Shown: positions 1-64,000 of the stretch, one piece after another | Position numbering within the stretch: the first letter of the stretch is position 1 | How the letters are laid out: every line of letters starts with the position of its first letter | Origin: Zhongshania aliphaticivorans | Lineage (GTDB): Bacteria > Pseudomonadota > Gammaproteobacteria > Pseudomonadales > Spongiibacteraceae | Length of the DNA stretch: 64,000 bases | Direction of reading: 5' to 3' | Assembly: GCF_902705875.1 (NCBI RefSeq) | Contig: NZ_CACSIK010000002.1 | Coordinates: 62,001-126,000, forward strand | Position numbers and translations under genes: made by a program | Notes under the pieces: model-generated | The model's database searches: none | What the model was told of the DNA's origin: nothing | What the model saw: only the letters and a program-made list of their open reading frames with translations

Positions 1-140
1 CTACCACGGAGAGCGCCGTGTTTTTGTAAGGCTTCAACTGCATAGCTTGAGCAGCTGGGATAGAAACGGCAATGCGGAGCCATCAGCGGACTGATAAACA
101 GGCGGTAAAAATGGATGCAGGCGATAAGCAAGCGCTGCAT
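1..140 (-). CDS. yidD: YidD membrane protein insertion efficiency factor (partial, 3' end off window)
   Basis: Reading the minus strand from an ATG at 138-140 gives a protein beginning [19 protein letters not shown] and carrying the family hallmark FYPSCSSYA, followed by a basic HG stretch. YidD is a small (about 70-90 residue) amphipathic protein at the inner membrane thought to help YidC-dependent insertion. The C-terminal half is cut off by the window start. The start codon lies 5 bases beyond the rnpA stop, so the two are very likely co-transcribed in the usual rpmH-rnpA-yidD-yidC order. Family assignment rests on the PSCSxYA motif and the gene order. Confidence 0.9.
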
Positions 141-145
141 ATTAA

Positions 146-523
146 CTAGCCCTCTTGCTGGCGAAAGCGTTTCTCAGCTCGTTTCTCTAATTGATGCCAA
201 AGCTGATTGCAGGTTTCATTCAGTTTTTTGTTACTAAGATCACCCAGACCACGTCTGGCTAATACGATAATATCAATACCCTGTAAATTATGCTTATTCA
301 TTCTGAACGTTTCTCTAATAACACGCTTTATCCGATTGCGTTGTACAGAGAGTTTGACGTTCTTTTTTGCTATAACCAAACCAAGTCTAGCTCGGTTAAG
401 GTCGTTTTTTCGTGCTAAGAACAACAGTTCGGCGGTAGATACTTTAAGGCGTGACTCATCAAATACCGCTTGGTATTCGCTGGCATTTAATAGGCGTGAA
501 GATTTCTCAAAGTGAAAACTCAC
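146..523 (-). CDS. rnpA: Ribonuclease P protein component
   Basis: A 125-residue basic protein, the usual size of RnpA, which binds the catalytic RNase P RNA and helps it remove 5' leaders from pre-tRNAs. It has the typical N-terminal segment ([16 protein letters not shown]), the conserved RNR motif ([15 protein letters not shown], about residues 60-74), and the late LARRG segment. It lies 35 bases downstream of rpmH on the same strand, the standard bacterial arrangement in which ribosomal protein L34 and RnpA share a transcript. The next gene in the operon is yidD. Nothing is unusual about it. Confidence 0.97.
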
Positions 524-558
524 CTTTATACCAGCATAAGCTTATCGTTTAACAGAAC

Positions 559-696
559 TTAAGCTGAAAGAACTGAACGACCTTTTGCACGACGGCGATT
601 GATCAATTTGCGGCCATTTTTTGTAGCCATACGAGCACGGAAACCGTGGTTACGTGCTTTCTTTAAATTGCTTGGTTGGAATGTTCTTTTACTCAT
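559..696 (-). CDS. rpmH: 50S ribosomal protein L34
   Basis: A 45-codon gene on the minus strand, start ATG at 694-696 and stop TAA at 559-561. The translation begins [19 protein letters not shown] and continues with the nearly invariant [21 protein letters not shown] of bacterial L34. L34 is a small, very basic protein of the large ribosomal subunit. It is the first gene of the rpmH-rnpA-yidD operon and marks the left edge of the replication origin region. The C-terminus ends SVLSA. A sigma-70-like promoter lies about 90 bases upstream. Confidence 0.97.
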
Positions 697-786
697 GATG
701 CCGTCCGTAATATTGATGAAATTCTGCTACCACTTAAGCGACAGCAGGCACCACCTTTATTAAGGTAGTGAAAAATCGGATCGCGA

Positions 787-815
787 ATTTTAGTGGACAT
801 TGAGCTTAATAGCAA
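787..815 (-). promoter_or_regulatory. Putative sigma-70 promoter for rpmH-rnpA
   Basis: On the minus strand, TTGCTA (810-815) and TAAAAT (787-792) are separated by 17 bases, close to the consensus pair and spacing. It is the best promoter-like pair upstream of rpmH, leaving a leader of roughly 85 bases. Assigned by pattern only. Confidence 0.5.
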
Positions 816-888
816 TGATTTGTAGTTTTTTGTGTTACTTAAGCGTCATACACGCCTATGTACATCTAATTTACATTTTACTAACAGC

Positions 889-897
889 TTATACACA
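889..897 (+). promoter_or_regulatory. DnaA box TTATACACA
   Basis: Matches the TTATNCACA consensus (the R4-like variant). It sits at the left edge of the A/T-rich tract of the origin. Confidence 0.75.
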
Positions 898-1028
898 GGT
901 TGTTTGGGTTTTTTCTATATTGTGTTTATTTTACTCCCATTTTCTTTTTTTATTTTTATAGCTTATTTATCCTGTTGAATAAAAAGGGTTTTTTTGATTT
1001 GTTTTAATATTATTAGTGTGAAGAAAGG

Positions 1029-1037
1029 TGTGGATAA
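1029..1037 (-). promoter_or_regulatory. DnaA box TTATCCACA (perfect)
   Basis: The minus strand reads TTATCCACA, the high-affinity consensus. It lies about 95 bases before the dnaA start codon, at the right edge of the A/T-rich tract, where it could serve both initiation and dnaA autoregulation. Confidence 0.8.
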
Positions 1038-1132
1038 GCTCTGTTTTGACGCGTAGAATGACCAAACTATTTTGTTTGAATTTTATTAGTATCAAGCTTT
1101 CAGCTTAGATACATATTTGGAGGTTGTGAGAG

Positions 1133-2614
1133 TTGTTGGACGCTATTTGGCAGAAATGTATTGCACACTTGCAAGACGAATTGCCTTCTCAGCAATTTAA
1201 TACTTGGATTCGCCCTCTACGTGTCGAATTTATAGATGATCTTATCCGTCTCTGTGCACCCAATCGATTTGTTAGAGATTGGGTGAATGACCGTTTTTAC
1301 ACTCGTATTGTAGAATTGGTCTCTGAGTTATCGCCTCCAGGAAGAAAATTACATGTTGAGCTTGGTATTGCAGAACGATCTTTAAATGGAGGTTCTCAGC
1401 ATGGTGTCAGTACTCAGTCCAGTTCTAGTGCTCATCATGCCGCTAGGTCAGCACCAGCTCCTATTCATAATAAGTCCTTTGCCCCGTCTCCTCCTCCGGC
1501 CAGCTCTCCAGCTAAGCCTGTTTCATCTTCTGAATCGTCGCCAGCCATTATAACTGGTCAACGGCAAGTTGAGGTTGAAGGCGGTATTCGGCATCAGAGT
1601 TCCTTAATGGAATCGTATACCTTTGACACTTTTGTTGAAGGGAAGTCTAACCAACTAGCTAGAGCAGCTGCCAGCCAAGTTGCCAGTAATCCTGGTCGTG
1701 GCTACAACCCGTTATTTCTTTATGGGGGGGTTGGTCTTGGTAAAACGCATTTAATGCATGCAGTTGGTAATGCATTAATGGAAAAAAACCCAAATGCGAA
1801 AGTGGTTTATTTACATTCAGAGCGTTTTGTTGCAGATATGGTTAAAGCCCTCCAGCTGAATGCGATTAATGAGTTTAAGCGGTATTACCGTTCAGTGGAC
1901 GCACTTTTAATAGACGATATTCAGTTTTTCTCAGGTAAAGATCGTTCCCAAGAAGAGTTTTTTCATACTTTCAATGCACTGCTTGAAGGTGGCCAGCAAA
2001 TGATACTTACTTGTGACAGATACCCTAAAGAAATCAAAGGCTTAGAAGAGCGTTTGAAGTCTCGATTTGGTTGGGGGCTGACGGTCGCTGTTGAACCGCC
2101 TGAGTTGGAGACTCGTGTTGCTATACTGCTCAAAAAAGCTGAGCAAGAAAATACCGTTCTTCCTTCTGATGCCGCATTCTTTATTGCACAACGTGTTCGC
2201 TCTAATGTGAGAGAGTTAGAGGGTGTTTTAAAACGTGTTATTGCCAGCTCGCGATTTATGGCGAAACCAATCGATATTCCATTAATTAAGGAATCGCTAA
2301 AAGATTTATTGGCATTACAAGATAAACAAGTCAGCTTGGATAATATTCAGCGCACTGTAGCTGAATATTATAAAATTAAAATTGCGGATTTGATGTCAAA
2401 ACGACGTAGTCGTTCCGTTGCTCGCCCTCGACAAGTAGCAATGGCCTTATCTAAGGAGCTAACAAATCACAGTCTTCCGGAAATAGGTGAAGGTTTTGGT
2501 GGCCGTGATCACACCACAGTGCTTCATGCTTGTCGAAAGATAAAAGAGTTGCGTGAAAGTGATGGTGATATACGGGAAGACTATCAAAATTTAATAAGGC
2601 TACTTACCAGTTGA
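1133..2614 (+). CDS. dnaA: Chromosomal replication initiator DnaA
   Basis: A 493-residue DnaA with all four domains. Domain I (about 1-80) includes [13 protein letters not shown] and NRFVRDWV. A Ser/Pro/Ala-rich linker covers about 85-150. The AAA+ domain has Walker A GGVGLGKT at 198-205 and Walker B LLIDDIQ near 258-264. The C-terminal DNA-binding domain carries the signature [12 protein letters not shown] near 459. DnaA-ATP binds DnaA boxes and melts oriC. The start is TTG at 1133: an in-frame TGA at 1127-1129 rules out anything upstream, and GGAGG at 1119-1123 gives good spacing. A second TTG follows immediately at 1136. A UUG start on dnaA suggests deliberately limited translation. dnaN follows 89 bases downstream. 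Confidence 0.98.
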
Positions 2615-2703
2615 TCTGATGTTTAGTGGCGCGTTATATAATACAGTAGTCATAGTTTGTATTAACCTTTAAATTATTACTTAAAAGAACAGGAACTAGG
2701 CGC

Positions 2704-3810
2704 ATGAAATTTTCTATTTCGCGGGAAGCGTTGATTAAGCCCTTAAATTTGGTTGCGGGTGTTGTTGAACGCAGGCAAACCTTACCAATTCTTGCGAACG
2801 TGCAGCTTGTTTTAAACGGCCAGGAGTTGGCTCTTACCGGTACAGACTTAGAAGTAGAGCTAATTGGTCGTGTTCATTTAGATGATGTTTCAAGTGAGTC
2901 GGGTGAAATAACGATTCCAGCAAGGAAACTGGTCGACATTTGTAAAGCCTTGCCAGACGGTTCAGATGTTAAGTTTCAATTGGACGACCAAAAATTAATA
3001 CTTAAATCTGGTCGTAGTCGTTTTCAGTTATCTACCCTACCCGCAAATGATTTTCCCAGTGTTGAGCAAGCTAAAGGTGGTCAGTCTTTCACGCTTAAAC
3101 AAGGTGAGTTAAAGCGATTAATAGAACGAACCAGCTTTGCTATGGCACAGCAAGACGTTCGTTATTATTTAAATGGGATGTTGTTTGAAGTTACTAATGG
3201 CCAGTTGCGGGTTGTTGCTACAGACGGCCACCGCCTTGCTATGGCGACTTTTCAGGGTGATATTGCTGTTGATACCGCCGCTCATGTCATTGTCCCGAGA
3301 AAAGGTGTTGTTGAACTGGCCAGATTGCTGATCAATGAAGATCAAGACGCTGAAGTCATTGTAGGCGGTAATCATATTCGCGTGGTGACAGCTGATTTTA
3401 CTTTCACTTCCAAATTAATAGACGGTAAGTTCCCTGACTACGACCGGGTGCTACCCCGAAACAGTACCAAAGTTGTTTTGGGTTCAAGGGCAGAACTTAA
3501 GCAAGCTTTTGCTAGAACGGCAATATTGTCCAACGAGAAATACCGTGGGATACGGATGCTTCTGACAAGTGGAGAGCTTAGGATTATTGCTAACAACCCT
3601 GAGCAAGAAGAGGCGGAAGAAACTGTTGCAGTTGATTATCAAGGCGACAGCTTAGAGATAGGTTTTAATGTAAGTTATTTGCTAGATGTTTTATCGGCAA
3701 TACATGGTGAGTCCGCGAAATTTTCACTTTCAGACGCCAACAGCTCTACATTAATTGAAGAGGCTGAAGGTGGTGGTTGTCAGTATGTAGTGATGCCAAT
3801 GCGTTTGTAA
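2704..3810 (+). CDS. dnaN: DNA polymerase III beta subunit (sliding clamp)
   Basis: A 368-residue clamp protein of standard length, beginning MKFSISREALIKPLNLVAGVVERRQTLPILANV split over the usual first domain. It contains the family segments TGTDLEVEL, ATDGHRLAM and the C-terminal VMPMRL, which forms part of the partner-binding groove. The dimeric ring encircles DNA and tethers polymerase III and other clamp-binding enzymes. It follows dnaA and precedes recF on the same strand, as in most gammaproteobacteria. The ribosome site is AGGAA about 8 bases before the ATG. No unusual features. Confidence 0.98.
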   Translation: MKFSISREALIKPLNLVAGVVERRQTLPILANVQLVLNGQELALTGTDLEVELIGRVHLDDVSSESGEITIPARKLVDICKALPDGSDVKFQLDDQKLILKSGRSRFQLSTLPANDFPSVEQAKGGQSFTLKQGELKRLIERTSFAMAQQDVRYYLNGMLFEVTNGQLRVVATDGHRLAMATFQGDIAVDTAAHVIVPRKGVVELARLLINEDQDAEVIVGGNHIRVVTADFTFTSKLIDGKFPDYDRVLPRNSTKVVLGSRAELKQAFARTAILSNEKYRGIRMLLTSGELRIIANNPEQEEAEETVAVDYQGDSLEIGFNVSYLLDVLSAIHGESAKFSLSDANSSTLIEEAEGGGCQYVVMPMRL

Positions 3811-3946
3811 TGTCTAATCATTACGTGACATGCTTTGTTTCAATTGTATTATATTTCCATGATTTAAGGCGTGTCACTATCTTACCCACCTCTTCCCTCT
3901 CCCCTTCTTGTTATATCGAGCCATATGTTTTTTTTCGGTATTACGT

Positions 3947-5071
3947 ATGTATCTAGAAAAATTGAGCATCTATAACTTTAGAAATATACAGCAGGTAGAT
4001 CTGTCAGGGTTTTGTGCTTTCAATTTTATACATGGCATTAATGGTAGTGGGAAAACCAGCATATTAGAGTCTATTCATACCCTTGCTCTTAGTCGTTCAT
4101 TTCGTTCCCGTAAGATGGAGTCTGTTATTTCTTATGGGTTTGATGCTTTAACGGTACGTGGAGAGATTGTCGTTGATAATAAAAATGTAAATACGGTTAT
4201 AGGCGTTAGTCGCCCGAAAAAAGGTTCTGTTGTCGTTAAGATAAATGGTGAAAAGCTGTCCACTGTTGGGGAGCTAGCTGGTGTTTTACCTGTTCAAGTT
4301 ATTAACCCTGCTAGTTTCGAGCTATTAGAAGGTAGCCCTTCAGTTCGGCGGCAATATCTGGATTGGGGAGTGTTCCACGTGAAACACTCTGGTTTTTATG
4401 AATTTTGGCCAAGGTATAGGAAAGCGCTGCTACAGCGTAATTCTTTGCTCAGACGTGGTAATATAGAGGCTTGTCAGCTCGCGCCGTGGGATCGAGAATT
4501 AGCGGTTATGGCGGCTTATATACATGAAGAGCGAAAAAAACACTTTAAACTTCTAGAGCAAGCCTTCAATCCTATATATGCTCGTTTGCTTAAACTTAGT
4601 GGCGTTGATGATGGGGCAAGTTCTATGCCTCCTCTTAGTATGGTAATGCATGCAGGGTGGAAGGTAGATGAGATCGATTTTGAAGAACACCTGAAAAACA
4701 ACTTAACAAGTGATCTTAGAGCAGGGTTTACCCGCTCGGGACCACACCGAGCCGATATAGAGTTCAAAATTGGTCGTTTGCCTGCAGGAGATGTACTTTC
4801 TCGTGGACAAATTAAAACACTGGTTTGCGCTTTAAAGCTAGCTCAATCAAAAGTTTTACTTGATCAGGGTGTTTCAACGGTTTTTCTTGTCGATGATTTA
4901 GCTGCTGAGTTAGACCAGTACCGTTGTATGGCAGTGTTTGCTGAGCTTGTTAGCTTGGGGGTTCAAGTGTTTGCTAGCTCTGTTAAGCGTTCAGATTTAA
5001 ATGATGAATGGTGCAAAGGAAAAGGCTTGAAAAGGTTTCACGTGGAACATGGGTCCATTGCAGAGTGTTAA
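3947..5071 (+). CDS. recF: DNA replication and repair protein RecF
   Basis: An SMC-like ATPase that loads RecA at single-strand gaps with RecO and RecR. Walker A is GINGSGKT at residues 30-37, the ABC signature is LSRGQIKTLVCALKLAQ, and Walker B is VFLVDDLAAELD. An in-frame TTG at 3908 would give 13 extra residues, but the family begins with a short M-x-L-x-x-L-x-I-x-N-F-R-N stretch, so I use the ATG at 3947 (374 residues, normal length). The ribosome site is poor, which fits weak RecF expression. Two parS-type palindromes lie inside the coding sequence and are read as VFHVKH and RFHVEH. Part of the dnaA-dnaN-recF-gyrB series. Confidence 0.97.
   Translation: MYLEKLSIYNFRNIQQVDLSGFCAFNFIHGINGSGKTSILESIHTLALSRSFRSRKMESVISYGFDALTVRGEIVVDNKNVNTVIGVSRPKKGSVVVKINGEKLSTVGELAGVLPVQVINPASFELLEGSPSVRRQYLDWGVFHVKHSGFYEFWPRYRKALLQRNSLLRRGNIEACQLAPWDRELAVMAAYIHEERKKHFKLLEQAFNPIYARLLKLSGVDDGASSMPPLSMVMHAGWKVDEIDFEEHLKNNLTSDLRAGFTRSGPHRADIEFKIGRLPAGDVLSRGQIKTLVCALKLAQSKVLLDQGVSTVFLVDDLAAELDQYRCMAVFAELVSLGVQVFASSVKRSDLNDEWCKGKGLKRFHVEHGSIAEC
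4368..4389. promoter_or_regulatory. parS centromere-like site 1 (inside recF)
   Basis: TGTTCCACGTGAAACA at 4371-4386 matches the ParB target consensus TGTTNCACGTGAAACA. Including flanks, GAG and CTC extend the palindrome to 22 bases with a single mismatched pair. ParB bound here would mark the origin region for segregation by ParA. parA and parB are not in the window. Confidence 0.85.
5034..5049. promoter_or_regulatory. parS centromere-like site 2 (end of recF)
   Basis: GGTTTCACGTGGAACA differs from the 16-base parS consensus only at the first base. It lies 24-38 bases before the recF stop codon and about 660 bases from site 1. A scan for other CACGTG cores (for example near 27372 and 44155) found none with parS flanks. 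Confidence 0.8.
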
Positions 5072-5178
5072 AGTGTGATCGTTTTTTTTGACGATTTTCA
5101 CAGAAGTTTTGGGTGTAAGTAAGGCAGTGTGTTGCTGCGAATATACAATAAGTTGAATGTCCGGCATTCGGATACTGA

Positions 5179-7608
<2,430 letters not shown>

Positions 7609-7619
7609 TGGGCTAATTT

Positions 7620-7658
7620 ATGCTCGGCGTTACAAATGATGCGTTGTAACCCGAGCAT
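7620..7658 (+). terminator. Hairpin terminator after gyrB
   Basis: A 15-base-pair inverted repeat (ATGCTCGG..GTTACAA against TTGTAACCCGAGCAT, one bulged base) with an 8-base loop, followed by a short AT/T tract. It lies between convergent gyrB and the acyltransferase gene. The T run is weak, so rho-independence is not certain. Confidence 0.55.
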
Positions 7659-7724
7659 ATTTTGAAATAGACATTGAATACTTATGACATAGGTTTTTTT
7701 GATTGATAATACCGTAAGTAAGGC

Positions 7725-8447
7725 TTAAAGGAGTTCACACTGAGCTTCGATCCAGTTCTCTACTTCTAGCATTAGTTCGCGGCTTTCTCTATTTGAAGTT
7801 GGAATAGGGTCACCGATGACAAGGGTTATGGTGCCGGGTTTTATTTTGAGTCCTTTCGCAGGCCAAAGCTTGCCACCGTTGTGTGCTATCGGTAATACTG
7901 CGACACCCGCCTCAATGGCAATACCTGCCCCACTACGGGCGTATTTACCACGTTTGCCCACTGGGGTTCGAGTGCCCTCAGGAAATATAAGTAAGCTGTA
8001 GTTATTTCTAAGGCGAGATAGGCCCTGCTCCATCGTCTGTCGAATCGCTGCCCTTGGGTTACTGCGGTCGATACCAATAGCGTTCATCATTCTTAGTGCC
8101 CAGCCAAAAAACGGGATATTGAATAACTCTCGTTTTACAACTGTGGCAACGGGAAATAGATACCACTGTAAATAAAATGTCTCCCACTGGCTTTGGTGCT
8201 TCGCCATAGCAACATATGGAGTATCTTTTGGAAGTGTGCCCTTTACTTGAGTTTTTACGCCACAACAAATGCGTAACCAATAAATTATTAGCGCATTACC
8301 CAGTACAAAATAGCGACCGCGTATATGAAAAGGGAGGAAAGAGGTAAACAAAAGTCCGCTAACACTAACAACAACGGTGATTAAGGCATAACCGATAAAA
8401 AAAAGTGATGAGCGTATCGTCAATATAAAATTAGCAATATTTTCCAT
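7725..8447 (-). CDS. 1-acyl-sn-glycerol-3-phosphate acyltransferase (PlsC family, LptA-like)
   Basis: A 240-residue membrane acyltransferase that transfers an acyl chain to lysophosphatidic acid to make phosphatidic acid. Block I is AKHQSQWETF, an HX4E variant of the usual HX4D catalytic motif. Block III is FPEGTRTP, and a block IV-like VLPIAHNGG follows. Two hydrophobic stretches near the N-terminus (about residues 8-30 and 40-58) anchor it in the inner membrane. In Pseudomonas the paralogue called lptA sits in the same place next to gyrB, also with glyS/glyQ nearby. Here it is separated from glyS by only 99 bases, and no gmhB lies between them. The ATG is at 8447. Confidence 0.88.
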   Translation of the reverse strand: MENIANFILTIRSSLFFIGYALITVVVSVSGLLFTSFLPFHIRGRYFVLGNALIIYWLRICCGVKTQVKGTLPKDTPYVAMAKHQSQWETFYLQWYLFPVATVVKRELFNIPFFGWALRMMNAIGIDRSNPRAAIRQTMEQGLSRLRNNYSLLIFPEGTRTPVGKRGKYARSGAGIAIEAGVAVLPIAHNGGKLWPAKGLKIKPGTITLVIGDPIPTSNRESRELMLEVENWIEAQCELL

Positions 8448-8489
8448 ACAAGAATTTAACCTTATTCAACACAGTGTTATGCATAAAGC

Positions 8490-8516
8490 GGGGACGGCTT
8501 GGAAACAGCCCTCCCC
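8490..8516 (-). terminator. Hairpin downstream of glyS
   Basis: GGGGACGGCT and AGCCCTCCCC pair over 10 positions with one mismatch around a 7-base loop. On the minus strand it is followed by GCTTTAT, a weak U tract. It could attenuate rather than stop transcription into the acyltransferase gene. Confidence 0.4.
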
Positions 8517-8546
8517 CACCGTAGAAATCCAACAAATCGGTAAATA

Positions 8547-10634
8547 TTATTTACCAACTACAAGTAAGGAAATATCAGCAACTTGCAAAAACAAGTCTTG
8601 AAGTTGTTTTAGTAAAGCTTGTCGATTGCTGCGTAATGCAGCTTCATCTGCATTGACCATAACGTGTTCAAAGAAAGCATCTACGGTGGGCTGCAAGGCG
8701 GCGAGTGCCTTTAAACCTCCTTCGTAGTCAGCGACAGCAAATAATGGCGATACCTTAGTTTTTTGCAAAGTTAATTGCTCTGCGAGAGCAATTTCTGCAG
8801 GCTCTTGAAGTAATGCGGGATCCACAGTCTGACTTATTGGGGCATTTACTTTCGCAAGAATGTTGGAGACACGTTTGTTAGCAGAAGCCAGTGCAGAAGC
8901 CTCCGGCATTTGGTTGAAAGCCTGCACTGCATTAATACGCTGATCTATATCTAAGGGTGCACTCAAATGTTTTGCGTTAACAGAGAGGAATACCTCGGCG
9001 GAAATACCTCGGTCTTCATAGCCGGCTCGCAACCGATCAATAATATAAGCAATGACAGCGTCGCTTAGCTTAGGGTTGTCATCAAATTTGCCATGCTTTT
9101 CGATAGCTAGTTTGACCAAATCAGCAAGGTCCAGTTGAAGCTTTTTTTCAATGATAATGCGCAAAATACCAAGGGATGCACGACGTAATGCAAAGGGATC
9201 TTTTGAGCCGGTTGGTATTTGTCCAATCCCGAAAATACCAGTAATAGTATCTAAACGATCGGCAAGTGCGACGATGGTACCGGTCATGGTGGTGGGTAAA
9301 GTATCGCCTGCAAATCGCGGCATATATTGCTCGTTCATAGTGAGCGCGACTTCATTTTCTTCACCGTCATTTTGGGCATAGTAATAACCAGCTATACCCT
9401 GCATATCATCGAACTCAAGCACCATGTCGGTAACTAAATCACTTTTAGAGAGTTCTGCGGCTCGTTTTACAAGTGTAGCATCTGCCCCTAGGTGCTCTGC
9501 TATATTAGAACTTAGCTCAGCCACGCGGCAGGTTTTATCATAAATGGTGCCTAACTTGTCTTGGAAAACAATGTTAGCGAGTTTGTCTCGGCGTTGTTCA
9601 AGACTGGTTTTACAATCGGTTTCAAAAAAGAAAGCGGCATCACTAAGTCGTGGACGAATAACGCGCTCGTTGCCATCGATAACTTTTTGAGGGTCGTGAC
9701 TTTCAATATTTGCAACTGTAATAAAGTGTGGCATAAGCATGTTGTTAGCATCAACAATGTGAAAATATTTTTGATGCTCTTTCATTGATGAAATTAATGC
9801 TTCTGCAGGTACTTTTAAGAAACGCTGTTCAAAGCTACCGGCTAATGAAACAGGCCATTCTACTAAGGAGTTAACTTCATCTAATAAATCTTCACTGATA
9901 ACAGTGTTACCGCCTAGATTAATACCCAGTTCAGTAATTTGATTGCGGATAATATCTTGTCGTTGCTGGTAATCCGCAATAACTTTTCCCTGTTCTTTAA
10001 GGATAGTTTCATAACTATTGGCGGACAATATTTCTAATTCATGAGTACAATGAAAACGATGTCCTCTCGTATTATTAGACGATGTTAGGCCAAAAATATT
10101 TTCTTGAATGGTTTCATTGCCAAAAACAATGGCGAGCCATTGAATGGGTCTTACAAATTCGGTTCGAGACGACCCCCACCGCATTCTCTTAGCGATGGGC
10201 AGTGAATTTAATGCTGAATCAATGGTAGAAGCGATAATACTTTTTGTTTCCACACCTTTAGCAATACTGCGATAGCAGAGTTTTTCTTGTTTGCCATCAT
10301 TTGCAATAAACTGATGTATTTCTTCAATATTTAGCTTATTTTTTTTGGCAAAGGCCAAGGCAGCATTGGTTGCATTGCCGGCATCGTCAAAGGCAACTTT
10401 GACAGGTGGCCCCCAAATCTCTAATTCTTTGTCCGCTGCGGTTTCCGCTAAATCAGATATAAGTATGGCTAGACGGCGAGGTGTTGCAAAGCTTTTGCTT
10501 GATGAGAAAGTTAAACCCAGACCAGCAAGCTGGGATCTAATACTTTCTGAAAAAGCATTTGATAATGTTTTTAAAGATTTTGGTGGTAATTCTTCAGTAC
10601 CAATTTCAATTAATAAATCACGGACGTGGTTCAT
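8547..10634 (-). CDS. glyS: Glycyl-tRNA synthetase beta subunit
   Basis: A 695-residue beta subunit of the bacterial alpha2beta2 glycyl-tRNA synthetase, which binds tRNA-Gly and is needed for charging. The start [19 protein letters not shown] is the family signature. The middle contains the HD-like segment and TGIFGIGQIPTGSKDPFALRRASLGILRII region, and the end has an anticodon-binding DALR-like region with FFEHVMVNADE. The ATG overlaps the glyQ stop in a TAATG junction, so the two subunits are translationally coupled. Length is normal. Confidence 0.97.
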   Translation of the reverse strand: MNHVRDLLIEIGTEELPPKSLKTLSNAFSESIRSQLAGLGLTFSSSKSFATPRRLAILISDLAETAADKELEIWGPPVKVAFDDAGNATNAALAFAKKNKLNIEEIHQFIANDGKQEKLCYRSIAKGVETKSIIASTIDSALNSLPIAKRMRWGSSRTEFVRPIQWLAIVFGNETIQENIFGLTSSNNTRGHRFHCTHELEILSANSYETILKEQGKVIADYQQRQDIIRNQITELGINLGGNTVISEDLLDEVNSLVEWPVSLAGSFEQRFLKVPAEALISSMKEHQKYFHIVDANNMLMPHFITVANIESHDPQKVIDGNERVIRPRLSDAAFFFETDCKTSLEQRRDKLANIVFQDKLGTIYDKTCRVAELSSNIAEHLGADATLVKRAAELSKSDLVTDMVLEFDDMQGIAGYYYAQNDGEENEVALTMNEQYMPRFAGDTLPTTMTGTIVALADRLDTITGIFGIGQIPTGSKDPFALRRASLGILRIIIEKKLQLDLADLVKLAIEKHGKFDDNPKLSDAVIAYIIDRLRAGYEDRGISAEVFLSVNAKHLSAPLDIDQRINAVQAFNQMPEASALASANKRVSNILAKVNAPISQTVDPALLQEPAEIALAEQLTLQKTKVSPLFAVADYEGGLKALAALQPTVDAFFEHVMVNADEAALRSNRQALLKQLQDLFLQVADISLLVVGK

Positions 10635-11572
10635 TATTTGCTCTCCTTTGCGGCAGCTAATTCGGACCGTAAATTGTCGGGTGCTAAAGGAAAGTTTAAA
10701 GCTTCGCGTGTATCGTAATATGCCTGCGCGACTGCACGCGCCAAGCTGCGGACACGTAAAATGAAACGTTGTCTTTCTGTAACAGAAATAGCGTGTCTAG
10801 CATCAAGTAAATTGAATGCATGCGATGCTTTCATTACCATTTCATAAGCAGGTAGCGGTAGACCTTTTTCTATAAGGCGTTCACTTTCCTTTTCACAATG
10901 ATCGAACTGCGCGAATAGCTGTGAAGTATCTGCTTCTTCAAAGTTAAAGTGAGACATTTCAACTTCATTTTGGTGGAACACATCGCCGTATGAAACATTG
11001 CCAGCCGGCCCTTTTGTCCAGACCAGATCATAAATACTATCTACGCCCTGTAAGTACATTGCTATGCGCTCTAGGCCGTAAGTTATTTCACCACTAACGG
11101 GATAACACTCAAGACCACCCACCTGTTGAAAGTAAGTAAACTGGGTTACTTCCATACCGTTTAACCAAACCTCCCAGCCAAGCCCCCAGGCCCCGAGTGT
11201 TGGTGATTCCCAGTTGTCTTCAACAAACCGAATGTCGTGTACTTGGGGGTCGATGCCAAGCATTTTCAAAGAGTCTAGATATAGCTCCTGAATATTACTT
11301 GGCGAGGGTTTCATGATGACCTGAAACTGGTAATAGTGTTGAAGCCGGTTGGGGTTGCTACCATAGCGACCATCCGTTGGCCGGCGGCAAGGTTGTACGT
11401 AGGCAGCATTCCACGTTTCAGGGCCGATTGCGCGCAAAAAGGTAGCGGGATGAAAGGTACCGGCGCCGACCTCCATATCCAGCGGCTGTAATAGAACACA
11501 GCCCTGCTCAGCCCAAAATTGTTGTAATGCTAAGATTAGCCCCTGAAAGGTGCTGACGTCTGCCTTACTCAC
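10634..11572 (-). CDS. glyQ: Glycyl-tRNA synthetase alpha subunit
   Basis: The catalytic alpha subunit, recognisable by [44 protein letters not shown] (split by the class II motif 2 arginine) and [19 protein letters not shown]. Two in-frame GTG starts exist. The one at 11584 has no ribosome site, while the one at 11572 follows GGGGAAA at good spacing and gives the family-typical [13 protein letters not shown] start (312 residues), so I choose 11572. It forms an operon with glyS, with stop and start overlapping. It is divergent from djlA, with about 135 bases between them for both promoters. Confidence 0.96.
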
Positions 11573-11708
11573 GGCTTTCCCCACGAAATAAATAAAGAGG
11601 TGAATTATACAGATATGAAGGCCACTGCGTTAAGACTAAGGCGGTTTCTAGTCGAAGCCATAGTGGACTTGCTATGATTAACAGCTAGATTTTAGGAGAA
11701 AGACTGGA

Positions 11709-12500
11709 ATGGCAAAAATAATTGGTGCGATTTTAGGGTTTTTTGTGGGTGGCCCGCTTTTGGCACTACTGGGTTTCGTTGTTGGGACATTTTTTGATCG
11801 AGGCTTAGGTCAGGCCATGCGTTTTAATTATGGTGCTGAGCGGGAGCGTATTCAAAATATCTTTTTTGACACGGTATTCCGTGTGATGGGCCATATAGCT
11901 AAGGCTGATGGCCGTGTTTGCGAGTCTGAAATTGCGCAAACAGAGGCGATTATCGCTCAGCTGGATCTTACTGGTGCACGACGTCAAGATGCTATAAATC
12001 GTTTTAAACAAGGCAGTGATAGTGGTTTCCAGTTAGAGCCTCAAATATCAGATTTTATGACGGTAGCAAAAAGTCAGCCCTTATTGCGTCAGATGTTGCT
12101 AGAGGCCTTGTTGACGATGGCGTTGGCTGACGGAGAAATGGCTGATGCAGAACGGGATATTGTTAGCCGAGTAGCGGGTTACTTAGGGGTGTCCGCTCAT
12201 GAGTTTAAACGTTTAGTAGATATGGTGATGGCGCAGCGTCAGTTTCATGGCGGTGGCAGTTACTCACAGAGTGAAACCAGTGGCTCTGAGCTTAAAAAGG
12301 CCTACCAAGCTATCGGTGTTGAAGCGTCGGCGTCGGATGCAGAAATAAAGCGAGCTTATCGTAAGTTGATGAGTCAGCATCACCCCGATAAGCTGGTGGC
12401 TAAAGGTGTTCCAGAAGATATGATGAAAATAGCCACAGAAAAGGCCCAAGAAATCCAAGTCGCCTACGATTTAATTAAGAAAAATCGGGGTTCAAAATAG
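11709..12500 (+). CDS. djlA: DnaJ-like membrane co-chaperone DjlA
   Basis: A 263-residue protein with an N-terminal glycine-rich transmembrane helix (residues about 5-28), a TerB-like helical domain (about 50-175) and a C-terminal J domain with the DnaK-stimulating HPD motif at residues 225-227 (RKLMSQHHPDKL). DjlA is anchored in the inner membrane with the J domain in the cytoplasm and modulates DnaK, affecting envelope stress signalling in E. coli. The ribosome site AGGAGA precedes the ATG. It is convergent with yebG, only 30 bases away. Confidence 0.93.
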   Translation: MAKIIGAILGFFVGGPLLALLGFVVGTFFDRGLGQAMRFNYGAERERIQNIFFDTVFRVMGHIAKADGRVCESEIAQTEAIIAQLDLTGARRQDAINRFKQGSDSGFQLEPQISDFMTVAKSQPLLRQMLLEALLTMALADGEMADAERDIVSRVAGYLGVSAHEFKRLVDMVMAQRQFHGGGSYSQSETSGSELKKAYQAIGVEASASDAEIKRAYRKLMSQHHPDKLVAKGVPEDMMKIATEKAQEIQVAYDLIKKNRGSK

Positions 12501-12530
12501 AAAACGGTGCTGGACCCTACGCAACATTAT

Positions 12531-12815
12531 TTAGCCTTGGGCTGATATGGGGCGAATATTGTCAGCTTCTTTCGAGTCAATTTCGTCCAGCGCTTCTACT
12601 TTCCCTTTACAGGCCTGCATAACAGCTTCTTTGTTTTTGGCTAAGAAAATTCCGAATTCTTCGGCCTTAGTTTCGTCAACATCGGGAATATGTTGTTGTA
12701 GCAATGCGCTGAAACCTTCTGCCAACTCCAACATTTTGTCATAGGCATCGGCATCTTTTTTGTTGTCAAACATACTATTGTCCCTATCACACATCCACTT
12801 GGCTACTACCGCCAT
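12531..12815 (-). CDS. yebG: YebG family DNA-damage-inducible protein
   Basis: A 94-residue acidic protein beginning MAVVAKWMCDRD and carrying the KKDADAYDKMLELAE block typical of YebG. YebG is a small SOS-regulated protein of unknown biochemical role. Regulation is visible: a perfect LexA box lies 43 bases upstream of the ATG and overlaps a TTTACA -35-like element. The ribosome site GAGGTGA is strong. Its only close neighbour on the other side of the box is the large PHP lipoprotein gene. The family call rests on length, the conserved block and the SOS box. Confidence 0.88.
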   Translation of the reverse strand: MAVVAKWMCDRDNSMFDNKKDADAYDKMLELAEGFSALLQQHIPDVDETKAEEFGIFLAKNKEAVMQACKGKVEALDEIDSKEADNIRPISAQG

Positions 12816-12858
12816 ACGTCACCTCGTCTGATTATTGAACGGTATTGAATTTAATATT

Positions 12859-12878
12859 TACTGTATGTAAATACAGTT
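12859..12878. promoter_or_regulatory. LexA (SOS) box
   Basis: TACTGTATGTAAATACAGTT contains CTGT-N8-ACAG at 12861-12876, an excellent match to the gammaproteobacterial LexA operator. It lies 43 bases upstream of yebG and about 110 bases upstream of the divergent lipoprotein gene, so it could control one or both. Confidence 0.9.
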
Positions 12879-12987
12879 GTTTGTGCAAGTAATATTTTTA
12901 GAAGTAGTGAGCTTGTTGCTGATTCACGCGAATGTCATGGACATTTGCTATCTTCGCGGCCTTAATTCTATAGCCGCAGCGAAATTT

Positions 12988-15756
12988 ATGAACCCGTTCT
13001 TAAGACTAGCTAGTTTGTTATTTTATTTCGGACTGCTGACAGCTTGCGGCGGCAACAGTGTTAACACTAGTGAGCAGTCATCGTCCGATGACTCATCTCA
13101 GCCCGATCCGAGCCAGTTAACTATTACTGGTGGGGACGAAATAGCATCTAATTCACAACATACTTTGCGTGCAACACCAGAGGCGAATACGTCGGGCACA
13201 TGGCAGTGGCAATTTGATAGTGCTTTGCTCGATGTGAATTTGGTTGAGATGGATGGTGATCGTTTGAGCTATGTGGCGCCCGATGTAAATCAAACTACGG
13301 AACTGAATTTTAGTTTGGAGCGAGTACTTTCGGGTGGGCAAGTGGAAGTCGGCAGTAAAAAAGTCACTGTTTTTCCTGAAGATGACGTCACTAAGCAACC
13401 TCAAATAACAAGTAGTGAGGATACCTCAGGCAATGAAGCGGATGAAATTCAGCTTTCTGTTCAGGCCTTAGCACAGAGTGGCCGCAGTATTCGTTCAGTT
13501 AAATGGCAGCAAAAGTCTGGACCAGTTGCACAAGTCATCAGTGTTGATGATCAAGATGTGTTTGTTATCCAACTACCACAGGTGGAAACAGATCAAGTCA
13601 TTGTTGTGACTGTTTTAGTGCAGGATAGTGGTGGATTTGCTGCGAGTGCTGAAATTGAAATACAGGTGTTTGATACCCTTGATAATCAGCTACCCGAGGT
13701 GGAAGCTGGTGCGGATCAAGAGGTTATGGCTAATGAGCTTGTCTATTTAGAGGGTATGGCTAGCGATGGCGACGGCGAGGTTTCAGCCGTTTTCTGGGAG
13801 ATACTAGCGCCTTATGCTGAGTTAGAGGTAAATCAAGCCGACACCTTAACCGCGAATTTTACTGCACCCAATGTGACCAATGACGTTGATTTACAGCTTC
13901 GCTTAACGGCATTTGATGATGCTGGAGCTTCTGCTTCTGATATGCTGACTATTCGAGTTTTGGCCGTTGAAAATCAACCTCCGTTTATAAAAGATGCCTA
14001 TGTAGACCCTGGTGTCGCTTATAGTGGCGAGACTATTCAGCTTGTTGCCGTTGGGCAGGATCCCGATGGTAATGCACTGACCTATGAGTGGCATCAAATG
14101 GTTGGTGATGAGCAAGCCTTGCTGACTATTCATCAAGATATAGATGGTAATGCGAGTGCCAGTTTACCGATTCTTAGCAAGAATGAAGTTTTTGAATTAG
14201 AGCTCTTATTAAGTGATGGAGTAAGTACGGCCAGCAAGCTAGTAAGTTTCCAGGGGGTGGCTAGGAACGCAGCTGCGCCTGACCCCTTGTCATGCCTATT
14301 ACAGCCAATGGCATCTGGTTGTCCTCTGGCACCACTCGCTCCAGTTTTGGACCCTGATGCATTTGTCGCCTGTACCGGTGATATTGCGAACACTGAATGT
14401 ATTTTTGTCCAAATTGCTGGCCCTGCAGTGTTGGCTTGCATTGACAACCCAAGCCCTCAAACGTGTGGGACAGCGTTGACCAGTATTACCGATCCTAGCT
14501 ATGTCTTAGAACAACTTGGTGAAGAAGATTCGGCTGGGTCCTGCAACCCTGCTTATGATGACAATAGTTTTGAGCATTATGCGGGTGCACTCCATGAGCA
14601 TACGGCTTATTCAGATGGTACGTTTTTAACCCGCCCCGCCGATGTGTATGCGCGTGTTAAAGCATCTGGCTTAGATTTTGTGGGCAGCTCTGATCACTCA
14701 GATAATATGGGTCTTCCGCTTTCTGTTGGTCGTGGTGACTGTGCTCCGGAAGAGTTTTTTGATTGCTTCTTATTTGTGGATCCAGATAATCGTAGCGATG
14801 CATTTGTAAAATGGCAGGCAACACAGGAGCAAGCACTGGCTGCAAGCGATGAAACGTTCACGGCATTTCGTGGTTTTGAATGGACTTCTGATCGCTTTGG
14901 ACACGCTAATGTGTTCTTTTCTCGTAATATTATCAACGCCAAGACTGGGCCTGGTTATGCGGTAAGTATGGTGCGCTTTTGGGAATGGTTCTCCTATCCT
15001 GCACAATTTGGCGGTGGTTCTGATGGTTTGCTGAGTTTTAATCACCCTGGTCGTGAAGATGCAATAGAGAGTTTTGTTGAGTATTTCGGCGGCGATCCAG
15101 GTTTCACGTTTAATGATTTTCGCTATGTCCCCGCTGCAGATTATAGAACGGTGGGTATAGAGGTATTTGGTAAAGGAAGCGAATACGATAGTGATGGTCC
15201 CGGTGGTAGTTGGTTAAGCTATGCTTTAGATAAGGGTTGGTATTTAGCCCCGGTAGGATCTGAGGATCATCATGATACTCGCTGGGGTGATGGTGACCTA
15301 CCTAAGACTGTTTTCATTGCGCGTTCTAATAGTCGAGATGATTTGCGCGAGGCTATGTTGGCGAGAAGGTTTTATGCGGTTGCTCAGAACTACAACGATA
15401 TTCGTCTGGATTTTAGCGTAGACAATCACGTTATGGGCTCGCGATTACGACGTACAGTAGGTACTGAGCTTCTCGTGAAGGCAAGTATGTTGTCGAATGG
15501 CACCCTTGTAACTGCGCCGCGGTTTGAGTTAATTGGGCCTGATAACACCGTGTTGGATTCTAGCGCGGGTTCGACATGGGAAACACGCTTGGGATTCAGC
15601 TCTGATGTAAAGTATGTCTTCTTGCGTGTACTTGATGGCGATCGCCCGATAGCGTTTTCAGCGCCAATTTGGTTACAAGAAGGCACCGAGCCATTACCAC
15701 AATGCTTTGTGCCTCAAGTTTGGACGGATGAATCTATGGTGTTGCCGGTACTCTAG
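12988..15756 (+). CDS. Secreted lipoprotein with Ig/PKD-like repeats and a PHP-type phosphoesterase domain
   Basis: A 922-residue predicted lipoprotein. From the ATG at 12988 the signal peptide ends in the lipobox LLTAC (Cys20). Longer in-frame starts exist (for example ATG 12937) but would bury the signal; no start has a clear ribosome site. Residues about 40-430 form beta-rich Ig/PKD-like repeats (LPEVEAGADQEV, QPPFIKDAYVDPG, DPDGNALTYEW). A cysteine-rich stretch covers about 430-530. The C-terminal half resembles DUF3604/PHP phosphoesterases: HEH at 536-538, SDHSDN near 569, NHPGR at 685-689 and EDHHD at 759-763 are plausible metal ligands. It probably sits on the outer membrane surface or in the periplasm. 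The substrate is unknown. The SOS box upstream makes damage-linked expression possible. Confidence 0.75.
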   Translation: MNPFLRLASLLFYFGLLTACGGNSVNTSEQSSSDDSSQPDPSQLTITGGDEIASNSQHTLRATPEANTSGTWQWQFDSALLDVNLVEMDGDRLSYVAPDVNQTTELNFSLERVLSGGQVEVGSKKVTVFPEDDVTKQPQITSSEDTSGNEADEIQLSVQALAQSGRSIRSVKWQQKSGPVAQVISVDDQDVFVIQLPQVETDQVIVVTVLVQDSGGFAASAEIEIQVFDTLDNQLPEVEAGADQEVMANELVYLEGMASDGDGEVSAVFWEILAPYAELEVNQADTLTANFTAPNVTNDVDLQLRLTAFDDAGASASDMLTIRVLAVENQPPFIKDAYVDPGVAYSGETIQLVAVGQDPDGNALTYEWHQMVGDEQALLTIHQDIDGNASASLPILSKNEVFELELLLSDGVSTASKLVSFQGVARNAAAPDPLSCLLQPMASGCPLAPLAPVLDPDAFVACTGDIANTECIFVQIAGPAVLACIDNPSPQTCGTALTSITDPSYVLEQLGEEDSAGSCNPAYDDNSFEHYAGALHEHTAYSDGTFLTRPADVYARVKASGLDFVGSSDHSDNMGLPLSVGRGDCAPEEFFDCFLFVDPDNRSDAFVKWQATQEQALAASDETFTAFRGFEWTSDRFGHANVFFSRNIINAKTGPGYAVSMVRFWEWFSYPAQFGGGSDGLLSFNHPGREDAIESFVEYFGGDPGFTFNDFRYVPAADYRTVGIEVFGKGSEYDSDGPGGSWLSYALDKGWYLAPVGSEDHHDTRWGDGDLPKTVFIARSNSRDDLREAMLARRFYAVAQNYNDIRLDFSVDNHVMGSRLRRTVGTELLVKASMLSNGTLVTAPRFELIGPDNTVLDSSAGSTWETRLGFSSDVKYVFLRVLDGDRPIAFSAPIWLQEGTEPLPQCFVPQVWTDESMVLPVL

Positions 15757-15759
15757 ATT

Positions 15760-17637
15760 TTAAACGTGCTGACTTGTTTGCATTTCAGCATAGCGCTTGG
15801 CCCACGATACAAACTGGTCTGTTGGTAGCGGCGGAGAATACAGAAAACCTTGTACCATATCGCAATGACGTTCACGTAATATGCGTCGTTGGTGCAGGTT
15901 TTCAACGCCTTCTGCAATAACGGTCATGTTAAAGCTGTGACCCATGGCGATAATGGCATTGGTCAGTGTAACGCTGTCGTTACAGTTATCAATATCGTGT
16001 ACAAAGCTGCGGTCTATTTTTAATGTATCAAAGGGATAGCGCTTAAGATAACTGAGTGAGGCGTAGCCAGTACCAAAATCATCAAGTGATAAGTGAACCC
16101 CTAGTTTTTTGAGCTGCATGAAGGTGTCGCGGATCTCTGCCGTATCATTTATCAATAGACCCTCGGTAATTTCCAGTTCTAATCGTGATGCAGGCAAACC
16201 GCTTTGGCGAAGTGCAAAACGGACACTTTCAACAATATCACCATCAATAAATTGTTTAGCTGAAATATTAACCGCAACTGTTAGCGGCGGTAAGTCGGTC
16301 TGAGACCAAGTGACGACTTGCTTACAAGCATGTTCTAGCACCCACTTGCCAATGCCGATGATTAAACCGCTCTGTTCGGCAACAGAGATAAACTGATCGG
16401 GGCCGGGATTCCTCAAATCGGTATTTTGCCAGCGTAACAGTACTTCTACTCCGCTTAAGCTATTAGTTTTGAGATCAATAACGGGTTGATAGTAAAGTTT
16501 GAATTCATCACGATCGATGGCATAACGCAGATGATTTTCTATTTCTAAGCGTTTTTCGGTTTCGCTACTCATCCCCTCTTCATAAAAGCTGAACCGGTCT
16601 CCTCCCATCTCTTTTGCATTGAACATTGCGGCTTCAGCACGCCGCATAAGTACTGTGCTATCGGCACCATCATCGGGGTATTGGCAGAGGCCGAGACTCG
16701 CCGATATATTGACTTCATGTTGATCAATAAAGTAAGGGGTACGGCATTGCTCGAGAACTGTATTAGCTAGATTTTGAGCCTCTATGCTACTGTTAGATGC
16801 GTTAAGGATGATTAGAAATTCGTCGGCACCTAAATGCGCCAGTACTTGATCTTCGCTTACGCTGTGTCGTAAACGTTCGGTTGTTTCTATAAATATTCTA
16901 TCAACAACTTGGTGACCCAAAGAATCATTGATATATCGAATACGATCTAAATCAATATGAATGAGAATAAAATGACTATCACCATGGTTTTGTTCATTAA
17001 TGGTTGATTGCAGTGCGCGAAGGGCAAAATGTCGATTGGGTAGACCGGTTAGGACGTTGTAGTGTTCACGAATGAATAATCGATCTGCAATGGCTTTATG
17101 CTCAGAAATATCTTCAATTGAAATAACAACACGGGACAAATCACCGTTATCTTCAAGGATCGGGGCAATGGTTGCTGCGACATAATCACTCCCTTCTGCA
17201 TTCTGAAAACGTAGCTCTCCTCGCCACTCTCGCTTATCGCTTATCGCTTGGTTGACGAGCTTGCGTGTTTCTTCAGGCACGTTTTCTTGCCAATACTGAT
17301 CAAGTGAAAAAACATCGACATTGGCAACCATCTTTTCAAGTGATGGGTGGTTAGTGTTTAAAAAAAGAATATTAAGTTGGTTATCCAGCATCAGAAAAGC
17401 TGAAGAGCTGTGTTCTATAAGCTGTTGTTGAAGTGCATTGGTATCGGCAAGCTGGCGATGGCGTGTTTGTTGACGCTCTAGGCGATTGCTTAACATGAAG
17501 GCAATAACAAAAGTGCAGCCAAGGAGTGTGGCTAAGGTGAGTAACGCGGGGTCGTAAGGTGTGTTAAAACCAAAATATACTACGGCTGCAATAGCTGCAG
17601 AGACGGTTAATGCTATGGCGAGGTAAAGGTGTGCCAT
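15760..17637 (-). CDS. PAS-GGDEF-EAL cyclic-di-GMP protein
   Basis: A 625-residue inner-membrane signalling protein. Two transmembrane helices lie at about residues 5-22 and 32-50, followed by a short coiled stretch, a PAS domain (about 72-185), GGDEF (about 190-350) and EAL (about 365-615). The GGDEF active-site motif is GADEF (270-274), so cyclase activity may be reduced. The EAL motif is EVLLR (398-402), and the other catalytic elements are intact: NISAKQF, ELEITEG, DDFGTGYASL, AEGVE and VQGFLY. I infer mainly c-di-GMP phosphodiesterase activity, possibly GTP-modulated. It is convergent with the lipoprotein gene, with 3 bases between stops. The signal sensed is unknown. Confidence 0.9.
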   Translation of the reverse strand: MAHLYLAIALTVSAAIAAVVYFGFNTPYDPALLTLATLLGCTFVIAFMLSNRLERQQTRHRQLADTNALQQQLIEHSSSAFLMLDNQLNILFLNTNHPSLEKMVANVDVFSLDQYWQENVPEETRKLVNQAISDKREWRGELRFQNAEGSDYVAATIAPILEDNGDLSRVVISIEDISEHKAIADRLFIREHYNVLTGLPNRHFALRALQSTINEQNHGDSHFILIHIDLDRIRYINDSLGHQVVDRIFIETTERLRHSVSEDQVLAHLGADEFLIILNASNSSIEAQNLANTVLEQCRTPYFIDQHEVNISASLGLCQYPDDGADSTVLMRRAEAAMFNAKEMGGDRFSFYEEGMSSETEKRLEIENHLRYAIDRDEFKLYYQPVIDLKTNSLSGVEVLLRWQNTDLRNPGPDQFISVAEQSGLIIGIGKWVLEHACKQVVTWSQTDLPPLTVAVNISAKQFIDGDIVESVRFALRQSGLPASRLELEITEGLLINDTAEIRDTFMQLKKLGVHLSLDDFGTGYASLSYLKRYPFDTLKIDRSFVHDIDNCNDSVTLTNAIIAMGHSFNMTVIAEGVENLHQRRILRERHCDMVQGFLYSPPLPTDQFVSWAKRYAEMQTSQHV

Positions 17638-17687
17638 TAAAAAGCTCTTATAAGTTTAAGGCTTATCGTTGAGAGTATAGGCCAAGA

Positions 17688-18299
17688 CTACGCCACGTTG
17701 TTATTTTGCGCCTTGCTTGCTAACAGCATTGCAACGGGTGCGGTACTTGATGGTTCCTTCAACGATGTTTCTTGATAATAGCGTATTTTTAGGCTTTTGA
17801 ACTGTGCGCGAAGTTCATTTTTGTCTAAGTAAAAGCGGTTATTTGTTTTATGGTGGTTCGAGTTACCCGTTGTTGTATCAGATCTTAAGAAGGTTTGATA
17901 AAAAAGCAGGCCGCCAGGTTTTAATGCTTGGACAATCTTGGCCAGCAATGGCCGGTGAAGAAAATAGCTGACGACAATGACATCATATTGCTTGTCTCCA
18001 ATACCGTCATTTTCGATGTCTACACAGTGGGTATTGATGTTGAGTTCGTGCTGGCGTGCGAAAGTATGTAACCGTGCCAGCGCAACATCTGATATATCTA
18101 CAGCATCACACTCCAAGCCGCATTTTGCGAGTTGGATGGCATTTCGACCTAGACCACACGCCAAGTCTAGCGCATAGCCTTTGTCTGGTAGTAAATCAAG
18201 GTGCTGTAGCAGTACTTCGCAGGCAGGGCTGCCGAGCTCGCGTTCGCTGTGGCGGCGGTTCCATTTTGTTTGACTGTCTGATTCAAGTAATTTTGACAT
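17688..18299 (-). CDS. SAM-dependent methyltransferase (TehB-like class I)
   Basis: A 203-residue class I methyltransferase, with motif I LDLACGLGRNAIQLA, motif II-like CDAVDISDVAL, and the LKPGGLLFYQTFLR strand after the active site. The reading frame is open to 18395, but that would overlap trkH by 88 bases; the ATG at 18299 lies 8 bases after the trkH stop and gives the usual N-terminus (MSKLLESDSQTKWNRRH). It resembles the TehB/tellurite-resistance and thiopurine-type group. The substrate cannot be told from sequence. Probably the last gene of the trkA-trkH transcript. Confidence 0.82.
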   Translation of the reverse strand: MSKLLESDSQTKWNRRHSERELGSPACEVLLQHLDLLPDKGYALDLACGLGRNAIQLAKCGLECDAVDISDVALARLHTFARQHELNINTHCVDIENDGIGDKQYDVIVVSYFLHRPLLAKIVQALKPGGLLFYQTFLRSDTTTGNSNHHKTNNRFYLDKNELRAQFKSLKIRYYQETSLKEPSSTAPVAMLLASKAQNNNVA

Positions 18300-18307
18300 A
18301 GCGTTGA

Positions 18308-19756
18308 CTAACGTCGCCAAAATGAGGGTAAGAATAGAACTAAGAGGGTGAAAATTTCTAATCGTCCCAAGAGCATGGCATAGCACAGTATCCATTTTCC
18401 GGCGTCACTGACACTGCGATAGCTTGCGGCAACCTCACCGAGACCAGGCCCCATATTGTTTATGGCGGCGGCAGTGGCTGAAAAAGCACTGAGAGCATCG
18501 AGACCGCAGGCCATCATTGCTAGGGTGATCATGATAAAAGAGATCATATAAATGCCGACAAAACTCCATACGGCACTAACAATTTTAGCCTCTACACGAT
18601 GACTACCTATTTTTAGGGGGATGACGGCATTGGGGTGAATAAGTTGCTTCATTTCCCGAATACCTTGTTTAGCAATAAGCATGACCCTCACTACTTTCAT
18701 GCCGCCACCGGTAGATCCCGCACAGCCACCAATGAACGACAGCATGATAACGGCAACGGGTAAAAAGCTGGGCCAAATTGAGAAGTCTTCGGCGCCGAAT
18801 CCGGCCGTGGTGACCACAGAGATTGTGTGAAACACACCATGGATAATACTGTCTTGTAGTGCATAGGTGCCGCTGAAATATAGGTAAATAGAAATAGTCA
18901 GTGTGGCAATAGCAACAATGATGAGATAGAAGCTGGTTTCAGAATCCTTTAAGTAATAGAAAATTGAACGTGACCGCCAAACATGAAAGTGGATGGTAAA
19001 ACTTAAGGCGGCAAATAACATAAAACCGCTGCATATCATTAATATTAGAGGGCTTTGAAAATATCCCATACTGGCATCGTGGGTAGAAAAGCCACCAATC
19101 GCTACGGTGGAAAAAGAGTGGGTTATAGCATCAAAAAAACTCATTCCCGCGAGCCAATACGCAAGGGTGCAAACTAAGGTAAGCGCAACATACATAAGGA
19201 ATAGTATTTTTGCTGTGCCAGTAATACGAGGGGTGAGTTTATTATCTTTTACTGGGCCGGGTATTTCAGCACGGTAGAGCTGCATTCCACCAATACCCAG
19301 TATAGGCAGTATTGCCACTGCAATGACAATGATCCCTATCCCGCCCAACCATTGTAAAAATTGCCGGTAGAATAGGATGGAAATGGGAAGTTCATCCAAC
19401 CCGGTAATGACGGTTGCACCCGTAGTGGTGAGGCCGGATATAGACTCAAATACCGCGTCGCTGACAGACAGTCCAGGGTTGTCAGCAAGGTAAAAAGGTA
19501 GCGCTCCAAATAGGCCCAATACTGTCCAAAATAAGGAAACAATAAGGAATCCGTCGCGAATACTCAGCTCATGGCGTTGATTGACGTTAGCTAACCAAAA
19601 AAGTAAGCCACCACTAAATGTTAGCGCAAATGCAGTGACAAAGGCATTGAGAGCACCGTCGTTTAGCCATGCGGAAATCACCGCAGGAACAGCCATCGTT
19701 AAGCTGAATATCATTAATAATACGCCGATAATTCGGCCTATGATTCTCAGATGCAT
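18308..19756 (-). CDS. trkH: Trk potassium uptake system membrane subunit TrkH
   Basis: A 482-residue polytopic protein with about ten to twelve hydrophobic segments and four selectivity-filter-like loops, including TTTGATVITGL, TVAIGGFSTHD, TTAGFGAEDF and the late NNMGPGLGE. The conserved GCAGSTGGGMKVVR segment is present. TrkH conducts potassium into the cell and is gated by TrkA. It follows trkA by 40 bases on the same strand. Length is normal for TrkH/TrkG. The ATG at 19756 starts MHLRIIGRIIGVLLM, leading directly into the first helix. Confidence 0.95.
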   Translation of the reverse strand: MHLRIIGRIIGVLLMIFSLTMAVPAVISAWLNDGALNAFVTAFALTFSGGLLFWLANVNQRHELSIRDGFLIVSLFWTVLGLFGALPFYLADNPGLSVSDAVFESISGLTTTGATVITGLDELPISILFYRQFLQWLGGIGIIVIAVAILPILGIGGMQLYRAEIPGPVKDNKLTPRITGTAKILFLMYVALTLVCTLAYWLAGMSFFDAITHSFSTVAIGGFSTHDASMGYFQSPLILMICSGFMLFAALSFTIHFHVWRSRSIFYYLKDSETSFYLIIVAIATLTISIYLYFSGTYALQDSIIHGVFHTISVVTTAGFGAEDFSIWPSFLPVAVIMLSFIGGCAGSTGGGMKVVRVMLIAKQGIREMKQLIHPNAVIPLKIGSHRVEAKIVSAVWSFVGIYMISFIMITLAMMACGLDALSAFSATAAAINNMGPGLGEVAASYRSVSDAGKWILCYAMLLGRLEIFTLLVLFLPSFWRR

Positions 19757-19796
19757 AAAACCAAGCGCCCCAATGTGTGGGGGAAGTTATTTGTCA

Positions 19797-21170
19797 TTAG
19801 AAAAAGGTGAATCCGACTTGAAATAGTTTTTCGACCATTTTGATTTTGCTTTTGTCTACGAGGAACAAAATTAAGTGATCCTCTGATTCTACTAATAAGT
19901 GGCTGTGTGCAATCATGACCTCTTCGCCCCGCACTAGCGCCCCAATACTAACGCCATCTGGCAATACAATTTCATCTAATCTTCGACCTACGACTTTTGA
20001 TGATCGACTATCGCCATGTGCGATAATTTCTAGTGCCTCCGCAGCTCCTCGTCGCAGTGAGTGAACATTATAAATATCGCCGCGGCGGACATGGGTGAGC
20101 AAGCTACCAATGGTGATTTGCTGTGGTGAAATAGCAATATCGATGTCGCCGCCTTGCACCAAATCCACATAGGCAGGATTGGTGATTAGTGTAATGACTT
20201 TTTTCGCGCCCATTCGTTTAGCGAGCAATGAAGACATAATATTGGCTTCGTCATCATTGGTCAGCGCCAAGAAAACATCCGTTTCTTCTATGTTTTCCTG
20301 GGCAAGAAGGTCGTGGTCAGAGGCGCTGCCGTGTAACACAATGGCTTTGGACAATTGTTCGGACAACACTCTGCAGCGATCATAGCTGCGTTCAATGATT
20401 TTAACGCTATACCTGCTCTCTACCGCCCTTGCTAAGCGCTCACCAATATTACCGCCACCAGCAATAACGAGGCGTTTATAAGCAGTGTCTAGACGCCGTA
20501 ATTCACTCATGACTGGCATTACGTTCTTTTTAGCCGCAATGAAGAAGACTTCGTCACCGGCTTCAACCACCGTGTCACCACTGGGAAGAATGGCAGTGCC
20601 TCGCCGGAATATAGCGGCTACACGGGTGTCGATGGTTGGCATGTGATCACGAATCGCTGAGAGTTCACTGCCCACCATGGGCCCACCATAGTAAGCTTTG
20701 ACAGCAACTAGCTGTACCCTGCCGTCGGCAAAATCTAAAACTTGAAGGGATCCTGGGTATTGCAGTAAGCGCTTAATATAGCGGGTAACTAATTCTTCAG
20801 GGCTGATGAAAACATCGATGGGTATGGCGTCACAGCCGAACAACTTTTCGACGTTAGTGTAGGCATTGGACCGAATTCGCGAGATTTTAGTTGGCGTTCG
20901 AAACAAGGAGTAGGCTACTTGGCAGGCGACCATGTTTATTTCGTCGCTATTAGTGACGGCAATGAGCAGATCAGCATCTGCAGCACCTGCGCGAGCTAAG
21001 ATATCTGGGTGTGATGCTTGCCCGGTGACGGTACCGATATCTAAGCGATCTTGAAGCTCCCGTAAACGTTCCGCATCTTTGTCAATAACGGTAATGTCGT
21101 TGTGTTCACTGGCGAGGTTGGCGGCTAGTGTGCCACCAACCTGTCCTGCGCCGAGAATAATGATTTTCAT
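19797..21170 (-). CDS. trkA: Trk potassium uptake regulatory subunit TrkA
   Basis: A 457-residue cytoplasmic NAD(H)-binding regulator of TrkH. It has two tandem RCK units, each with a Rossmann GxGxxG ([16 protein letters not shown] at the start; [13 protein letters not shown] near residue 235) and a TrkA-C domain. The first domain includes the acidic VIDKDAERL that binds the NAD ribose. It lies between rsmB and trkH, the same def-fmt-rsmB-trkA order as in E. coli and Pseudomonas. The 133-base gap to rsmB may hold a separate promoter. Confidence 0.96.
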
Positions 21171-21303
21171 TGTTCGGAGTCGCCTGAGCTTCTGGTTATT
21201 GGGTCCGAGCTTGATAATCTCATTCTTGCAATATCAAGCACAGTACGGCCAAAAAAGGTAATTCTCACCAAGCCTGCCATTGTGCGGCGGCAAGGTGCGT
21301 CAC

Positions 21304-22611
21304 TCAAGAGCAGAGCTCAGGATTTTTGTGAATTTTTGCGTAGAAGAAACCGTCATGGCCATCAACCTGTGGGAATAGTTGCCGTCCGCCTTTGCGATCC
21401 ACGCCCCAGTCGGTGTTGATGGGCAGGAGTTCGGCGTTGTTGTGGCGAGCAATAAAGGCGGTTAATTGTTGTTCATTTTCTGCTGGAAGTAAGGAGCAGG
21501 TGGCGTACACAAAAATACCGTCTGGTGCGAGACATTGCCAGAGGGTATCTAGCAAGGTTGTTTGTAGTGCTACTAGTGGCTCAATATCTGAATCGAGCCG
21601 ATTAAGTTTAATATCGGGATTGCGTCGAATAACACCTGTGGCAGAACAGGGTGCATCTAGCAGGATACGATCAAAATATTGACCATCCCACCAAGCATCG
21701 AGATCGCTCGCGTCGGCACTAACTAGCGTCGCGTTAAGATGGAGGCGATTGAGGTTGTCTTCAATGCGGCTGAGCCGCTGTTCATCGATGTCGAGCGCGA
21801 CGACCTCGCTTAGCTCTGGTTGATGTTCTAGAATCGCTCCGGTTTTACCGCCAGGGGCGGCGCAAGCATCCAATACACGTTGGTTTGGCTTGAGCTCCAG
21901 CAGTGTTGTGCACAGTTGGGCTGCTTCATCTTGAACGCTGACATCCCCGTCGTGAAACCCTGGAAGTTTATCGACGTTACAGGCTTGTGCTAAGCGAATG
22001 CCCTGTTGGGCGAAATCGCAGGCACTGGCGCTAATATCAACTTGGTTTAACGCGTCTAAATACGTTGTGCGGCTAGTGTGTTGCTGATTAACGCGCAGGC
22101 AAAAAGGTGGGTGGGAATTACTGGCGGTGAGAATATCGTCAAGATTATCTGGCCAAGCGTTTTGTAATGAGTTGAATAACCACGCTGGAAAAGCGGCGCT
22201 TGCGGCGGGGCTTAGGGCGCTAAATAAACCATCCTGTTCCCGCTGGCAACGGCGCAAAATGGCGTTTGCCATGCCAGATGCCCATTTTTTCTTGAGTTTA
22301 CGACAACCTTCAACACAGCTATTGATTGCCGCGTGGGGTGGAATACGGGTGTAGGAAAGCTGATAAGCACCGATGTAAATGAGCATTTTCACATCGCTGT
22401 CTTTGGCTTTGAGTGGCTTGCTGAAAAAGGGCTTTAGAGCGGCATCTAGCTTCCAGTAGAACCGCAGAGTGCCATAGCAAAGTTCGCGGTATAGTGAACG
22501 CTGAGCGGGGTCTAGTTCTTGCTCAATACGGGGTAAAACCCGAGCCAATGAGCTCCCCTCTTGCTCAATATTGGCCAGACAGCGGGCGGCGGCAACGCGG
22601 GGGCACTTCAT
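21304..22611 (-). CDS. rsmB: 16S rRNA m5C967 methyltransferase RsmB
   Basis: A 435-residue RNA cytosine-C5 methyltransferase. The N-terminal NusB-like RNA-binding domain covers about 1-140 (AARCLANIEQEG, YRELCYGTLRFYW). The catalytic domain has motif I DACAAPGGKTGAI, the PC motif DAPCSATGVIRRNPDIK and the TCSLL active-site cysteine (YATCSLLPAENEQQ). It methylates C967 of 16S rRNA in the 30S subunit. The ATG overlaps the fmt stop by 4 bases (ATGA), which indicates translational coupling in the def-fmt-rsmB operon. Confidence 0.96.
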   Translation of the reverse strand: MKCPRVAAARCLANIEQEGSSLARVLPRIEQELDPAQRSLYRELCYGTLRFYWKLDAALKPFFSKPLKAKDSDVKMLIYIGAYQLSYTRIPPHAAINSCVEGCRKLKKKWASGMANAILRRCQREQDGLFSALSPAASAAFPAWLFNSLQNAWPDNLDDILTASNSHPPFCLRVNQQHTSRTTYLDALNQVDISASACDFAQQGIRLAQACNVDKLPGFHDGDVSVQDEAAQLCTTLLELKPNQRVLDACAAPGGKTGAILEHQPELSEVVALDIDEQRLSRIEDNLNRLHLNATLVSADASDLDAWWDGQYFDRILLDAPCSATGVIRRNPDIKLNRLDSDIEPLVALQTTLLDTLWQCLAPDGIFVYATCSLLPAENEQQLTAFIARHNNAELLPINTDWGVDRKGGRQLFPQVDGHDGFFYAKIHKNPELCS

Positions 22612-23594
22612 GGTGTGTTAGACGGTGAGCCCAGCAGTGTGCTGGGGCTAAAGAGGTCTGCTTTAGCATTTAGAACATCACCAGCGGCTAACACTTTACC
22701 GCCAGGCATTTGTAAATCAAGAATTCGCAATACACCCTGCCCACAGGCAACGGTGATACCTGTTTTGTCTGCACTGAGAATCTCCCCAGGGTTAGCGTTA
22801 TCGTGAGAAATGTCCAGTGGTTCAGCCCGCCAAATTTTTATACGTTCGTCTTTGGGATTGGCGGCAAAGCGGGTATAGCAGATAGGAAAGGGGTTAAAGG
22901 CGCGGATTTTTCGACCTAAGCTTACGGCGTCTTGTTGCCAATCAATAATAGCTTCTGGTTTAGCAATTTTTGATGCGTAGTTACTCAGGCTATCGTCTTG
23001 GGGCTGAGCTGTGGCTTGCCCTGCTGCCAGTGCGTTGACGGCTTGAATTAAGGCGGGGCCACCTATATCCGCTAAGCGTTTAAACAGGTCTGCTGCAGAG
23101 TCAGTAGTCTTGATCGCGCAGTTTACTTTGCTGATCATGTCTCCGGTATCGAGACCGGCATCCATTTGCATGATGGTAATACCGGTTTCTGAGTCACCCG
23201 CTTCGATGGCGCGTTGTATTGGCGCGGCGCCACGCCAGCGCGGTAACAGTGATCCATGAACGTTAATACAGCCTAGGCGGGGAATATCCAAAACACGTTG
23301 TGGTAGCAGTAGCCCGTAAGCAACCACGATCATTAAGTCTGCATTGTGACTGGCAAGTAATTCTTGATCCGCGATGTCTTTGAAATTTATGGGCTGATAA
23401 ACCGGTAAGCCAGCAACTTCGGCGGTATGTTTTACGGCGCTGGGGAGTGTCTTTTTACCTCGACCAGCCGGCCGGTCGGGCTGACTATAGACGGCGACAA
23501 TATCGTGAGAGCCATCGTCTATCAGCGCCTGCAAATGCTGTGCAGCAAAGTCCGGTGTGCCGGCAAAAATCAATCGTAGCGGAGTTGGCTTCAT
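22608..23594 (-). CDS. fmt: Methionyl-tRNA formyltransferase
   Basis: A 328-residue enzyme that formylates Met-tRNAi using 10-formyl-THF. The N-terminal Rossmann-like domain has FAGTPDFAA, the folate and active-site segment [20 protein letters not shown] (catalytic N-x-H), and [15 protein letters not shown]. The C-terminal OB-like domain binds tRNA. Start and stop both overlap neighbours by 4 bases: with def upstream and rsmB downstream. It works directly before peptide deformylase in the initiator-methionine cycle. Confidence 0.97.
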
Positions 23595-24100
23595 GAGGAT
23601 TTTTGCTTGTGGAGTTTTTCCATTTTACCGCGAATTCGGTTGCGTTTTAGTGGTGAGATGTAGTCAACAAAGAGCTTACCTAAAAGGTGGTCCTTTTCGT
23701 GTTGAATACATACTGCAAGCAAGCCTTTTGGCTCCATTTCAAAGGCGGTGCCGTTACGATCTAAGGCCTTGACCTTAACGTGCTGCGGGCGCGTGACGGT
23801 CTCGTAGAAACCGGGTACTGACAGACAGCCTTCGTCGTATTCAAAGGTTTCACTGTCTATTACCGTGATTTCCGGGTTAATAAAAACCAGTGGTTCGCTG
23901 TGGTCTTCGCTAACATCAATAACAACAATTTGTTCGTGTACATTAACTTGGCTTGCAGCAAGGCCGATACCGGGGGCATCGTACATCGTCTCAAACATGT
24001 CGTCTATCAAGTTGCGAATGCGGTCATCAACGGTTTTAACTGGCTTAGCCACCGTTCGTAGTCGCGAGTCAGGAAATTCAAGAATTTCAAGTATAGCCAT
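23591..24100 (-). CDS. def: Peptide deformylase
   Basis: A 169-residue metalloenzyme that removes the formyl group from nascent proteins. All three motifs are present: GIGLAASQV (motif 1), EGCLSVPG with the metal-binding cysteine (motif 2) and QHEKDHLLG with the two histidines and catalytic glutamate (motif 3; a K replaces the usual M/I/C in HExDH, which is not catalytic). First gene of the def-fmt-rsmB operon, divergent from the LysM protein gene with 184 bases between them. Confidence 0.97.
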
Positions 24101-24158
24101 AGTAGTTCGTGATCATTTGTCGTGTAAGTTGTATAACTATTGCTAAGATAATGAATAA

Positions 24159-24176
24159 GTAGACATTTTGGTCTAC
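24159..24176. promoter_or_regulatory. Inverted repeat in the def/LysM divergent promoter region
   Basis: GTAGAC and GTCTAC flank a 6-base spacer. It lies 59 bases upstream of def and 109 upstream of the LysM gene. It could be an operator or a weak hairpin. No regulator can be named. Confidence 0.3.
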
Positions 24177-24284
24177 AAATTATTCGCCTGTAGCGGTGTA
24201 TCCTCTATATTATACAGAGAGCGCATAAGAAATGCCTGATTCTTGGCATGTTGCTGGCCGTTTAAAGAGTAATAGGATTTAATT

Positions 24285-25307
24285 ATGAAGAACATGGTGT
24301 TGGGGCTTTGCCTTGGGCTGATGATGGCGTTAGCGCAAGCGGGTGATGTGCTTTCCCTGAAAGGGGGCCACCCGCAGACCTATGTGGTCCAAAAAGGCGA
24401 TACCTTGTGGGACATATCAGCCATGTTTTTGAATGATCCTTGGTTTTGGCCAGAGTTGTGGCATTACAATCCTCAAGTTGAAAACCCGCATTTGATCTAT
24501 CCGGGTGATGTTTTAACGCTGGTATGGGTGAATGGTAAGCCTATGTTGGTGAGAAATGCGGTTGATAATAGTGTTGTGAAATTAACGCCAGAAATGCGAA
24601 TTTCTGATATTACTGACGCCATTCCAACCATTCCCCTAGACGTTATCGCGCCATTTTTGACTCGTAGCCGGGTTGTCACTGATGCAGAGCTGGAGCGGGC
24701 GCCCTATGTGCTTGCTGGCAAGCGAGGTAATATTGTTGCTGGTGCCGGTGATCAAATTTTAGGTCGCGGGGATTTTAGTGGTGATGAGACCTACGGTGTA
24801 TACCGCCGAGGCCAAGTTTATCAGGACCCGATAACGGGTGAAGTGCTGGGGGTTGAGGCTACAGATATCGGCACCGCTAATTTACTGGCAACAGAAAAGG
24901 ATGTTGCTACTTTAACCTTGAATCGCAGCACCCAAGAAATTCGTCGAGCAGATCGATTTTTACCCATGGAGGTGCGCCACCTACATGCTCGTTTTGAACC
25001 AAAGGCGCCGGTTGAAAACACCAATGGCTTTATAATCGCCGTCGATGGTGGTTTAACCCAAATAGGGAGTTTTGATGTTGTTACCTTAAACTTGGGGGCG
25101 AGAAACGAAATTCAAGCTGGGGATGTCATGGCGATTTACACCACCGGAGTGGTAGTTACCGACCCGCTGACTAATGAGCGAGTAAAAGCGCCTGATGTTC
25201 GCGCAGGCTTGTTAATGGTGTTCCGGAGTTTTGAGCGAGTTAGCTATGCCTTAGTACTAAAGGCAGAGCAGCCATTAACCGTAGGTGATAAAGTTAAGAA
25301 CCCGTAA
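24285..25307 (+). CDS. Secreted LysM peptidoglycan-binding protein
   Basis: A 340-residue protein with a clear Sec signal peptide (hydrophobic MVLGLCLGLMMALAQA, cleavage near residue 20) and a LysM domain at about 30-80 (YVVQKGDTLWDIS, NPHLIYPGDVL). The rest is a conserved but functionally unassigned region common to LysM proteins found next to dprA in gammaproteobacteria. It probably binds peptidoglycan in the periplasm. The ribosome site AGGA precedes the ATG. dprA follows on the same strand after a perfect 8-base-pair hairpin. Confidence 0.85.
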   Translation: MKNMVLGLCLGLMMALAQAGDVLSLKGGHPQTYVVQKGDTLWDISAMFLNDPWFWPELWHYNPQVENPHLIYPGDVLTLVWVNGKPMLVRNAVDNSVVKLTPEMRISDITDAIPTIPLDVIAPFLTRSRVVTDAELERAPYVLAGKRGNIVAGAGDQILGRGDFSGDETYGVYRRGQVYQDPITGEVLGVEATDIGTANLLATEKDVATLTLNRSTQEIRRADRFLPMEVRHLHARFEPKAPVENTNGFIIAVDGGLTQIGSFDVVTLNLGARNEIQAGDVMAIYTTGVVVTDPLTNERVKAPDVRAGLLMVFRSFERVSYALVLKAEQPLTVGDKVKNP

Positions 25308-25317
25308 AATTAATTGC

Positions 25318-25336
25318 GGACCGCTAAAAGCGGTCC
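25318..25336 (+). other. Perfect hairpin between LysM gene and dprA
   Basis: GGACCGCT and AGCGGTCC pair perfectly over 8 bases with a 3-base loop and no T tract afterwards. It is probably an RNA stem that stabilises or separates the two messages rather than a terminator. It lies just before the dprA ribosome site. Confidence 0.5.
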
Positions 25337-25361
25337 AGCCACGAGACGCAAGGATGCGAAT

Positions 25362-26450
25362 GTGGAAATACTTGCCCGCCGCTGGCTTCAAGTTCAGCAA
25401 TGTTTAGCGTTACCACCAGCTCACTTTAGACGACTGGTGTTAGCCAACCCTAGCCCGCACTTGATATTAGATTTACCGCTCCTCGAACTGGCGAAGCTAG
25501 GGATCAGTGCTAGCCAACGACGCGTCTTGGCTCAAGAGCTCTCTCTTTCCGGACATGGCTGGGTTGACGAGGCCTTGGCTAGCGCAGACGCTGATGTTCT
25601 GTGTTTTCACGATGATGATTACCCCGCTTTATTGAAAGAGATACATGATGCACCGCCATTGCTGTACTACCGAGGGCGCACGGAATTACTAAGGGGGGTA
25701 TTGTTCTCTGTGGTGGGAAGCCGGCGACCCAGCCGTGCTGGAAGAGCAGATGCTCAAGCTTTTGCGACGGCACTGGGTAACGCTGGGTTTACAACCGTGA
25801 GCGGTATGGCGCTGGGTGTGGATACTGCCGCTCATATCGGTGCATTAATATCGCCGTCGTCGACGATTGCGGTGTTGGGTACAGGAGTAGACCAGTGTTA
25901 TCCGAAAAGTAACCGGGTACTGTACGATCAAATTGCTTCAGAGGGTTTGTTGCTAAGCGAGTTTCCACTGGGCAGCCCGCCATTGAGACACCAATTTCCA
26001 CGCCGCAATAGAATAATTAGTGGCATGAGCTTGGGTGTACTCGTGGTAGAGGCAGCTATTCACAGCGGGTCGCTAATTACCGCTCGTCAAGCGCTGGAGC
26101 AGAACCGAGAGGTATTTGCCATTCCAGGGTCAATTCACAACCCAGCAAGTCGCGGCTGTAACGCACTAATAAAGCAAGGCGCTAAGTTGGTCGATACTTT
26201 ATCCGATATTATCGAAGAGTTTTCTGGCTGGGCCAATACAGACACTGCAACGGTTGGAGATCCGGAGAAGCTTGTCACTGAAGAGGTGGAATCTCGGGTA
26301 TATGATGCCCTTGGCTACGAGCCAATATCTTTTGATGAAGTGGTCAATTTTTGCGGATTGAGTGTCGCAGATGCCCTAGCCGAACTTGGGGATTTAGAGC
26401 TAGGGGGCTGGGTAGAGCAGTATCGTGGCGGTTGGCAGCGAAGCCGCTAA
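25362..26450 (+). CDS. dprA: DNA processing protein DprA (Smf)
   Basis: A 362-residue Rossmann-fold protein that loads RecA on incoming single-stranded DNA during transformation. The core has SVVGSRRPSRAG, VSGMALGVDTAAHIGAL, VLGTGVDQCYP, FPRRNRIISGMS and VEAAIHSGSLITARQALEQNREVFAIPG. A C-terminal winged-helix segment follows. The frame is open from TTG at 25314, but that start would place the codons inside the hairpin. The GTG at 25362 has AAGGA at correct spacing and starts MEILARRWLQVQQ, so I choose it. Its presence alone does not show that the strain is competent. Confidence 0.93.
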   Translation: MEILARRWLQVQQCLALPPAHFRRLVLANPSPHLILDLPLLELAKLGISASQRRVLAQELSLSGHGWVDEALASADADVLCFHDDDYPALLKEIHDAPPLLYYRGRTELLRGVLFSVVGSRRPSRAGRADAQAFATALGNAGFTTVSGMALGVDTAAHIGALISPSSTIAVLGTGVDQCYPKSNRVLYDQIASEGLLLSEFPLGSPPLRHQFPRRNRIISGMSLGVLVVEAAIHSGSLITARQALEQNREVFAIPGSIHNPASRGCNALIKQGAKLVDTLSDIIEEFSGWANTDTATVGDPEKLVTEEVESRVYDALGYEPISFDEVVNFCGLSVADALAELGDLELGGWVEQYRGGWQRSR

Positions 26451-26582
26451 GATGATTTACCCGACTTCACGTTGAGCATTCGCTGTGCATATGTGTAATT
26501 TTCGGCTCATCACAAGGTAAAAACAGGTATACTTTCGCCGCATTTTGTCGATTTAGCTAACTACAATGCGGATTTATGCCCT

Positions 26583-28093
<1,511 letters not shown>

Positions 28094-28114
28094 TAAAGGC
28101 AGTAATCCTTGGTT

Positions 28115-28948
28115 ATGGAAAATAAAGATCAGTATGCCGTGTATGGCAATCCTGTTAAGCATAGTAAGTCGCCGCAAATCCACGCGGCTTTTGCAGAGCA
28201 AACGGGGCAGAAACTGAATTATCGTGCTCATAAAGTTGAGTTAGAGCGCTTTGCTGAAGTGGCCAGTCAATTTTTTAGTCATGGCGGCAAGGGGCTAAAT
28301 ATTACAGCGCCTTTTAAGCTGGATGCGTTTAAGTTTGCTGACCAGCTAAGTGGTCGCGCTCGCCGTGCTGGGGCAGTTAATACCTTGGCATTGCAAGAAG
28401 ATGGCAGCATATATGGCGATAATACCGACGGTGTGGGTTTGGTTCGCGATATTCATGACAACTTAGGTTGGGAGTTAAATGGGCGTCGGATTTTAGTGCT
28501 CGGCGCGGGGGGCGCAGCACGCGGAATTCTTGGTCCGGTGCTAAAACAGAAGCCAGCCCATGTACTTGTTGCCAATCGTACTGTGGAAAAAGCGCAGAAT
28601 TTGGTCAAGTTGTTTGACGCCATGGGCGATGTTTCAGGTTGTAGTTATGAGGGCCTGATAGGCACCCAGTTTGATTTAATTATTAATGGCACCAGTGCGA
28701 GTATGACAGGGGATTTACCACCACTACCCCACCATATTTTGAGCAATGATGGCTGTGCTTACGACATGATGTATGGTCCAAAACCAACCCCATTTATGCG
28801 TTGGGCAGCCGCTGAAGCGGCGTGGGCAGTATCGGACGGTTTGGGAATGTTAGTTGAGCAGGCAGCGGAATCTTTTTGTATTTGGCGTGGTGTGCGTCCA
28901 GATACAAAGCCGGTTGTTGAGCTCATTCGTCAATCTTTGTCGGCGTAA
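28115..28948 (+). CDS. aroE: Shikimate dehydrogenase (NADP)
   Basis: A 277-residue enzyme reducing 3-dehydroshikimate to shikimate in aromatic amino acid synthesis. It has the substrate-binding GNPVKHSKSPQIH, the NITAPFKLDAF loop (catalytic K in the usual VTxPxK is conserved), NTDGVG, the Rossmann GAGGAARGILGP with the NADP-binding ANRT motif, and DMMYGPKPTPF. An in-frame TTG at 28109 would add two residues; the ATG at 28115 is preferred. Probably co-transcribed with hemF. Confidence 0.96.
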   Translation: MENKDQYAVYGNPVKHSKSPQIHAAFAEQTGQKLNYRAHKVELERFAEVASQFFSHGGKGLNITAPFKLDAFKFADQLSGRARRAGAVNTLALQEDGSIYGDNTDGVGLVRDIHDNLGWELNGRRILVLGAGGAARGILGPVLKQKPAHVLVANRTVEKAQNLVKLFDAMGDVSGCSYEGLIGTQFDLIINGTSASMTGDLPPLPHHILSNDGCAYDMMYGPKPTPFMRWAAAEAAWAVSDGLGMLVEQAAESFCIWRGVRPDTKPVVELIRQSLSA

Positions 28949-28982
28949 TAAAAACGCCGATGGCCTTGTTGGAAATTATTGT

Positions 28983-29951
28983 ATGTTATTGACCGTTGTT
29001 GCCTTGGTCGTGGGTTTGGTTTTACTGGTGTGGAGTGCGGATCGCTTTGTGATTGGTGCATCGGCAACAGCCTCCATATTAGGCGTTTCACCTTTAGTGG
29101 TTGGCATCTTAATCGTGGGTATCGGGACCTCGGCTCCAGAGATGTTGGTTTCCGCTATTGCGGCTGCAGACGGTCAGCCAGGTTTGGCTGTAGGTAATGC
29201 GCTGGGTTCAAATATTACTAATATAGCCCTAATTTTAGGGTTTACCGCGCTATTAATTCCCCTAAAAGTGCAATCCAAATTGGTGACTCGTGAAATCCCG
29301 CTACTGATTTTGGTCATGCTGGTGGGGTATTTTCTGCTTTCCGATGGCGATTTAGGTTTTGTCGATGGAAGTATTTTGCTGATCGGTTTTGTGCTGGTAG
29401 TTGTCAGGCAAATATGGGAAGCAAAGCACAGCAAGGGCGATAGCATTGCGGCGGAATTTGAGGCCGAGATTCCGCGAGATATGCCTCTCAAAATTGCTTT
29501 GATGTGGTTGTTATTTGGCTTTGTATTATTGATCGCGTCGGCACGGGTTTTGGTTTGGTCTGCGGTTGAGATAGCTCAATTCTTTGGCCTTAGTGATCTG
29601 GTTATTGGTTTAACCGTTGTGGCGATTGGTACGAGCTTGCCGGAATTAGCGGCGTCTGTTGCCGCGGCGCGTAAAAATGAGCACGACATTGCCATAGGGA
29701 ATGTGGTGGGCTCAAACCTATTCAATTTATTGGGGGTAATGGCGTTGCCTGGGGTAATAGCCCCCGGCGCCATTGATGCAGAAGTAATGAGTCGTGATTA
29801 TCCGGTTATGTTGTTATTAACGGGAATCTTTTTTCTGGTCGCGTTTGGGCCGCGCAAAGCGAGACGAATTTCCCGTGTAGAAGGGGGGGGATTATTGGCA
29901 ATGTACGTGGCCTACCTTCTCTATTTGCTCCATGATGCCGGTGTTTATTAA
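28983..29951 (+). CDS. Calcium/sodium antiporter (CaCA family, YrbG-like)
   Basis: A 322-residue inner-membrane exchanger with about ten helices and two inverted alpha-repeat motifs: GIGTSAPEMLVSA with GNALGSNITNIALIL in the first half and AIGTSLPELAASV with GNVVGSNLFNLLGV in the second. These acidic residues bind the cation. The open frame extends upstream to 28854 inside aroE, but the protein family starts at the ATG at 28983, directly before the first helix. The physiological ion (Ca2+, Na+) is inferred from family only. Confidence 0.88.
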   Translation: MLLTVVALVVGLVLLVWSADRFVIGASATASILGVSPLVVGILIVGIGTSAPEMLVSAIAAADGQPGLAVGNALGSNITNIALILGFTALLIPLKVQSKLVTREIPLLILVMLVGYFLLSDGDLGFVDGSILLIGFVLVVVRQIWEAKHSKGDSIAAEFEAEIPRDMPLKIALMWLLFGFVLLIASARVLVWSAVEIAQFFGLSDLVIGLTVVAIGTSLPELAASVAAARKNEHDIAIGNVVGSNLFNLLGVMALPGVIAPGAIDAEVMSRDYPVMLLLTGIFFLVAFGPRKARRISRVEGGGLLAMYVAYLLYLLHDAGVY

Positions 29952-29960
29952 GAGCAGAGT

Positions 29961-30521
29961 TTATGTCGTACTCAATGCTGCAATATGGCGATCTTTTAGT
30001 TTGGCATAGTTTGCAGCGCTATAGCTAAAGTAGCTGTACTCCCCTTTGCTAAGTGCTCGTACCGGTTTAGCGGGACTGCCAACATAAAGCCAACCGCTGG
30101 CTAAGTGTTTACCGGGAGGAATTAATGAGTTGGCACCCACCACCACGTTGTCCTCAATGACAGCACCATCCATCACAATACTCCCCATGCCAATAAGCAC
30201 ACAATTGCCAATTGTGCAGCCGTGCAGCGTGACACTGTGAGCGACAGTCACTTCGTCACCAATTTGCAGTGGGTATCCTTCAGGATTGTAAGGGCCAGCA
30301 TGAGTGATATGTAAAACGCTATTGTCTTGGATGCTGGTTTTGGCACCTATGGAGATACTATGCATATCGCCGCGCACCGTGGTATTTGGCCATATGGAAC
30401 TATCATCGCCAATGCTGACATTACCGATAACAACCGCGCTGGGATCAATAAACACACGCTCACCAAGCTTTGGGTGGTGTTCCTCAAAGCGCCTGATAAA
30501 TTGCTGTGGCCGGTAATTCAT
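29961..30521 (-). CDS. Gamma-carbonic-anhydrase-like hexapeptide-repeat protein (YrdA family)
   Basis: A 186-residue left-handed beta-helix protein with repeated hexapeptides (for example IGNVSIGDDSSIW, TLHGCTIGNCVLIGMGS, VVVGANSLIPPGK). The metal-ligand histidines of the family are visible in HITHAG and VAHSVTLHG. Trimeric YrdA-like proteins bind metal, but many lack measurable carbonic anhydrase activity. An ATG four codons upstream (30533) exists; the ATG at 30521 has GGAGAG at ideal spacing and is chosen. It is convergent with the antiporter gene. Confidence 0.88.
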   Translation of the reverse strand: MNYRPQQFIRRFEEHHPKLGERVFIDPSAVVIGNVSIGDDSSIWPNTTVRGDMHSISIGAKTSIQDNSVLHITHAGPYNPEGYPLQIGDEVTVAHSVTLHGCTIGNCVLIGMGSIVMDGAVIEDNVVVGANSLIPPGKHLASGWLYVGSPAKPVRALSKGEYSYFSYSAANYAKLKDRHIAALSTT

Positions 30522-30666
30522 ATAGCTCTCCATTTTGGTGTGTTTGTATAGCTTAACTGATTTCTAGCTTTTGGTAGTTAAAAGTCAATGAGCAGGCTTC
30601 GGGGCGCACCTAGATTTGATACACTGGCGGTATTGTTGATTTTTAGTTAATAAGGTCTTTTGCACC

Positions 30667-32700
30667 ATGACGGCGAATAGTTTACCCATCTTTTCTACCC
30701 TAGATCCTCAGGCAATGGCGAAGGAATGCGAGGATATTTTAGCCAACGCGCGGCAGCAAGTGGCCTTAGTCGTGGCTGATAAAGCGCAGCCAAGCTGGCC
30801 AAATTTGATGGCTCCTTTGGAAGAGATAGACGATGCCATTGGTCGATTCTGGGCGCCTATGAGCCATTTACACAGTGTTATTAGTGGCGACGCTTGGCGA
30901 GCAGCATACAGTGCTTGTTTGCCTTTACTTACCGCCTATAACAGTGAAATGGGACAAAACCGGCCACTATATGACCGAGTTCAAGTGTTTGCCGATAGCG
31001 CTGAATTTATGACCTTGAGTGGTCCTCAGCAACAAGCTGTACGCAATATGCTACGTGATTTTAAATTGTCTGGTGTTGCTTTAGATGGGGATAATGCAAG
31101 TCGTTTTGCTGAAATACAGCAGCGTTTGAGTGAGCTATCAACGACGTTTTCAAATCATGTGCTTGACGCGACGGATGGTTGGGAAAAAATCATTGAGAAT
31201 GTCGATGACTTAGCTGGCGTGCCAGATACGGTGCTGGATAATTTGAAGGAGGCGGCCAAAGCTAAAGGCATAGATGGGTATCGTTTGAGCCTTGATATCC
31301 CCACCTATTTACCTCTTATGCAATATGCGGATAACCGTGAATTGCGAAAGGAAATGTACACAGCTTATGTAACTAGGGCGTCATCACTCGGTCCGCAGGC
31401 TGAGCAGTGGGACAACGGACCGCTAATGGTTGAGATTTCTCAGCTTCGCCATGAAATGGCGCAATTACTAGGATTTGAGCATTATTCTGATTATTCCATT
31501 GCGAGTAAGATGGCTGAATCGAGTCAGCAAGTGATTGATTTTCTCGAGGAGCTAGCGTCTGCCAGTCAAGCTGTTGCAAAACAAGAATTTGAAGAACTCG
31601 CCGTTTTTGCTGCCCAGCATGGGGTTACAGACTTAAATGCATGGGATGTACCGTACTACAGCGAAAAGCTAAAAGAAGCCTCATTTACACTTTCTCAAGA
31701 AGCGTTGCGACCTTATTTTCCAGCAGAAAAAGTGATCAGTGGTTTATTTAAAATCACTGGTCAGCTGTTTGATATTGAAATAAGCGCCATTGAAGATGTT
31801 GATTTGTGGCATAAAGACGCCCAGTGCTATCGCATTTCACGAAGTGGTGAAGTACTTGCCCACTTCTATTTGGATTTATATGCGCGAGCAAATAAACGCG
31901 GTGGTGCATGGATGGCAAATGCGCGTGGTAGACGCCTACTCAATGACGGCAGCGCGCAACAACCCGTTGCATTTTTGGTTTGCAATTTTTCGCCGCCGAC
32001 AAGCGAGCGCCCTTCCCTACTTACTCACAATGAAGTGACAACGCTATTTCATGAGTTTGGTCATGGTCTGCATCACATGCTGACAAAAATTGACTGCCTA
32101 AGTGTTGCGGGCATTAGTGGAGTTGCTTGGGATGCGGTGGAGCTTCCTAGCCAGTTTTTGGAAAACTGGTGTTGGGAGAAATCAGTTATCCCAGATATTT
32201 CTTCACATTATCAAACCGGCGAAGCACTACCGACGGACATGTTAGAGAAATTACTGGCAGCAAAAAACTTCCAGTCAGGAATGCAAATGTTACGTCAGAT
32301 AGAGTTTTCGCTATTTGATTTTAAATTACATATGCAGCCTGATATTCGTGATGAGGCCGACATTGATACCATGATCAATACGGTGCGAGATCAAGTGGCG
32401 GTTTTCCTACCACCAGCTTTTAATCGCTTTCAAAATAGTTTCTCTCATATATTTGCGGGTGGTTATGCGGCAGGATACTACAGCTATAAATGGGCAGAGG
32501 TGTTATCAGCCGATGCTTTCTCGCTATTCGAAGAGTGTGGCGTGATGAGTAAAGAAATTGGCCAAAAATTTCGCACCGAGATACTCGAGCGCGGAGGAGC
32601 TGAAGACGCCGATGTTCTATTTAAAAACTTCCGTGGCCGAGCGCCGGCCAATGATGCCCTATTGCGACATTCGGGTATTGCTGTTGCAAAAGGAGAGTAA
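30667..32700 (+). CDS. prlC: Oligopeptidase A (M3 zinc metallopeptidase)
   Basis: A 677-residue M3-family cytosolic peptidase that degrades short peptides, including cleaved signal peptides. The zinc motif is HEFGHGLHHML (HExxH), with the third ligand glutamate in SGVAWDAVELPSQF. The C-terminal GGYAAGYYSYKWAEVLSADAF is the substrate-binding signature with the conserved tyrosines. Length matches E. coli PrlC. yheV follows after 2 bases, as in many gammaproteobacteria, so the two form an operon. Confidence 0.96.
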   Translation: MTANSLPIFSTLDPQAMAKECEDILANARQQVALVVADKAQPSWPNLMAPLEEIDDAIGRFWAPMSHLHSVISGDAWRAAYSACLPLLTAYNSEMGQNRPLYDRVQVFADSAEFMTLSGPQQQAVRNMLRDFKLSGVALDGDNASRFAEIQQRLSELSTTFSNHVLDATDGWEKIIENVDDLAGVPDTVLDNLKEAAKAKGIDGYRLSLDIPTYLPLMQYADNRELRKEMYTAYVTRASSLGPQAEQWDNGPLMVEISQLRHEMAQLLGFEHYSDYSIASKMAESSQQVIDFLEELASASQAVAKQEFEELAVFAAQHGVTDLNAWDVPYYSEKLKEASFTLSQEALRPYFPAEKVISGLFKITGQLFDIEISAIEDVDLWHKDAQCYRISRSGEVLAHFYLDLYARANKRGGAWMANARGRRLLNDGSAQQPVAFLVCNFSPPTSERPSLLTHNEVTTLFHEFGHGLHHMLTKIDCLSVAGISGVAWDAVELPSQFLENWCWEKSVIPDISSHYQTGEALPTDMLEKLLAAKNFQSGMQMLRQIEFSLFDFKLHMQPDIRDEADIDTMINTVRDQVAVFLPPAFNRFQNSFSHIFAGGYAAGYYSYKWAEVLSADAFSLFEECGVMSKEIGQKFRTEILERGGAEDADVLFKNFRGRAPANDALLRHSGIAVAKGE

Positions 32701-32702
32701 TC

Positions 32703-32990
32703 GTGGCGACCGTATTTAATCAGCGGCGTTTTATCGCCGGCGCCGTTTGTCCAAAGTGTGCTGAGATGGATAAAACCGTGATGTATCGGGTTTCTGAGTT
32801 AGAACAGATTCGTGAATGTGTTCGCTGTGGTTTTAAAGAATCTATTCGTGACGACACGGGAAAAATACAAGAGCCGGAAACACGTGTGAATCAGCCTAGG
32901 CCCGGCGAAGAAGTTTTGTCACATGAGGATGAAGTTAAAATCGTGTCGCTTATCGATCCCCGTGATGGCCGACATCGTAGCGATCATTGA
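32703..32990 (+). CDS. yheV: YheV family zinc-ribbon protein
   Basis: A 95-residue protein with two CxxC knuckles (CPKC about residue 16 and CVRC about residue 39) forming a putative zinc ribbon, then an acidic tail. It starts with GTG two bases after the prlC stop. YheV is conserved next to prlC, but its function is not known; a role with RNA or protein partners would be speculation. The family call rests on the zinc-ribbon pattern, length and position. Confidence 0.85.
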   Translation: MATVFNQRRFIAGAVCPKCAEMDKTVMYRVSELEQIRECVRCGFKESIRDDTGKIQEPETRVNQPRPGEEVLSHEDEVKIVSLIDPRDGRHRSDH

Positions 32991-33076
32991 GGAATAATAC
33001 CTATTTCTTAATACTTGGGAACGCAAACTCCGTGATCTTGCCTATACTTATCTAACGTATTCGCGGAGAACATATC

Positions 33077-33457
33077 ATGCTGGAGTTGTTGCAGCTTCCC
33101 TTTCCACATGTTGTTGGTGTAAGGGTATCTGGCAAAATAAACCACACTGATATCGACCTTATTTTGCAGGAGGTCGAGCATAAATTACTTGAAGAAGATA
33201 ATTTAAATATTTTTATTGAGCTAGATCACTTTGAAGGATTTACGGCAAGGGGATGGCTTAAGGAAATGCGGTTTTTAGCTAAATATATTAATCGTTTTAC
33301 CCGTACGGCTATCCTCGGTGAGCCTCGCTGGTTTAATCGCGGCTCGACATTTATTACTCGAATATTTCCCAATATTGAAATTGAGCACTTTATTCCTCTG
33401 CAAAGGGATGAGGCGTTAATTTGGGTGAGCGAGCGTGATGTAGCTACGTTTGGATAA
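33077..33457 (+). CDS. SpoIIAA-like (STAS-fold, DUF3478) protein
   Basis: A 126-residue cytosolic protein matching the SpoIIAA-like family: VVGVRVSGKINHTDID at the N-terminus, NIFIELDHFEGFTARGW in the middle and TRTAILGEPRW after it. These proteins adopt a STAS-like fold and may bind lipids or nucleotides, but no function is established. It has its own short promoter gap (86 bases) after yheV and is convergent with the next gene. Confidence 0.78.
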   Translation: MLELLQLPFPHVVGVRVSGKINHTDIDLILQEVEHKLLEEDNLNIFIELDHFEGFTARGWLKEMRFLAKYINRFTRTAILGEPRWFNRGSTFITRIFPNIEIEHFIPLQRDEALIWVSERDVATFG

Positions 33458-33516
33458 AGCCATAAGGTTAATACAGCCGTTAATTGGGAATCTGAGTAGA
33501 CACCACGAAGGAAATG

Positions 33517-33545
33517 CCGCCGGAAACCATGATGGTTACCGGCGG
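33517..33545. terminator. Hairpin between convergent genes
   Basis: CCGCCGG and CCGGCGG pair, with a further AACCA/TGGTT inner stem and one mismatch. It lies between the SpoIIAA-like gene and the saccharopine-dehydrogenase-like gene and probably ends both transcripts. No strong T run. Confidence 0.5.
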
Positions 33546-33557
33546 TAAGTAGCGGGT

Positions 33558-34775
33558 TTATTTAATCTGGCTAAAGGTTAAGCCAGAATACATTTTTAAG
33601 CGTTCTATTAGTTTATTGCCAAAGCAGCTAGCTGGGGTAAGTAGACCACCCGCAACGTCTTCCTTGTCGATATCGCGGGCGAGGCAAATACTGGCTTGGC
33701 CAAGCATCTTAGCGGTAGAGCCATATCCTGGGTCGCGATCACCGGTAACGCGGCATTGTATTTTTTTGCCAGAGGCCGTTTTCCCGTAAAAGAGTAAGTC
33801 GTAAAAGCCATTTTCCTGTTCTTGTGGGCTGGGTCCTTCTCCTGGGGACGGCAGGACGCGGGAAAGTACCCAGCGTCCTGGCTTGATGCTAGCGGTCAGC
33901 ATGAAGCCTGCTAGCCCGCCGCCAACTGCCCCTGCTCGTAATCTGCCGCTAAACCCTTTTCCGACCATCATGGCTTCATCATATAAAAAGGGTTTTGAAT
34001 AACTTTCTTTTAATAATGAGTTGGAGCGTTGCACAATTCGAGTGTTGATCGCCGCCATAATAAACGGCGTTGTCCAGCTACCAGAAAGCGTATCAAATTG
34101 CGCTAAGCCGGTATTTACTTGTCGAGTCTTACTGGATTCGTCCACACAAAGTGAATACGGGTCGGCCATTTCCTTGCGAAGCGCTGCATCGTTAGAGGCT
34201 TCTTTCATCACATTCATTAAACTGGCAAAGGTACCACCTGATAAACCGCCTTTGACAGCTTTTACACGCATACTAACTTCGCTACAGGTTTCGTTGAAAT
34301 TGGCCTTACTTTGTTCTTGGGTGTAATAGACACCTAAATCAGAGGGGATGGAGTCGAAACCGCAGCAATTTACAATGCGTGCTCCAGATGCTTTGGCGGC
34401 GCCATCGTATCGCTCAACCATTTTCCTAATCCACTGAACCTCACCAGTAAGATCGCAATAATCGGTGCCGGTCTCAGCACAGATTTTTACCAAGGGCTCG
34501 CCGTAAAGGGCATAAGGGCCAACGGTGGTCGTGACTACGCGGGTTTTTGCACACAGTGAACGCAATGCATTTTCATCGGAGGCATCTGCAACAATAATAT
34601 CTAAATCAGATTTATTGAGTTTGGCTTTTACCGCCTCTAGTTTGGCGGCAGACCGGCCTGCAATTGCCCACCGTAGAGCGGGTTCTTCTCGGTTTTTGCT
34701 TAAGTATTGGCACAGAATTTCGCCAACAAAGCTGCTGGCACCAAAAACAATAATGTCGTAAGTACTCTGTGTCAT
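33558..34775 (-). CDS. Saccharopine dehydrogenase family oxidoreductase (trans-acting enoyl reductase-like)
   Basis: A 405-residue protein with an N-terminal Rossmann fold (IIVFGASSFVGEILCQYL, GRSAAKLEAV) and the TTVGPYALYGEPLVKICAETGTDYCDLTGE block typical of saccharopine-dehydrogenase-like enzymes. Closest relatives by motif are the mycobacterial trans-acting enoyl reductases and eukaryotic SCCPDH-like proteins, often annotated as membrane-associated and lipid-linked. A glycine-rich hydrophobic stretch near residue 290 fits this. The real substrate is unknown; lysine metabolism is unlikely. It stands alone with a promoter upstream. Confidence 0.8.
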   Translation of the reverse strand: MTQSTYDIIVFGASSFVGEILCQYLSKNREEPALRWAIAGRSAAKLEAVKAKLNKSDLDIIVADASDENALRSLCAKTRVVTTTVGPYALYGEPLVKICAETGTDYCDLTGEVQWIRKMVERYDGAAKASGARIVNCCGFDSIPSDLGVYYTQEQSKANFNETCSEVSMRVKAVKGGLSGGTFASLMNVMKEASNDAALRKEMADPYSLCVDESSKTRQVNTGLAQFDTLSGSWTTPFIMAAINTRIVQRSNSLLKESYSKPFLYDEAMMVGKGFSGRLRAGAVGGGLAGFMLTASIKPGRWVLSRVLPSPGEGPSPQEQENGFYDLLFYGKTASGKKIQCRVTGDRDPGYGSTAKMLGQASICLARDIDKEDVAGGLLTPASCFGNKLIERLKMYSGLTFSQIK

Positions 34776-34919
34776 GGGTCTCCCCTATTCAATGAATGGT
34801 TTATGCAGGCTAAAAGTTATGATTTATGTGTTAGAGCTTAGCACTATTTGATCACTGTAAACATTGATTGGGAGTGGGCATTAATCACTAAGTTTAGTCG
34901 ATTGTGGCTAGCTGGGGTG

Positions 34920-35078
34920 CTATTGGTAATGTGGAGTGTTTTTCTTACAGTTACCCCGATCTAGGTCGTCAAGGATTTTTTCACACTCTTGTAGGCGCCA
35001 TTCTCTAGATTGATCGTAGGAAGAGCTTCCGCATGCGCTGAGTAAGCTTAGAATTAACAATGTTAGTAAAATACGCAT
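34920..35078 (-). CDS. Small predicted lipoprotein (52 residues)
   Basis: A short gene on the minus strand from ATG at 35076-35078 to TAG at 34920-34922. The product starts MRILLTLLILSLLSACGSS: a basic n-region, a hydrophobic core and the lipobox LSAC (Cys15 acylated). The mature part is only about 38 residues, charged, with a second pair of cysteines (ECEKILDDLDRGNC). TTGGA lies 7 bases before the ATG. No family recognised. It fills most of an otherwise empty 366-base gap; the remainder, 34776-34919, holds the promoter side of the dehydrogenase gene. Confidence 0.6.
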   Translation of the reverse strand: MRILLTLLILSLLSACGSSSYDQSREWRLQECEKILDDLDRGNCKKNTPHYQ

Positions 35079-35141
35079 ATCAATCCAAAAGAGTTATTTT
35101 GTGTGGTCAAATTTTGTACTCCATGAGCACAAGGCCTCAGT

Positions 35142-35858
35142 TTAATACTGGGTTAAAACGGTGCCAAGCATTGCGATAGCAAAACCAATGACGGCTCCCA
35201 GTGGTGGGCCACGGTGTTTACGAATTGGTATTTGCGGCGCGATATCTTGAAATATGAGATACAAAATACCACCGCTGGCAATCAGCATGATACCACCCAG
35301 TATGTCATGCTTATCCCCCAGAGCGGTATAACCGGCAATACCAAATATAGGTCCAAGTGGTACCAGCGCAAACATCAGCAAATATACTTTTCGGGAAGAC
35401 CGGCCCGCGTCGGTCAGTTCTTTATAAGTGTTGAAACCTTCTGGTATGTTTTGCAGGCCAATGAGTACGGCTAACAGCAGGGTCGAGTCTGCGCCACTGG
35501 CGGCGAGCCCTCCGAGTGCGAGTGATTCGGGTACATAATCTAGCAACATCCCCGTGAGTTGTGGTGCAGCGCGGCGGTGAATATCTAAATATTTTTCTAG
35601 GAAATAGAAAGTAATCCCGCCGGATAATAGTAGCGCGATAGCCCAGGGGGAGTGGTCTAGATGTTCCAGCGCATCCGGAACTAAGACGATGGCAACCGCG
35701 CCAAGTAAAATGCCAGCACCAAGGGCAATAACGGAATGGCGAAACTCCTTATCAAGCCATTGTTGTTGAATTCTGGTGTGATTGGCAACGATGGCACCGA
35801 AAGGAATACACACACCAGCAGCAGCGGTGAGAATAATAATATTGAGTATTCCGTTCAT
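35142..35858 (-). CDS. ZIP family metal transporter
   Basis: A 238-residue membrane protein with about eight helices and the ZIP metal-site motifs: HSVIALGAGILLGAV, the helix-4-like DYVPESLALGG and the helix-5-like QNIPEGFNTYKEL. ZIP proteins carry zinc or other divalent metals into the cytoplasm. The usual histidine of the HxxPE pattern is replaced by D (DYVPES) and N (QNIPEG), so metal preference may differ. Fifteen bases downstream of the esterase gene on the same strand, suggesting co-transcription. Not obviously linked to the znu locus. Confidence 0.85.
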   Translation of the reverse strand: MNGILNIIILTAAAGVCIPFGAIVANHTRIQQQWLDKEFRHSVIALGAGILLGAVAIVLVPDALEHLDHSPWAIALLLSGGITFYFLEKYLDIHRRAAPQLTGMLLDYVPESLALGGLAASGADSTLLLAVLIGLQNIPEGFNTYKELTDAGRSSRKVYLLMFALVPLGPIFGIAGYTALGDKHDILGGIMLIASGGILYLIFQDIAPQIPIRKHRGPPLGAVIGFAIAMLGTVLTQY

Positions 35859-35873
35859 TGTGTTCTCTATAAT

Positions 35874-36728
35874 TTAATTTTTTGGCGGTAGAACGGAATG
35901 CAAGCTAGGAGCCAAGCCACGGATAAAATGTTCTACGTTCTCAGTGTAGGTAGTTTGAGTACCTAGTGAGGCATTTATTTGCCTGTGTGACAAATCGACT
36001 TTTAACAATGTGGTTTGGACCTTGAGCTGGTCTGCTTTTTGAACAAAGGTTTCTGCCTGTGGACAGCTATCATCGCGTTGCGTAGAGCACACTAATAATA
36101 ATGGTTTTACCCCTTGGTGGAGGTGTTCAATTGCAGAATTTTTACGCCAGTAATTTGGATCGTCACCAAAAACTCGATTATAGAATCGAGGGTGCTTGTT
36201 GGTCATAATTTTATGAACATCTAGCGCGGCACTGTCTAGGAGAATACCGCCACGAACGCCATTAAGTGAGTTGGGTGTAGATAAGTTGGGGTCTGTTAAC
36301 AGTAAAGACAGCAAGTGCGCACCAGCTGAGTGTCCAATTACGACAATGTTTTTATTGTCTGCGCCCCATTCTGCGCTATGGGTTTTAACGTGTGCTAGTG
36401 CCTTGGCAACATCCTCGGCTTGTTGATATGGGGGAGTATCTGGCAGCATCCGGTAGTTAATAGATACAAAAGTCCAGCCGCGCTTTACCCACCGTGCTAC
36501 TTTAGCGTCGACAGTGTTGCTGTTTGCTTTGTCGCCTATACGCCATGCGCCACCATGAACCATAAACATGATTGGGCTATCGTGTGCTTTTGTGGGTAGA
36601 TACACATCTAATTTTTGCGCTTTGGCCTCTCCGTAAGGAATATCTTTCATTGTTTTTGCTTGTGTAGCAGTGGCGAGCAGGCAGGCACAAAGTGTAAAAA
36701 GAGCGATCAATACATGGGTGTTTTTCAC
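35874..36728 (-). CDS. Secreted alpha/beta hydrolase (esterase/carboxylesterase)
   Basis: A 284-residue hydrolase with a signal peptide (hydrophobic VLIALFTLCACLLATATQA, cleavage near residue 24). The oxyanion-hole motif is HGGAW, the nucleophile elbow is GHSAGAH, and the likely acid/base residues are the D in CSTQRDDSC and the H in LSHRQ. It belongs to the hormone-sensitive-lipase-like group. The substrate is unknown. It sits between the CBS protein and the ZIP transporter genes, all on the minus strand. Confidence 0.85.
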   Translation of the reverse strand: MKNTHVLIALFTLCACLLATATQAKTMKDIPYGEAKAQKLDVYLPTKAHDSPIMFMVHGGAWRIGDKANSNTVDAKVARWVKRGWTFVSINYRMLPDTPPYQQAEDVAKALAHVKTHSAEWGADNKNIVVIGHSAGAHLLSLLLTDPNLSTPNSLNGVRGGILLDSAALDVHKIMTNKHPRFYNRVFGDDPNYWRKNSAIEHLHQGVKPLLLVCSTQRDDSCPQAETFVQKADQLKVQTTLLKVDLSHRQINASLGTQTTYTENVEHFIRGLAPSLHSVLPPKN

Positions 36729-36757
36729 GCCATACTCCTTATAGCGTTATGAAGAAA

Positions 36758-36789
36758 CGCATCGCGCCAAGGTTTTTGGCTGCGATGCG
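36758..36789 (-). terminator. Terminator after the CBS-domain gene
   Basis: CGCATCGC and GCGATGCG pair, extended inward by GCCAA/TTGGC with one bulge. On the minus strand the stem is followed by TTTCTTC. It lies between the CBS gene and the esterase gene. Confidence 0.65.
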
Positions 36790-36795
36790 AAAAGT

Positions 36796-37221
36796 CTAAG
36801 TTTTGCTATTGGGTAAATCACAGCTAGCCCGGTTCTCCCATAGCGATTCAAGAATAGCGCTGCGAGTAACTAGGCCAATAAGTTGGCCATCTTCAGTAAC
36901 AGGGTAGGATTTTGGTTTGTTCTTCCCCATTTTTTGAGCAAGGTCGATAATAGACATGTCTGCTTCTACAGATAACACTTCTCGACTCATCACTTCGTCG
37001 ACAATGGGTGAGCCCTCACAGTGATAGCTACTGACTAATACCGTGTGGATGCAATCTTGTTCAGATACAAAGCCCACTAAGTTATGTTGATCATTAATAA
37101 CAGGTAGACCAAAAACACCGTGTTCCAACAGCGTTTTGACGACCTCACCTAGGTCGCTTCCTTGTTTTACAAACGGTGATGGCGAGGTCATTACCTCGCG
37201 TACAAGCATTGTGGTTGTCAT
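36796..37221 (-). CDS. CBS-domain pair protein
   Basis: A 141-residue cytosolic protein made of two CBS domains (about 5-60: VREVMTSPSPFV, HGVFGLPVINDQHNLVGFVSEQDCI; about 75-130: VDEVMSREVLSVEAD, SYPVTEDGQLIGLVTRSAIL). Such stand-alone pairs bind adenine nucleotides and act as energy or stress sensors. The partner protein is not evident. The gene follows the pirin gene on the same strand but with a 122-base gap, so it probably has its own promoter. Confidence 0.87.
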   Translation of the reverse strand: MTTTMLVREVMTSPSPFVKQGSDLGEVVKTLLEHGVFGLPVINDQHNLVGFVSEQDCIHTVLVSSYHCEGSPIVDEVMSREVLSVEADMSIIDLAQKMGKNKPKSYPVTEDGQLIGLVTRSAILESLWENRASCDLPNSKT

Positions 37222-37343
37222 AAGCTACTCTCCAAATAGAGTCGATGCCTTACTATATCGCGCAAGAATCAACAGCGTAAACACATAGTTTTCTATCGCT
37301 GTCAGAGGTCTAGCCTATTGGTAAACTCATAAATAAAGACAAT

Positions 37344-38210
37344 TCACTTTGCGGAGACGAGTACACCATCACGGTAGTCCCTTAATGCTTGTTCAATTTC
37401 ATCATTGGTCGTCATAACAAATGGCCCATATTGAACAATGGGTTCTCCGATAGGACGGCCAGCTAAAATAAGAATTCCGGCCCCAGAGTGGGTATTGATA
37501 TTTAATGTGTCGCCACCATCAAGTATTGCGCTGCAAGATTTGGTGATAGATGTGCCCTCTATCGTAACTTCACCCTCATAAACATAGATAACGGCATGAT
37601 GATCTGGGGGTAATGAGACCTCTGCGTTTTTTTCAGGTGCCAGCCGTAAGTCTATATAAATTGGATCTGTGCTCAGGGCCTTCCCGTCAATACCATTGAT
37701 AAAACCGGTTGCTGATAAGTGGTTAATAACAGTGTGCCCGGCGATGAGTATGGCTTCGCTACTACTATCGAGGCTTAAGCGCGGTATTTTATCAGCAGTT
37801 ATATCTTGGTAAGAGGCAGCTTGCATTTTTTCTGCTGAAGGTAAATTAATCCACAATTGGAAGCCCCGCATTCTTCCATGGTTTTGCTGCGGCATTTCAG
37901 AGTGAATGATGCCTCGCCCAGCGGTCATCCACTGCACACCACCGTCTTTGAGGTGGCCTTGATTACCTAGGTGGTCTTGGTGAAGCATATGCCCTTCAAG
38001 CATGTAAGTTACTGTTTCAAAGCCACGGTGTGGATGAGACGGAAACCCCGCTAAATAGTCAGCGGGTTCGTCCGAAAAGAACTCATCTAGCATTAGAAAG
38101 GGATCGTGCCTAGCGGCATTAGACTGGCCTAAGCTACGCTTTAGTTTTACCCCTGCTCCATCTGATGTTGGCTGTGCTGAAATAATACGAGTGACTGTGC
38201 GGGTTTTCAT
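37344..38210 (-). CDS. Pirin family protein
   Basis: A 288-residue bicupin. The N-terminal cupin carries the metal ligands in HPHRGFETVTYMLEG and the TAGRGIIHSEMP segment. Bacterial pirins are iron proteins, some with quercetin dioxygenase-like activity, others regulating enzymes by contact. An in-frame TTG at 38216 lies inside the ribosome site, so the ATG at 38210 (after AAGGAG) is the start. It is 39 bases downstream of azoR on the same strand, and a divergent LysR gene adjoins: pirin-azoreductase pairs under LysR control are a common layout for electrophile or quinone stress. Confidence 0.9.
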   Translation of the reverse strand: MKTRTVTRIISAQPTSDGAGVKLKRSLGQSNAARHDPFLMLDEFFSDEPADYLAGFPSHPHRGFETVTYMLEGHMLHQDHLGNQGHLKDGGVQWMTAGRGIIHSEMPQQNHGRMRGFQLWINLPSAEKMQAASYQDITADKIPRLSLDSSSEAILIAGHTVINHLSATGFINGIDGKALSTDPIYIDLRLAPEKNAEVSLPPDHHAVIYVYEGEVTIEGTSITKSCSAILDGGDTLNINTHSGAGILILAGRPIGEPIVQYGPFVMTTNDEIEQALRDYRDGVLVSAK

Positions 38211-38249
38211 CGTCAAACTCCTTAGCTGGCCGTTAACCGTTAATATTCG

Positions 38250-38852
38250 CTAGGCTGCCTTGCTAGCCAATTGTTTCCGTGCATTTGCAAGTGATGCGTC
38301 GGCAATATCTGGCCCCATATTTAAGCCTTCAGCGTAGATAAATTCGATATCCTGAAGCCCCATTAAGCCAAATATGTGCCGAAGATAAGGTGTTTGCGTA
38401 TCCAATGGAGTATCTTGATACTGGCCTCCTCTAGCAGCAAATACGTATACCTTTTTGTTGTTTAGCAGCCCTTCTGGACCATTGGCGGTGTAGCGAAACG
38501 TTTCACCGGCGCGGGCTATATGATCAATATAGGCTTTGAAAGTAGATGGCACGCCAAGATTGTAGAGGGGGATACCTAGAACTAGGATGTCTGCGTCACG
38601 GAGCTCCTTAATAAGCTGGTCTGACTCCGCAACAATGTGCTTTTGCTCATCGCTGCGCTGTTCTGCTGGAGTGGTAAACGCAGTGAAGCGTTCGCCATCC
38701 AAGTGGGGTAAGGGCTTGGCATTGAGGTCGCGAGATATAAGAGCTGATTCTTCGAGCTTGTTGCGCAGAGCCTGAACAAACTCATTAGCCATTTGGCTTG
38801 ATTTACCGTCATTACCGAAAAGGCTGCTATTGATGTGTAGGATATTGGTCAT
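38250..38852 (-). CDS. azoR: FMN-dependent NADH-azoreductase
   Basis: A 200-residue flavodoxin-fold enzyme, reducing azo compounds and quinones with NADH. Motifs: ILHINSSLFGNDGKSSQMANEF for FMN phosphate binding, LGIPLYNLGVPSTFKAYID, and FAARGGQY. AzoR-type enzymes are thought to protect against quinone and thiol stress. It is divergent from a LysR-type regulator gene with about 100 bases between them, containing repeated TATTCAATCA elements, and forms an operon with the pirin gene. Confidence 0.93.
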   Translation of the reverse strand: MTNILHINSSLFGNDGKSSQMANEFVQALRNKLEESALISRDLNAKPLPHLDGERFTAFTTPAEQRSDEQKHIVAESDQLIKELRDADILVLGIPLYNLGVPSTFKAYIDHIARAGETFRYTANGPEGLLNNKKVYVFAARGGQYQDTPLDTQTPYLRHIFGLMGLQDIEFIYAEGLNMGPDIADASLANARKQLASKAA

Positions 38853-38889
38853 GTGTCCTTCCTTACATTGATGTATTTAAGTTGTTGCT

Positions 38890-38945
38890 TATTCAATCAT
38901 TGATAAAACTGCTTAAAAAGCGCAAATTATTGCTATATTCAATCA
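38890..38945. promoter_or_regulatory. Candidate LysR operator repeats
   Basis: TATTCAATCA occurs twice in the same orientation, at 38890-38899 and 38936-38945. The first copy is extended to a perfect TCAATCATTGA palindrome (38893-38903). The layout between azoR and its divergent LysR gene is what is expected of a regulator recognition site plus an autoregulatory site. Confidence 0.5.
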
Positions 38946-38954
38946 GAAAAGTTG

Positions 38955-39851
38955 ATGATTATGTCGGGACCTAGGACAAATCTAGAGCAGTGGCACTGTT
39001 TTTTAGCCGTTGTGGATGAAGGTAGTTACGCTCGAGCCGCCGAGGTATTGCATAAGAGTCAATCAGCGGTGACCTATACCATTCAAAAAATGGAAGAGCA
39101 GTTAGGCGTTAAGGTGTTTGCGATTCAAGGTCGTAAGTCCGAACTGACAGAGGTAGGGCAGATGTTGTACCGCCGAGGGCGCGGCTTGATTGATGAGGCT
39201 TTACGTTTGGAAAAATCCGCTAAGTCTGTTGCAGCAGGTTGGGAGCCGCAGTTGAGAATAGTGAGCGATACCTTATTTCCGAGTGAAATTATGCTGAACT
39301 GTTTGGCGGATTTGAGTGAGAGCTGTCCAGACACTCGAATGGAATATGTAGAGACGGTGTTGAGCGGAGCAGAAGAGGCTTTGTTAGAGCGCCGTTGTGA
39401 TGTGGCGATAACAGGAATCGTACCGCCAGGTTTTTTGGGCGACCATTTAATGCGGGTGACTTTTGTTGCGGTTGCCCATCGAGATCATGCTTTACATCAG
39501 TTAGGCCGTGAGCTTGATTATCACGACTTGCGGCCTTTCCGTCAGCTTGTGGTAAGGGATTCTGGTGTTCGCCGTCAGCGCGATTCAGGTTGGTTGGAAG
39601 CTACTCAGCGCTTAACGGTAAGCCGTATGGATATGTCAATAAAGGCGGTAGTTCGCGGACTAGGTTTTGCTTGGTTGCCAGAGCCAAGTATACGTCGGGA
39701 ATTAGCAAGTGGTGAGCTCACTCCGTTGCCGATGGTGGAAGGTGGAGCGCGGTACGCAGATTTGTTTCTGATCTTGCCGGATCGTGATTTAGCCGGTGCA
39801 GCCACTTTACGTTGTGAGCAATTGATAAAAGCCGCCGCCCAACAGGTGTGA
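38955..39851 (+). CDS. LysR-type transcriptional regulator
   Basis: A roughly 298-residue regulator with an N-terminal winged helix-turn-helix (about 10-65: FLAVVDEGSYARAAEVLHKSQSAVTYTIQKMEEQLGVKVF) and a periplasmic-binding-protein-like effector domain. Three start codons lie close together (TTG 38952, ATG 38955, ATG 38961); I use 38955, but the choice is weak because the ribosome site is poor. It is divergent from azoR-pirin and most likely regulates them. The inducer is unknown. A strong terminator follows. Confidence 0.9.
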   Translation: MIMSGPRTNLEQWHCFLAVVDEGSYARAAEVLHKSQSAVTYTIQKMEEQLGVKVFAIQGRKSELTEVGQMLYRRGRGLIDEALRLEKSAKSVAAGWEPQLRIVSDTLFPSEIMLNCLADLSESCPDTRMEYVETVLSGAEEALLERRCDVAITGIVPPGFLGDHLMRVTFVAVAHRDHALHQLGRELDYHDLRPFRQLVVRDSGVRRQRDSGWLEATQRLTVSRMDMSIKAVVRGLGFAWLPEPSIRRELASGELTPLPMVEGGARYADLFLILPDRDLAGAATLRCEQLIKAAAQQV

Positions 39852-39942
39852 GCAGTAGGGTTTAATGAGTGGGCTTTCAGAGGTGTAGTCTATTTCAGCC
39901 TTAGGCAAAATGACGAAATGCTAACGCTATGATGAATAAGGC

Positions 39943-39976
39943 TCCCCTCAGAATAATATTCTGAGGGGATATTTTT
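39943..39976 (+). terminator. Rho-independent terminator after the LysR gene
   Basis: A perfect 12-base-pair stem (TCCCCTCAGAAT against ATTCTGAGGGGA, 3-base loop) is followed by ATATTTTTA on the plus strand. It also separates the convergent small secreted-protein gene. Confidence 0.85.
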
Positions 39977-40292
39977 AATTTGCAGCTAGGTTTGTCTGGT
40001 TATAGAACACAGCCAATTCATTGTATGCTTTAGCGACTCTTTCCATGCGACCAATAGCGAGATTGTGGCTCAGTGGCGAGGCTTTATTGCCGCACTTTTC
40101 TAGTCTACGGTCAGCATCATCCATGTAATCACGCACGTCTTGCCCTAGTTTGACGACTTGTTCAAAGCTAGTTTCATTTAATTTAGGAATTTCTGGGGCA
40201 CGGTAAACGGCGCGAGCTGCGCATTCGGCAAAGACTGTGCCGCTAATTAGGCATAGCATAAGGCTAGCGAGTAAAAATACAGACTTTTTCAT
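39975..40292 (-). CDS. Small secreted hypothetical protein
   Basis: A 105-residue protein with a classical Sec signal peptide (KK n-region, hydrophobic core, cleavage after VFA near residue 22). The mature 83-residue part is helical and charged (VVKLGQDVRDYMDDADRRLEKC) with three cysteines: two at or near the new N-terminus (ECAA) and one near residue 67, so a disulfide is possible. No family recognised. It is monocistronic, flanked by a terminator and a 205-base gap before the MATE gene. Confidence 0.7.
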   Translation of the reverse strand: MKKSVFLLASLMLCLISGTVFAECAARAVYRAPEIPKLNETSFEQVVKLGQDVRDYMDDADRRLEKCGNKASPLSHNLAIGRMERVAKAYNELAVFYNQTNLAAN

Positions 40293-40497
40293 TAGTCATA
40301 CCTCTTTAAAAAATGACGATGAAATGATGACGAAGGGGGCTTGGGTGGTGGCTTGATACTTAAATACCCAAATATTGTTACCCATGGTTGTGTGTTTATC
40401 AATCATAATCGTAAAAAGTGTGTAAATAAGGTCGACTAGATCACTAATCTTCGGAGAATTTACAATTTATAGAGGGTGTTACGGTGGGTAGCGAAGT

Positions 40498-41817
40498 CTA
40501 GTTTACGGAAGTTGGCACTTTTTTTAAGATACTGTATTTAAAGCACGCTGCGAGGCTGAGTCCACGAGCTATATTGAATGCCGTAAATGCAAGCCAAAGA
40601 CCACTATTGCCAAGGTGTTGCGTAAGTGCCCATAGGGGTAGGTAAATCACAGCAACTGAGAAGAGCATGCACCATTGCATGGTTTTGGTTTTGAGTGTGC
40701 CAATATAAATACCGTCTAGAAGGTAGCTTGGTGCACACAGCAGTGGCAGCCATGCTAACCAGTAATAATCATTGTTTATGAGAAGAGCCACTGCGGGTAA
40801 ATCGGTCATCATTTCAATAATGGCAGATTTAAAAAGAATGAGAATGACGCTGGCGCTAAAAGCGGCAACGGCACAGAATTTAGCGCAGGCTAGGCAAAGC
40901 TTAATGAGCAGTGCTTGGTTGTTATTCTTATAGGCTTCACCAACCAATGCTTCTGCCGCGTGGGCAAAGCCATCAAGGCCGTAAGCGCTGATCATCATTA
41001 ATTGCAGCAAAATGGCGTTGGCGGCAAGTTGGTTTTGTCCAAGAGCCGCACTTTGGGCGGTAAAAAAAGCAAGGCTGGATAGCAGTGCGGCTGTTCTAAT
41101 AAACAGATGGAAGTTGGTGGTAAGGAGCTGCTTAAGTTTGGGGCCTTGCGCCCAGCTTATCTTTAAACCCGTTGCTAGCGTGTGTTTTAAGGGGGTGCGT
41201 ACCGCCCACAGAGCCAGCGCAAATCCAAAGTACTCACTGATTGCGCTTGCGGCGGCTGCGCCATTGCTGAGTTGGTTGAATTTGATTATCAAAACATAAT
41301 CCAGCGCGATATTTAGAAGATTGCTGGCTACTGCGATGATCAGCGGCCAACGAGTTTGCTGCTGTCCGATAAGCCAGCCTATAACAACATAAGTACCTAA
41401 TACGGCGGGGGCGCTATACAGGCGGATATGTAAGTAGCGTTGCGCTATAGGGAGTAGGTTCTCAGTGGTATTCATTAAACCAAGGCCGATGTGGCTAAAG
41501 CTTCTACCGATGATGAATATCAAAATAGCGATAATGCTGCTAAGTAAAAGGGCTTTTATTAATAAGCCCGCGCTTTCCTGGTGGTTATGGGTTTGGGCGC
41601 TGGCGCCAGTGGTGCCCATTCTCAGAAAGCCAAACCCCCAATATAGGAAGGCAAGTAAGCTGGTGCTAATGGCGACAGCGCTTAAGTAGCGGCTGTCGTC
41701 AAGATGGCCGAGAATGGCGGTATCGACAATGCCCAAGAGTGGAACCGATAGGTTCGCAAGGATCATCGGCCATGCAATGTTGCGAATGCGACGGTTAATT
41801 TGCTGTGAAGAGCTCAT
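40498..41817 (-). CDS. MATE family efflux transporter (DinF-like)
   Basis: A 439-residue membrane protein with twelve predicted helices. The N-terminus RRIRNIAWPMILANLSVPLLGIVDTAILGHL is typical of the DinF branch of MATE exporters, which move organic cations or oxidised compounds out in exchange for Na+ or H+. It stands alone, divergent from coxB. No LexA box was seen upstream, unlike E. coli dinF, which lies behind lexA. The substrate is unknown. Confidence 0.88.
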   Translation of the reverse strand: MSSSQQINRRIRNIAWPMILANLSVPLLGIVDTAILGHLDDSRYLSAVAISTSLLAFLYWGFGFLRMGTTGASAQTHNHQESAGLLIKALLLSSIIAILIFIIGRSFSHIGLGLMNTTENLLPIAQRYLHIRLYSAPAVLGTYVVIGWLIGQQQTRWPLIIAVASNLLNIALDYVLIIKFNQLSNGAAAASAISEYFGFALALWAVRTPLKHTLATGLKISWAQGPKLKQLLTTNFHLFIRTAALLSSLAFFTAQSAALGQNQLAANAILLQLMMISAYGLDGFAHAAEALVGEAYKNNNQALLIKLCLACAKFCAVAAFSASVILILFKSAIIEMMTDLPAVALLINNDYYWLAWLPLLCAPSYLLDGIYIGTLKTKTMQWCMLFSVAVIYLPLWALTQHLGNSGLWLAFTAFNIARGLSLAACFKYSILKKVPTSVN

Positions 41818-42270
41818 GATTAAAGCGTGTCGCGTTTTGTTATGGGGTATGCACAGAATTAGGGCGAATAAAAAATTGATATTTGCGTTAGTGCGAAAAT
41901 AGATTTTATCCTATATCTAGTGGTTTGATGACTAGATTAACCCTTTAATTGGTAGGTTTTTAGCAAATCAGGTGAAAATACCCTAAAAGTCATAGTGCAT
42001 TCAGGAGAACCGGAGTAGCGCTGGTGCATTTATCAGGTTTATAATTGCGGCGTTTTGTCGCACCCAAAGTAGCGTCAATGAGTTTGCGATGTACAAATTA
42101 CGAATGAATCTGAATACAGATTTCCCAGAAATTCTGCACTTAGATTTGTTTGTGTCTGTTGTGAGAGTTCAATTTAACGATTGTGTTCCCTCAATAGATA
42201 GAAAACTTGTACACCGTTCTCTTTGTGTGGTCTGAGGGGTCTTTATTAACTGTACATGGAGACACGGGAG
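41818..42270. other. Long divergent promoter region between MATE gene and coxB
   Basis: 453 bases without a supported gene. A TATAAT hexamer at 42040-42045 is the only clear -10-like element; no convincing -35 lies at standard spacing. The length suggests regulated expression of the cytochrome oxidase operon, but I see no recognisable operator. Confidence 0.35.
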
Positions 42271-43428
42271 ATGTATTTACAAGCGAAACGGCTTCTCAAG
42301 CTGGCGCTTAGTCCTGTGCTAATGCTGCTAAGCCTGTTTAGTACTGGCGCATGGGCCGAGCAGGCCGAGCGTTGGCAAACCAATATGACCCCTGGTATTA
42401 CCGAGGTTGGTCATCAAATTTACGACTTGCATATGTGGGTTTTCTACATTTGTGTCGTAACAGGCATAGTAGTTTTTGGCGTGATGTTTTACTCGGTATT
42501 TGCATACCGTAAAGAGCGTCATCAGGAGCCAGCAACTTTCCACGAAAATACGCGAATGGAAATTGCTTGGACCATAGTTCCTTTTTTAATCTTGTTGTTT
42601 ATGGCTGTTCCAGCCACCAAAACCTTGATTGAAATCTACGATACCGACGATGCTGATTTAGATATCTTAATTACCGGTTATCAGTGGAAATGGAAATACG
42701 AATACATCAATCCAGACGGTGATAATGTTAGTTTCTTCTCTAACTTGTTGACTGATGGTGCGGAAATTGCGAATACCGAAGACAAGGGTTCAAATTACTT
42801 GTTGGAAGTTGATGAGCCAGTTGTTATCCCGGTAAACAAAAAAGTGCGCTTTTTAGTTACCGCCAATGACGTATTGCACGCTTGGTGGGTGCCTGCGTTA
42901 GCGGTTAAGCGTGATGCAATTCCTGGTTTTATCAACGAAGCATGGACTAAAGCGACTGAAACCGGTGTTTTTCGTGGTCAGTGTGCTGAGCTGTGTGGCC
43001 GCAATCATGGCTTTATGCCCATTGTGGTTAACGTCGTTGAAGAGTCTGAATATGAAGCGTGGTTAGGCGAAAAAGAAGCCGCCGCTGCTGAAATTAAAGA
43101 ATTGATGGCAAAAGACTTTTCTCTTGATGAGTTGGTAGAGCGCGGTAAGTCAGTTTACACAAGTGCATGTTCTGCTTGTCATGGTGCAAATGGTGAAGGC
43201 GGTGTCGGTAAAGCAATTGCTGGCAGTGCTATAGCGACTGGCGCTATAAGAGAGCATACAGACCGCATCGTCAATGGTGTACCAGGCACTGCAATGCCGG
43301 CATTTGGTAGTCAGCTAAACGAGGTAGATCTTGCCGCTGTTATTACATATCAGCGCAATGCCTTCGGTAACAACATGGGTGACATGTTGCAGCCAGTTGA
43401 TATTTACAACTTCAAGAAAGGTCAGTAG
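42271..43428 (+). CDS. coxB: Cytochrome c oxidase subunit II with fused cytochrome c (caa3 type)
   Basis: A 385-residue subunit II. It has a signal peptide (to about residue 29), two transmembrane helices, and the CuA domain with ligands H203 (HAWWVP) and GQCAELCGRNHGFM (C238, E240, C242, H246, M249). A C-terminal cytochrome c domain carries CSACH at 300-304, with the methionine ligand probably in TAMPAFG. It takes electrons from cytochrome c and passes them to subunit I. Two ATGs are possible (42256 and 42271); the second has GGAG at 9 bases and is chosen. First gene of the oxidase operon, with coxA 12 bases downstream. Confidence 0.95.
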   Translation: MYLQAKRLLKLALSPVLMLLSLFSTGAWAEQAERWQTNMTPGITEVGHQIYDLHMWVFYICVVTGIVVFGVMFYSVFAYRKERHQEPATFHENTRMEIAWTIVPFLILLFMAVPATKTLIEIYDTDDADLDILITGYQWKWKYEYINPDGDNVSFFSNLLTDGAEIANTEDKGSNYLLEVDEPVVIPVNKKVRFLVTANDVLHAWWVPALAVKRDAIPGFINEAWTKATETGVFRGQCAELCGRNHGFMPIVVNVVEESEYEAWLGEKEAAAAEIKELMAKDFSLDELVERGKSVYTSACSACHGANGEGGVGKAIAGSAIATGAIREHTDRIVNGVPGTAMPAFGSQLNEVDLAAVITYQRNAFGNNMGDMLQPVDIYNFKKGQ

Positions 43429-43440
43429 GGGGATTACACC

Positions 43441-45000
43441 ATGGGTGCTCATCACGGACCTGCTAAAGGTTTCAGTCGGTGGTTATTTACCACCAACCAC
43501 AAAGACATCGGTACGATGTATTTGTGGTTCAGCTTTGCGATGTTCTTATTAGGCGGCTCGTTCGCCATGATCATTCGCGCTGAATTGTTCCAGCCCGGCT
43601 TGCAAATTGTGCAGCCCGAGTTTTTCAACCAAATGACGACCATGCATGGCTTGGTCATGGTGTTTGGTGCCATCATGCCGGCTTTTGTTGGCTTGGCTAA
43701 CTGGATGATACCGATGATGATCGGTGCACCAGATATGGCATTGCCACGTATGAACAACTGGTCATTTTGGATTTTGCCACCAACGTTTTTATTGTTGGCG
43801 TCTACCCTTCTTATGGAAGGCGGTGGTCCTAACTTTGGTTGGACGTTCTACGCGCCGTTGTCTACGACATACGCGCCTCCAAGCGTGACCTTCTTTATAT
43901 TTGCGGTTCACGCCATGGGTATATCGTCGATCATGGGCTCGATCAACATCATTGCCACTATTGTGAACATGCGCGCGCCAGGCATGACTTACATGAAAAT
44001 GCCAATGTTTGTATGGACTTGGTTGATTACGGCGTTCTTGCTAGTGGCGGTTATGCCGGTATTAGCCGGTGCAGTTACCATGATGTTAATGGATATTCAC
44101 TTTGGCACCAGCTTCTTTAGTGCGGCAGGTGGTGGTGATCCCGTATTGTTCCAGCACGTGTTCTGGTTCTTTGGTCACCCTGAAGTTTACATTATCATTT
44201 TGCCTGCATTTGGTGTTGTGTCAGAGATCATTCCAACGTTCTCGCGTAAGCCCTTGTTCGGTTATGATTCAATGGTTTATGCAACATCATCGATCGCTTT
44301 CTTATCGTTTATTGTATGGGCTCACCATATGTATACGGTAGGTATGCCGATTGCTGGCGAACTGTTCTTTATGTATGCCACGATGTTGATTGCGGTGCCA
44401 ACGGCTGCAAAAGTATTCAACTGGATAACGACGATGTTTAAAGGGTCTATTACCCTTGAAACGCCCATGTTGTTTGCAATTGCTAAAGTATTTTTGTTCA
44501 CGATCGGTGGTTTCTCTGGTCTGATGTTGGCTATTGCGCCAGCTGATTTCCAATACCACGATAGCTACTTTGTTGTGGCTCACTTCCACTACACAATGGT
44601 TGCTGGTGCGATATTCGCCCTGTCGGCTGCGGTGTATTACTGGATTCCAAAGTGGACGGGCAAAATGTACAACGAGACCATGGGTAAAGCCCATTTCTGG
44701 ATCTCGTTCATTGGCTTTAACCTGACCTTCTTCCCGCAGCACTTTGTGGGTCTGGCAGGTATGCCGCGCCGTATTCCTGACTACAACCTGATGTTTGCTG
44801 ACTTCAATATGATGTCATCTATTGGTGCCTTTATTTACGGTACAAGCCAGCTACTGTTCTTGTTCAACATTGTTAGAACAATTACACATGGCAAGCCTGT
44901 TACTGAAGATAAAGTTTGGGAAGGTGGCACGACGCTGGAGTGGACAGTGCCTTCGCCTGCGCCATACCACACCTTTACGACTCCGCCAGAAATTAAGTAA
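43441..45000 (+). CDS. coxA: Cytochrome c oxidase subunit I
   Basis: A 519-residue heme-copper oxidase core with twelve helices. Heme a ligands are H69 and H383, heme a3 ligand is H381 (HFHY), and CuB ligands are H246, H295 and H296. The cross-linked tyrosine is Y250, and the glutamate E248 (FGHPEVY) marks an A1-type proton channel. It reduces oxygen to water and pumps protons across the inner membrane. The gene lies between coxB and ctaG in a tightly packed operon. Confidence 0.97.
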   Translation: MGAHHGPAKGFSRWLFTTNHKDIGTMYLWFSFAMFLLGGSFAMIIRAELFQPGLQIVQPEFFNQMTTMHGLVMVFGAIMPAFVGLANWMIPMMIGAPDMALPRMNNWSFWILPPTFLLLASTLLMEGGGPNFGWTFYAPLSTTYAPPSVTFFIFAVHAMGISSIMGSINIIATIVNMRAPGMTYMKMPMFVWTWLITAFLLVAVMPVLAGAVTMMLMDIHFGTSFFSAAGGGDPVLFQHVFWFFGHPEVYIIILPAFGVVSEIIPTFSRKPLFGYDSMVYATSSIAFLSFIVWAHHMYTVGMPIAGELFFMYATMLIAVPTAAKVFNWITTMFKGSITLETPMLFAIAKVFLFTIGGFSGLMLAIAPADFQYHDSYFVVAHFHYTMVAGAIFALSAAVYYWIPKWTGKMYNETMGKAHFWISFIGFNLTFFPQHFVGLAGMPRRIPDYNLMFADFNMMSSIGAFIYGTSQLLFLFNIVRTITHGKPVTEDKVWEGGTTLEWTVPSPAPYHTFTTPPEIK

Positions 45001-45015
45001 GGGCTGGGTGTAATT

Positions 45016-45585
45016 ATGACGACGCAGGTAGACAAAAACATCAAAATGCTCAGCGTAAAGCTGCTGGGCTTGGTGGTTATTATGTTTGCCTTCGCTATGT
45101 GGGTAATGCCCCCGCTTTACGATGCTTTATGCGAGGCGTTGGGCATTAACGGTAAAACCGGTCAGCAGTACACGGTTGTAGACAGCCAAATTGATACAGA
45201 CCGTATAGTAAAAGTACAGTTTGTTGCACAAAACAATGAAATGATGCCTTGGGAGTTTTCGCCTAACACCAGTCAAATTGAGGTTCACCCTGGTGAATCA
45301 AATCAAGTGACTTATTACGCAAAGAATACGCAGAATAAGTTTATGGTGTCGCAGGCTATTCCCAGCATTGTTCCGTCCCGTGCAGCCGAGTACTTTCATA
45401 AAACGGAGTGTTTTTGCTTCAATCAGCAGCCTTTGGCGGCGGGAAGCAATGCCGATTTAGCGCTACAATTTATTATTGATCGTGATTTACCCAAAGATAT
45501 CCATGTAATTACCTTGTCGTACACAATTTTTGACGTAACCGAGATGGCGGCCAAACAGGATTCTGTTGCGGCATCATCGAAATAG
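45016..45585 (+). CDS. ctaG: Cytochrome c oxidase assembly protein CtaG/Cox11
   Basis: A 189-residue copper chaperone that delivers Cu to the CuB site of subunit I. It has one N-terminal transmembrane helix (about 12-34) and a periplasmic immunoglobulin-like domain with the copper-binding CFCF motif (TECFCFNQQPL). Starts 15 bases after coxA. Together with SCO1 (CuA delivery), SURF1 and the heme synthases further on, it shows that the assembly genes travel with the structural genes. Confidence 0.94.
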   Translation: MTTQVDKNIKMLSVKLLGLVVIMFAFAMWVMPPLYDALCEALGINGKTGQQYTVVDSQIDTDRIVKVQFVAQNNEMMPWEFSPNTSQIEVHPGESNQVTYYAKNTQNKFMVSQAIPSIVPSRAAEYFHKTECFCFNQQPLAAGSNADLALQFIIDRDLPKDIHVITLSYTIFDVTEMAAKQDSVAASSK

Positions 45586-45625
45586 AAAAGAGATTTTTCT
45601 CTCCCGAGAAAATGGAGATTTAACA

Positions 45626-46606
45626 ATGGCGGGTCAAAGTAATACAGGGCATGAAACTTATTACGTGCCAGACAGTAGTAAATTAGCTGTTAGTGCGTCG
45701 ATAGGTATGACAGCTATCGTCTACGGTGCTGCCAGCTTTATAAATGACGCCAGCTATCGCGCTGGTGAAGATACAAACTCCGGCTTTATTTTGTTTGCTG
45801 GTTTAGCGTGGTTAGCCGCAACCTTATTTGTGTGGTTTAGCACGACTATTCGTGAAAACCGCGCTGGTATGAATAGCGCACAGCTAAAGCAGTCATACGT
45901 GATTGGCATGCAGTGGTTTATATTTTCTGAAGTAATGTTCTTTGGCGCATTCTTTGGTGCCCTTTTCTATATCCGCAACCTTGCTGGTCCATGGTTAGCT
46001 GGTGAAGGCGATGGGGTAATGAACACCCTACTTTGGCCTGGTTTTGAATACACTTGGCCGCTGCTAGAAACGCCTCAAGATGCAATTGGTGGTGTACAAG
46101 CACAGGCTGCAGCTGGGCATTTAGCAAACAATGGTGAATTTGTAGGTGCCGAGCATAGCTTGTCATTTCCAGGTTTTGCCAATATTGGTCATTGGTTACC
46201 TTTGTACAACACCGTGATTCTGCTGGCATCTAGCTTTACTTGTCATATTGCCCATATGGGTATTAAGCAGAATGATCGTAAGAAGTTTAACTTATGGCTG
46301 TTCATCACTGTGGCACTGGGATGCATCTTCTTGTACTTACAGTACATGGAATACCATGAAGCACTGTTTGAATATGGTATTCGCTTAAACAGTGGTGTTT
46401 ACGGAACAACATTCTTCATGTTGACGGGTTTCCATGGCTTCCACGTTGCTATGGGTACGTTCATGTTGTTGGTTCAGTGGTTACGTTCAAAAACAAAGGG
46501 TCACTTCTCAGCGGAAGACCAATTTGGTTTTGAAGCGTCTTCATGGTATTGGCACTTTGTTGATGTGGTTTGGGTATTCTTGTTCTTGTTCGTTTACATT
46601 CTGTAA
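45626..46606 (+). CDS. coxC: Cytochrome c oxidase subunit III
   Basis: A 326-residue subunit III with seven transmembrane helices. It contains FSEVMFFGAFFGALFYIR, the TVILLASSFTCHIAHMGI helix, YHEALFEYGIRLNSGVYGTTFFMLTGFHGFHV and the terminal SSWYWHFVDVVWVFLF. The frame is open from 45566 and overlaps ctaG, but the ATG at 45626 follows GGAGA and is the natural start. Between helices there is a 60-residue hydrophilic insertion (about 150-185: ETPQDAIGGVQAQAAAG) that makes the protein longer than usual; related marine gammaproteobacteria also have long forms. Confidence 0.94.
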   Translation: MAGQSNTGHETYYVPDSSKLAVSASIGMTAIVYGAASFINDASYRAGEDTNSGFILFAGLAWLAATLFVWFSTTIRENRAGMNSAQLKQSYVIGMQWFIFSEVMFFGAFFGALFYIRNLAGPWLAGEGDGVMNTLLWPGFEYTWPLLETPQDAIGGVQAQAAAGHLANNGEFVGAEHSLSFPGFANIGHWLPLYNTVILLASSFTCHIAHMGIKQNDRKKFNLWLFITVALGCIFLYLQYMEYHEALFEYGIRLNSGVYGTTFFMLTGFHGFHVAMGTFMLLVQWLRSKTKGHFSAEDQFGFEASSWYWHFVDVVWVFLFLFVYIL

Positions 46607-46636
46607 ACGCGAACGACGACTCGTACTAGCTCAGTA

Positions 46637-46689
46637 AATTTGGCCGGTACATTTGCTTACTAAGGTAAGTGGGTGTTACCGGCCAAATT
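46637..46689. terminator. Large inverted repeat between coxC and the DUF2909 gene
   Basis: AATTTGGCCGGTA and TACCGGCCAAATT pair perfectly over 13 bases around a 27-base loop that contains a smaller CTTAC/GTAAG stem. It lies between convergent genes and probably works as a bidirectional stop, though the T runs are short. Confidence 0.6.
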
Positions 46690-46702
46690 GCATATTGGGA
46701 GT

Positions 46703-46954
46703 CTAGGGTTTAGATTGGCTGGCTTCATTTGAATCTAAATAGCGTTGGTCCCATGGCGCTTTAGAGCCGAGCTCGCCAGTAAAAAAGCCATAGAATAGAA
46801 AGCCCATCAAGCATGTCGCAAGGATGAGGCGAACCTTTAAAGATTGCCACGTCCGCATTGTTGTACCGCGATCTTGCATTAAAAAGAACAGGCCACTAAA
46901 GAGGCTGATAACAAGTGCGATAAATAGCACAACTATGACAATCTTTAACCACAT
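46703..46954 (-). CDS. DUF2909 twin-transmembrane protein
   Basis: An 83-residue inner-membrane protein with two helices (about 3-25 and 45-65) joined by a short loop (MQDRGTTMRTWQSLKVR). DUF2909 genes sit, usually reversed, inside cytochrome oxidase clusters of pseudomonads and relatives; a role in oxidase assembly or regulation is suspected but not shown. The frame extends to 47005 into the SURF1 side, but GGAGG lies 9 bases before the ATG at 46954. It is divergent from the SURF1 gene, with 53 bases between starts. Confidence 0.85.
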   Translation of the reverse strand: MWLKIVIVVLFIALVISLFSGLFFLMQDRGTTMRTWQSLKVRLILATCLMGFLFYGFFTGELGSKAPWDQRYLDSNEASQSKP

Positions 46955-47007
46955 ACTGCTGAACCTCCAGAATTGTTTGCCGCAGTATACACAATAGGGT
47001 TTCATAA

Positions 47008-47757
47008 ATGGCTAGCAAGCAAAATAGGTTGCAATGGCAGTTGGATTGGAAGTCAGCCTTAGCTATTACCTTGATGCTGCCCGTGTTAGTGAGCCTTGGC
47101 TGTTGGCAGCTAGAGCGCGCCGATGAAAAACGCGACTTACTTTCCGATTTTGAGGAACGACGCCTGCTGCCGGCAGTGAATATTGCCGAACTCACAAATT
47201 ATCCTAACTACCGACCTGTCTATGCGCTGGGTGAGTTTGATGAAAGCCGTTATTGGTTATTGGATAATAGAATTAATCAGGGGCGGTTCGGATATGAGAT
47301 AATGGCCGTTTTTAAACTAAACAACGGCCGAGAACTGTTGGTTGATCGAGGTTGGGTTGAGGGTGACGCGTCTCGCCGTACCTTGCCAGCCATAAACACC
47401 CCAAGTGGCGTTGTTAAAGTTACTGGTGAGCTATATCGCAGTGTGGAAAAGAATTTTAGTTTAGGTGAGGAGCAGCAGTTAAGTGACTGGCCTCGGCGTC
47501 AGCAATGGTTGGATATTGATGCGGCGAATCAAGAGTTCCCTAGTTTATTAACAACTAGCTTGCGATTAGATAGCAATAGTCCTGGTGCTTTGCAAATTAA
47601 GCGAATGGTGGTTAATGTTACGCCCGCCAAACATACAGGCTATGCAGTGCAGTGGTTTGGAATGGCTTTAGCACTTGGCATTATCTTTATATTGCGCAAT
47701 TCAAATTTGGTGCAGTGGTATCAACACCGTAAAGACACAGAGAACAATGGACAATGA
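47008..47757 (+). CDS. SURF1 family cytochrome oxidase assembly protein
   Basis: A 249-residue protein with one transmembrane helix at each end (about 18-35 and 213-231) and a periplasmic domain between. Family blocks include LGCWQLERADEKRDLL, LLDNRINQGRFGYEIMAVF, VDRGWVEGD and the final VQWFGMALALGIIFI. SURF1 helps insert heme a into subunit I. The stop overlaps the next ATG by 4 bases. Confidence 0.92.
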   Translation: MASKQNRLQWQLDWKSALAITLMLPVLVSLGCWQLERADEKRDLLSDFEERRLLPAVNIAELTNYPNYRPVYALGEFDESRYWLLDNRINQGRFGYEIMAVFKLNNGRELLVDRGWVEGDASRRTLPAINTPSGVVKVTGELYRSVEKNFSLGEEQQLSDWPRRQQWLDIDAANQEFPSLLTTSLRLDSNSPGALQIKRMVVNVTPAKHTGYAVQWFGMALALGIIFILRNSNLVQWYQHRKDTENNGQ

Positions 47758-48374
47758 CAAAAATGGCAGATCCTAAGCGTAGTAAACGACTTCTTGGTTT
47801 GATACTGGGCATTCCAATTGCGGTAATTTTATTGTCGAGTGCGGTGTACTATTTAGCGAAAGAAAATATTGTCAATTTCCGTACTGTTAACCGGGGTACG
47901 TTAATTAACCCGCCGATGCAGCTAGGCGATCTTCACCCACAGCGCCTTGATGGCGGTGAGTTTCTCTTTGACCGCGCCGATTCACGCTGGGTGTATATGG
48001 TAGTTGGTGGCCGGGAATGTACCGATGCCTGCGAGCGTATGCTCTATTTAACACGTCAAACTCACACCGCACTTGGAAAAAAAGTTGGACGGGTGGAGTT
48101 AGTGTATCTGGCAGTAGACGGCCCGTTGTCTGCAAATCTTCGTGATTTCTTAGAGAGTGAACACAGTGATACCACGGTATTACATGTAAATGGCAATGAG
48201 TTTTTAGGTAAGTTACAGAATTTGGAAATAGACCCGTTTGATCCACAGGCATTTTATGTGGTTGATCCAAAGGGCTGGGTGATGATGTATTACCGCGCAG
48301 GTGATACCGAGCTACCAACGCTGACAACTTTAGGCAAGGACGTCCTTAAAGATATGGGGCGCTTGATTAAATAA
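47754..48374 (+). CDS. Sco-like membrane-anchored protein with a CxxxC motif
   Basis: A 206-residue protein with a single N-terminal helix (about 14-33) and a thioredoxin/Sco-like periplasmic domain. The motif ECTDAC (C-x3-C, near residues 87-91) resembles the copper-binding CPDVC of Sco proteins, but I see no equivalent of the conserved Sco histidine. The C-terminus contains FYVVDPKGWVMMYYRAG, close to Sco/SenC end strands. Similar unnamed genes stand between SURF1 and heme A synthase in pseudomonads. A role in copper or thiol chemistry of oxidase assembly is inferred. Confidence 0.72.
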   Translation: MTKMADPKRSKRLLGLILGIPIAVILLSSAVYYLAKENIVNFRTVNRGTLINPPMQLGDLHPQRLDGGEFLFDRADSRWVYMVVGGRECTDACERMLYLTRQTHTALGKKVGRVELVYLAVDGPLSANLRDFLESEHSDTTVLHVNGNEFLGKLQNLEIDPFDPQAFYVVDPKGWVMMYYRAGDTELPTLTTLGKDVLKDMGRLIK

Positions 48375-48410
48375 TCGGCTTAGTACAAATAGCAAACACG
48401 GAATTAGACA

Positions 48411-49460
48411 ATGGCATTATTTAATAATCCTGTGCAGCGAAAATCAGGCTTTCGCCTAACATTTGTTGCCTGCTTGGTGGCAGTTATTGTTTTAGGCATG
48501 GGGGTGTTTACTAGGTTGGCTGATGCTGGCTTAGGGTGTCCAGATTGGCCAACATGCTACGGCCATGTGCTCTGGCCCAGTGATGATCACGACGTGGCGC
48601 GTGCTAATGAAGCCTACCCAGATGCGCCAGTGGAACATGACAAAACATGGCCTGAAATGATTCACCGCTATTTGGCATCTAGCCTGGGTTTATTCACTAT
48701 TGCGATTCTAGTTGTTTCGCTTCGCAGCAAAGAAGCTAATCAACCGGTGAAGCTACCGGTTTTTCTACTCGCTTTTATCATTTTACAAGGCATGTTCGGC
48801 ATGTGGACGGTCACGTTAAAGCTGTGGCCGCAGGTTGTTACCGCACACTTACTGGGTGGCTTCACAACGCTAAGTATGTTGTGGTTACTCACATTGCGGC
48901 TGAATAATCATCACTGGCACATACCCGCAATTGATGAGAGAAAATTGTTATCAATAAAACCCTTTGCAGTTATTGGCTTGATTATAGTGATTGCTCAAAT
49001 AGCATTGGGGGGGTGGACTACATCAAACTATGCGGATATTGCGTGCCCAGATTTTCCGACATGTCAGGGTGCTTGGCTACCGCCAATGAATTTTGCTGAT
49101 GGATTTAATATTACCCAGCATATAGGGCCAAATTACCTAGGCGGTACCATGGACAATGCTGCTAGAGTGGCAATTCACTTTAGTCATCGACTTGGTGCGA
49201 TCATCACAGCCGCGTATTTAATATTTTTGTCTATAAAGTTGCTGCAACTGAGCTTACCTGCAGCAAAAAAATTGTCATATGGCATTTTGGTAGTCCTAGC
49301 AGTCCAAATTAGCTTGGGCATCAGTAATGTTGTGTTTCGTTTCCCGATTGATGTTGCCGTAGCGCACAACCTAGTCGGTGCATTGTTGTTGCTTACGCAG
49401 GTAACCACCACATATTTGGTATATACAGCGGTGGTAAACCGCGGGGGAATTCGAGTATGA
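48411..49460 (+). CDS. ctaA: Heme A synthase (COX15/CtaA)
   Basis: A 349-residue inner-membrane enzyme with eight helices that oxidises heme O to heme A. Motifs: [21 protein letters not shown] with the paired cysteines, [13 protein letters not shown] and HFSHRLGA with the heme-ligand histidines, TAHLLGG, and [12 protein letters not shown] repeated cysteine pair appears in the second half ([11 protein letters not shown]). It overlaps the heme O synthase gene by 4 bases, and both work in sequence. Confidence 0.95.
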
Positions 49461-50368
49461 CGCAGTCACAGGCTGAGTCCGCAAACTGGCGAGATTATTA
49501 CGAGCTGTGTAAGCCCAATGTAGTGCTTTTGATGTTGCTAACCTCAGTGATTGGCATGTTTATGTCGGTACCTGGAATGGTGCCATGGGAGGCATTGGTT
49601 TTTGGTAACCTAGGTATAGGCTTATGTGCTGGAGCTGCAGCGGCAGTGAACCATCTTGTTGATAGCCGAATAGATTTGGTTATGGCGCGAACGCATAATC
49701 GGCCAATTGCTCAGGGTCGAGTGAAAACCCGTGATGCAGCAATTTTTGCAGCGGTCATTGGCGGCTTGGGAATGGCCATTTTGCTGATTAAAGTGAACCC
49801 ATTAACTGCATGGTTAACCTTGGCATCACTATTGGGTTACGCGGTGGTGTACACACTGTTTTTGAAGCGGGCTACACCACAAAATATTGTGATTGGTGGT
49901 ATTGCAGGTGCTGCCCCGCCATTGCTGGGGTGGACGGCGGTTACTAATCAAATTGATGGTCATGCTCTATTGCTGGTGTTAATTATTTTTATTTGGACAC
50001 CACCGCATTTTTGGGCGCTGGCAATTCATCGCCGTGATGATTACGCTAAAGTTGAAATTCCAATGCTGCCGGTGACCCACGGTATTGGTTACACCAAATT
50101 ACACACTCTGTTATATACAGTGTTGTTATTCGTGGTTACCTTATTACCATTTGCCACTGGCATGAGTGGGTCTTTATATCTGTTGGGGGCAGTGTGTCTT
50201 GGCATTGGCTTTTTGTACTGGGCAATTGTGCTGATGAGAGGCAATGATCCAAAAGCGCCAATGGCAACGTTTAAATACTCTATTGTGTATCTAATGGCAC
50301 TGTTTATGATCATGCTGTTAGATCATTATTTATTGCCGGCCATGACAATATTTGAGGTTGATTATTAA
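49457..50368 (+). CDS. cyoE: Protoheme IX farnesyltransferase (heme O synthase)
   Basis: A 303-residue UbiA-family prenyltransferase with about nine helices that attaches a farnesyl group to heme B. The aspartate-rich motif is [21 protein letters not shown] (split NxxxDxxxD), with the second loop [21 protein letters not shown]. Also called CtaB in this setting. It overlaps ctaA at its start, and its last base is shared with the SCO1 start (TAATG). Product heme O feeds heme A synthase for the oxidase. Confidence 0.96.
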
Positions 50369-51036
50369 TGACTGAAGAGACGCAGGAAAGCGGCGCTGTA
50401 AAGCGCGAGCGCGGTATTAGATTAACAGTATTGGCGGTTGTTTCAGTAGCGATTATTTTCGTTGCCGGATTTTTTTATGCGTCTACTCGCGCCCGACCGA
50501 TGACCAGTGAAGAGCTGAAATCACAAGGCGCGTATTTATACGAAAATCCAAGGATGCTACCTAATTTCACCTTGGAAGATGACCGTAGCGAGCGTGTTAC
50601 CCCAGTGACATTTCAAGGTCAGTGGAGTTTGGTCTTTTTTGGATTTACGTATTGCCCAGATGTGTGCCCCACTACCCTTGCGCAGTTAAAAGCGTTTTAC
50701 CAAGAGTTAGAGCCAGAGGTGCAAGCTGATACTCAAATTTGGTTGGCAAGCGTTGATCCCGCTAGAGATACACCGGAACAATTACATAGCTACTTGGATT
50801 TCTTCCACCCAGCATTTAGGGGTGTTACAGGCGATTTCTTGGAAGTTCACCGTTTTGCTACATCATTAAATATACCATTCACCAAGGTTCCCGGTGGAGG
50901 CAGTAATTACTTGGTAGAGCATAGTGCAAATATTGCACTGATAAACCCACAGGGCCATTCGGTTGGATTTTTTAAAGCGCCCTTGGAAATCAGTAAAATG
51001 AAAAGAACATTTTTATCTATTCGCGAATATTATTGA
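50368..51036 (+). CDS. SCO1/SenC family copper chaperone
   Basis: A 222-residue protein with one N-terminal helix (about 17-38) and a thioredoxin-fold periplasmic domain. The copper ligands are C-x3-C in FFGFTYCPDVCPTTLAQL and the histidine in NYLVEHSANIAL. It loads copper into the CuA site of CoxB. Last gene of the oxidase operon; the next gene is convergent (znuB), with about 100 bases between them. Confidence 0.94.
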   Translation: MTEETQESGAVKRERGIRLTVLAVVSVAIIFVAGFFYASTRARPMTSEELKSQGAYLYENPRMLPNFTLEDDRSERVTPVTFQGQWSLVFFGFTYCPDVCPTTLAQLKAFYQELEPEVQADTQIWLASVDPARDTPEQLHSYLDFFHPAFRGVTGDFLEVHRFATSLNIPFTKVPGGGSNYLVEHSANIALINPQGHSVGFFKAPLEISKMKRTFLSIREYY

Positions 51037-51142
51037 GTTGACCCCGCCCCTGCTCTTTGAGGCAATGTGCTGAGGCGGGCAAATAAAGCCCGAATAATAC
51101 GAAATTGAAATGGTGTGAGTACGTTTTATTGTTGGCTTGCCG

Positions 51143-51946
51143 TTATTTGCGTCGATAGCTAGGTGCTAGTTGCCCAAGTACAAACAAGCCGCCTGCGCCA
51201 AGAACAATGCTAGGGCCAGCAGGGGTGTCCCAGTACCATGCACCGGCAAGCCCTGCTATTACCGCGATAGCGCCGCAGATTATTGCTAATATTGCGGCCT
51301 GTTCTGGGCTGCGGGCAAAGCGGCCTGCTGCTGATGCAGGAATGATAAGCATCGCTGTAATGAGCAATACACCCACTATTTTCATTGCTACAGCCACGGT
51401 TGCTGCAACCATTAGCATGAGCAGTAAGCGCAGGCGTTTTACAGGTAAACCTTCGACTTCGGCAAGCTCGGCGTGGGCGGTAACGGCAACTAATGCATGC
51501 CAGTAGCGGCACAGTAAAGCGAATACCAAGAAACAGATTCCTCCAAGACTGATTAGATCCTCTTTTTCAATTGCGAGTAAATCGCCAAACAAAAAAGCGT
51601 TTAAATCTAATTGCATATTATCTAGGAACGAAATTAATACTAAGCCGAGTGCAAGGCTGCTATGCGACAAGATGCCCAGCAGGCTATCTAGTGCAATATC
51701 TCTCCACCACTGTAAGACAAACAGGACGAAGCCAATAAGTAAGCAGGTGAAAAGGACGCTGTATTGTAAATTTAGCTGCAAGGCGAGCCCCAGTGCTAGC
51801 CCAAGCAGCGCTGAGTGTGCAAGGGTGTCACCGTAATAGGCCATGCGCTGCCAAGTCACTAGTGCACCGAGGGGGCCGCACAAGGCAGCAACAAGCAAGC
51901 CGGCAATTAAAGCATAAAGAAGAATATCAATCATGGTGGTGCTCAC
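51143..51946 (-). CDS. znuB: Zinc ABC transporter permease ZnuB
   Basis: A 267-residue integral membrane protein with about eight helices of the ABC-3 family. Recognisable blocks are GPLGALVTWQRMAYYGDTLAHSALLGLALG and the EAA-like ALVAVTAHAELAEVEGLPVKRLRLL loop that contacts the ATPase. It forms the channel for high-affinity zinc uptake from periplasmic ZnuA. The start overlaps znuC by 20 bases. Last gene of the zur-znuC-znuB transcript. Confidence 0.94.
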   Translation of the reverse strand: MSTTMIDILLYALIAGLLVAALCGPLGALVTWQRMAYYGDTLAHSALLGLALGLALQLNLQYSVLFTCLLIGFVLFVLQWWRDIALDSLLGILSHSSLALGLVLISFLDNMQLDLNAFLFGDLLAIEKEDLISLGGICFLVFALLCRYWHALVAVTAHAELAEVEGLPVKRLRLLLMLMVAATVAVAMKIVGVLLITAMLIIPASAAGRFARSPEQAAILAIICGAIAVIAGLAGAWYWDTPAGPSIVLGAGGLFVLGQLAPSYRRK

Positions 51947-52676
51947 AGATCACGTCACCATGGATGTCGTGTTGATGGTCGTGGTCGTGTTGGTAAAGTG
52001 CGATAGCTTCCGCGTGGCGCCGGCCGAATAGTGATAAATAGGCAGGGTCGTTACTGACATGCTCAGGGTGGCCGTGACAGCATATATGCTGATTAAGGCA
52101 GATTACGGTGTCGGTTTGGGCCATTACCCAGTGCAAGTCATGAGACACCATAAGAACCGCACAGCCGAGTGTGTCGCGTAAATTATTAATAAGCTCATAG
52201 AGCTCAGTTTGACCGTTAATATCCACACCCTGTGCGGGTTCGTCTAACACCAGTAAATTGGGGTTGCTGAGCAGTGCGCGACTTAGTAATACACGCTGTG
52301 TCTCACCTCCAGAAATATCATTTAGTGGGCGTTTACGTAAGTGATTAACCCCAGTGCGCTCAAGCGCAGCCTCTATTTGCTTTGCGCCACGTCGGGTCAT
52401 TGCCAAAAATCGTTCTACACTCAAAGGCATTAATGGGTTCAGAGTCAGCCGTTGCGGCATATAACCAATATTAATGCCGGGCTGTCTAAACACGGTACCT
52501 TGATCGGGCTTAGTTAAACCAAGGGCGATCTTTATTAATGTGCTTTTGCCAGCACCATTAGGGCCAATGATAGTCATTATTTGGCGCGGTTTAAGGCTAA
52601 GGCTGACATCAATAAGCAGGCTTTGGTGCAGGTGCTTTAGAGAAATTTTATCTAAAGTTAATAGGGGGTCAGTCAT
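51927..52676 (-). CDS. znuC: Zinc ABC transporter ATPase ZnuC
   Basis: A 249-residue ATPase with Walker A GPNGAGKST, signature ISGGETQRVLLSRAL, Walker B LLVLDEPAQGVD and the switch histidine in VSHDLHWV. It energises zinc uptake through ZnuB. The C-terminus is histidine- and aspartate-rich (HDHDHQHDIHGD, CEHHHD), a likely zinc-binding tail as in other ZnuC proteins. The ATG lies inside the last codons of zur, an 8-base overlap. Confidence 0.95.
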   Translation of the reverse strand: MTDPLLTLDKISLKHLHQSLLIDVSLSLKPRQIMTIIGPNGAGKSTLIKIALGLTKPDQGTVFRQPGINIGYMPQRLTLNPLMPLSVERFLAMTRRGAKQIEAALERTGVNHLRKRPLNDISGGETQRVLLSRALLSNPNLLVLDEPAQGVDINGQTELYELINNLRDTLGCAVLMVSHDLHWVMAQTDTVICLNQHICCHGHPEHVSNDPAYLSLFGRRHAEAIALYQHDHDHQHDIHGDVICEHHHD

Positions 52677-52995
52677 TACCGCCTACCTTTTGGCAAGGCC
52701 AATAGCAGCCGACAAATGTATTTAAAGAAGGGGTGCAGTGTATCAAGCCATTTTTAATTAAAATGTATTGGGCGCGATAGAGCGTAGGCGGTGTGGTTAG
52801 TCGGGCACACGTTTTCTTAAGTATTTCAAAAATGCTATACGCTCCGATAGGTTGGCGGCTTGTCCATACGCATTTTAAAACGTGTTTGCGAATGCGGGTA
52901 AACTTAGCTTGGTGGTGCCGACAAGTTCTATTTGCTTGGCTTATGACGTCGTCGACACAGAGCTGATGATTGTGTTGTTCAGCAATAATACGCAT
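52669..52995 (-). CDS. zur: Zinc uptake regulator Zur, apparently lacking the C-terminal domain
   Basis: A 108-residue Fur-family protein. The N-terminal winged helix is intact (about 25-95: KFTRIRKHVLKCVWTSRQPIGAYSIFEILK, PPTLYRAQYILIKNGLIH, SLNTFVGC). Full Zur proteins are about 150-170 residues, and the part after the SLNxFxGC block normally holds the CxxC structural zinc site and the dimerisation domain. Here only about 12 more residues follow (WPCQKVGGND) before the stop, which lies inside znuC. No second-frame remnant fits, because znuC starts at once. It may be a deletion product or a shortened regulator; loss of zinc sensing is possible. Confidence 0.72.
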   Translation of the reverse strand: MRIIAEQHNHQLCVDDVISQANRTCRHHQAKFTRIRKHVLKCVWTSRQPIGAYSIFEILKKTCARLTTPPTLYRAQYILIKNGLIHCTPSLNTFVGCYWPCQKVGGND

Positions 52996-53021
52996 CTAGT
53001 TCTAATTTGCGTGAAAATAAA

Positions 53022-53038
53022 ATGATATAGTATTGCAT
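53022..53038. promoter_or_regulatory. Candidate Zur box
   Basis: ATGATATAGTATTGCAT resembles the Zur operator core ATGTTATAATATAACAT (13 of 17 positions) and is an imperfect palindrome. It lies 27 bases before zur and 32 bases before znuA, in the divergent zur/znuA promoter gap. Confidence 0.6.
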
Positions 53039-53069
53039 TGGGGCAGTATTAAACAATGGGGAAGATTAG

Positions 53070-53924
53070 TTGAGAGTATTAGTTTGGTGGGTATTGGCAG
53101 CTTGCATGCTCGGTAATTCAGCATGGGCTGACAGTGACAAGCCAATTGTATTATCTAGTATTATGCCCCTGCACTTGATCGTTAGCGATATTGGCGGAGA
53201 GGCGATTAGCGCTGAGTTGTTGGCACCTGCAACGATATCGCCTCACGATTTTCAATTACGCCCCTCCGATGCAAAACGAGTTCACTCTGCCGATGTTGTG
53301 CTTTGGGTGGGCCCGATGCTTGAAACCTATTTGGCTAAGTTACTGCGTAAGCAAGAGCATGCGGTTGTGCTCTACCCTGCTTTAGGCAGTGATCAAGACC
53401 CTCATGTTTGGATGGATGCGGATGAGGTGCAGAGTATTGCACGCCGTGTCGCACGTATATTGTCAGATCGAATACCTTCACGCGGGGCGTATTTTCATGC
53501 AAATGCAGCGCGTTTTAGTACAGAGTTTCGCCAGTATGATAAAGAGCTAAAAGAAGAGATAGCGCGACATAAGCACCAAGCGTATCTATTGTTGCATGAC
53601 GGCTTTAGCCGATTTGAGCAACACTACGGTTTGCCTGCAGGAGAGATGGTGGTATCTGGCTCTGATCGATTACCTGGAGCGCGACATATAGTCCAGCTGC
53701 GTGAGCGATTACAGTCAGGAGAATTTGCCTGCGTGTTCCGTGAGCCGCAATATGCTCCGGCAATGTTAAATGCCTTAGTGGCAGGTATAGATATTCCGGT
53801 GATAGAAATTGACCCGCTGGGTGCTAGTCGTGCTGTTCCGAGCGCAAATGCAGGTGCTGACGGTTTTTTGGGTTTATACCGTCAGCTCGGGCAGGCGTTT
53901 CTCGCCTGTTTTGATCAGCCATAG
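53070..53924 (+). CDS. znuA: Zinc ABC transporter substrate-binding protein ZnuA
   Basis: A 284-residue periplasmic metal receptor with a signal peptide (cleavage after WA near residue 20). Zinc ligands are visible in SIMPLHLIVSDI, ISPHDFQLRPSDAKRV, DPHVWMD and the C-terminal PVIEIDPLGAS. The histidine-rich loop usual in ZnuA is absent: only a short ALGSDQDP stretch joins the first two ligand segments. The start is TTG at 53070 with GGGGAAG 8 bases upstream. Divergent from zur-znuCB. Confidence 0.9.
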   Translation: MRVLVWWVLAACMLGNSAWADSDKPIVLSSIMPLHLIVSDIGGEAISAELLAPATISPHDFQLRPSDAKRVHSADVVLWVGPMLETYLAKLLRKQEHAVVLYPALGSDQDPHVWMDADEVQSIARRVARILSDRIPSRGAYFHANAARFSTEFRQYDKELKEEIARHKHQAYLLLHDGFSRFEQHYGLPAGEMVVSGSDRLPGARHIVQLRERLQSGEFACVFREPQYAPAMLNALVAGIDIPVIEIDPLGASRAVPSANAGADGFLGLYRQLGQAFLACFDQP

Positions 53925-53954
53925 TCGGCAGCGACTCATATAAGAGCTAAACGC

Positions 53955-54221
53955 TTATTTGTCGATGCGTGGCGTCATTACGCGACTAATCTGATTGTCT
54001 AGCTCAGTGTTTAGGCTGGCAGCAACAATATCTAGATTTTTTTCCAAGAAGCGCTCGGCTGAGTACTGGCTTGTGTACTCAGTAGCCAGTTCTTGGCGGG
54101 TGTCGTTTTTGATCTCGTTGTAAGCTAAGACCATTGGCTCATCGGCTGCAACATTGGGTTCTGCGGCAGTGGCGATGGTGCTGGCAACCAGGATAAGGAT
54201 TGCGCTGATAGTTTTGTTCAT
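53955..54221 (-). CDS. Small secreted hypothetical protein
   Basis: An 88-residue protein with a Sec signal peptide (MNKTISAILILVASTIATA, cleavage before AEPN). The mature part is about 68 residues, acidic and helical, without cysteines (NEIKNDTRQELATEYTSQYSAERFLEKNLD). No family recognised. It lies alone between znuA and polA, with a ribosome site GAGGAGA and a 19-base inverted repeat some 60 bases upstream. Function cannot be inferred from neighbours. Confidence 0.68.
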   Translation of the reverse strand: MNKTISAILILVASTIATAAEPNVAADEPMVLAYNEIKNDTRQELATEYTSQYSAERFLEKNLDIVAASLNTELDNQISRVMTPRIDK

Positions 54222-54279
54222 GTGAGTTCTCCTCTCAATATAGGCATGTTTGGCCTGTTACGAGATAATTGGTTACCTC

Positions 54280-54298
54280 GTGTTACATAAGGTAACAC
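54280..54298. promoter_or_regulatory. Palindrome upstream of the small secreted-protein gene
   Basis: GTGTTAC and GTAACAC are separated by 5 bases. The half element GGTAACA recurs at 54391-54397. It lies in the divergent promoter gap between the small secreted protein and polA and looks like an operator. The regulator is unknown. Confidence 0.35.
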
Positions 54299-54480
54299 AA
54301 AATCGAAAGGAGTCCGCTTAATTTTTGTTAATTTTCCGTTAATGTGGCAAATTACCTAGGTCTCGATGTGTCATGGATGTGAAAAAAGGTAACATTCGCC
54401 GTTTTTTGAGAGGCTGATGTTGCTTGGTCGGCTCGTGGTACACTTCCGCCTTTCACTAAACAAAGCGCAAATTCACTCCT

Positions 54481-57246
54481 ATGACAGCAATAAAACCTCT
54501 AGTTCTCGTTGATGGCTCCTCTTATCTGTATCGTGCGTTTCACGCTTTACCCCCGCTGAATACATCTAAAGGCCAACCTACCGGTGCTATCAAAGGGGTT
54601 ATTAATATGTTGCGACGTTTACAGAAAGATTACCCCGATAGCCCTATCGCCGTTGTGTTTGATGCCAAGGGCAAAACGTTTCGGGATGATATGTATCCGC
54701 AATATAAAGCGCAGCGCCCCCCTATGCCGGATGATTTACGTAGCCAAATTGAGCCCATCAATGCCATTGTGGATGCAATGGGTTTGCCGCGATTAGTGAT
54801 AGAGGGGGTTGAGGCAGATGATGTTATTGGAACCTTGGCGGCCCAAGCGAGTGGTGAGAGGCCGGTGTTGGTCTCTACTGGCGATAAAGATATGGCGCAG
54901 TTAGTGAATGAGCATGTAACTCTTGTTAACACAATGACCGATACGGTAATGGATGTGGCGGGGGTAAATACTAAGTTTGGTATCCCTCCGGAGCTGATTA
55001 TCGATTTTTTAGCGTTAATGGGCGACAAAGTAGACAATATACCGGGGGTGGCTGGCGTCGGCGAAAAAACGGCGCTCGCTCTGCTGCAGGCCTTGGGAGG
55101 TTTGGAGGATATATATCAAAATCTAGATAAAGTACCTGATTTGGCCATGCGTGGCGCAAAGGGTGTGGCCAAAAAGCTAACAGATCAGCGCGAACAAGCT
55201 TTTCTTTCCTATACATTGGCAACCATAAAGTGTGATGTTCCCCTCGATGTGTCAGTGCCAGAATTATTGCCTAATAGTCCTGATAAGACTCGGTTACTCA
55301 GTTTATTTACAGAGTTTGAGTTTAAAACCTGGGTGCAAGAATTAAGTAGAGATGAGCGTACAGAATTAATAAATGAATCAAAGGCTTCAGATGTGCCGTC
55401 AGATGATGCCCTTGATGCCGTTCCCGCGTTTACAGGAACACCTGATTATCAGCTAATCCTTACTCAATCTCAGTTTACTCATTGGTTAGATAAACTGAAC
55501 AATGCCCCACTATTTGCGTTTGATACGGAAACGACTAGCTTAAACTACATGCAGGCGCGGGTGGTTGGGGTGTCTTTTGCTGTCAATATGGGTGAAGCGG
55601 CCTACTTACCCTTTGGCCATGATTACTTGGATGCACCTGATCAGCTAGCTGAGAACGACGTACTGGCAGCATTGAAGCCAATACTCGAAGACCATAACAA
55701 ACTCAAACTTGGCCAGAATTTAAAATACGATGCAAATGTCCTCGCTAATCATGGCATTACTCTGCGTGGTATAGCCGAAGACACCATGCTTGAATCCTAC
55801 GTCTTGGATTCTGTTGGCAGCCGGCATGATATGGATACCTTGGCTTTAAAATACCTAGACCGCAGCACAATACATTTTGAAGATATTGCGGGAAAAGGCG
55901 CAAAGCAGCTTACTTTCAACCAGATTGCCTTAGAAGAAGCGGCACCCTATGCGGCAGAAGATGCAGATGTCACATTGTGTTTGCACCATGTTATGGCCGC
56001 AAAATTAAAAGCGAGCCCATCTCTGATGTCCGTGTACCGAGACATTGAATTACCCTTAGTGTCAGTGTTATCTCGCATTGAACGTAATGGCGCGCTGGTA
56101 AGCCGTGAGTTGCTTGGCAGCCAAAGCCATGAGCTGGGGTTGAAAATGCAGGCCTTAGAGAAGGAAGCCTACGACTTAGCGGGCGGCGAGTTCAATTTAG
56201 CCTCGCCTAAGCAGCTAGGAGAAATTCTTTTTGAGCGTTTGAATATTCCTGTAATAAAGAAAACCCCCAAAGGAGCGCCGTCAACTGCCGAAGAGGTGTT
56301 GGTGGAGTTGGCTCATGATTATCCGCTGCCAAAAGTGATTTTGGAGCATCGGGGTATGGCTAAGTTGAAGTCTACCTACACCGACAAATTGCCGCTCTTA
56401 ATAGATCCCAAGACGGGTCGTATTCACACCTCTTATCACCAAGCTGTTGCCGCGACTGGGCGTTTGTCTTCGTCTGATCCAAATTTGCAAAATATCCCTA
56501 TTCGCAGTGCAGAGGGCCGGCGGATACGTCAGGCATTTATTGCCCCATCTGGCTACGTTATTTTGGCTGCAGATTACTCGCAAATTGAGCTGAGAATTAT
56601 GGCCCATCTGTCAGAAGATCAGGGCTTGATAGACGCATTTGCGCGAGGCGAAGATATTCACCGAGCAACTGCGGCAGAAGTATTTGGTGTCGCTGTTGAT
56701 GAGGTGAGTGATGAGCAGCGGCGAAACGCCAAGGCGATAAATTTTGGTTTGATTTATGGCATGTCGGCATTCGGCTTGGCGCGACAGTTACATATTGGTC
56801 GTAAAGAGGCGCAGGAGTATATAGATCTTTATTTTGAGCGCTATCCTGGCGTGCTTCGTTATATGGATGAAACAAGAGTGCTAGCGGCAGAAAAAGGTTT
56901 TGTCGAAACCTTGTTTGGTCGGCGGTTATATCTTCCTGAAATCAACGCCAGTAATGGTATGCGTAGGCAGGCCGCTGAGCGCACGGCAATAAATGCCCCT
57001 ATGCAGGGGACAGCGGCAGATATAATTAAACGCGCCATGATATCTGTGGATCAGTACTTATCCGATAGTGGGATTGATGCCAAATTGATTATGCAGGTTC
57101 ATGATGAACTGGTTTTAGAAGTTGCCCCGGCAGCCCTAGACGAAGTAAAGGCTGAGCTTAGTAAATTGATGATGGCGGCAGCAAAATTGGCTGTGCCATT
57201 AGAGGTGGGGATGGGGACAGGCGCAAACTGGGATGAGGCGCATTAA
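54481..57246 (+). CDS. polA: DNA polymerase I
   Basis: A 921-residue enzyme with all three activities. The 5'-3' exonuclease domain (about 1-290) has [28 protein letters not shown] and the ADDVIGTLA and GDKDMAQLV acidic sites. The 3'-5' proofreading domain (about 325-520) keeps its catalytic residues ([10 protein letters not shown] and the AAEDADVT exo III). The polymerase domain has motif [19 protein letters not shown], motif [22 protein letters not shown], and motif [12 protein letters not shown]. Length is typical. It fills Okazaki gaps and repairs DNA. A strongly structured region with a terminator follows, before engB. Confidence 0.98.
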
Positions 57247-57259
57247 CTTGCGCAATGGT

Positions 57260-57393
57260 AAATCAGCGTCTACTTTTTAGTAGGCTATTGCTCTTAAGCG
57301 TATTTGAGAATAGCCCCGCGTTAGGAGACTTGTCTCCCCCTAACTCCTTGAGGAGTAGGATTGCCCGGCGAGTTCAGCGCGCCGGGCTTTTTT
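57260..57393 (+). ncRNA. Candidate small RNA downstream of polA (Spot 42/ErsA position)
   Basis: Between polA and engB lies a series of perfect or near-perfect stems: CTACT/AGTAG (57270-57283), GGCTATT/AATAGCC (57283-57315), GGAGA/TCTCC (57324-57337), ACTCC/GGAGT (57343-57356), and a final terminator. A CCCCC run in the middle (57336-57340) could pair with ribosome sites. The sRNA genes spf in enterics and ersA in Pseudomonas lie in this same place. The 5' end is uncertain: TTGCGC (57248-57253) and TACTTT (57271-57276) at 17 bases is the best promoter-like pair, but it is poor. It may instead be only the polA 3' end. Confidence 0.5.
57363..57393 (+). terminator. Strong rho-independent terminator after polA / candidate sRNA
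   Basis: GCCCGGC and GCCGGGC form a 7-base-pair G/C stem, followed directly by TTTTTT at 57388-57393. It stops plus-strand transcription before the convergent engB. Confidence 0.92.
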
Positions 57394-57400
57394 GCGTCTT

Positions 57401-58075
57401 TTACTCCTTAATGTCATTTTCTGGTGCGATTGTCTCGGTGTATTCGGCATTTTCCTCGCTCAGAACATCTAGCCATTGGTCTAATTTTGAGCGCAATGCT
57501 TGCAGGCCGTCGCCATTCTGCGCGGAAAATAATTGCACACTAATTAAATCCCCATAGTCGGCAAGGTTTTTGCGTACCGAAAGTAAGGTTGCTGATGCTG
57601 GCCCACGTTTGAGCTTGTCCGATTTGGTGAGCAAAATGTGTAAGGGCATAGCGCTTTTTGTTGCCCAACTTACCATTTGCTGGTCGAAGTCAGTCAGCGG
57701 GTGACGGATATCCATCATCAGTACCATGCCACGCAGAGATTCACGTTTCTGTAAATAGGCTTCAAGGTTGCGCTGCCATTCATTTTTGACAGCGAGGGGG
57801 ACCTTGGCAAAGCCGTAGCCGGGTAAGTCGACAAGTCGTTGGCGGCCGGTATCATCGAGAACGAAAAAGTTTAATAACTGGGTTCGCCCAGGCGTTTTAC
57901 TGGTTTTTGCCAGTTTTTTGTTTTCTGTGAGTCGGTTTATGGCGCTGGATTTACCGGCATTCGAGCGACCGGCAAATGCAACCTCAGCCCCAGAATCATC
58001 AGGGCAATGCATAAGGCCAGGAGAGCTTTTTAAATAGCTGGCGCGGCGGTAGTTTAATGTGGGGCTGGAATCCAT
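57401..58075 (-). CDS. engB: Ribosome biogenesis GTPase EngB (YihA/YsxC)
   Basis: A 224-residue GTPase needed for 50S ribosomal subunit assembly. G1 is [13 protein letters not shown]2 includes [12 protein letters not shown]3 is [12 protein letters not shown]4 is LLTKSDKL and G5 is in [10 protein letters not shown]. It is convergent with polA, a pairing kept in many gammaproteobacteria, and divergent from the cytochrome c genes with about 170 bases between starts. The ATG at 58075 is consistent with the family N-terminus ([13 protein letters not shown]). Confidence 0.95.
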
Positions 58076-58245
58076 AGTATGTCCGAAAAATTGCTCTTGC
58101 AGTGACGGATTGGGTCAATAATTGGCCCGATCGCTGACTAGTTGTGTATAATGCCGCAGTTTTTGTGCGGGCTTACTTTAAGCATTTGATAGACTCTCAC
58201 TAACCAATTTGTAGTATAGATCGCTTAAACTCGGAGACGTAGAAC

Positions 58246-58548
58246 ATGCATAAATGGCCTTTGGTTGTACTATTTTTGTTGTCTAGCGTGTCAGCCGGCG
58301 CTGCCGAGCAGACGATTGTAGATCGTTACAAGGCATCCTGCTATGCCTGCCACGGTTTTGGTGTAAATGGGGCACCAAAAACTGGTGTTGCTGCAGACTG
58401 GGCGCCACGGTTGGAAAAAGGTATGGAGACACTGGTAAAGCACGCTGATGAAGGCTTTAGCACTATGCCACCAAAAGGCCTTTGCTTTGACTGTAGTGCA
58501 GATGAATTTAAAGCCTTGATTGAATATATGGCAACGCCGCAATCTTAG
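58246..58548 (+). CDS. Cytochrome c5-like monoheme protein
   Basis: A 100-residue periplasmic cytochrome with a signal peptide (cleavage after GAA near residue 20), the heme motif CYACH (CxxCH) at about 33-37, a methionine ligand in STMPPKG, and a CFDC pair that forms the disulfide typical of cytochrome c5. It likely shuttles electrons to an oxidase such as the nearby cox system. It precedes the diheme cytochrome c4 gene by 42 bases on the same strand, so the two are probably co-transcribed. Confidence 0.88.
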   Translation: MHKWPLVVLFLLSSVSAGAAEQTIVDRYKASCYACHGFGVNGAPKTGVAADWAPRLEKGMETLVKHADEGFSTMPPKGLCFDCSADEFKALIEYMATPQS

Positions 58549-58590
58549 GCCGACAGCAATAGACTTATCTTGATTAAAGAGCATGTAATA

Positions 58591-59217
58591 ATGAATAAAC
58601 CACTACTAGTAATGATTGCCTCACTCATGTTTGCGGGCTCAGCCGTGGCTTTAGAGGGTGATGCGGCAGCCGGAAAATCAAAAACGGCTGCATGTGCGGC
58701 TTGTCATGGTGCTGATGGTAATAGCTCCGCTCCAACCTTCCCATCGTTAGCGGGTCAAGGTGAGCGCTATTTAGCCAAGCAAATACACGATATTAAATCT
58801 GGAGCACGTCCTGTTCCTATGATGGCGGGTCAAACAGATCATTTGTCTGATCAAGATATTGCCGATATCGCTGCATTTTATGCCAGTAAAACCGCGAATA
58901 CAGGCCAAGCAGATCCTGCACTGGTAGAGAAAGGCGCGGCAATTTATCGTGGTGGTATTGCTGATCGTAACATACCTGCATGTGCAGCTTGCCACTCTCC
59001 TACTGGGCATGGCATGGCGGCGGCAGGCTTCCCAGCTTTGGCGGGTCAGCATGCTGACTACACGATCGCCCAGCTAAACGCGTTCCGTGCGGCGGCAGAT
59101 GGCCGCGAAGGTCGAGCAAATGATGGCGAAGCTCAAACTATGCGCTCAATTGCTTTTAAAATGAGTGACTCAGAAATAGAAGCTGTTGCTAGCTTTATTC
59201 AAGGCCTACATAAGTAA
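58591..59217 (+). CDS. Diheme cytochrome c4
   Basis: A 208-residue periplasmic protein with a signal peptide (cleavage near SAVA-LE, residue 20) and two similar cytochrome c domains, each with CAACH: the first in KTAACAACHGADG, the second in IPACAACHSPTGH. Axial methionines are probably in PVPMMAGQ and QTMRSIAFKMS. Cytochrome c4 passes electrons to terminal oxidases. The frame is open to 58570, but the ATG at 58591 is the natural signal-peptide start. A strong terminator follows. Confidence 0.93.
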   Translation: MNKPLLVMIASLMFAGSAVALEGDAAAGKSKTAACAACHGADGNSSAPTFPSLAGQGERYLAKQIHDIKSGARPVPMMAGQTDHLSDQDIADIAAFYASKTANTGQADPALVEKGAAIYRGGIADRNIPACAACHSPTGHGMAAAGFPALAGQHADYTIAQLNAFRAAADGREGRANDGEAQTMRSIAFKMSDSEIEAVASFIQGLHK

Positions 59218-59235
59218 AGAAGGCAGGCTGAGTTC

Positions 59236-59262
59236 AAAAAGGCGGCTTTGGCCGCCTTTTTT
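59236..59262 (+). terminator. Rho-independent terminator after cytochrome c4
   Basis: GGCGGC, TTTG loop and GCCGCC, preceded by AAAAA and followed by TTTTTT. Classical form. Confidence 0.93.
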
Positions 59263-59450
59263 ATTTCCGTAAACTTCTTTGGCTCTATTTATTTATAGCG
59301 GCGATAGATGAAAAGTTGCCGTATAGTAAAGAGTGATAGATCGGAATTATTGTGCTTTAGTATGGTCTCATTCCGCTTATAACGAATTATTCATACCCTG
59401 TGCTCGGTGATAAGTGCGGGTGAAAACGGGTGTTTAAATGAGGAGTCTTC

Positions 59451-60152
59451 ATGTTTAAGAAAATGTTGTCGCTGATCAGTGTGTTCAGCTTTTTAATATT
59501 AATGTCTGCTTGCAGTGATGGCGCTGAGCCTACTGCAGCAAAAACGGCTCAACCAGCTGCGAGCTCAGTTCAGACACCTCCAGTGACAGATGCAAAAGAC
59601 GGTGAAGGTTTCATTCGTATTGCTCAGCCGGTACGGACTAGCAACCCTGATAAAATAGAAGTGGTTGAAGTCTTTTGGTATGGCTGCAGCCACTGCTATA
59701 ATTTTGATCCCATGTTAGAAGTTTGGCAGCGAAATACAGCTGCAGATGTTGAGTTTCACCGCTCTCCGGCAATGTGGAACGACCTTATGGTTGTGCATGC
59801 GAAAGCATATTACACCGCACTTGCCCTAGGTGTTTTAGATAAGGTCCATGAACCTATTTTTAAAGCGATTAACTTAGATCGCAATATGTTGCGCGATGCG
59901 GATGCCTTGGCGAGTTTATTTGTTGAGCATACCGGTATCGATGAAGCCACTTTCCGGAAAACATTCGATTCTTTTGGCGTTAATAGTCAAGTCAAACAAG
60001 CTGATGCGCGTGCGCGTGCTTATGGCATTGCGGGAACGCCTGAGCTGATCGTCAATGGCAAATACCGTATCACTGGCCGTTCAGCGGGTGGTAGAAGAGA
60101 GATGTTGCAAGTTGCTGAAGAGCTAATTGCGATAGAGCGTGCATCAAAATAA
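59451..60152 (+). CDS. dsbA: DsbA-type thiol:disulfide oxidoreductase, predicted lipoprotein
   Basis: A 233-residue thioredoxin-fold oxidase of periplasmic cysteines. The signal ends in LMSAC (Cys21), predicting a lipid anchor, followed by an Ala/Pro/Thr linker (about 25-50). The active site is YGCSHCYNFDP (C-S-H-C; most DsbA have C-P-H-C), and the cis-proline loop is GTPELIVNGKY. A helical insertion lies between. The same position after polA and cytochrome c4 is usual in pseudomonads. The serine in CSHC may shift the redox potential. It would make disulfides in secreted proteins, including cytochromes. Confidence 0.92.
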   Translation: MFKKMLSLISVFSFLILMSACSDGAEPTAAKTAQPAASSVQTPPVTDAKDGEGFIRIAQPVRTSNPDKIEVVEVFWYGCSHCYNFDPMLEVWQRNTAADVEFHRSPAMWNDLMVVHAKAYYTALALGVLDKVHEPIFKAINLDRNMLRDADALASLFVEHTGIDEATFRKTFDSFGVNSQVKQADARARAYGIAGTPELIVNGKYRITGRSAGGRREMLQVAEELIAIERASK

Positions 60153-60162
60153 GGTCTTTTTA

Positions 60163-60255
60163 GGCAGCAGCGGTTTCATTTTGTTTGCTGCCATTTCTTT
60201 CCTGTTTTTTTGACCTTACCTAAACAGGCCCGCATCGTGTTATGCGGGCCTGTTT
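60163..60255. terminator. Two hairpins between convergent dsbA and ATP-grasp genes
   Basis: A perfect 14-base-pair stem (AAACAGGCCCGCAT, 60222-60235, against 60242-60255) has T runs on both sides and can stop both directions. Closer to dsbA, GGCAGC/GCTGCC (60163-60192) is followed by a T-rich stretch. Confidence 0.88.
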
Positions 60256-60263
60256 GTATGTGG

Positions 60264-61301
60264 TCAATGTTTATCGACAGCAGTTTGACTCTCTTCCGCA
60301 GCGGTAAATGTTTCACTACTGAGATTTGCTGAAGTTTGAGAAAACTCTCGCTGACAAAACGCTAAGCGCTTGTCAGGTGACGGTTTGTGAATCCCTTTCA
60401 ATGCAAGTCGTTCAATTTCTGCTTCGACAGTTGCACAGCGCGCAGCGAGCCCAGCGTTGTTGGCAATTTGAATGTTTAGCCCTGGTCGCGCATTTAATTC
60501 TAGCATCAATGGCCCTTTGTCTTTGTCTAGGACCATGTCAACGCCTAAATAGCCCAAGCCCGTTAATTCATAGCAACGCGTAGCCAGTGACATAAACCCG
60601 TTCCAGTAAGGCAGCTGCACGCCGCGGACGGGGTTGGTGGTATCTGGGTGGCTGTTAATTAGTTTGTTCAGCCATGTACCATCTAGGGTGATTCCGGTGG
60701 CTAAATCGACACCAACACCGATTGCGCCTTGATGTAAATTGGCTTTACCGCCAGATTGGCGTGTGGGTAGACGCAGCATGGCCAGTAGTGGGTAGCCTTT
60801 GAGCACAATAATACGAATGTCCGGCACGCCCTCATAACTGATAGCACTGAAGATAGGGTCAGGGGTGACCCGAAACTCGATGAGTGCGCGGTCGCGATGA
60901 CCACCTAGAGAGTAAATGCCCGATAAAATACCGGAGAGGTGGAATTCAAGATCTTCACGGCTTAACAAACGCCCAGATGCAGTTCGATAGTAGCCCTCAA
61001 ATTGGTCAACAATGACAATAATGCCGTCGCCTCCTGCACCCTGTGCAGGTTTAATAACAAAATCTCGATGGCCATCAACAATCTCTGCTAATTGGCTAAT
61101 TTGTTTATCAGAGTCAATGACACCATACATGGGGGGAACGTGAATCCCCGCTTGTTCGGCACGTTCTTTGGTTTTGATTTTGTCATCAACCAAGGGATAA
61201 AGATGGCGCTGGTTGTAACGCAATACATAGTCTGCATTGCGTTGATTAATGCCCATTACGCCTTGCTTGCGCAGATCCTTCCAAGTGCTGAATAAGGACA
61301 T
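60264..61301 (-). CDS. RimK-related ATP-grasp ligase (alpha-L-glutamate ligase-like)
   Basis: A 345-residue protein of the RimK-related glutamate ligase group. The N-terminal segment is MGINQRNADYVLRYNQR, followed by the ATP-grasp fold: FVIKPAQGAGGDGIIV (ATP-binding lysine and glycine loop) and LMLELNARPGLNIQIAN (metal-binding E and N). Such enzymes form amide bonds between a carboxylate and an amine using ATP. The substrate here is unknown. It starts 1 base after the stop of the transmembrane partner gene, so it is the third gene of a three-gene operon on the minus strand. The C-terminal 40 residues are low-complexity Ser/Thr/Glu. Confidence 0.88.
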   Translation of the reverse strand: MSLFSTWKDLRKQGVMGINQRNADYVLRYNQRHLYPLVDDKIKTKERAEQAGIHVPPMYGVIDSDKQISQLAEIVDGHRDFVIKPAQGAGGDGIIVIVDQFEGYYRTASGRLLSREDLEFHLSGILSGIYSLGGHRDRALIEFRVTPDPIFSAISYEGVPDIRIIVLKGYPLLAMLRLPTRQSGGKANLHQGAIGVGVDLATGITLDGTWLNKLINSHPDTTNPVRGVQLPYWNGFMSLATRCYELTGLGYLGVDMVLDKDKGPLMLELNARPGLNIQIANNAGLAARCATVEAEIERLALKGIHKPSPDKRLAFCQREFSQTSANLSSETFTAAEESQTAVDKH

Positions 61302-61302
61302 A

Positions 61303-62835
61303 TTACTTGCCTTTAATCATGGCGTTAAAGCGGAATAATTCGGTTAGGCGGTAGCCGCGATAATGGCCCAGAGCCAGCATAAGCGACATAAAAATGAGTA
61401 GCATGCCGGGGAAGGTAAAGACGAAATATGTCCACGGCTCATAGGTCATCATTAGGTGTGACAGGGTTGCTGCCACCAATGTTCCAATGCCAACTTTACC
61501 AGCATGAATACCGCCACGCTCTTCCCATACAATAGACATTCGTTCTATCGACATTGTTAAAATAACCATAGGGAATAGTGCGATGGACAAGCCGCGATCA
61601 AGTCCTAATCTGTGGCCGAGTACACTAATTAAAGCCATGATAATCACCACAAAGGTCAGCACCACAGATAATCGTGACAACAGCTGTAAATGGAGATGCT
61701 CAAGATAGGAGCGCAGGGACAGGCCGAGTGCGGTAATGACCGTAAATAAAATAACGCCCCAGAACACTTGGGTTTCTCTAAAGGCAAGGCCAATCAACAC
61801 GGGTGTAAACGTGCCCAGAGTTTCTAAGCCAATCACATTGCGAAGCAGCAAAATGAGCATCACGCCGATGGGGATCATGAGAATGATCTCGAAGGTCTGC
61901 TGTGACTGCAAAGGTAAATCGTATAGAGACAAGGCCCAGAACTTGTTTTCTTTACGCTCAGCAATCGATTGGGCAAGCATAATAGAATTCATGGTTCTTT
62001 GATTGGCAGTGACTTCAACCTTGAGGTGGCGGCCGCCTTCAACCGTGGCCATTAGCTCGTTGCCAGTCCACCAAACAACGCGATCATCGGGTAAGCCTAG
62101 GGCGCCGGTCTCAGGGTTAAAGTATAGCCAGCGCTTACCGTTGTAACTGCGCATCCATAATTCAGGCACCTGCGCCACACTACTCACCAAGCGCAGTGTG
62201 TGCACGCGCTCAACGGGAATGTGCGCAGAGGAGAGTAAAAGCTCCAGAACGCGAGATTTGTTGTCCTGGGTGTAGTTATTACCTAGCAGCAAGCGGGCAT
62301 TGTCATTACTAGGTTCATTGATAAGTTTGATGGCTTCGCGAATAAAGGTTTCGATGTCAGCAGAATGTTCGCGAATTGGCTTTAACAGAGCTTCCACGGC
62401 GACTTTTTCTACGCCGATGAGCTCGGGGCTCTCGCTAAATTGTGGGCCGGGTTCCGATTCTGAAAAGCGTGAGTTGCTGCGCTGGGTGAGCATTAGCCGG
62501 TAATAAAGTTGTTGATCGCCCTCTGTGCGCCTAGCTGACCAAACAGCTTGGCGGTTATCTCCTATAACATCAGTATTCACGCCATAATTTTTAGAAATGA
62601 AGCTTTCATTCAAGGTGATGAATTTACTCCATTCGGGCGGTAGGTACATTTGTACTTTTACTGGGCTGTTATTACGGGCTTGGAAGCTCAGTTTGGTATC
62701 AATAACCCAAACTGGCTCCGTGGTTTCTGAAGAAATGGGAATATTGAGAACAAAAATCTGCCATGCGGTACTGCCAGCACCAATTAGTAATAGTGCCAGT
62801 GCCAGAACCCTGACATGCAGTTTTACGCCCTTCAT
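61303..62835 (-). CDS. Inactive transglutaminase-like domain fused to seven transmembrane helices
   Basis: A 510-residue inner-membrane protein. One N-terminal helix (about 10-30) leads into a periplasmic part (about 35-300) of transglutaminase-like fold. I see no Cys-His-Asp catalytic set, so it is probably inactive. A C-terminal block of about seven helices (about 320-500: LLLRNVIGLETLGTFTPVLIGLAF is one segment) follows. It overlaps the protease gene start region by 4 bases (ATGA) and precedes the ATP-grasp gene. The family is known from comparative genomics as a fixed partner of RimK-like ligases and aspartic proteases; biochemistry is unclear. Confidence 0.85.
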   Translation of the reverse strand: MKGVKLHVRVLALALLLIGAGSTAWQIFVLNIPISSETTEPVWVIDTKLSFQARNNSPVKVQMYLPPEWSKFITLNESFISKNYGVNTDVIGDNRQAVWSARRTEGDQQLYYRLMLTQRSNSRFSESEPGPQFSESPELIGVEKVAVEALLKPIREHSADIETFIREAIKLINEPSNDNARLLLGNNYTQDNKSRVLELLLSSAHIPVERVHTLRLVSSVAQVPELWMRSYNGKRWLYFNPETGALGLPDDRVVWWTGNELMATVEGGRHLKVEVTANQRTMNSIMLAQSIAERKENKFWALSLYDLPLQSQQTFEIILMIPIGVMLILLLRNVIGLETLGTFTPVLIGLAFRETQVFWGVILFTVITALGLSLRSYLEHLHLQLLSRLSVVLTFVVIIMALISVLGHRLGLDRGLSIALFPMVILTMSIERMSIVWEERGGIHAGKVGIGTLVAATLSHLMMTYEPWTYFVFTFPGMLLIFMSLMLALGHYRGYRLTELFRFNAMIKGK

Positions 62836-63389
62836 CCTTCTTGCTCCTCGGGGTTATCTTGTTTTGGGCACAGTGTTTTGTTTTGTAGGTATCTCTTGCT
62901 GGGGTCCACTAAGGCGTTAAATGCGGTAAGTGGTTCTGAGCCAACCAGCATTGGTTTTGAAAACTGCCTGCGATCGGCTAAATTAGCTTCCACTTTGTGA
63001 GAGCGACCACCAATACACAGTGTAAGTTCAAGCACAGGGCGACGACTATAGTCTTTTTCATCTTCGTCGTAATCAGATGCGCGGCGTTTAATACGAATAT
63101 GTTTACTCAGGGGTAGGCTTACCGATTTGAGTGTGTCGTCAGGCAATACCAAGTCAAAATGAACGATATCGTCTTGATCCCCTTTACCCTTTTCAACCTG
63201 GGTATTAATCGCATTGATTGAGGCGCTTTCCGCACCGGTATCAATTTTGGCTTTATAGCGAACATCCAGCTCTTCAATATAGACATACTCGCTTAAGCCA
63301 AAAATTTGGTGGTCGCCTTCATTGGCGCTGGCATTTGTTGAAAAGATAAGAGTGTTGGTTAGCAGTAGGGTAAAGAAAATAAATCGCAC
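62832..63389 (-). CDS. Retropepsin-like aspartic protease (RimB/DUF785 family)
   Basis: A 185-residue secreted protein with a signal peptide (cleavage after ASA near residue 22). The active-site motif is AKIDTGAESASINA (DTG, about residue 50), as in single-domain retropepsins that work as dimers. RRPVLELTLCIGGRSHKVEANLADR and MLVGSEPLTAF complete the fold. Sometimes annotated as ATP-dependent zinc protease. It is the first gene of a three-gene operon with the inactive transglutaminase and ATP-grasp genes, which suggests that the protease and ligase act on the same peptide-like compound from opposite sides of the membrane. Confidence 0.86.
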   Translation of the reverse strand: MRFIFFTLLLTNTLIFSTNASANEGDHQIFGLSEYVYIEELDVRYKAKIDTGAESASINAINTQVEKGKGDQDDIVHFDLVLPDDTLKSVSLPLSKHIRIKRRASDYDEDEKDYSRRPVLELTLCIGGRSHKVEANLADRRQFSKPMLVGSEPLTAFNALVDPSKRYLQNKTLCPKQDNPEEQEG

Positions 63390-63506
63390 AGTTTCTCCTT
63401 AATCATTTTATTATGCCTCCGGCTACGCGTATAGAATAGATTACGCTAAGTCGTTTTAGCCAGTGCAAGCATGGCTTGCTGGGGCATTAAATATGTTCGA
63501 GTGGAC

Positions 63507-64000
63507 TTAGTCTCTGATTTCTTGAAAAAGTGCGAGGGTAATATTTCGCCTTTCTTTATGATCAATTATCGGAGTGGGATAATCACCGTGTTCAGGGGGC
63601 TGGTGTAGTTGTTTGCCAGTAAGGCCCTTTAGTTCTGGAATAAAGCGCAAAATAAAGTCTCCGTCGGGGTCAAATCGTAGGCCCTGAGTGGTGGGGTTAA
63701 AAATGCGGAAATACGGTGCGGCATCGGTGCCAGTAGAGGCCGCCCACTGCCATCCACCGTTGTTTGATGCAAAGTCAGCGTCGATTAAATTCTCTAAAAA
63801 ATAGCGTTCGCCCCAGCGCCAGTCTATGTGGAGGTCTTTGCATAGAAACGATGCGCTTATCATCCGCAAGCGATTATGCATCCAGCCAGTTTCGGTGAGT
63901 TGGCGCATGGCCGCATCGACAATGGGGTAACCAGTTCGCCCTTCACACCAGGCTTGAAATAAGTCTGGGTCATTGGGCCAAGCTATCGCTTCGGTATTCA
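63507..64000 (-). CDS. phrB: Deoxyribodipyrimidine photolyase, C-terminal part (5' end off window)
   Basis: The minus-strand frame runs open to the window edge. It encodes the FAD-binding domain of a DNA photolyase: WCEGRTGYPIVDAAMRQL, TGWMHNRLRMISASFLCKDLHIDWRWGERYF, NNGGWQWAASTGTDAAPYFRIFNP and the end block PIIDHKERRNITLALFQ. These are FAD and DNA-lesion contacts of class I CPD photolyases. It repairs UV-induced cyclobutane dimers using light. The N-terminal antenna domain and start are outside the window. It is separated from the protease gene by 117 bases. Confidence 0.94.
   Translation of the reverse strand, partial: NTEAIAWPNDPDLFQAWCEGRTGYPIVDAAMRQLTETGWMHNRLRMISASFLCKDLHIDWRWGERYFLENLIDADFASNNGGWQWAASTGTDAAPYFRIFNPTTQGLRFDPDGDFILRFIPELKGLTGKQLHQPPEHGDYPTPIIDHKERRNITLALFQEIRD

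Follow-up and report, generated by a model that had tools for sequence, protein, structure and literature searches.

An earlier publication already describes a small RNA (sRNA) whose genomic context is conserved among E. coli, Salmonella and pseudomonads (PMC3349714). Spot 42, 109 nt long in E. coli, lies between polA and yihA/engB (PMC3295665), and the polA-engB gap also holds ErsA, which is described as having a 34-nt unstructured domain (PMC8575079) and a length of 132 nt (PMC5819304). The report on sX13 of Xanthomonas describes a C-rich RNA of 115 nt downstream of polA, recorded there only in Xanthomonadaceae, which carries CCCC or CCCCC motifs in its apical loops and represses through these C-rich motifs together with G-rich motifs of its targets, both being needed (PMC3771888). 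The same report places the alpha-r7 sRNAs of alphaproteobacteria, with apical C-rich motifs, at the polA locus (PMC3771888). For S17, predicted annealing would disturb ribosome binding and one target was repressed in a reporter, while S17S is described as a processed RNA with its 5′ end in a C/U-rich loop (PMC11722255). A literature search that left most subscription papers outside its range found no report of a Zhongshania small RNA and, for an sRNA downstream of polA, the sX13 report alone; no title among the matches listed reports the RNA described below or an order-wide pattern in polA gaps.

Here we analyse the polA-engB gap in a 64,000-nt stretch of Zhongshania aliphaticivorans DNA (the window), for which a preliminary description had proposed a regulatory RNA. 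Conservation, a few compensatory pairs, a terminator and a promoter-like element kept among relatives give such a gene good support. The RNA is very probably a regulator, about 110 nt long, that belongs to no catalogued family, at a site where related bacteria have other small RNAs of the same broad type. To the whole reading, a free-standing sRNA gene that fills the gap and acts in trans as an anti-Shine-Dalgarno sRNA, we assign a probability of roughly 0.55. In the NCBI taxonomy Zhongshania belongs to the Spongiibacteraceae, Cellvibrionales; the order used for our searches follows GTDB, where we take the genus to stand in the Pseudomonadales.

The polA-engB Locus and its Promoter-Like Element

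The last 99 residues of the polA product have a match in 381 of 390 genomes of the order, and the engB protein scores 234.7 bits against TIGR03598, over the cut-off. Between them lie the features collected in Table 1.

Table 1. Features of the polA-engB locus, in window coordinates.
Feature	Position	Strand	Description
polA (DNA polymerase I)	54481..57246	+	ORF of 921 aa; upstream neighbour; name judged from the protein
Promoter-like element TTGCG-N15-GTCTAC	57248..57273	+	Two conserved blocks
Putative small RNA unit	57283..57393	+	About 110 nt; start inferred; end at the end of the U run
Stem-loop 1, GGCUAUU...AAUAGCC	57283..57315	+	Sequence variable, pairing kept; 2 of 5 counted pairs doubly changed
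Linker CCGCGUUA	57316..57323	+	Single-stranded; mean unpaired probability 0.75-0.99 in 10 sequences
Stem-loop 2, GGAGA-CUUG-UCUCC	57324..57337	+	Invariant in 10/10
Anti-Shine-Dalgarno-like segment CUCCCCCUAACUCCUU	57334..57349	+	Largely invariant; mostly paired in the predicted fold
Stem-loop 3, CCUA-A-CUCC-loop-GGAG-UAGG	57339..57359	+	Loop variable in both length and sequence
Intrinsic terminator hairpin GCCCGGCG...CGCCGGGC and U6	57363..57393	+	Fold, and six T's after the hairpin
engB/ysxC GTPase	57401..58075	-	ORF of 224 aa; convergent downstream neighbour

The promoter-like pattern TTGC[AG]-N15-GTCTA[AC] is present in all 10 genomes of the genus that bear the unit, though the flanking bases differ. 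It starts 1 base after the polA stop, at 47 bases in the clade-B genomes L033 and L034 and at 16 in L032, and its distance to the RNA end is nearly constant (105-115 nt in all 10 genomes). The probable transcription start lies some 10 bases downstream of the GTCTAC block (near 57283) and the probable stop at the U run, around 57391-57393, giving an RNA of about 110 nt with four hairpins. As to the factor that might read this element, a scan reported no sigma-70 consensus site in the gap, and the two blocks fit the sigma-70 consensus poorly; the second block, GTCTAA/C, presumably resembles the sigma-E -10 consensus, and the sigma-E -35 GGAACT is absent from the Zhongshania element. The pattern was found 16 times in three genomes against 24 times for its reversed control and is therefore not enriched, so that no regulon sharing these blocks is suggested.

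Conservation and Predicted Fold

Between relatives, the core of the unit (alignment columns 42-113) has a mean identity of 0.96 within clade A (21 pairs) and 0.84 between clades (21 pairs), and the fourfold sites of polA have an identity of 0.38 in both comparisons alike. The 5′ part (columns 1-41) falls from 0.85 within clade A to 0.44 between clades. The most conserved part of the RNA is 57324-57362, and the segment 57320-57360, whose comparison between related genomes had been proposed as a check, proved very highly conserved. A coding sequence or small ORF is disfavoured here: the sequences differ in length by 1 and 3 bases and show the insertion of a single C. These indels break the frame, and this reading was dropped for that reason.

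The gap (57247-57393) folds at -52.0 kcal/mol against a shuffle mean of -41.9 kcal/mol (z -2.95, with 1 of 200 shuffles as good), and its opposite strand folds at least as well (z -3.95, again 1 of 200). Since both strands fold well, folding alone does not indicate the strand. G-U pairs occur in stem 1 (in clade B) and in stem 3, and U-G pairs occur in the terminator; on the opposite strand these would be A-C mismatches, which argues for an RNA on the plus strand. Both the candidate RNA gene and its strand are supported.

The consensus fold comprises 29 pairs in four conserved helices. Five consecutive stems had been described, and five hairpins can indeed be drawn in the window, but only four helices are conserved; the most 5′ hairpin (57268-57285, from the terminator-scan listing) overlaps the promoter-like block, extends just past it and, read by eye, is not retained in the second clade. 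When each sequence was folded alone, stems 2 and 3 and the terminator were recovered in 10/10, and stem 1 was partly rearranged in L028, L029, L033 and L034. Among the 9 distinct rows, 98.9% of cells are paired, and 2 pairs, amounting to 4 cells, are changed on both sides. None of 500 shuffles reached the 98.9% pairing, the 4 doubly changed cells or the covariation score; the number of doubly changed pairs (2) was reached by 163 of the 500 and that of further pair types by 372. Sliding the partners by -3 columns also gave 2 pairs and 4 cells, with a score of 0.088 against 0.109 and 53% of cells paired. Covariation, proposed earlier as a check on the stems, thus holds in part: compensatory changes in two pairs lend some support to stem 1 at the sequence level, whereas stem 2 and 7 of the 8 pairs of stem 3 are invariant and outside the reach of covariation.

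The strong terminator of the preliminary description is seen in the fold as a U-tailed hairpin, one pair of which appears as U-G, C-G and U-A among relatives; this hairpin is missing from the list of a simple terminator scan. The CCCCC run is likewise present, at 57336-57340, and it could pair with ribosome sites, as had been suggested. Most of it, however, is enclosed in stems 2 and 3, where 4 of the 5 C's are paired in the window and in the other five-C sequences, and 4 of 6 in L033 and L034. A free C-run in the modelled fold is therefore doubtful.

Comparison with Known RNA Families

Positional homology with Spot 42 and ErsA had been considered plausible. The shared position stands, but the models find no match, pairwise scores are near chance and a sigma-E/AlgU-type promoter is absent. 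No Rfam family, Spot 42 and ErsA included, reached its threshold in the gap. Spot 42, which is repressed by cAMP-CRP and depends on Hfq, shares the polA-engB position with the Zhongshania unit, and its model (RF00021) found no match in the window even at E ≤10.

The likeness to ErsA is closer, comprising the polA-engB gap on the polA strand (the strand of the candidate RNA following from G-U pairs, promoter-like element and terminator), a similar length, C-runs and a U-tailed terminator; in contrast to ErsA, the Zhongshania unit folds differently. The ErsA/Pseudomon-1 model (RF01719) found no match in the window at gathering or at E ≤10 and, as a positive control, matched all three loci submitted out of the eight of family f21, a label that we take to be Pseudomonadaceae. 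The combination GAAC(T/A)-N15-18-TCNNA, a sigma-E/AlgU-type promoter of the kind that ErsA has, plus terminator was found in 0 of 9 Zhongshania gaps tested, out of the 10 that bear the unit.

The sX13 RNA resembles the unit in lying downstream of polA, in its similar length and in its C-richness, and differs in its three stems with C-rich apical loops: the loops of Zhongshania stems 2 and 3 are CUUG and a variable 3-4 bases, and the C-run is mostly in stems. This separation from sX13 is one of description. The likeness to alpha-r7 is also by description, the sequence comparison consisting of whole-Rfam scans.

The best weak resemblance in Rfam is to bdhR1 (RF02278), a toxic sRNA family of Betaproteobacteria. 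Its model has a threshold of 50 bits and scores 29.6 bits in the window and 22.8-31.4 bits in 5 of 6 relatives submitted, all below threshold. The 3′ half of the unit is similar to RF02278/S17 in the succession UGUCUCC...CUCCU...GGAUU...terminator. Membership was rejected: the scores are under the threshold, and none of 30 loci fetched, from RF02278 matches in 82 genomes of which only 2 were over threshold, lies within about 1.5 kb of polA or engB. Some genomes of the class carry RF02278 matches below threshold as 2-3 spaced copies in a row (G567:C27:1129-1336 and G653:C3:217943-218301).

Compared directly with 56 other polA-downstream stretches, the unit scored near chance: when the terminator was left off, the highest z was 2.45, a value that 5 of 100 shuffles matched; when it was included, the highest z was 2.79 (2 of 100), and L120 gave 2.40 (1 of 100). 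A covariance model built from the 10 unit-bearing genus sequences (R1) gave 7 weak matches on 36 polA-downstream loci (E 0.012-0.52). The six inside the polA gap (L018, L014, L015, L070, L072 and L074; 13.1-18.7 bits) include three units of the sister genus; these matches rest largely on the terminator, and other Zhongshania terminator regions score up to 28.6 bits. A model of the sister-genus RNA (R2), used to look for this form elsewhere in Zhongshania, was strong only in the 3 sister-genus genomes among 38 searched, with two weak matches (E 0.025 and 0.086). One place in a Zhongshania genome without RNA in the polA gap, L191 (G011:C1:665423-665520), has 26.1 bits with R2 at E 0.025.

Distribution in Zhongshania

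The unit is present in 10 of 18 genomes of the genus, in one copy each and always between polA and engB, where the gap measures 154-205 bases. EngB is present in all 18. In five genomes (L037-L040 and L042) the gap is only 7-17 bases long and the unit is absent, and in the remaining three (G004, G011 and G014) engB does not adjoin polA. R1 has a single strong match in each of the 10 genomes, where second matches have E 0.0045 or worse; in the other 8 genomes of the genus the best E is at least 0.019. Nine of the places with weak second R1 matches were read by eye as possible further copies, and this reading was rejected for 7 of them, which look like plain terminators. At the other two, L187 (G017:C11:395880-396330) and L181 (G005:C96:194080-194530), a C-run of 5 or 6 precedes a terminator; to judge from the letters, these are possibly further C-rich small RNAs of Zhongshania.

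Across the order, R1 matched 9 of 390 genomes at E ≤0.001, all in the genus (the tenth, G003, was outside the draw), and none of the 373 genomes outside the genus, under strict filters able to lose weak matches. The exact core GGAGACTTGTCTCCCCC-N2-4-CTCC was found on 7 contigs of a public species collection, all titled Zhongshania, in a search that may leave out records very near the window's own genome.

The polA-Downstream Stretch Across the Order

The stretches downstream of polA were surveyed in 59 genomes outside the genus (13 + 40 + 6 loci, with L012 dropped as coming from the same genome as L072), carrying 27 family labels, the sister genus being labelled apart. They were drawn mostly from the better-scoring among the 381 polA matches, so that families with a less similar polA are under-represented. 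Our detector sought a sigma-E-type promoter followed by a terminator after 60-190 bases; it was written post hoc, after 32 gap sequences had been read, and its counts are descriptive. Such a unit follows polA in 33 of the 59 genomes and in 15 of the 27 labels, compared with 2/59 reverse complements, 1/1180 dinucleotide shuffles and 1/348 and 1/224 background windows. In its first form the detector counted 25/59 (reverse complements 2/59, shuffles 2/1180); the terminator rule and the distance were changed since long Pseudomonas loops had been missed, which raised the count from 25 to 33, the controls being run under the same rules.

Where engB is convergent and 120 bases or more away, the unit was found in 25 of 30 gaps; it was found in 1 of 7 smaller gaps and in 7 of 22 cases where engB was not found next to polA. 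All 33 hold at least one run of at least four C's; in total, C-runs number 76 and G-runs 14. In the sister genus, 3/3 genomes have a sigma-E-type unit after polA. Among 20 survey loci submitted to Rfam at gathering, 3 match ErsA (all f21) and 17 match nothing, and we regard ErsA as one case of an order-wide polA-downstream pattern. Two successive sigma-E-type promoter-terminator units stand 49-420 bases after the polA stop in L082, and L017, read by eye, has two C-rich terminator units in a row, like L082.

Proposed Mode of Action and Target Leads

The conserved part of the RNA contains the segment UGUCUCCCCCUAACUCCU, complementary to G-rich Shine-Dalgarno sequences. The candidate RNA would pair in trans with the ribosome-binding sites of some mRNAs and lower their translation; such trans-acting anti-Shine-Dalgarno action is, from its sequence, the most likely one. 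At rest, the GGAG-type strands of stems 2 and 3 would keep most of UGUCUCCCCCUAACUCCU paired, and it would therefore have to be opened first, either by invasion of a target from the CUUG loop and the linker, by an RNA chaperone or by cleavage in the loop.

G-rich sites before ATG show no clear excess: four genomes together have 121, and the reversed pattern gives 109. There are 29 against 45 in the window's own genome, and more than reversed in G008 and G010. Of these 121 sites, 50 (30 loci and 20 stretches) were examined by script for an open frame, and one gene was traced to relatives. This gene encodes an OmpA/OprF-like outer-membrane protein, with matches to PF00691, PF13505 and PF05736, and its start region in the window's genome reads UUAGGGGGAGAGUUAUG. 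There, the RNA can form 11 continuous pairs, counted by eye, with UUAGGGGGAGA just before the start. The site has GGGGG in 7/7 clade-A genomes, but so it does in 4 of the 8 genomes that lack the RNA. In the 3 clade-B genomes, all of which have the RNA, it has only GGGG (AAGGGGAG). Since the G-rich site occurs in genomes lacking the RNA and is weaker in clade B, there is no sign of co-evolution, and the OprF-like gene is the best predicted target, a lead that is not specific to RNA-bearing genomes.

Alternative Explanations

The unit follows the polA stop directly and on the same strand, and the gap lacks a sigma-70 consensus site, as would suit the 3′ end of the polA message, either a processed 3′-UTR RNA or a stabilising tail without a promoter of its own. 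We consider this unlikely, given that the two-block element stands with constant spacing between polA and the RNA in 10/10 genomes and, in L032-L034, shifts away from the polA stop while staying nearly fixed to the RNA end. The strong terminator might also serve polA alone, with conserved surroundings and no regulator; this seems improbable, as some 70 columns, beginning with stem 2 and including the terminator stem, show much higher conservation than the synonymous sites of polA, and five genomes of the genus manage with a 7-17-base gap and no unit.

A true ErsA orthologue, diverged past recognition and with a changed promoter, would share the place, strand, length class and C-rich character of the unit; its -10-like block presumably resembles that of sigma-E, the sister genus has sigma-E-type units here in all three genomes, and 6 of the 7 weak R1 matches fall in the polA gap. 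Against this, the ErsA model has no match, pairwise scores are near chance over the 56 stretches, and the weak R1 matches are mostly terminator, with other terminator regions of the genus scoring higher, so that we hold orthology to be rather doubtful. Sequestration of a protein such as CsrA/RsmA could be imagined from repeated AGGA motifs, two of which (AGGAGUAGGA), read by eye, occur in 10/10 sequences and a third in the 7 of clade A, but the GGA triplets lie in stem strands rather than loops and CsrA sponges typically carry more such motifs, which makes this reading very improbable. We therefore favour a free-standing sRNA gene with anti-Shine-Dalgarno action.

Implications for sRNA Turnover

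Taking the survey and the Zhongshania unit together, a reading that we put forward tentatively, at somewhat below even odds, is that the region behind polA has long served, throughout the order, as a slot for a C-rich sRNA of the envelope-stress (sigma-E-type) response, with ErsA as merely its Pseudomonas version. The RNA itself would have been exchanged or rewritten between families, its location, type of promoter and C-runs being kept. Rewiring in Zhongshania would have replaced the sigma-E -35 and folded the C-run away, requiring opening or cleavage, perhaps in the CUUG loop, which would leave UGUCUCCCCC as a free 5′ end, similar to that of S17S; 8 of the 18 genomes of the genus are without such an RNA in the slot.

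The candidate Zhongshania RNA adds one family absent from Rfam, and with the survey of polA gaps a first answer in countable form is available for one bacterial order. Because sequence is not kept in these gaps but place and promoter type are, they may serve to test the turnover of sRNAs with a kept role. Zhongshania, a single genus in which the RNA is present in some genomes and absent from others and in which the promoter has changed, would be tractable for such a test.
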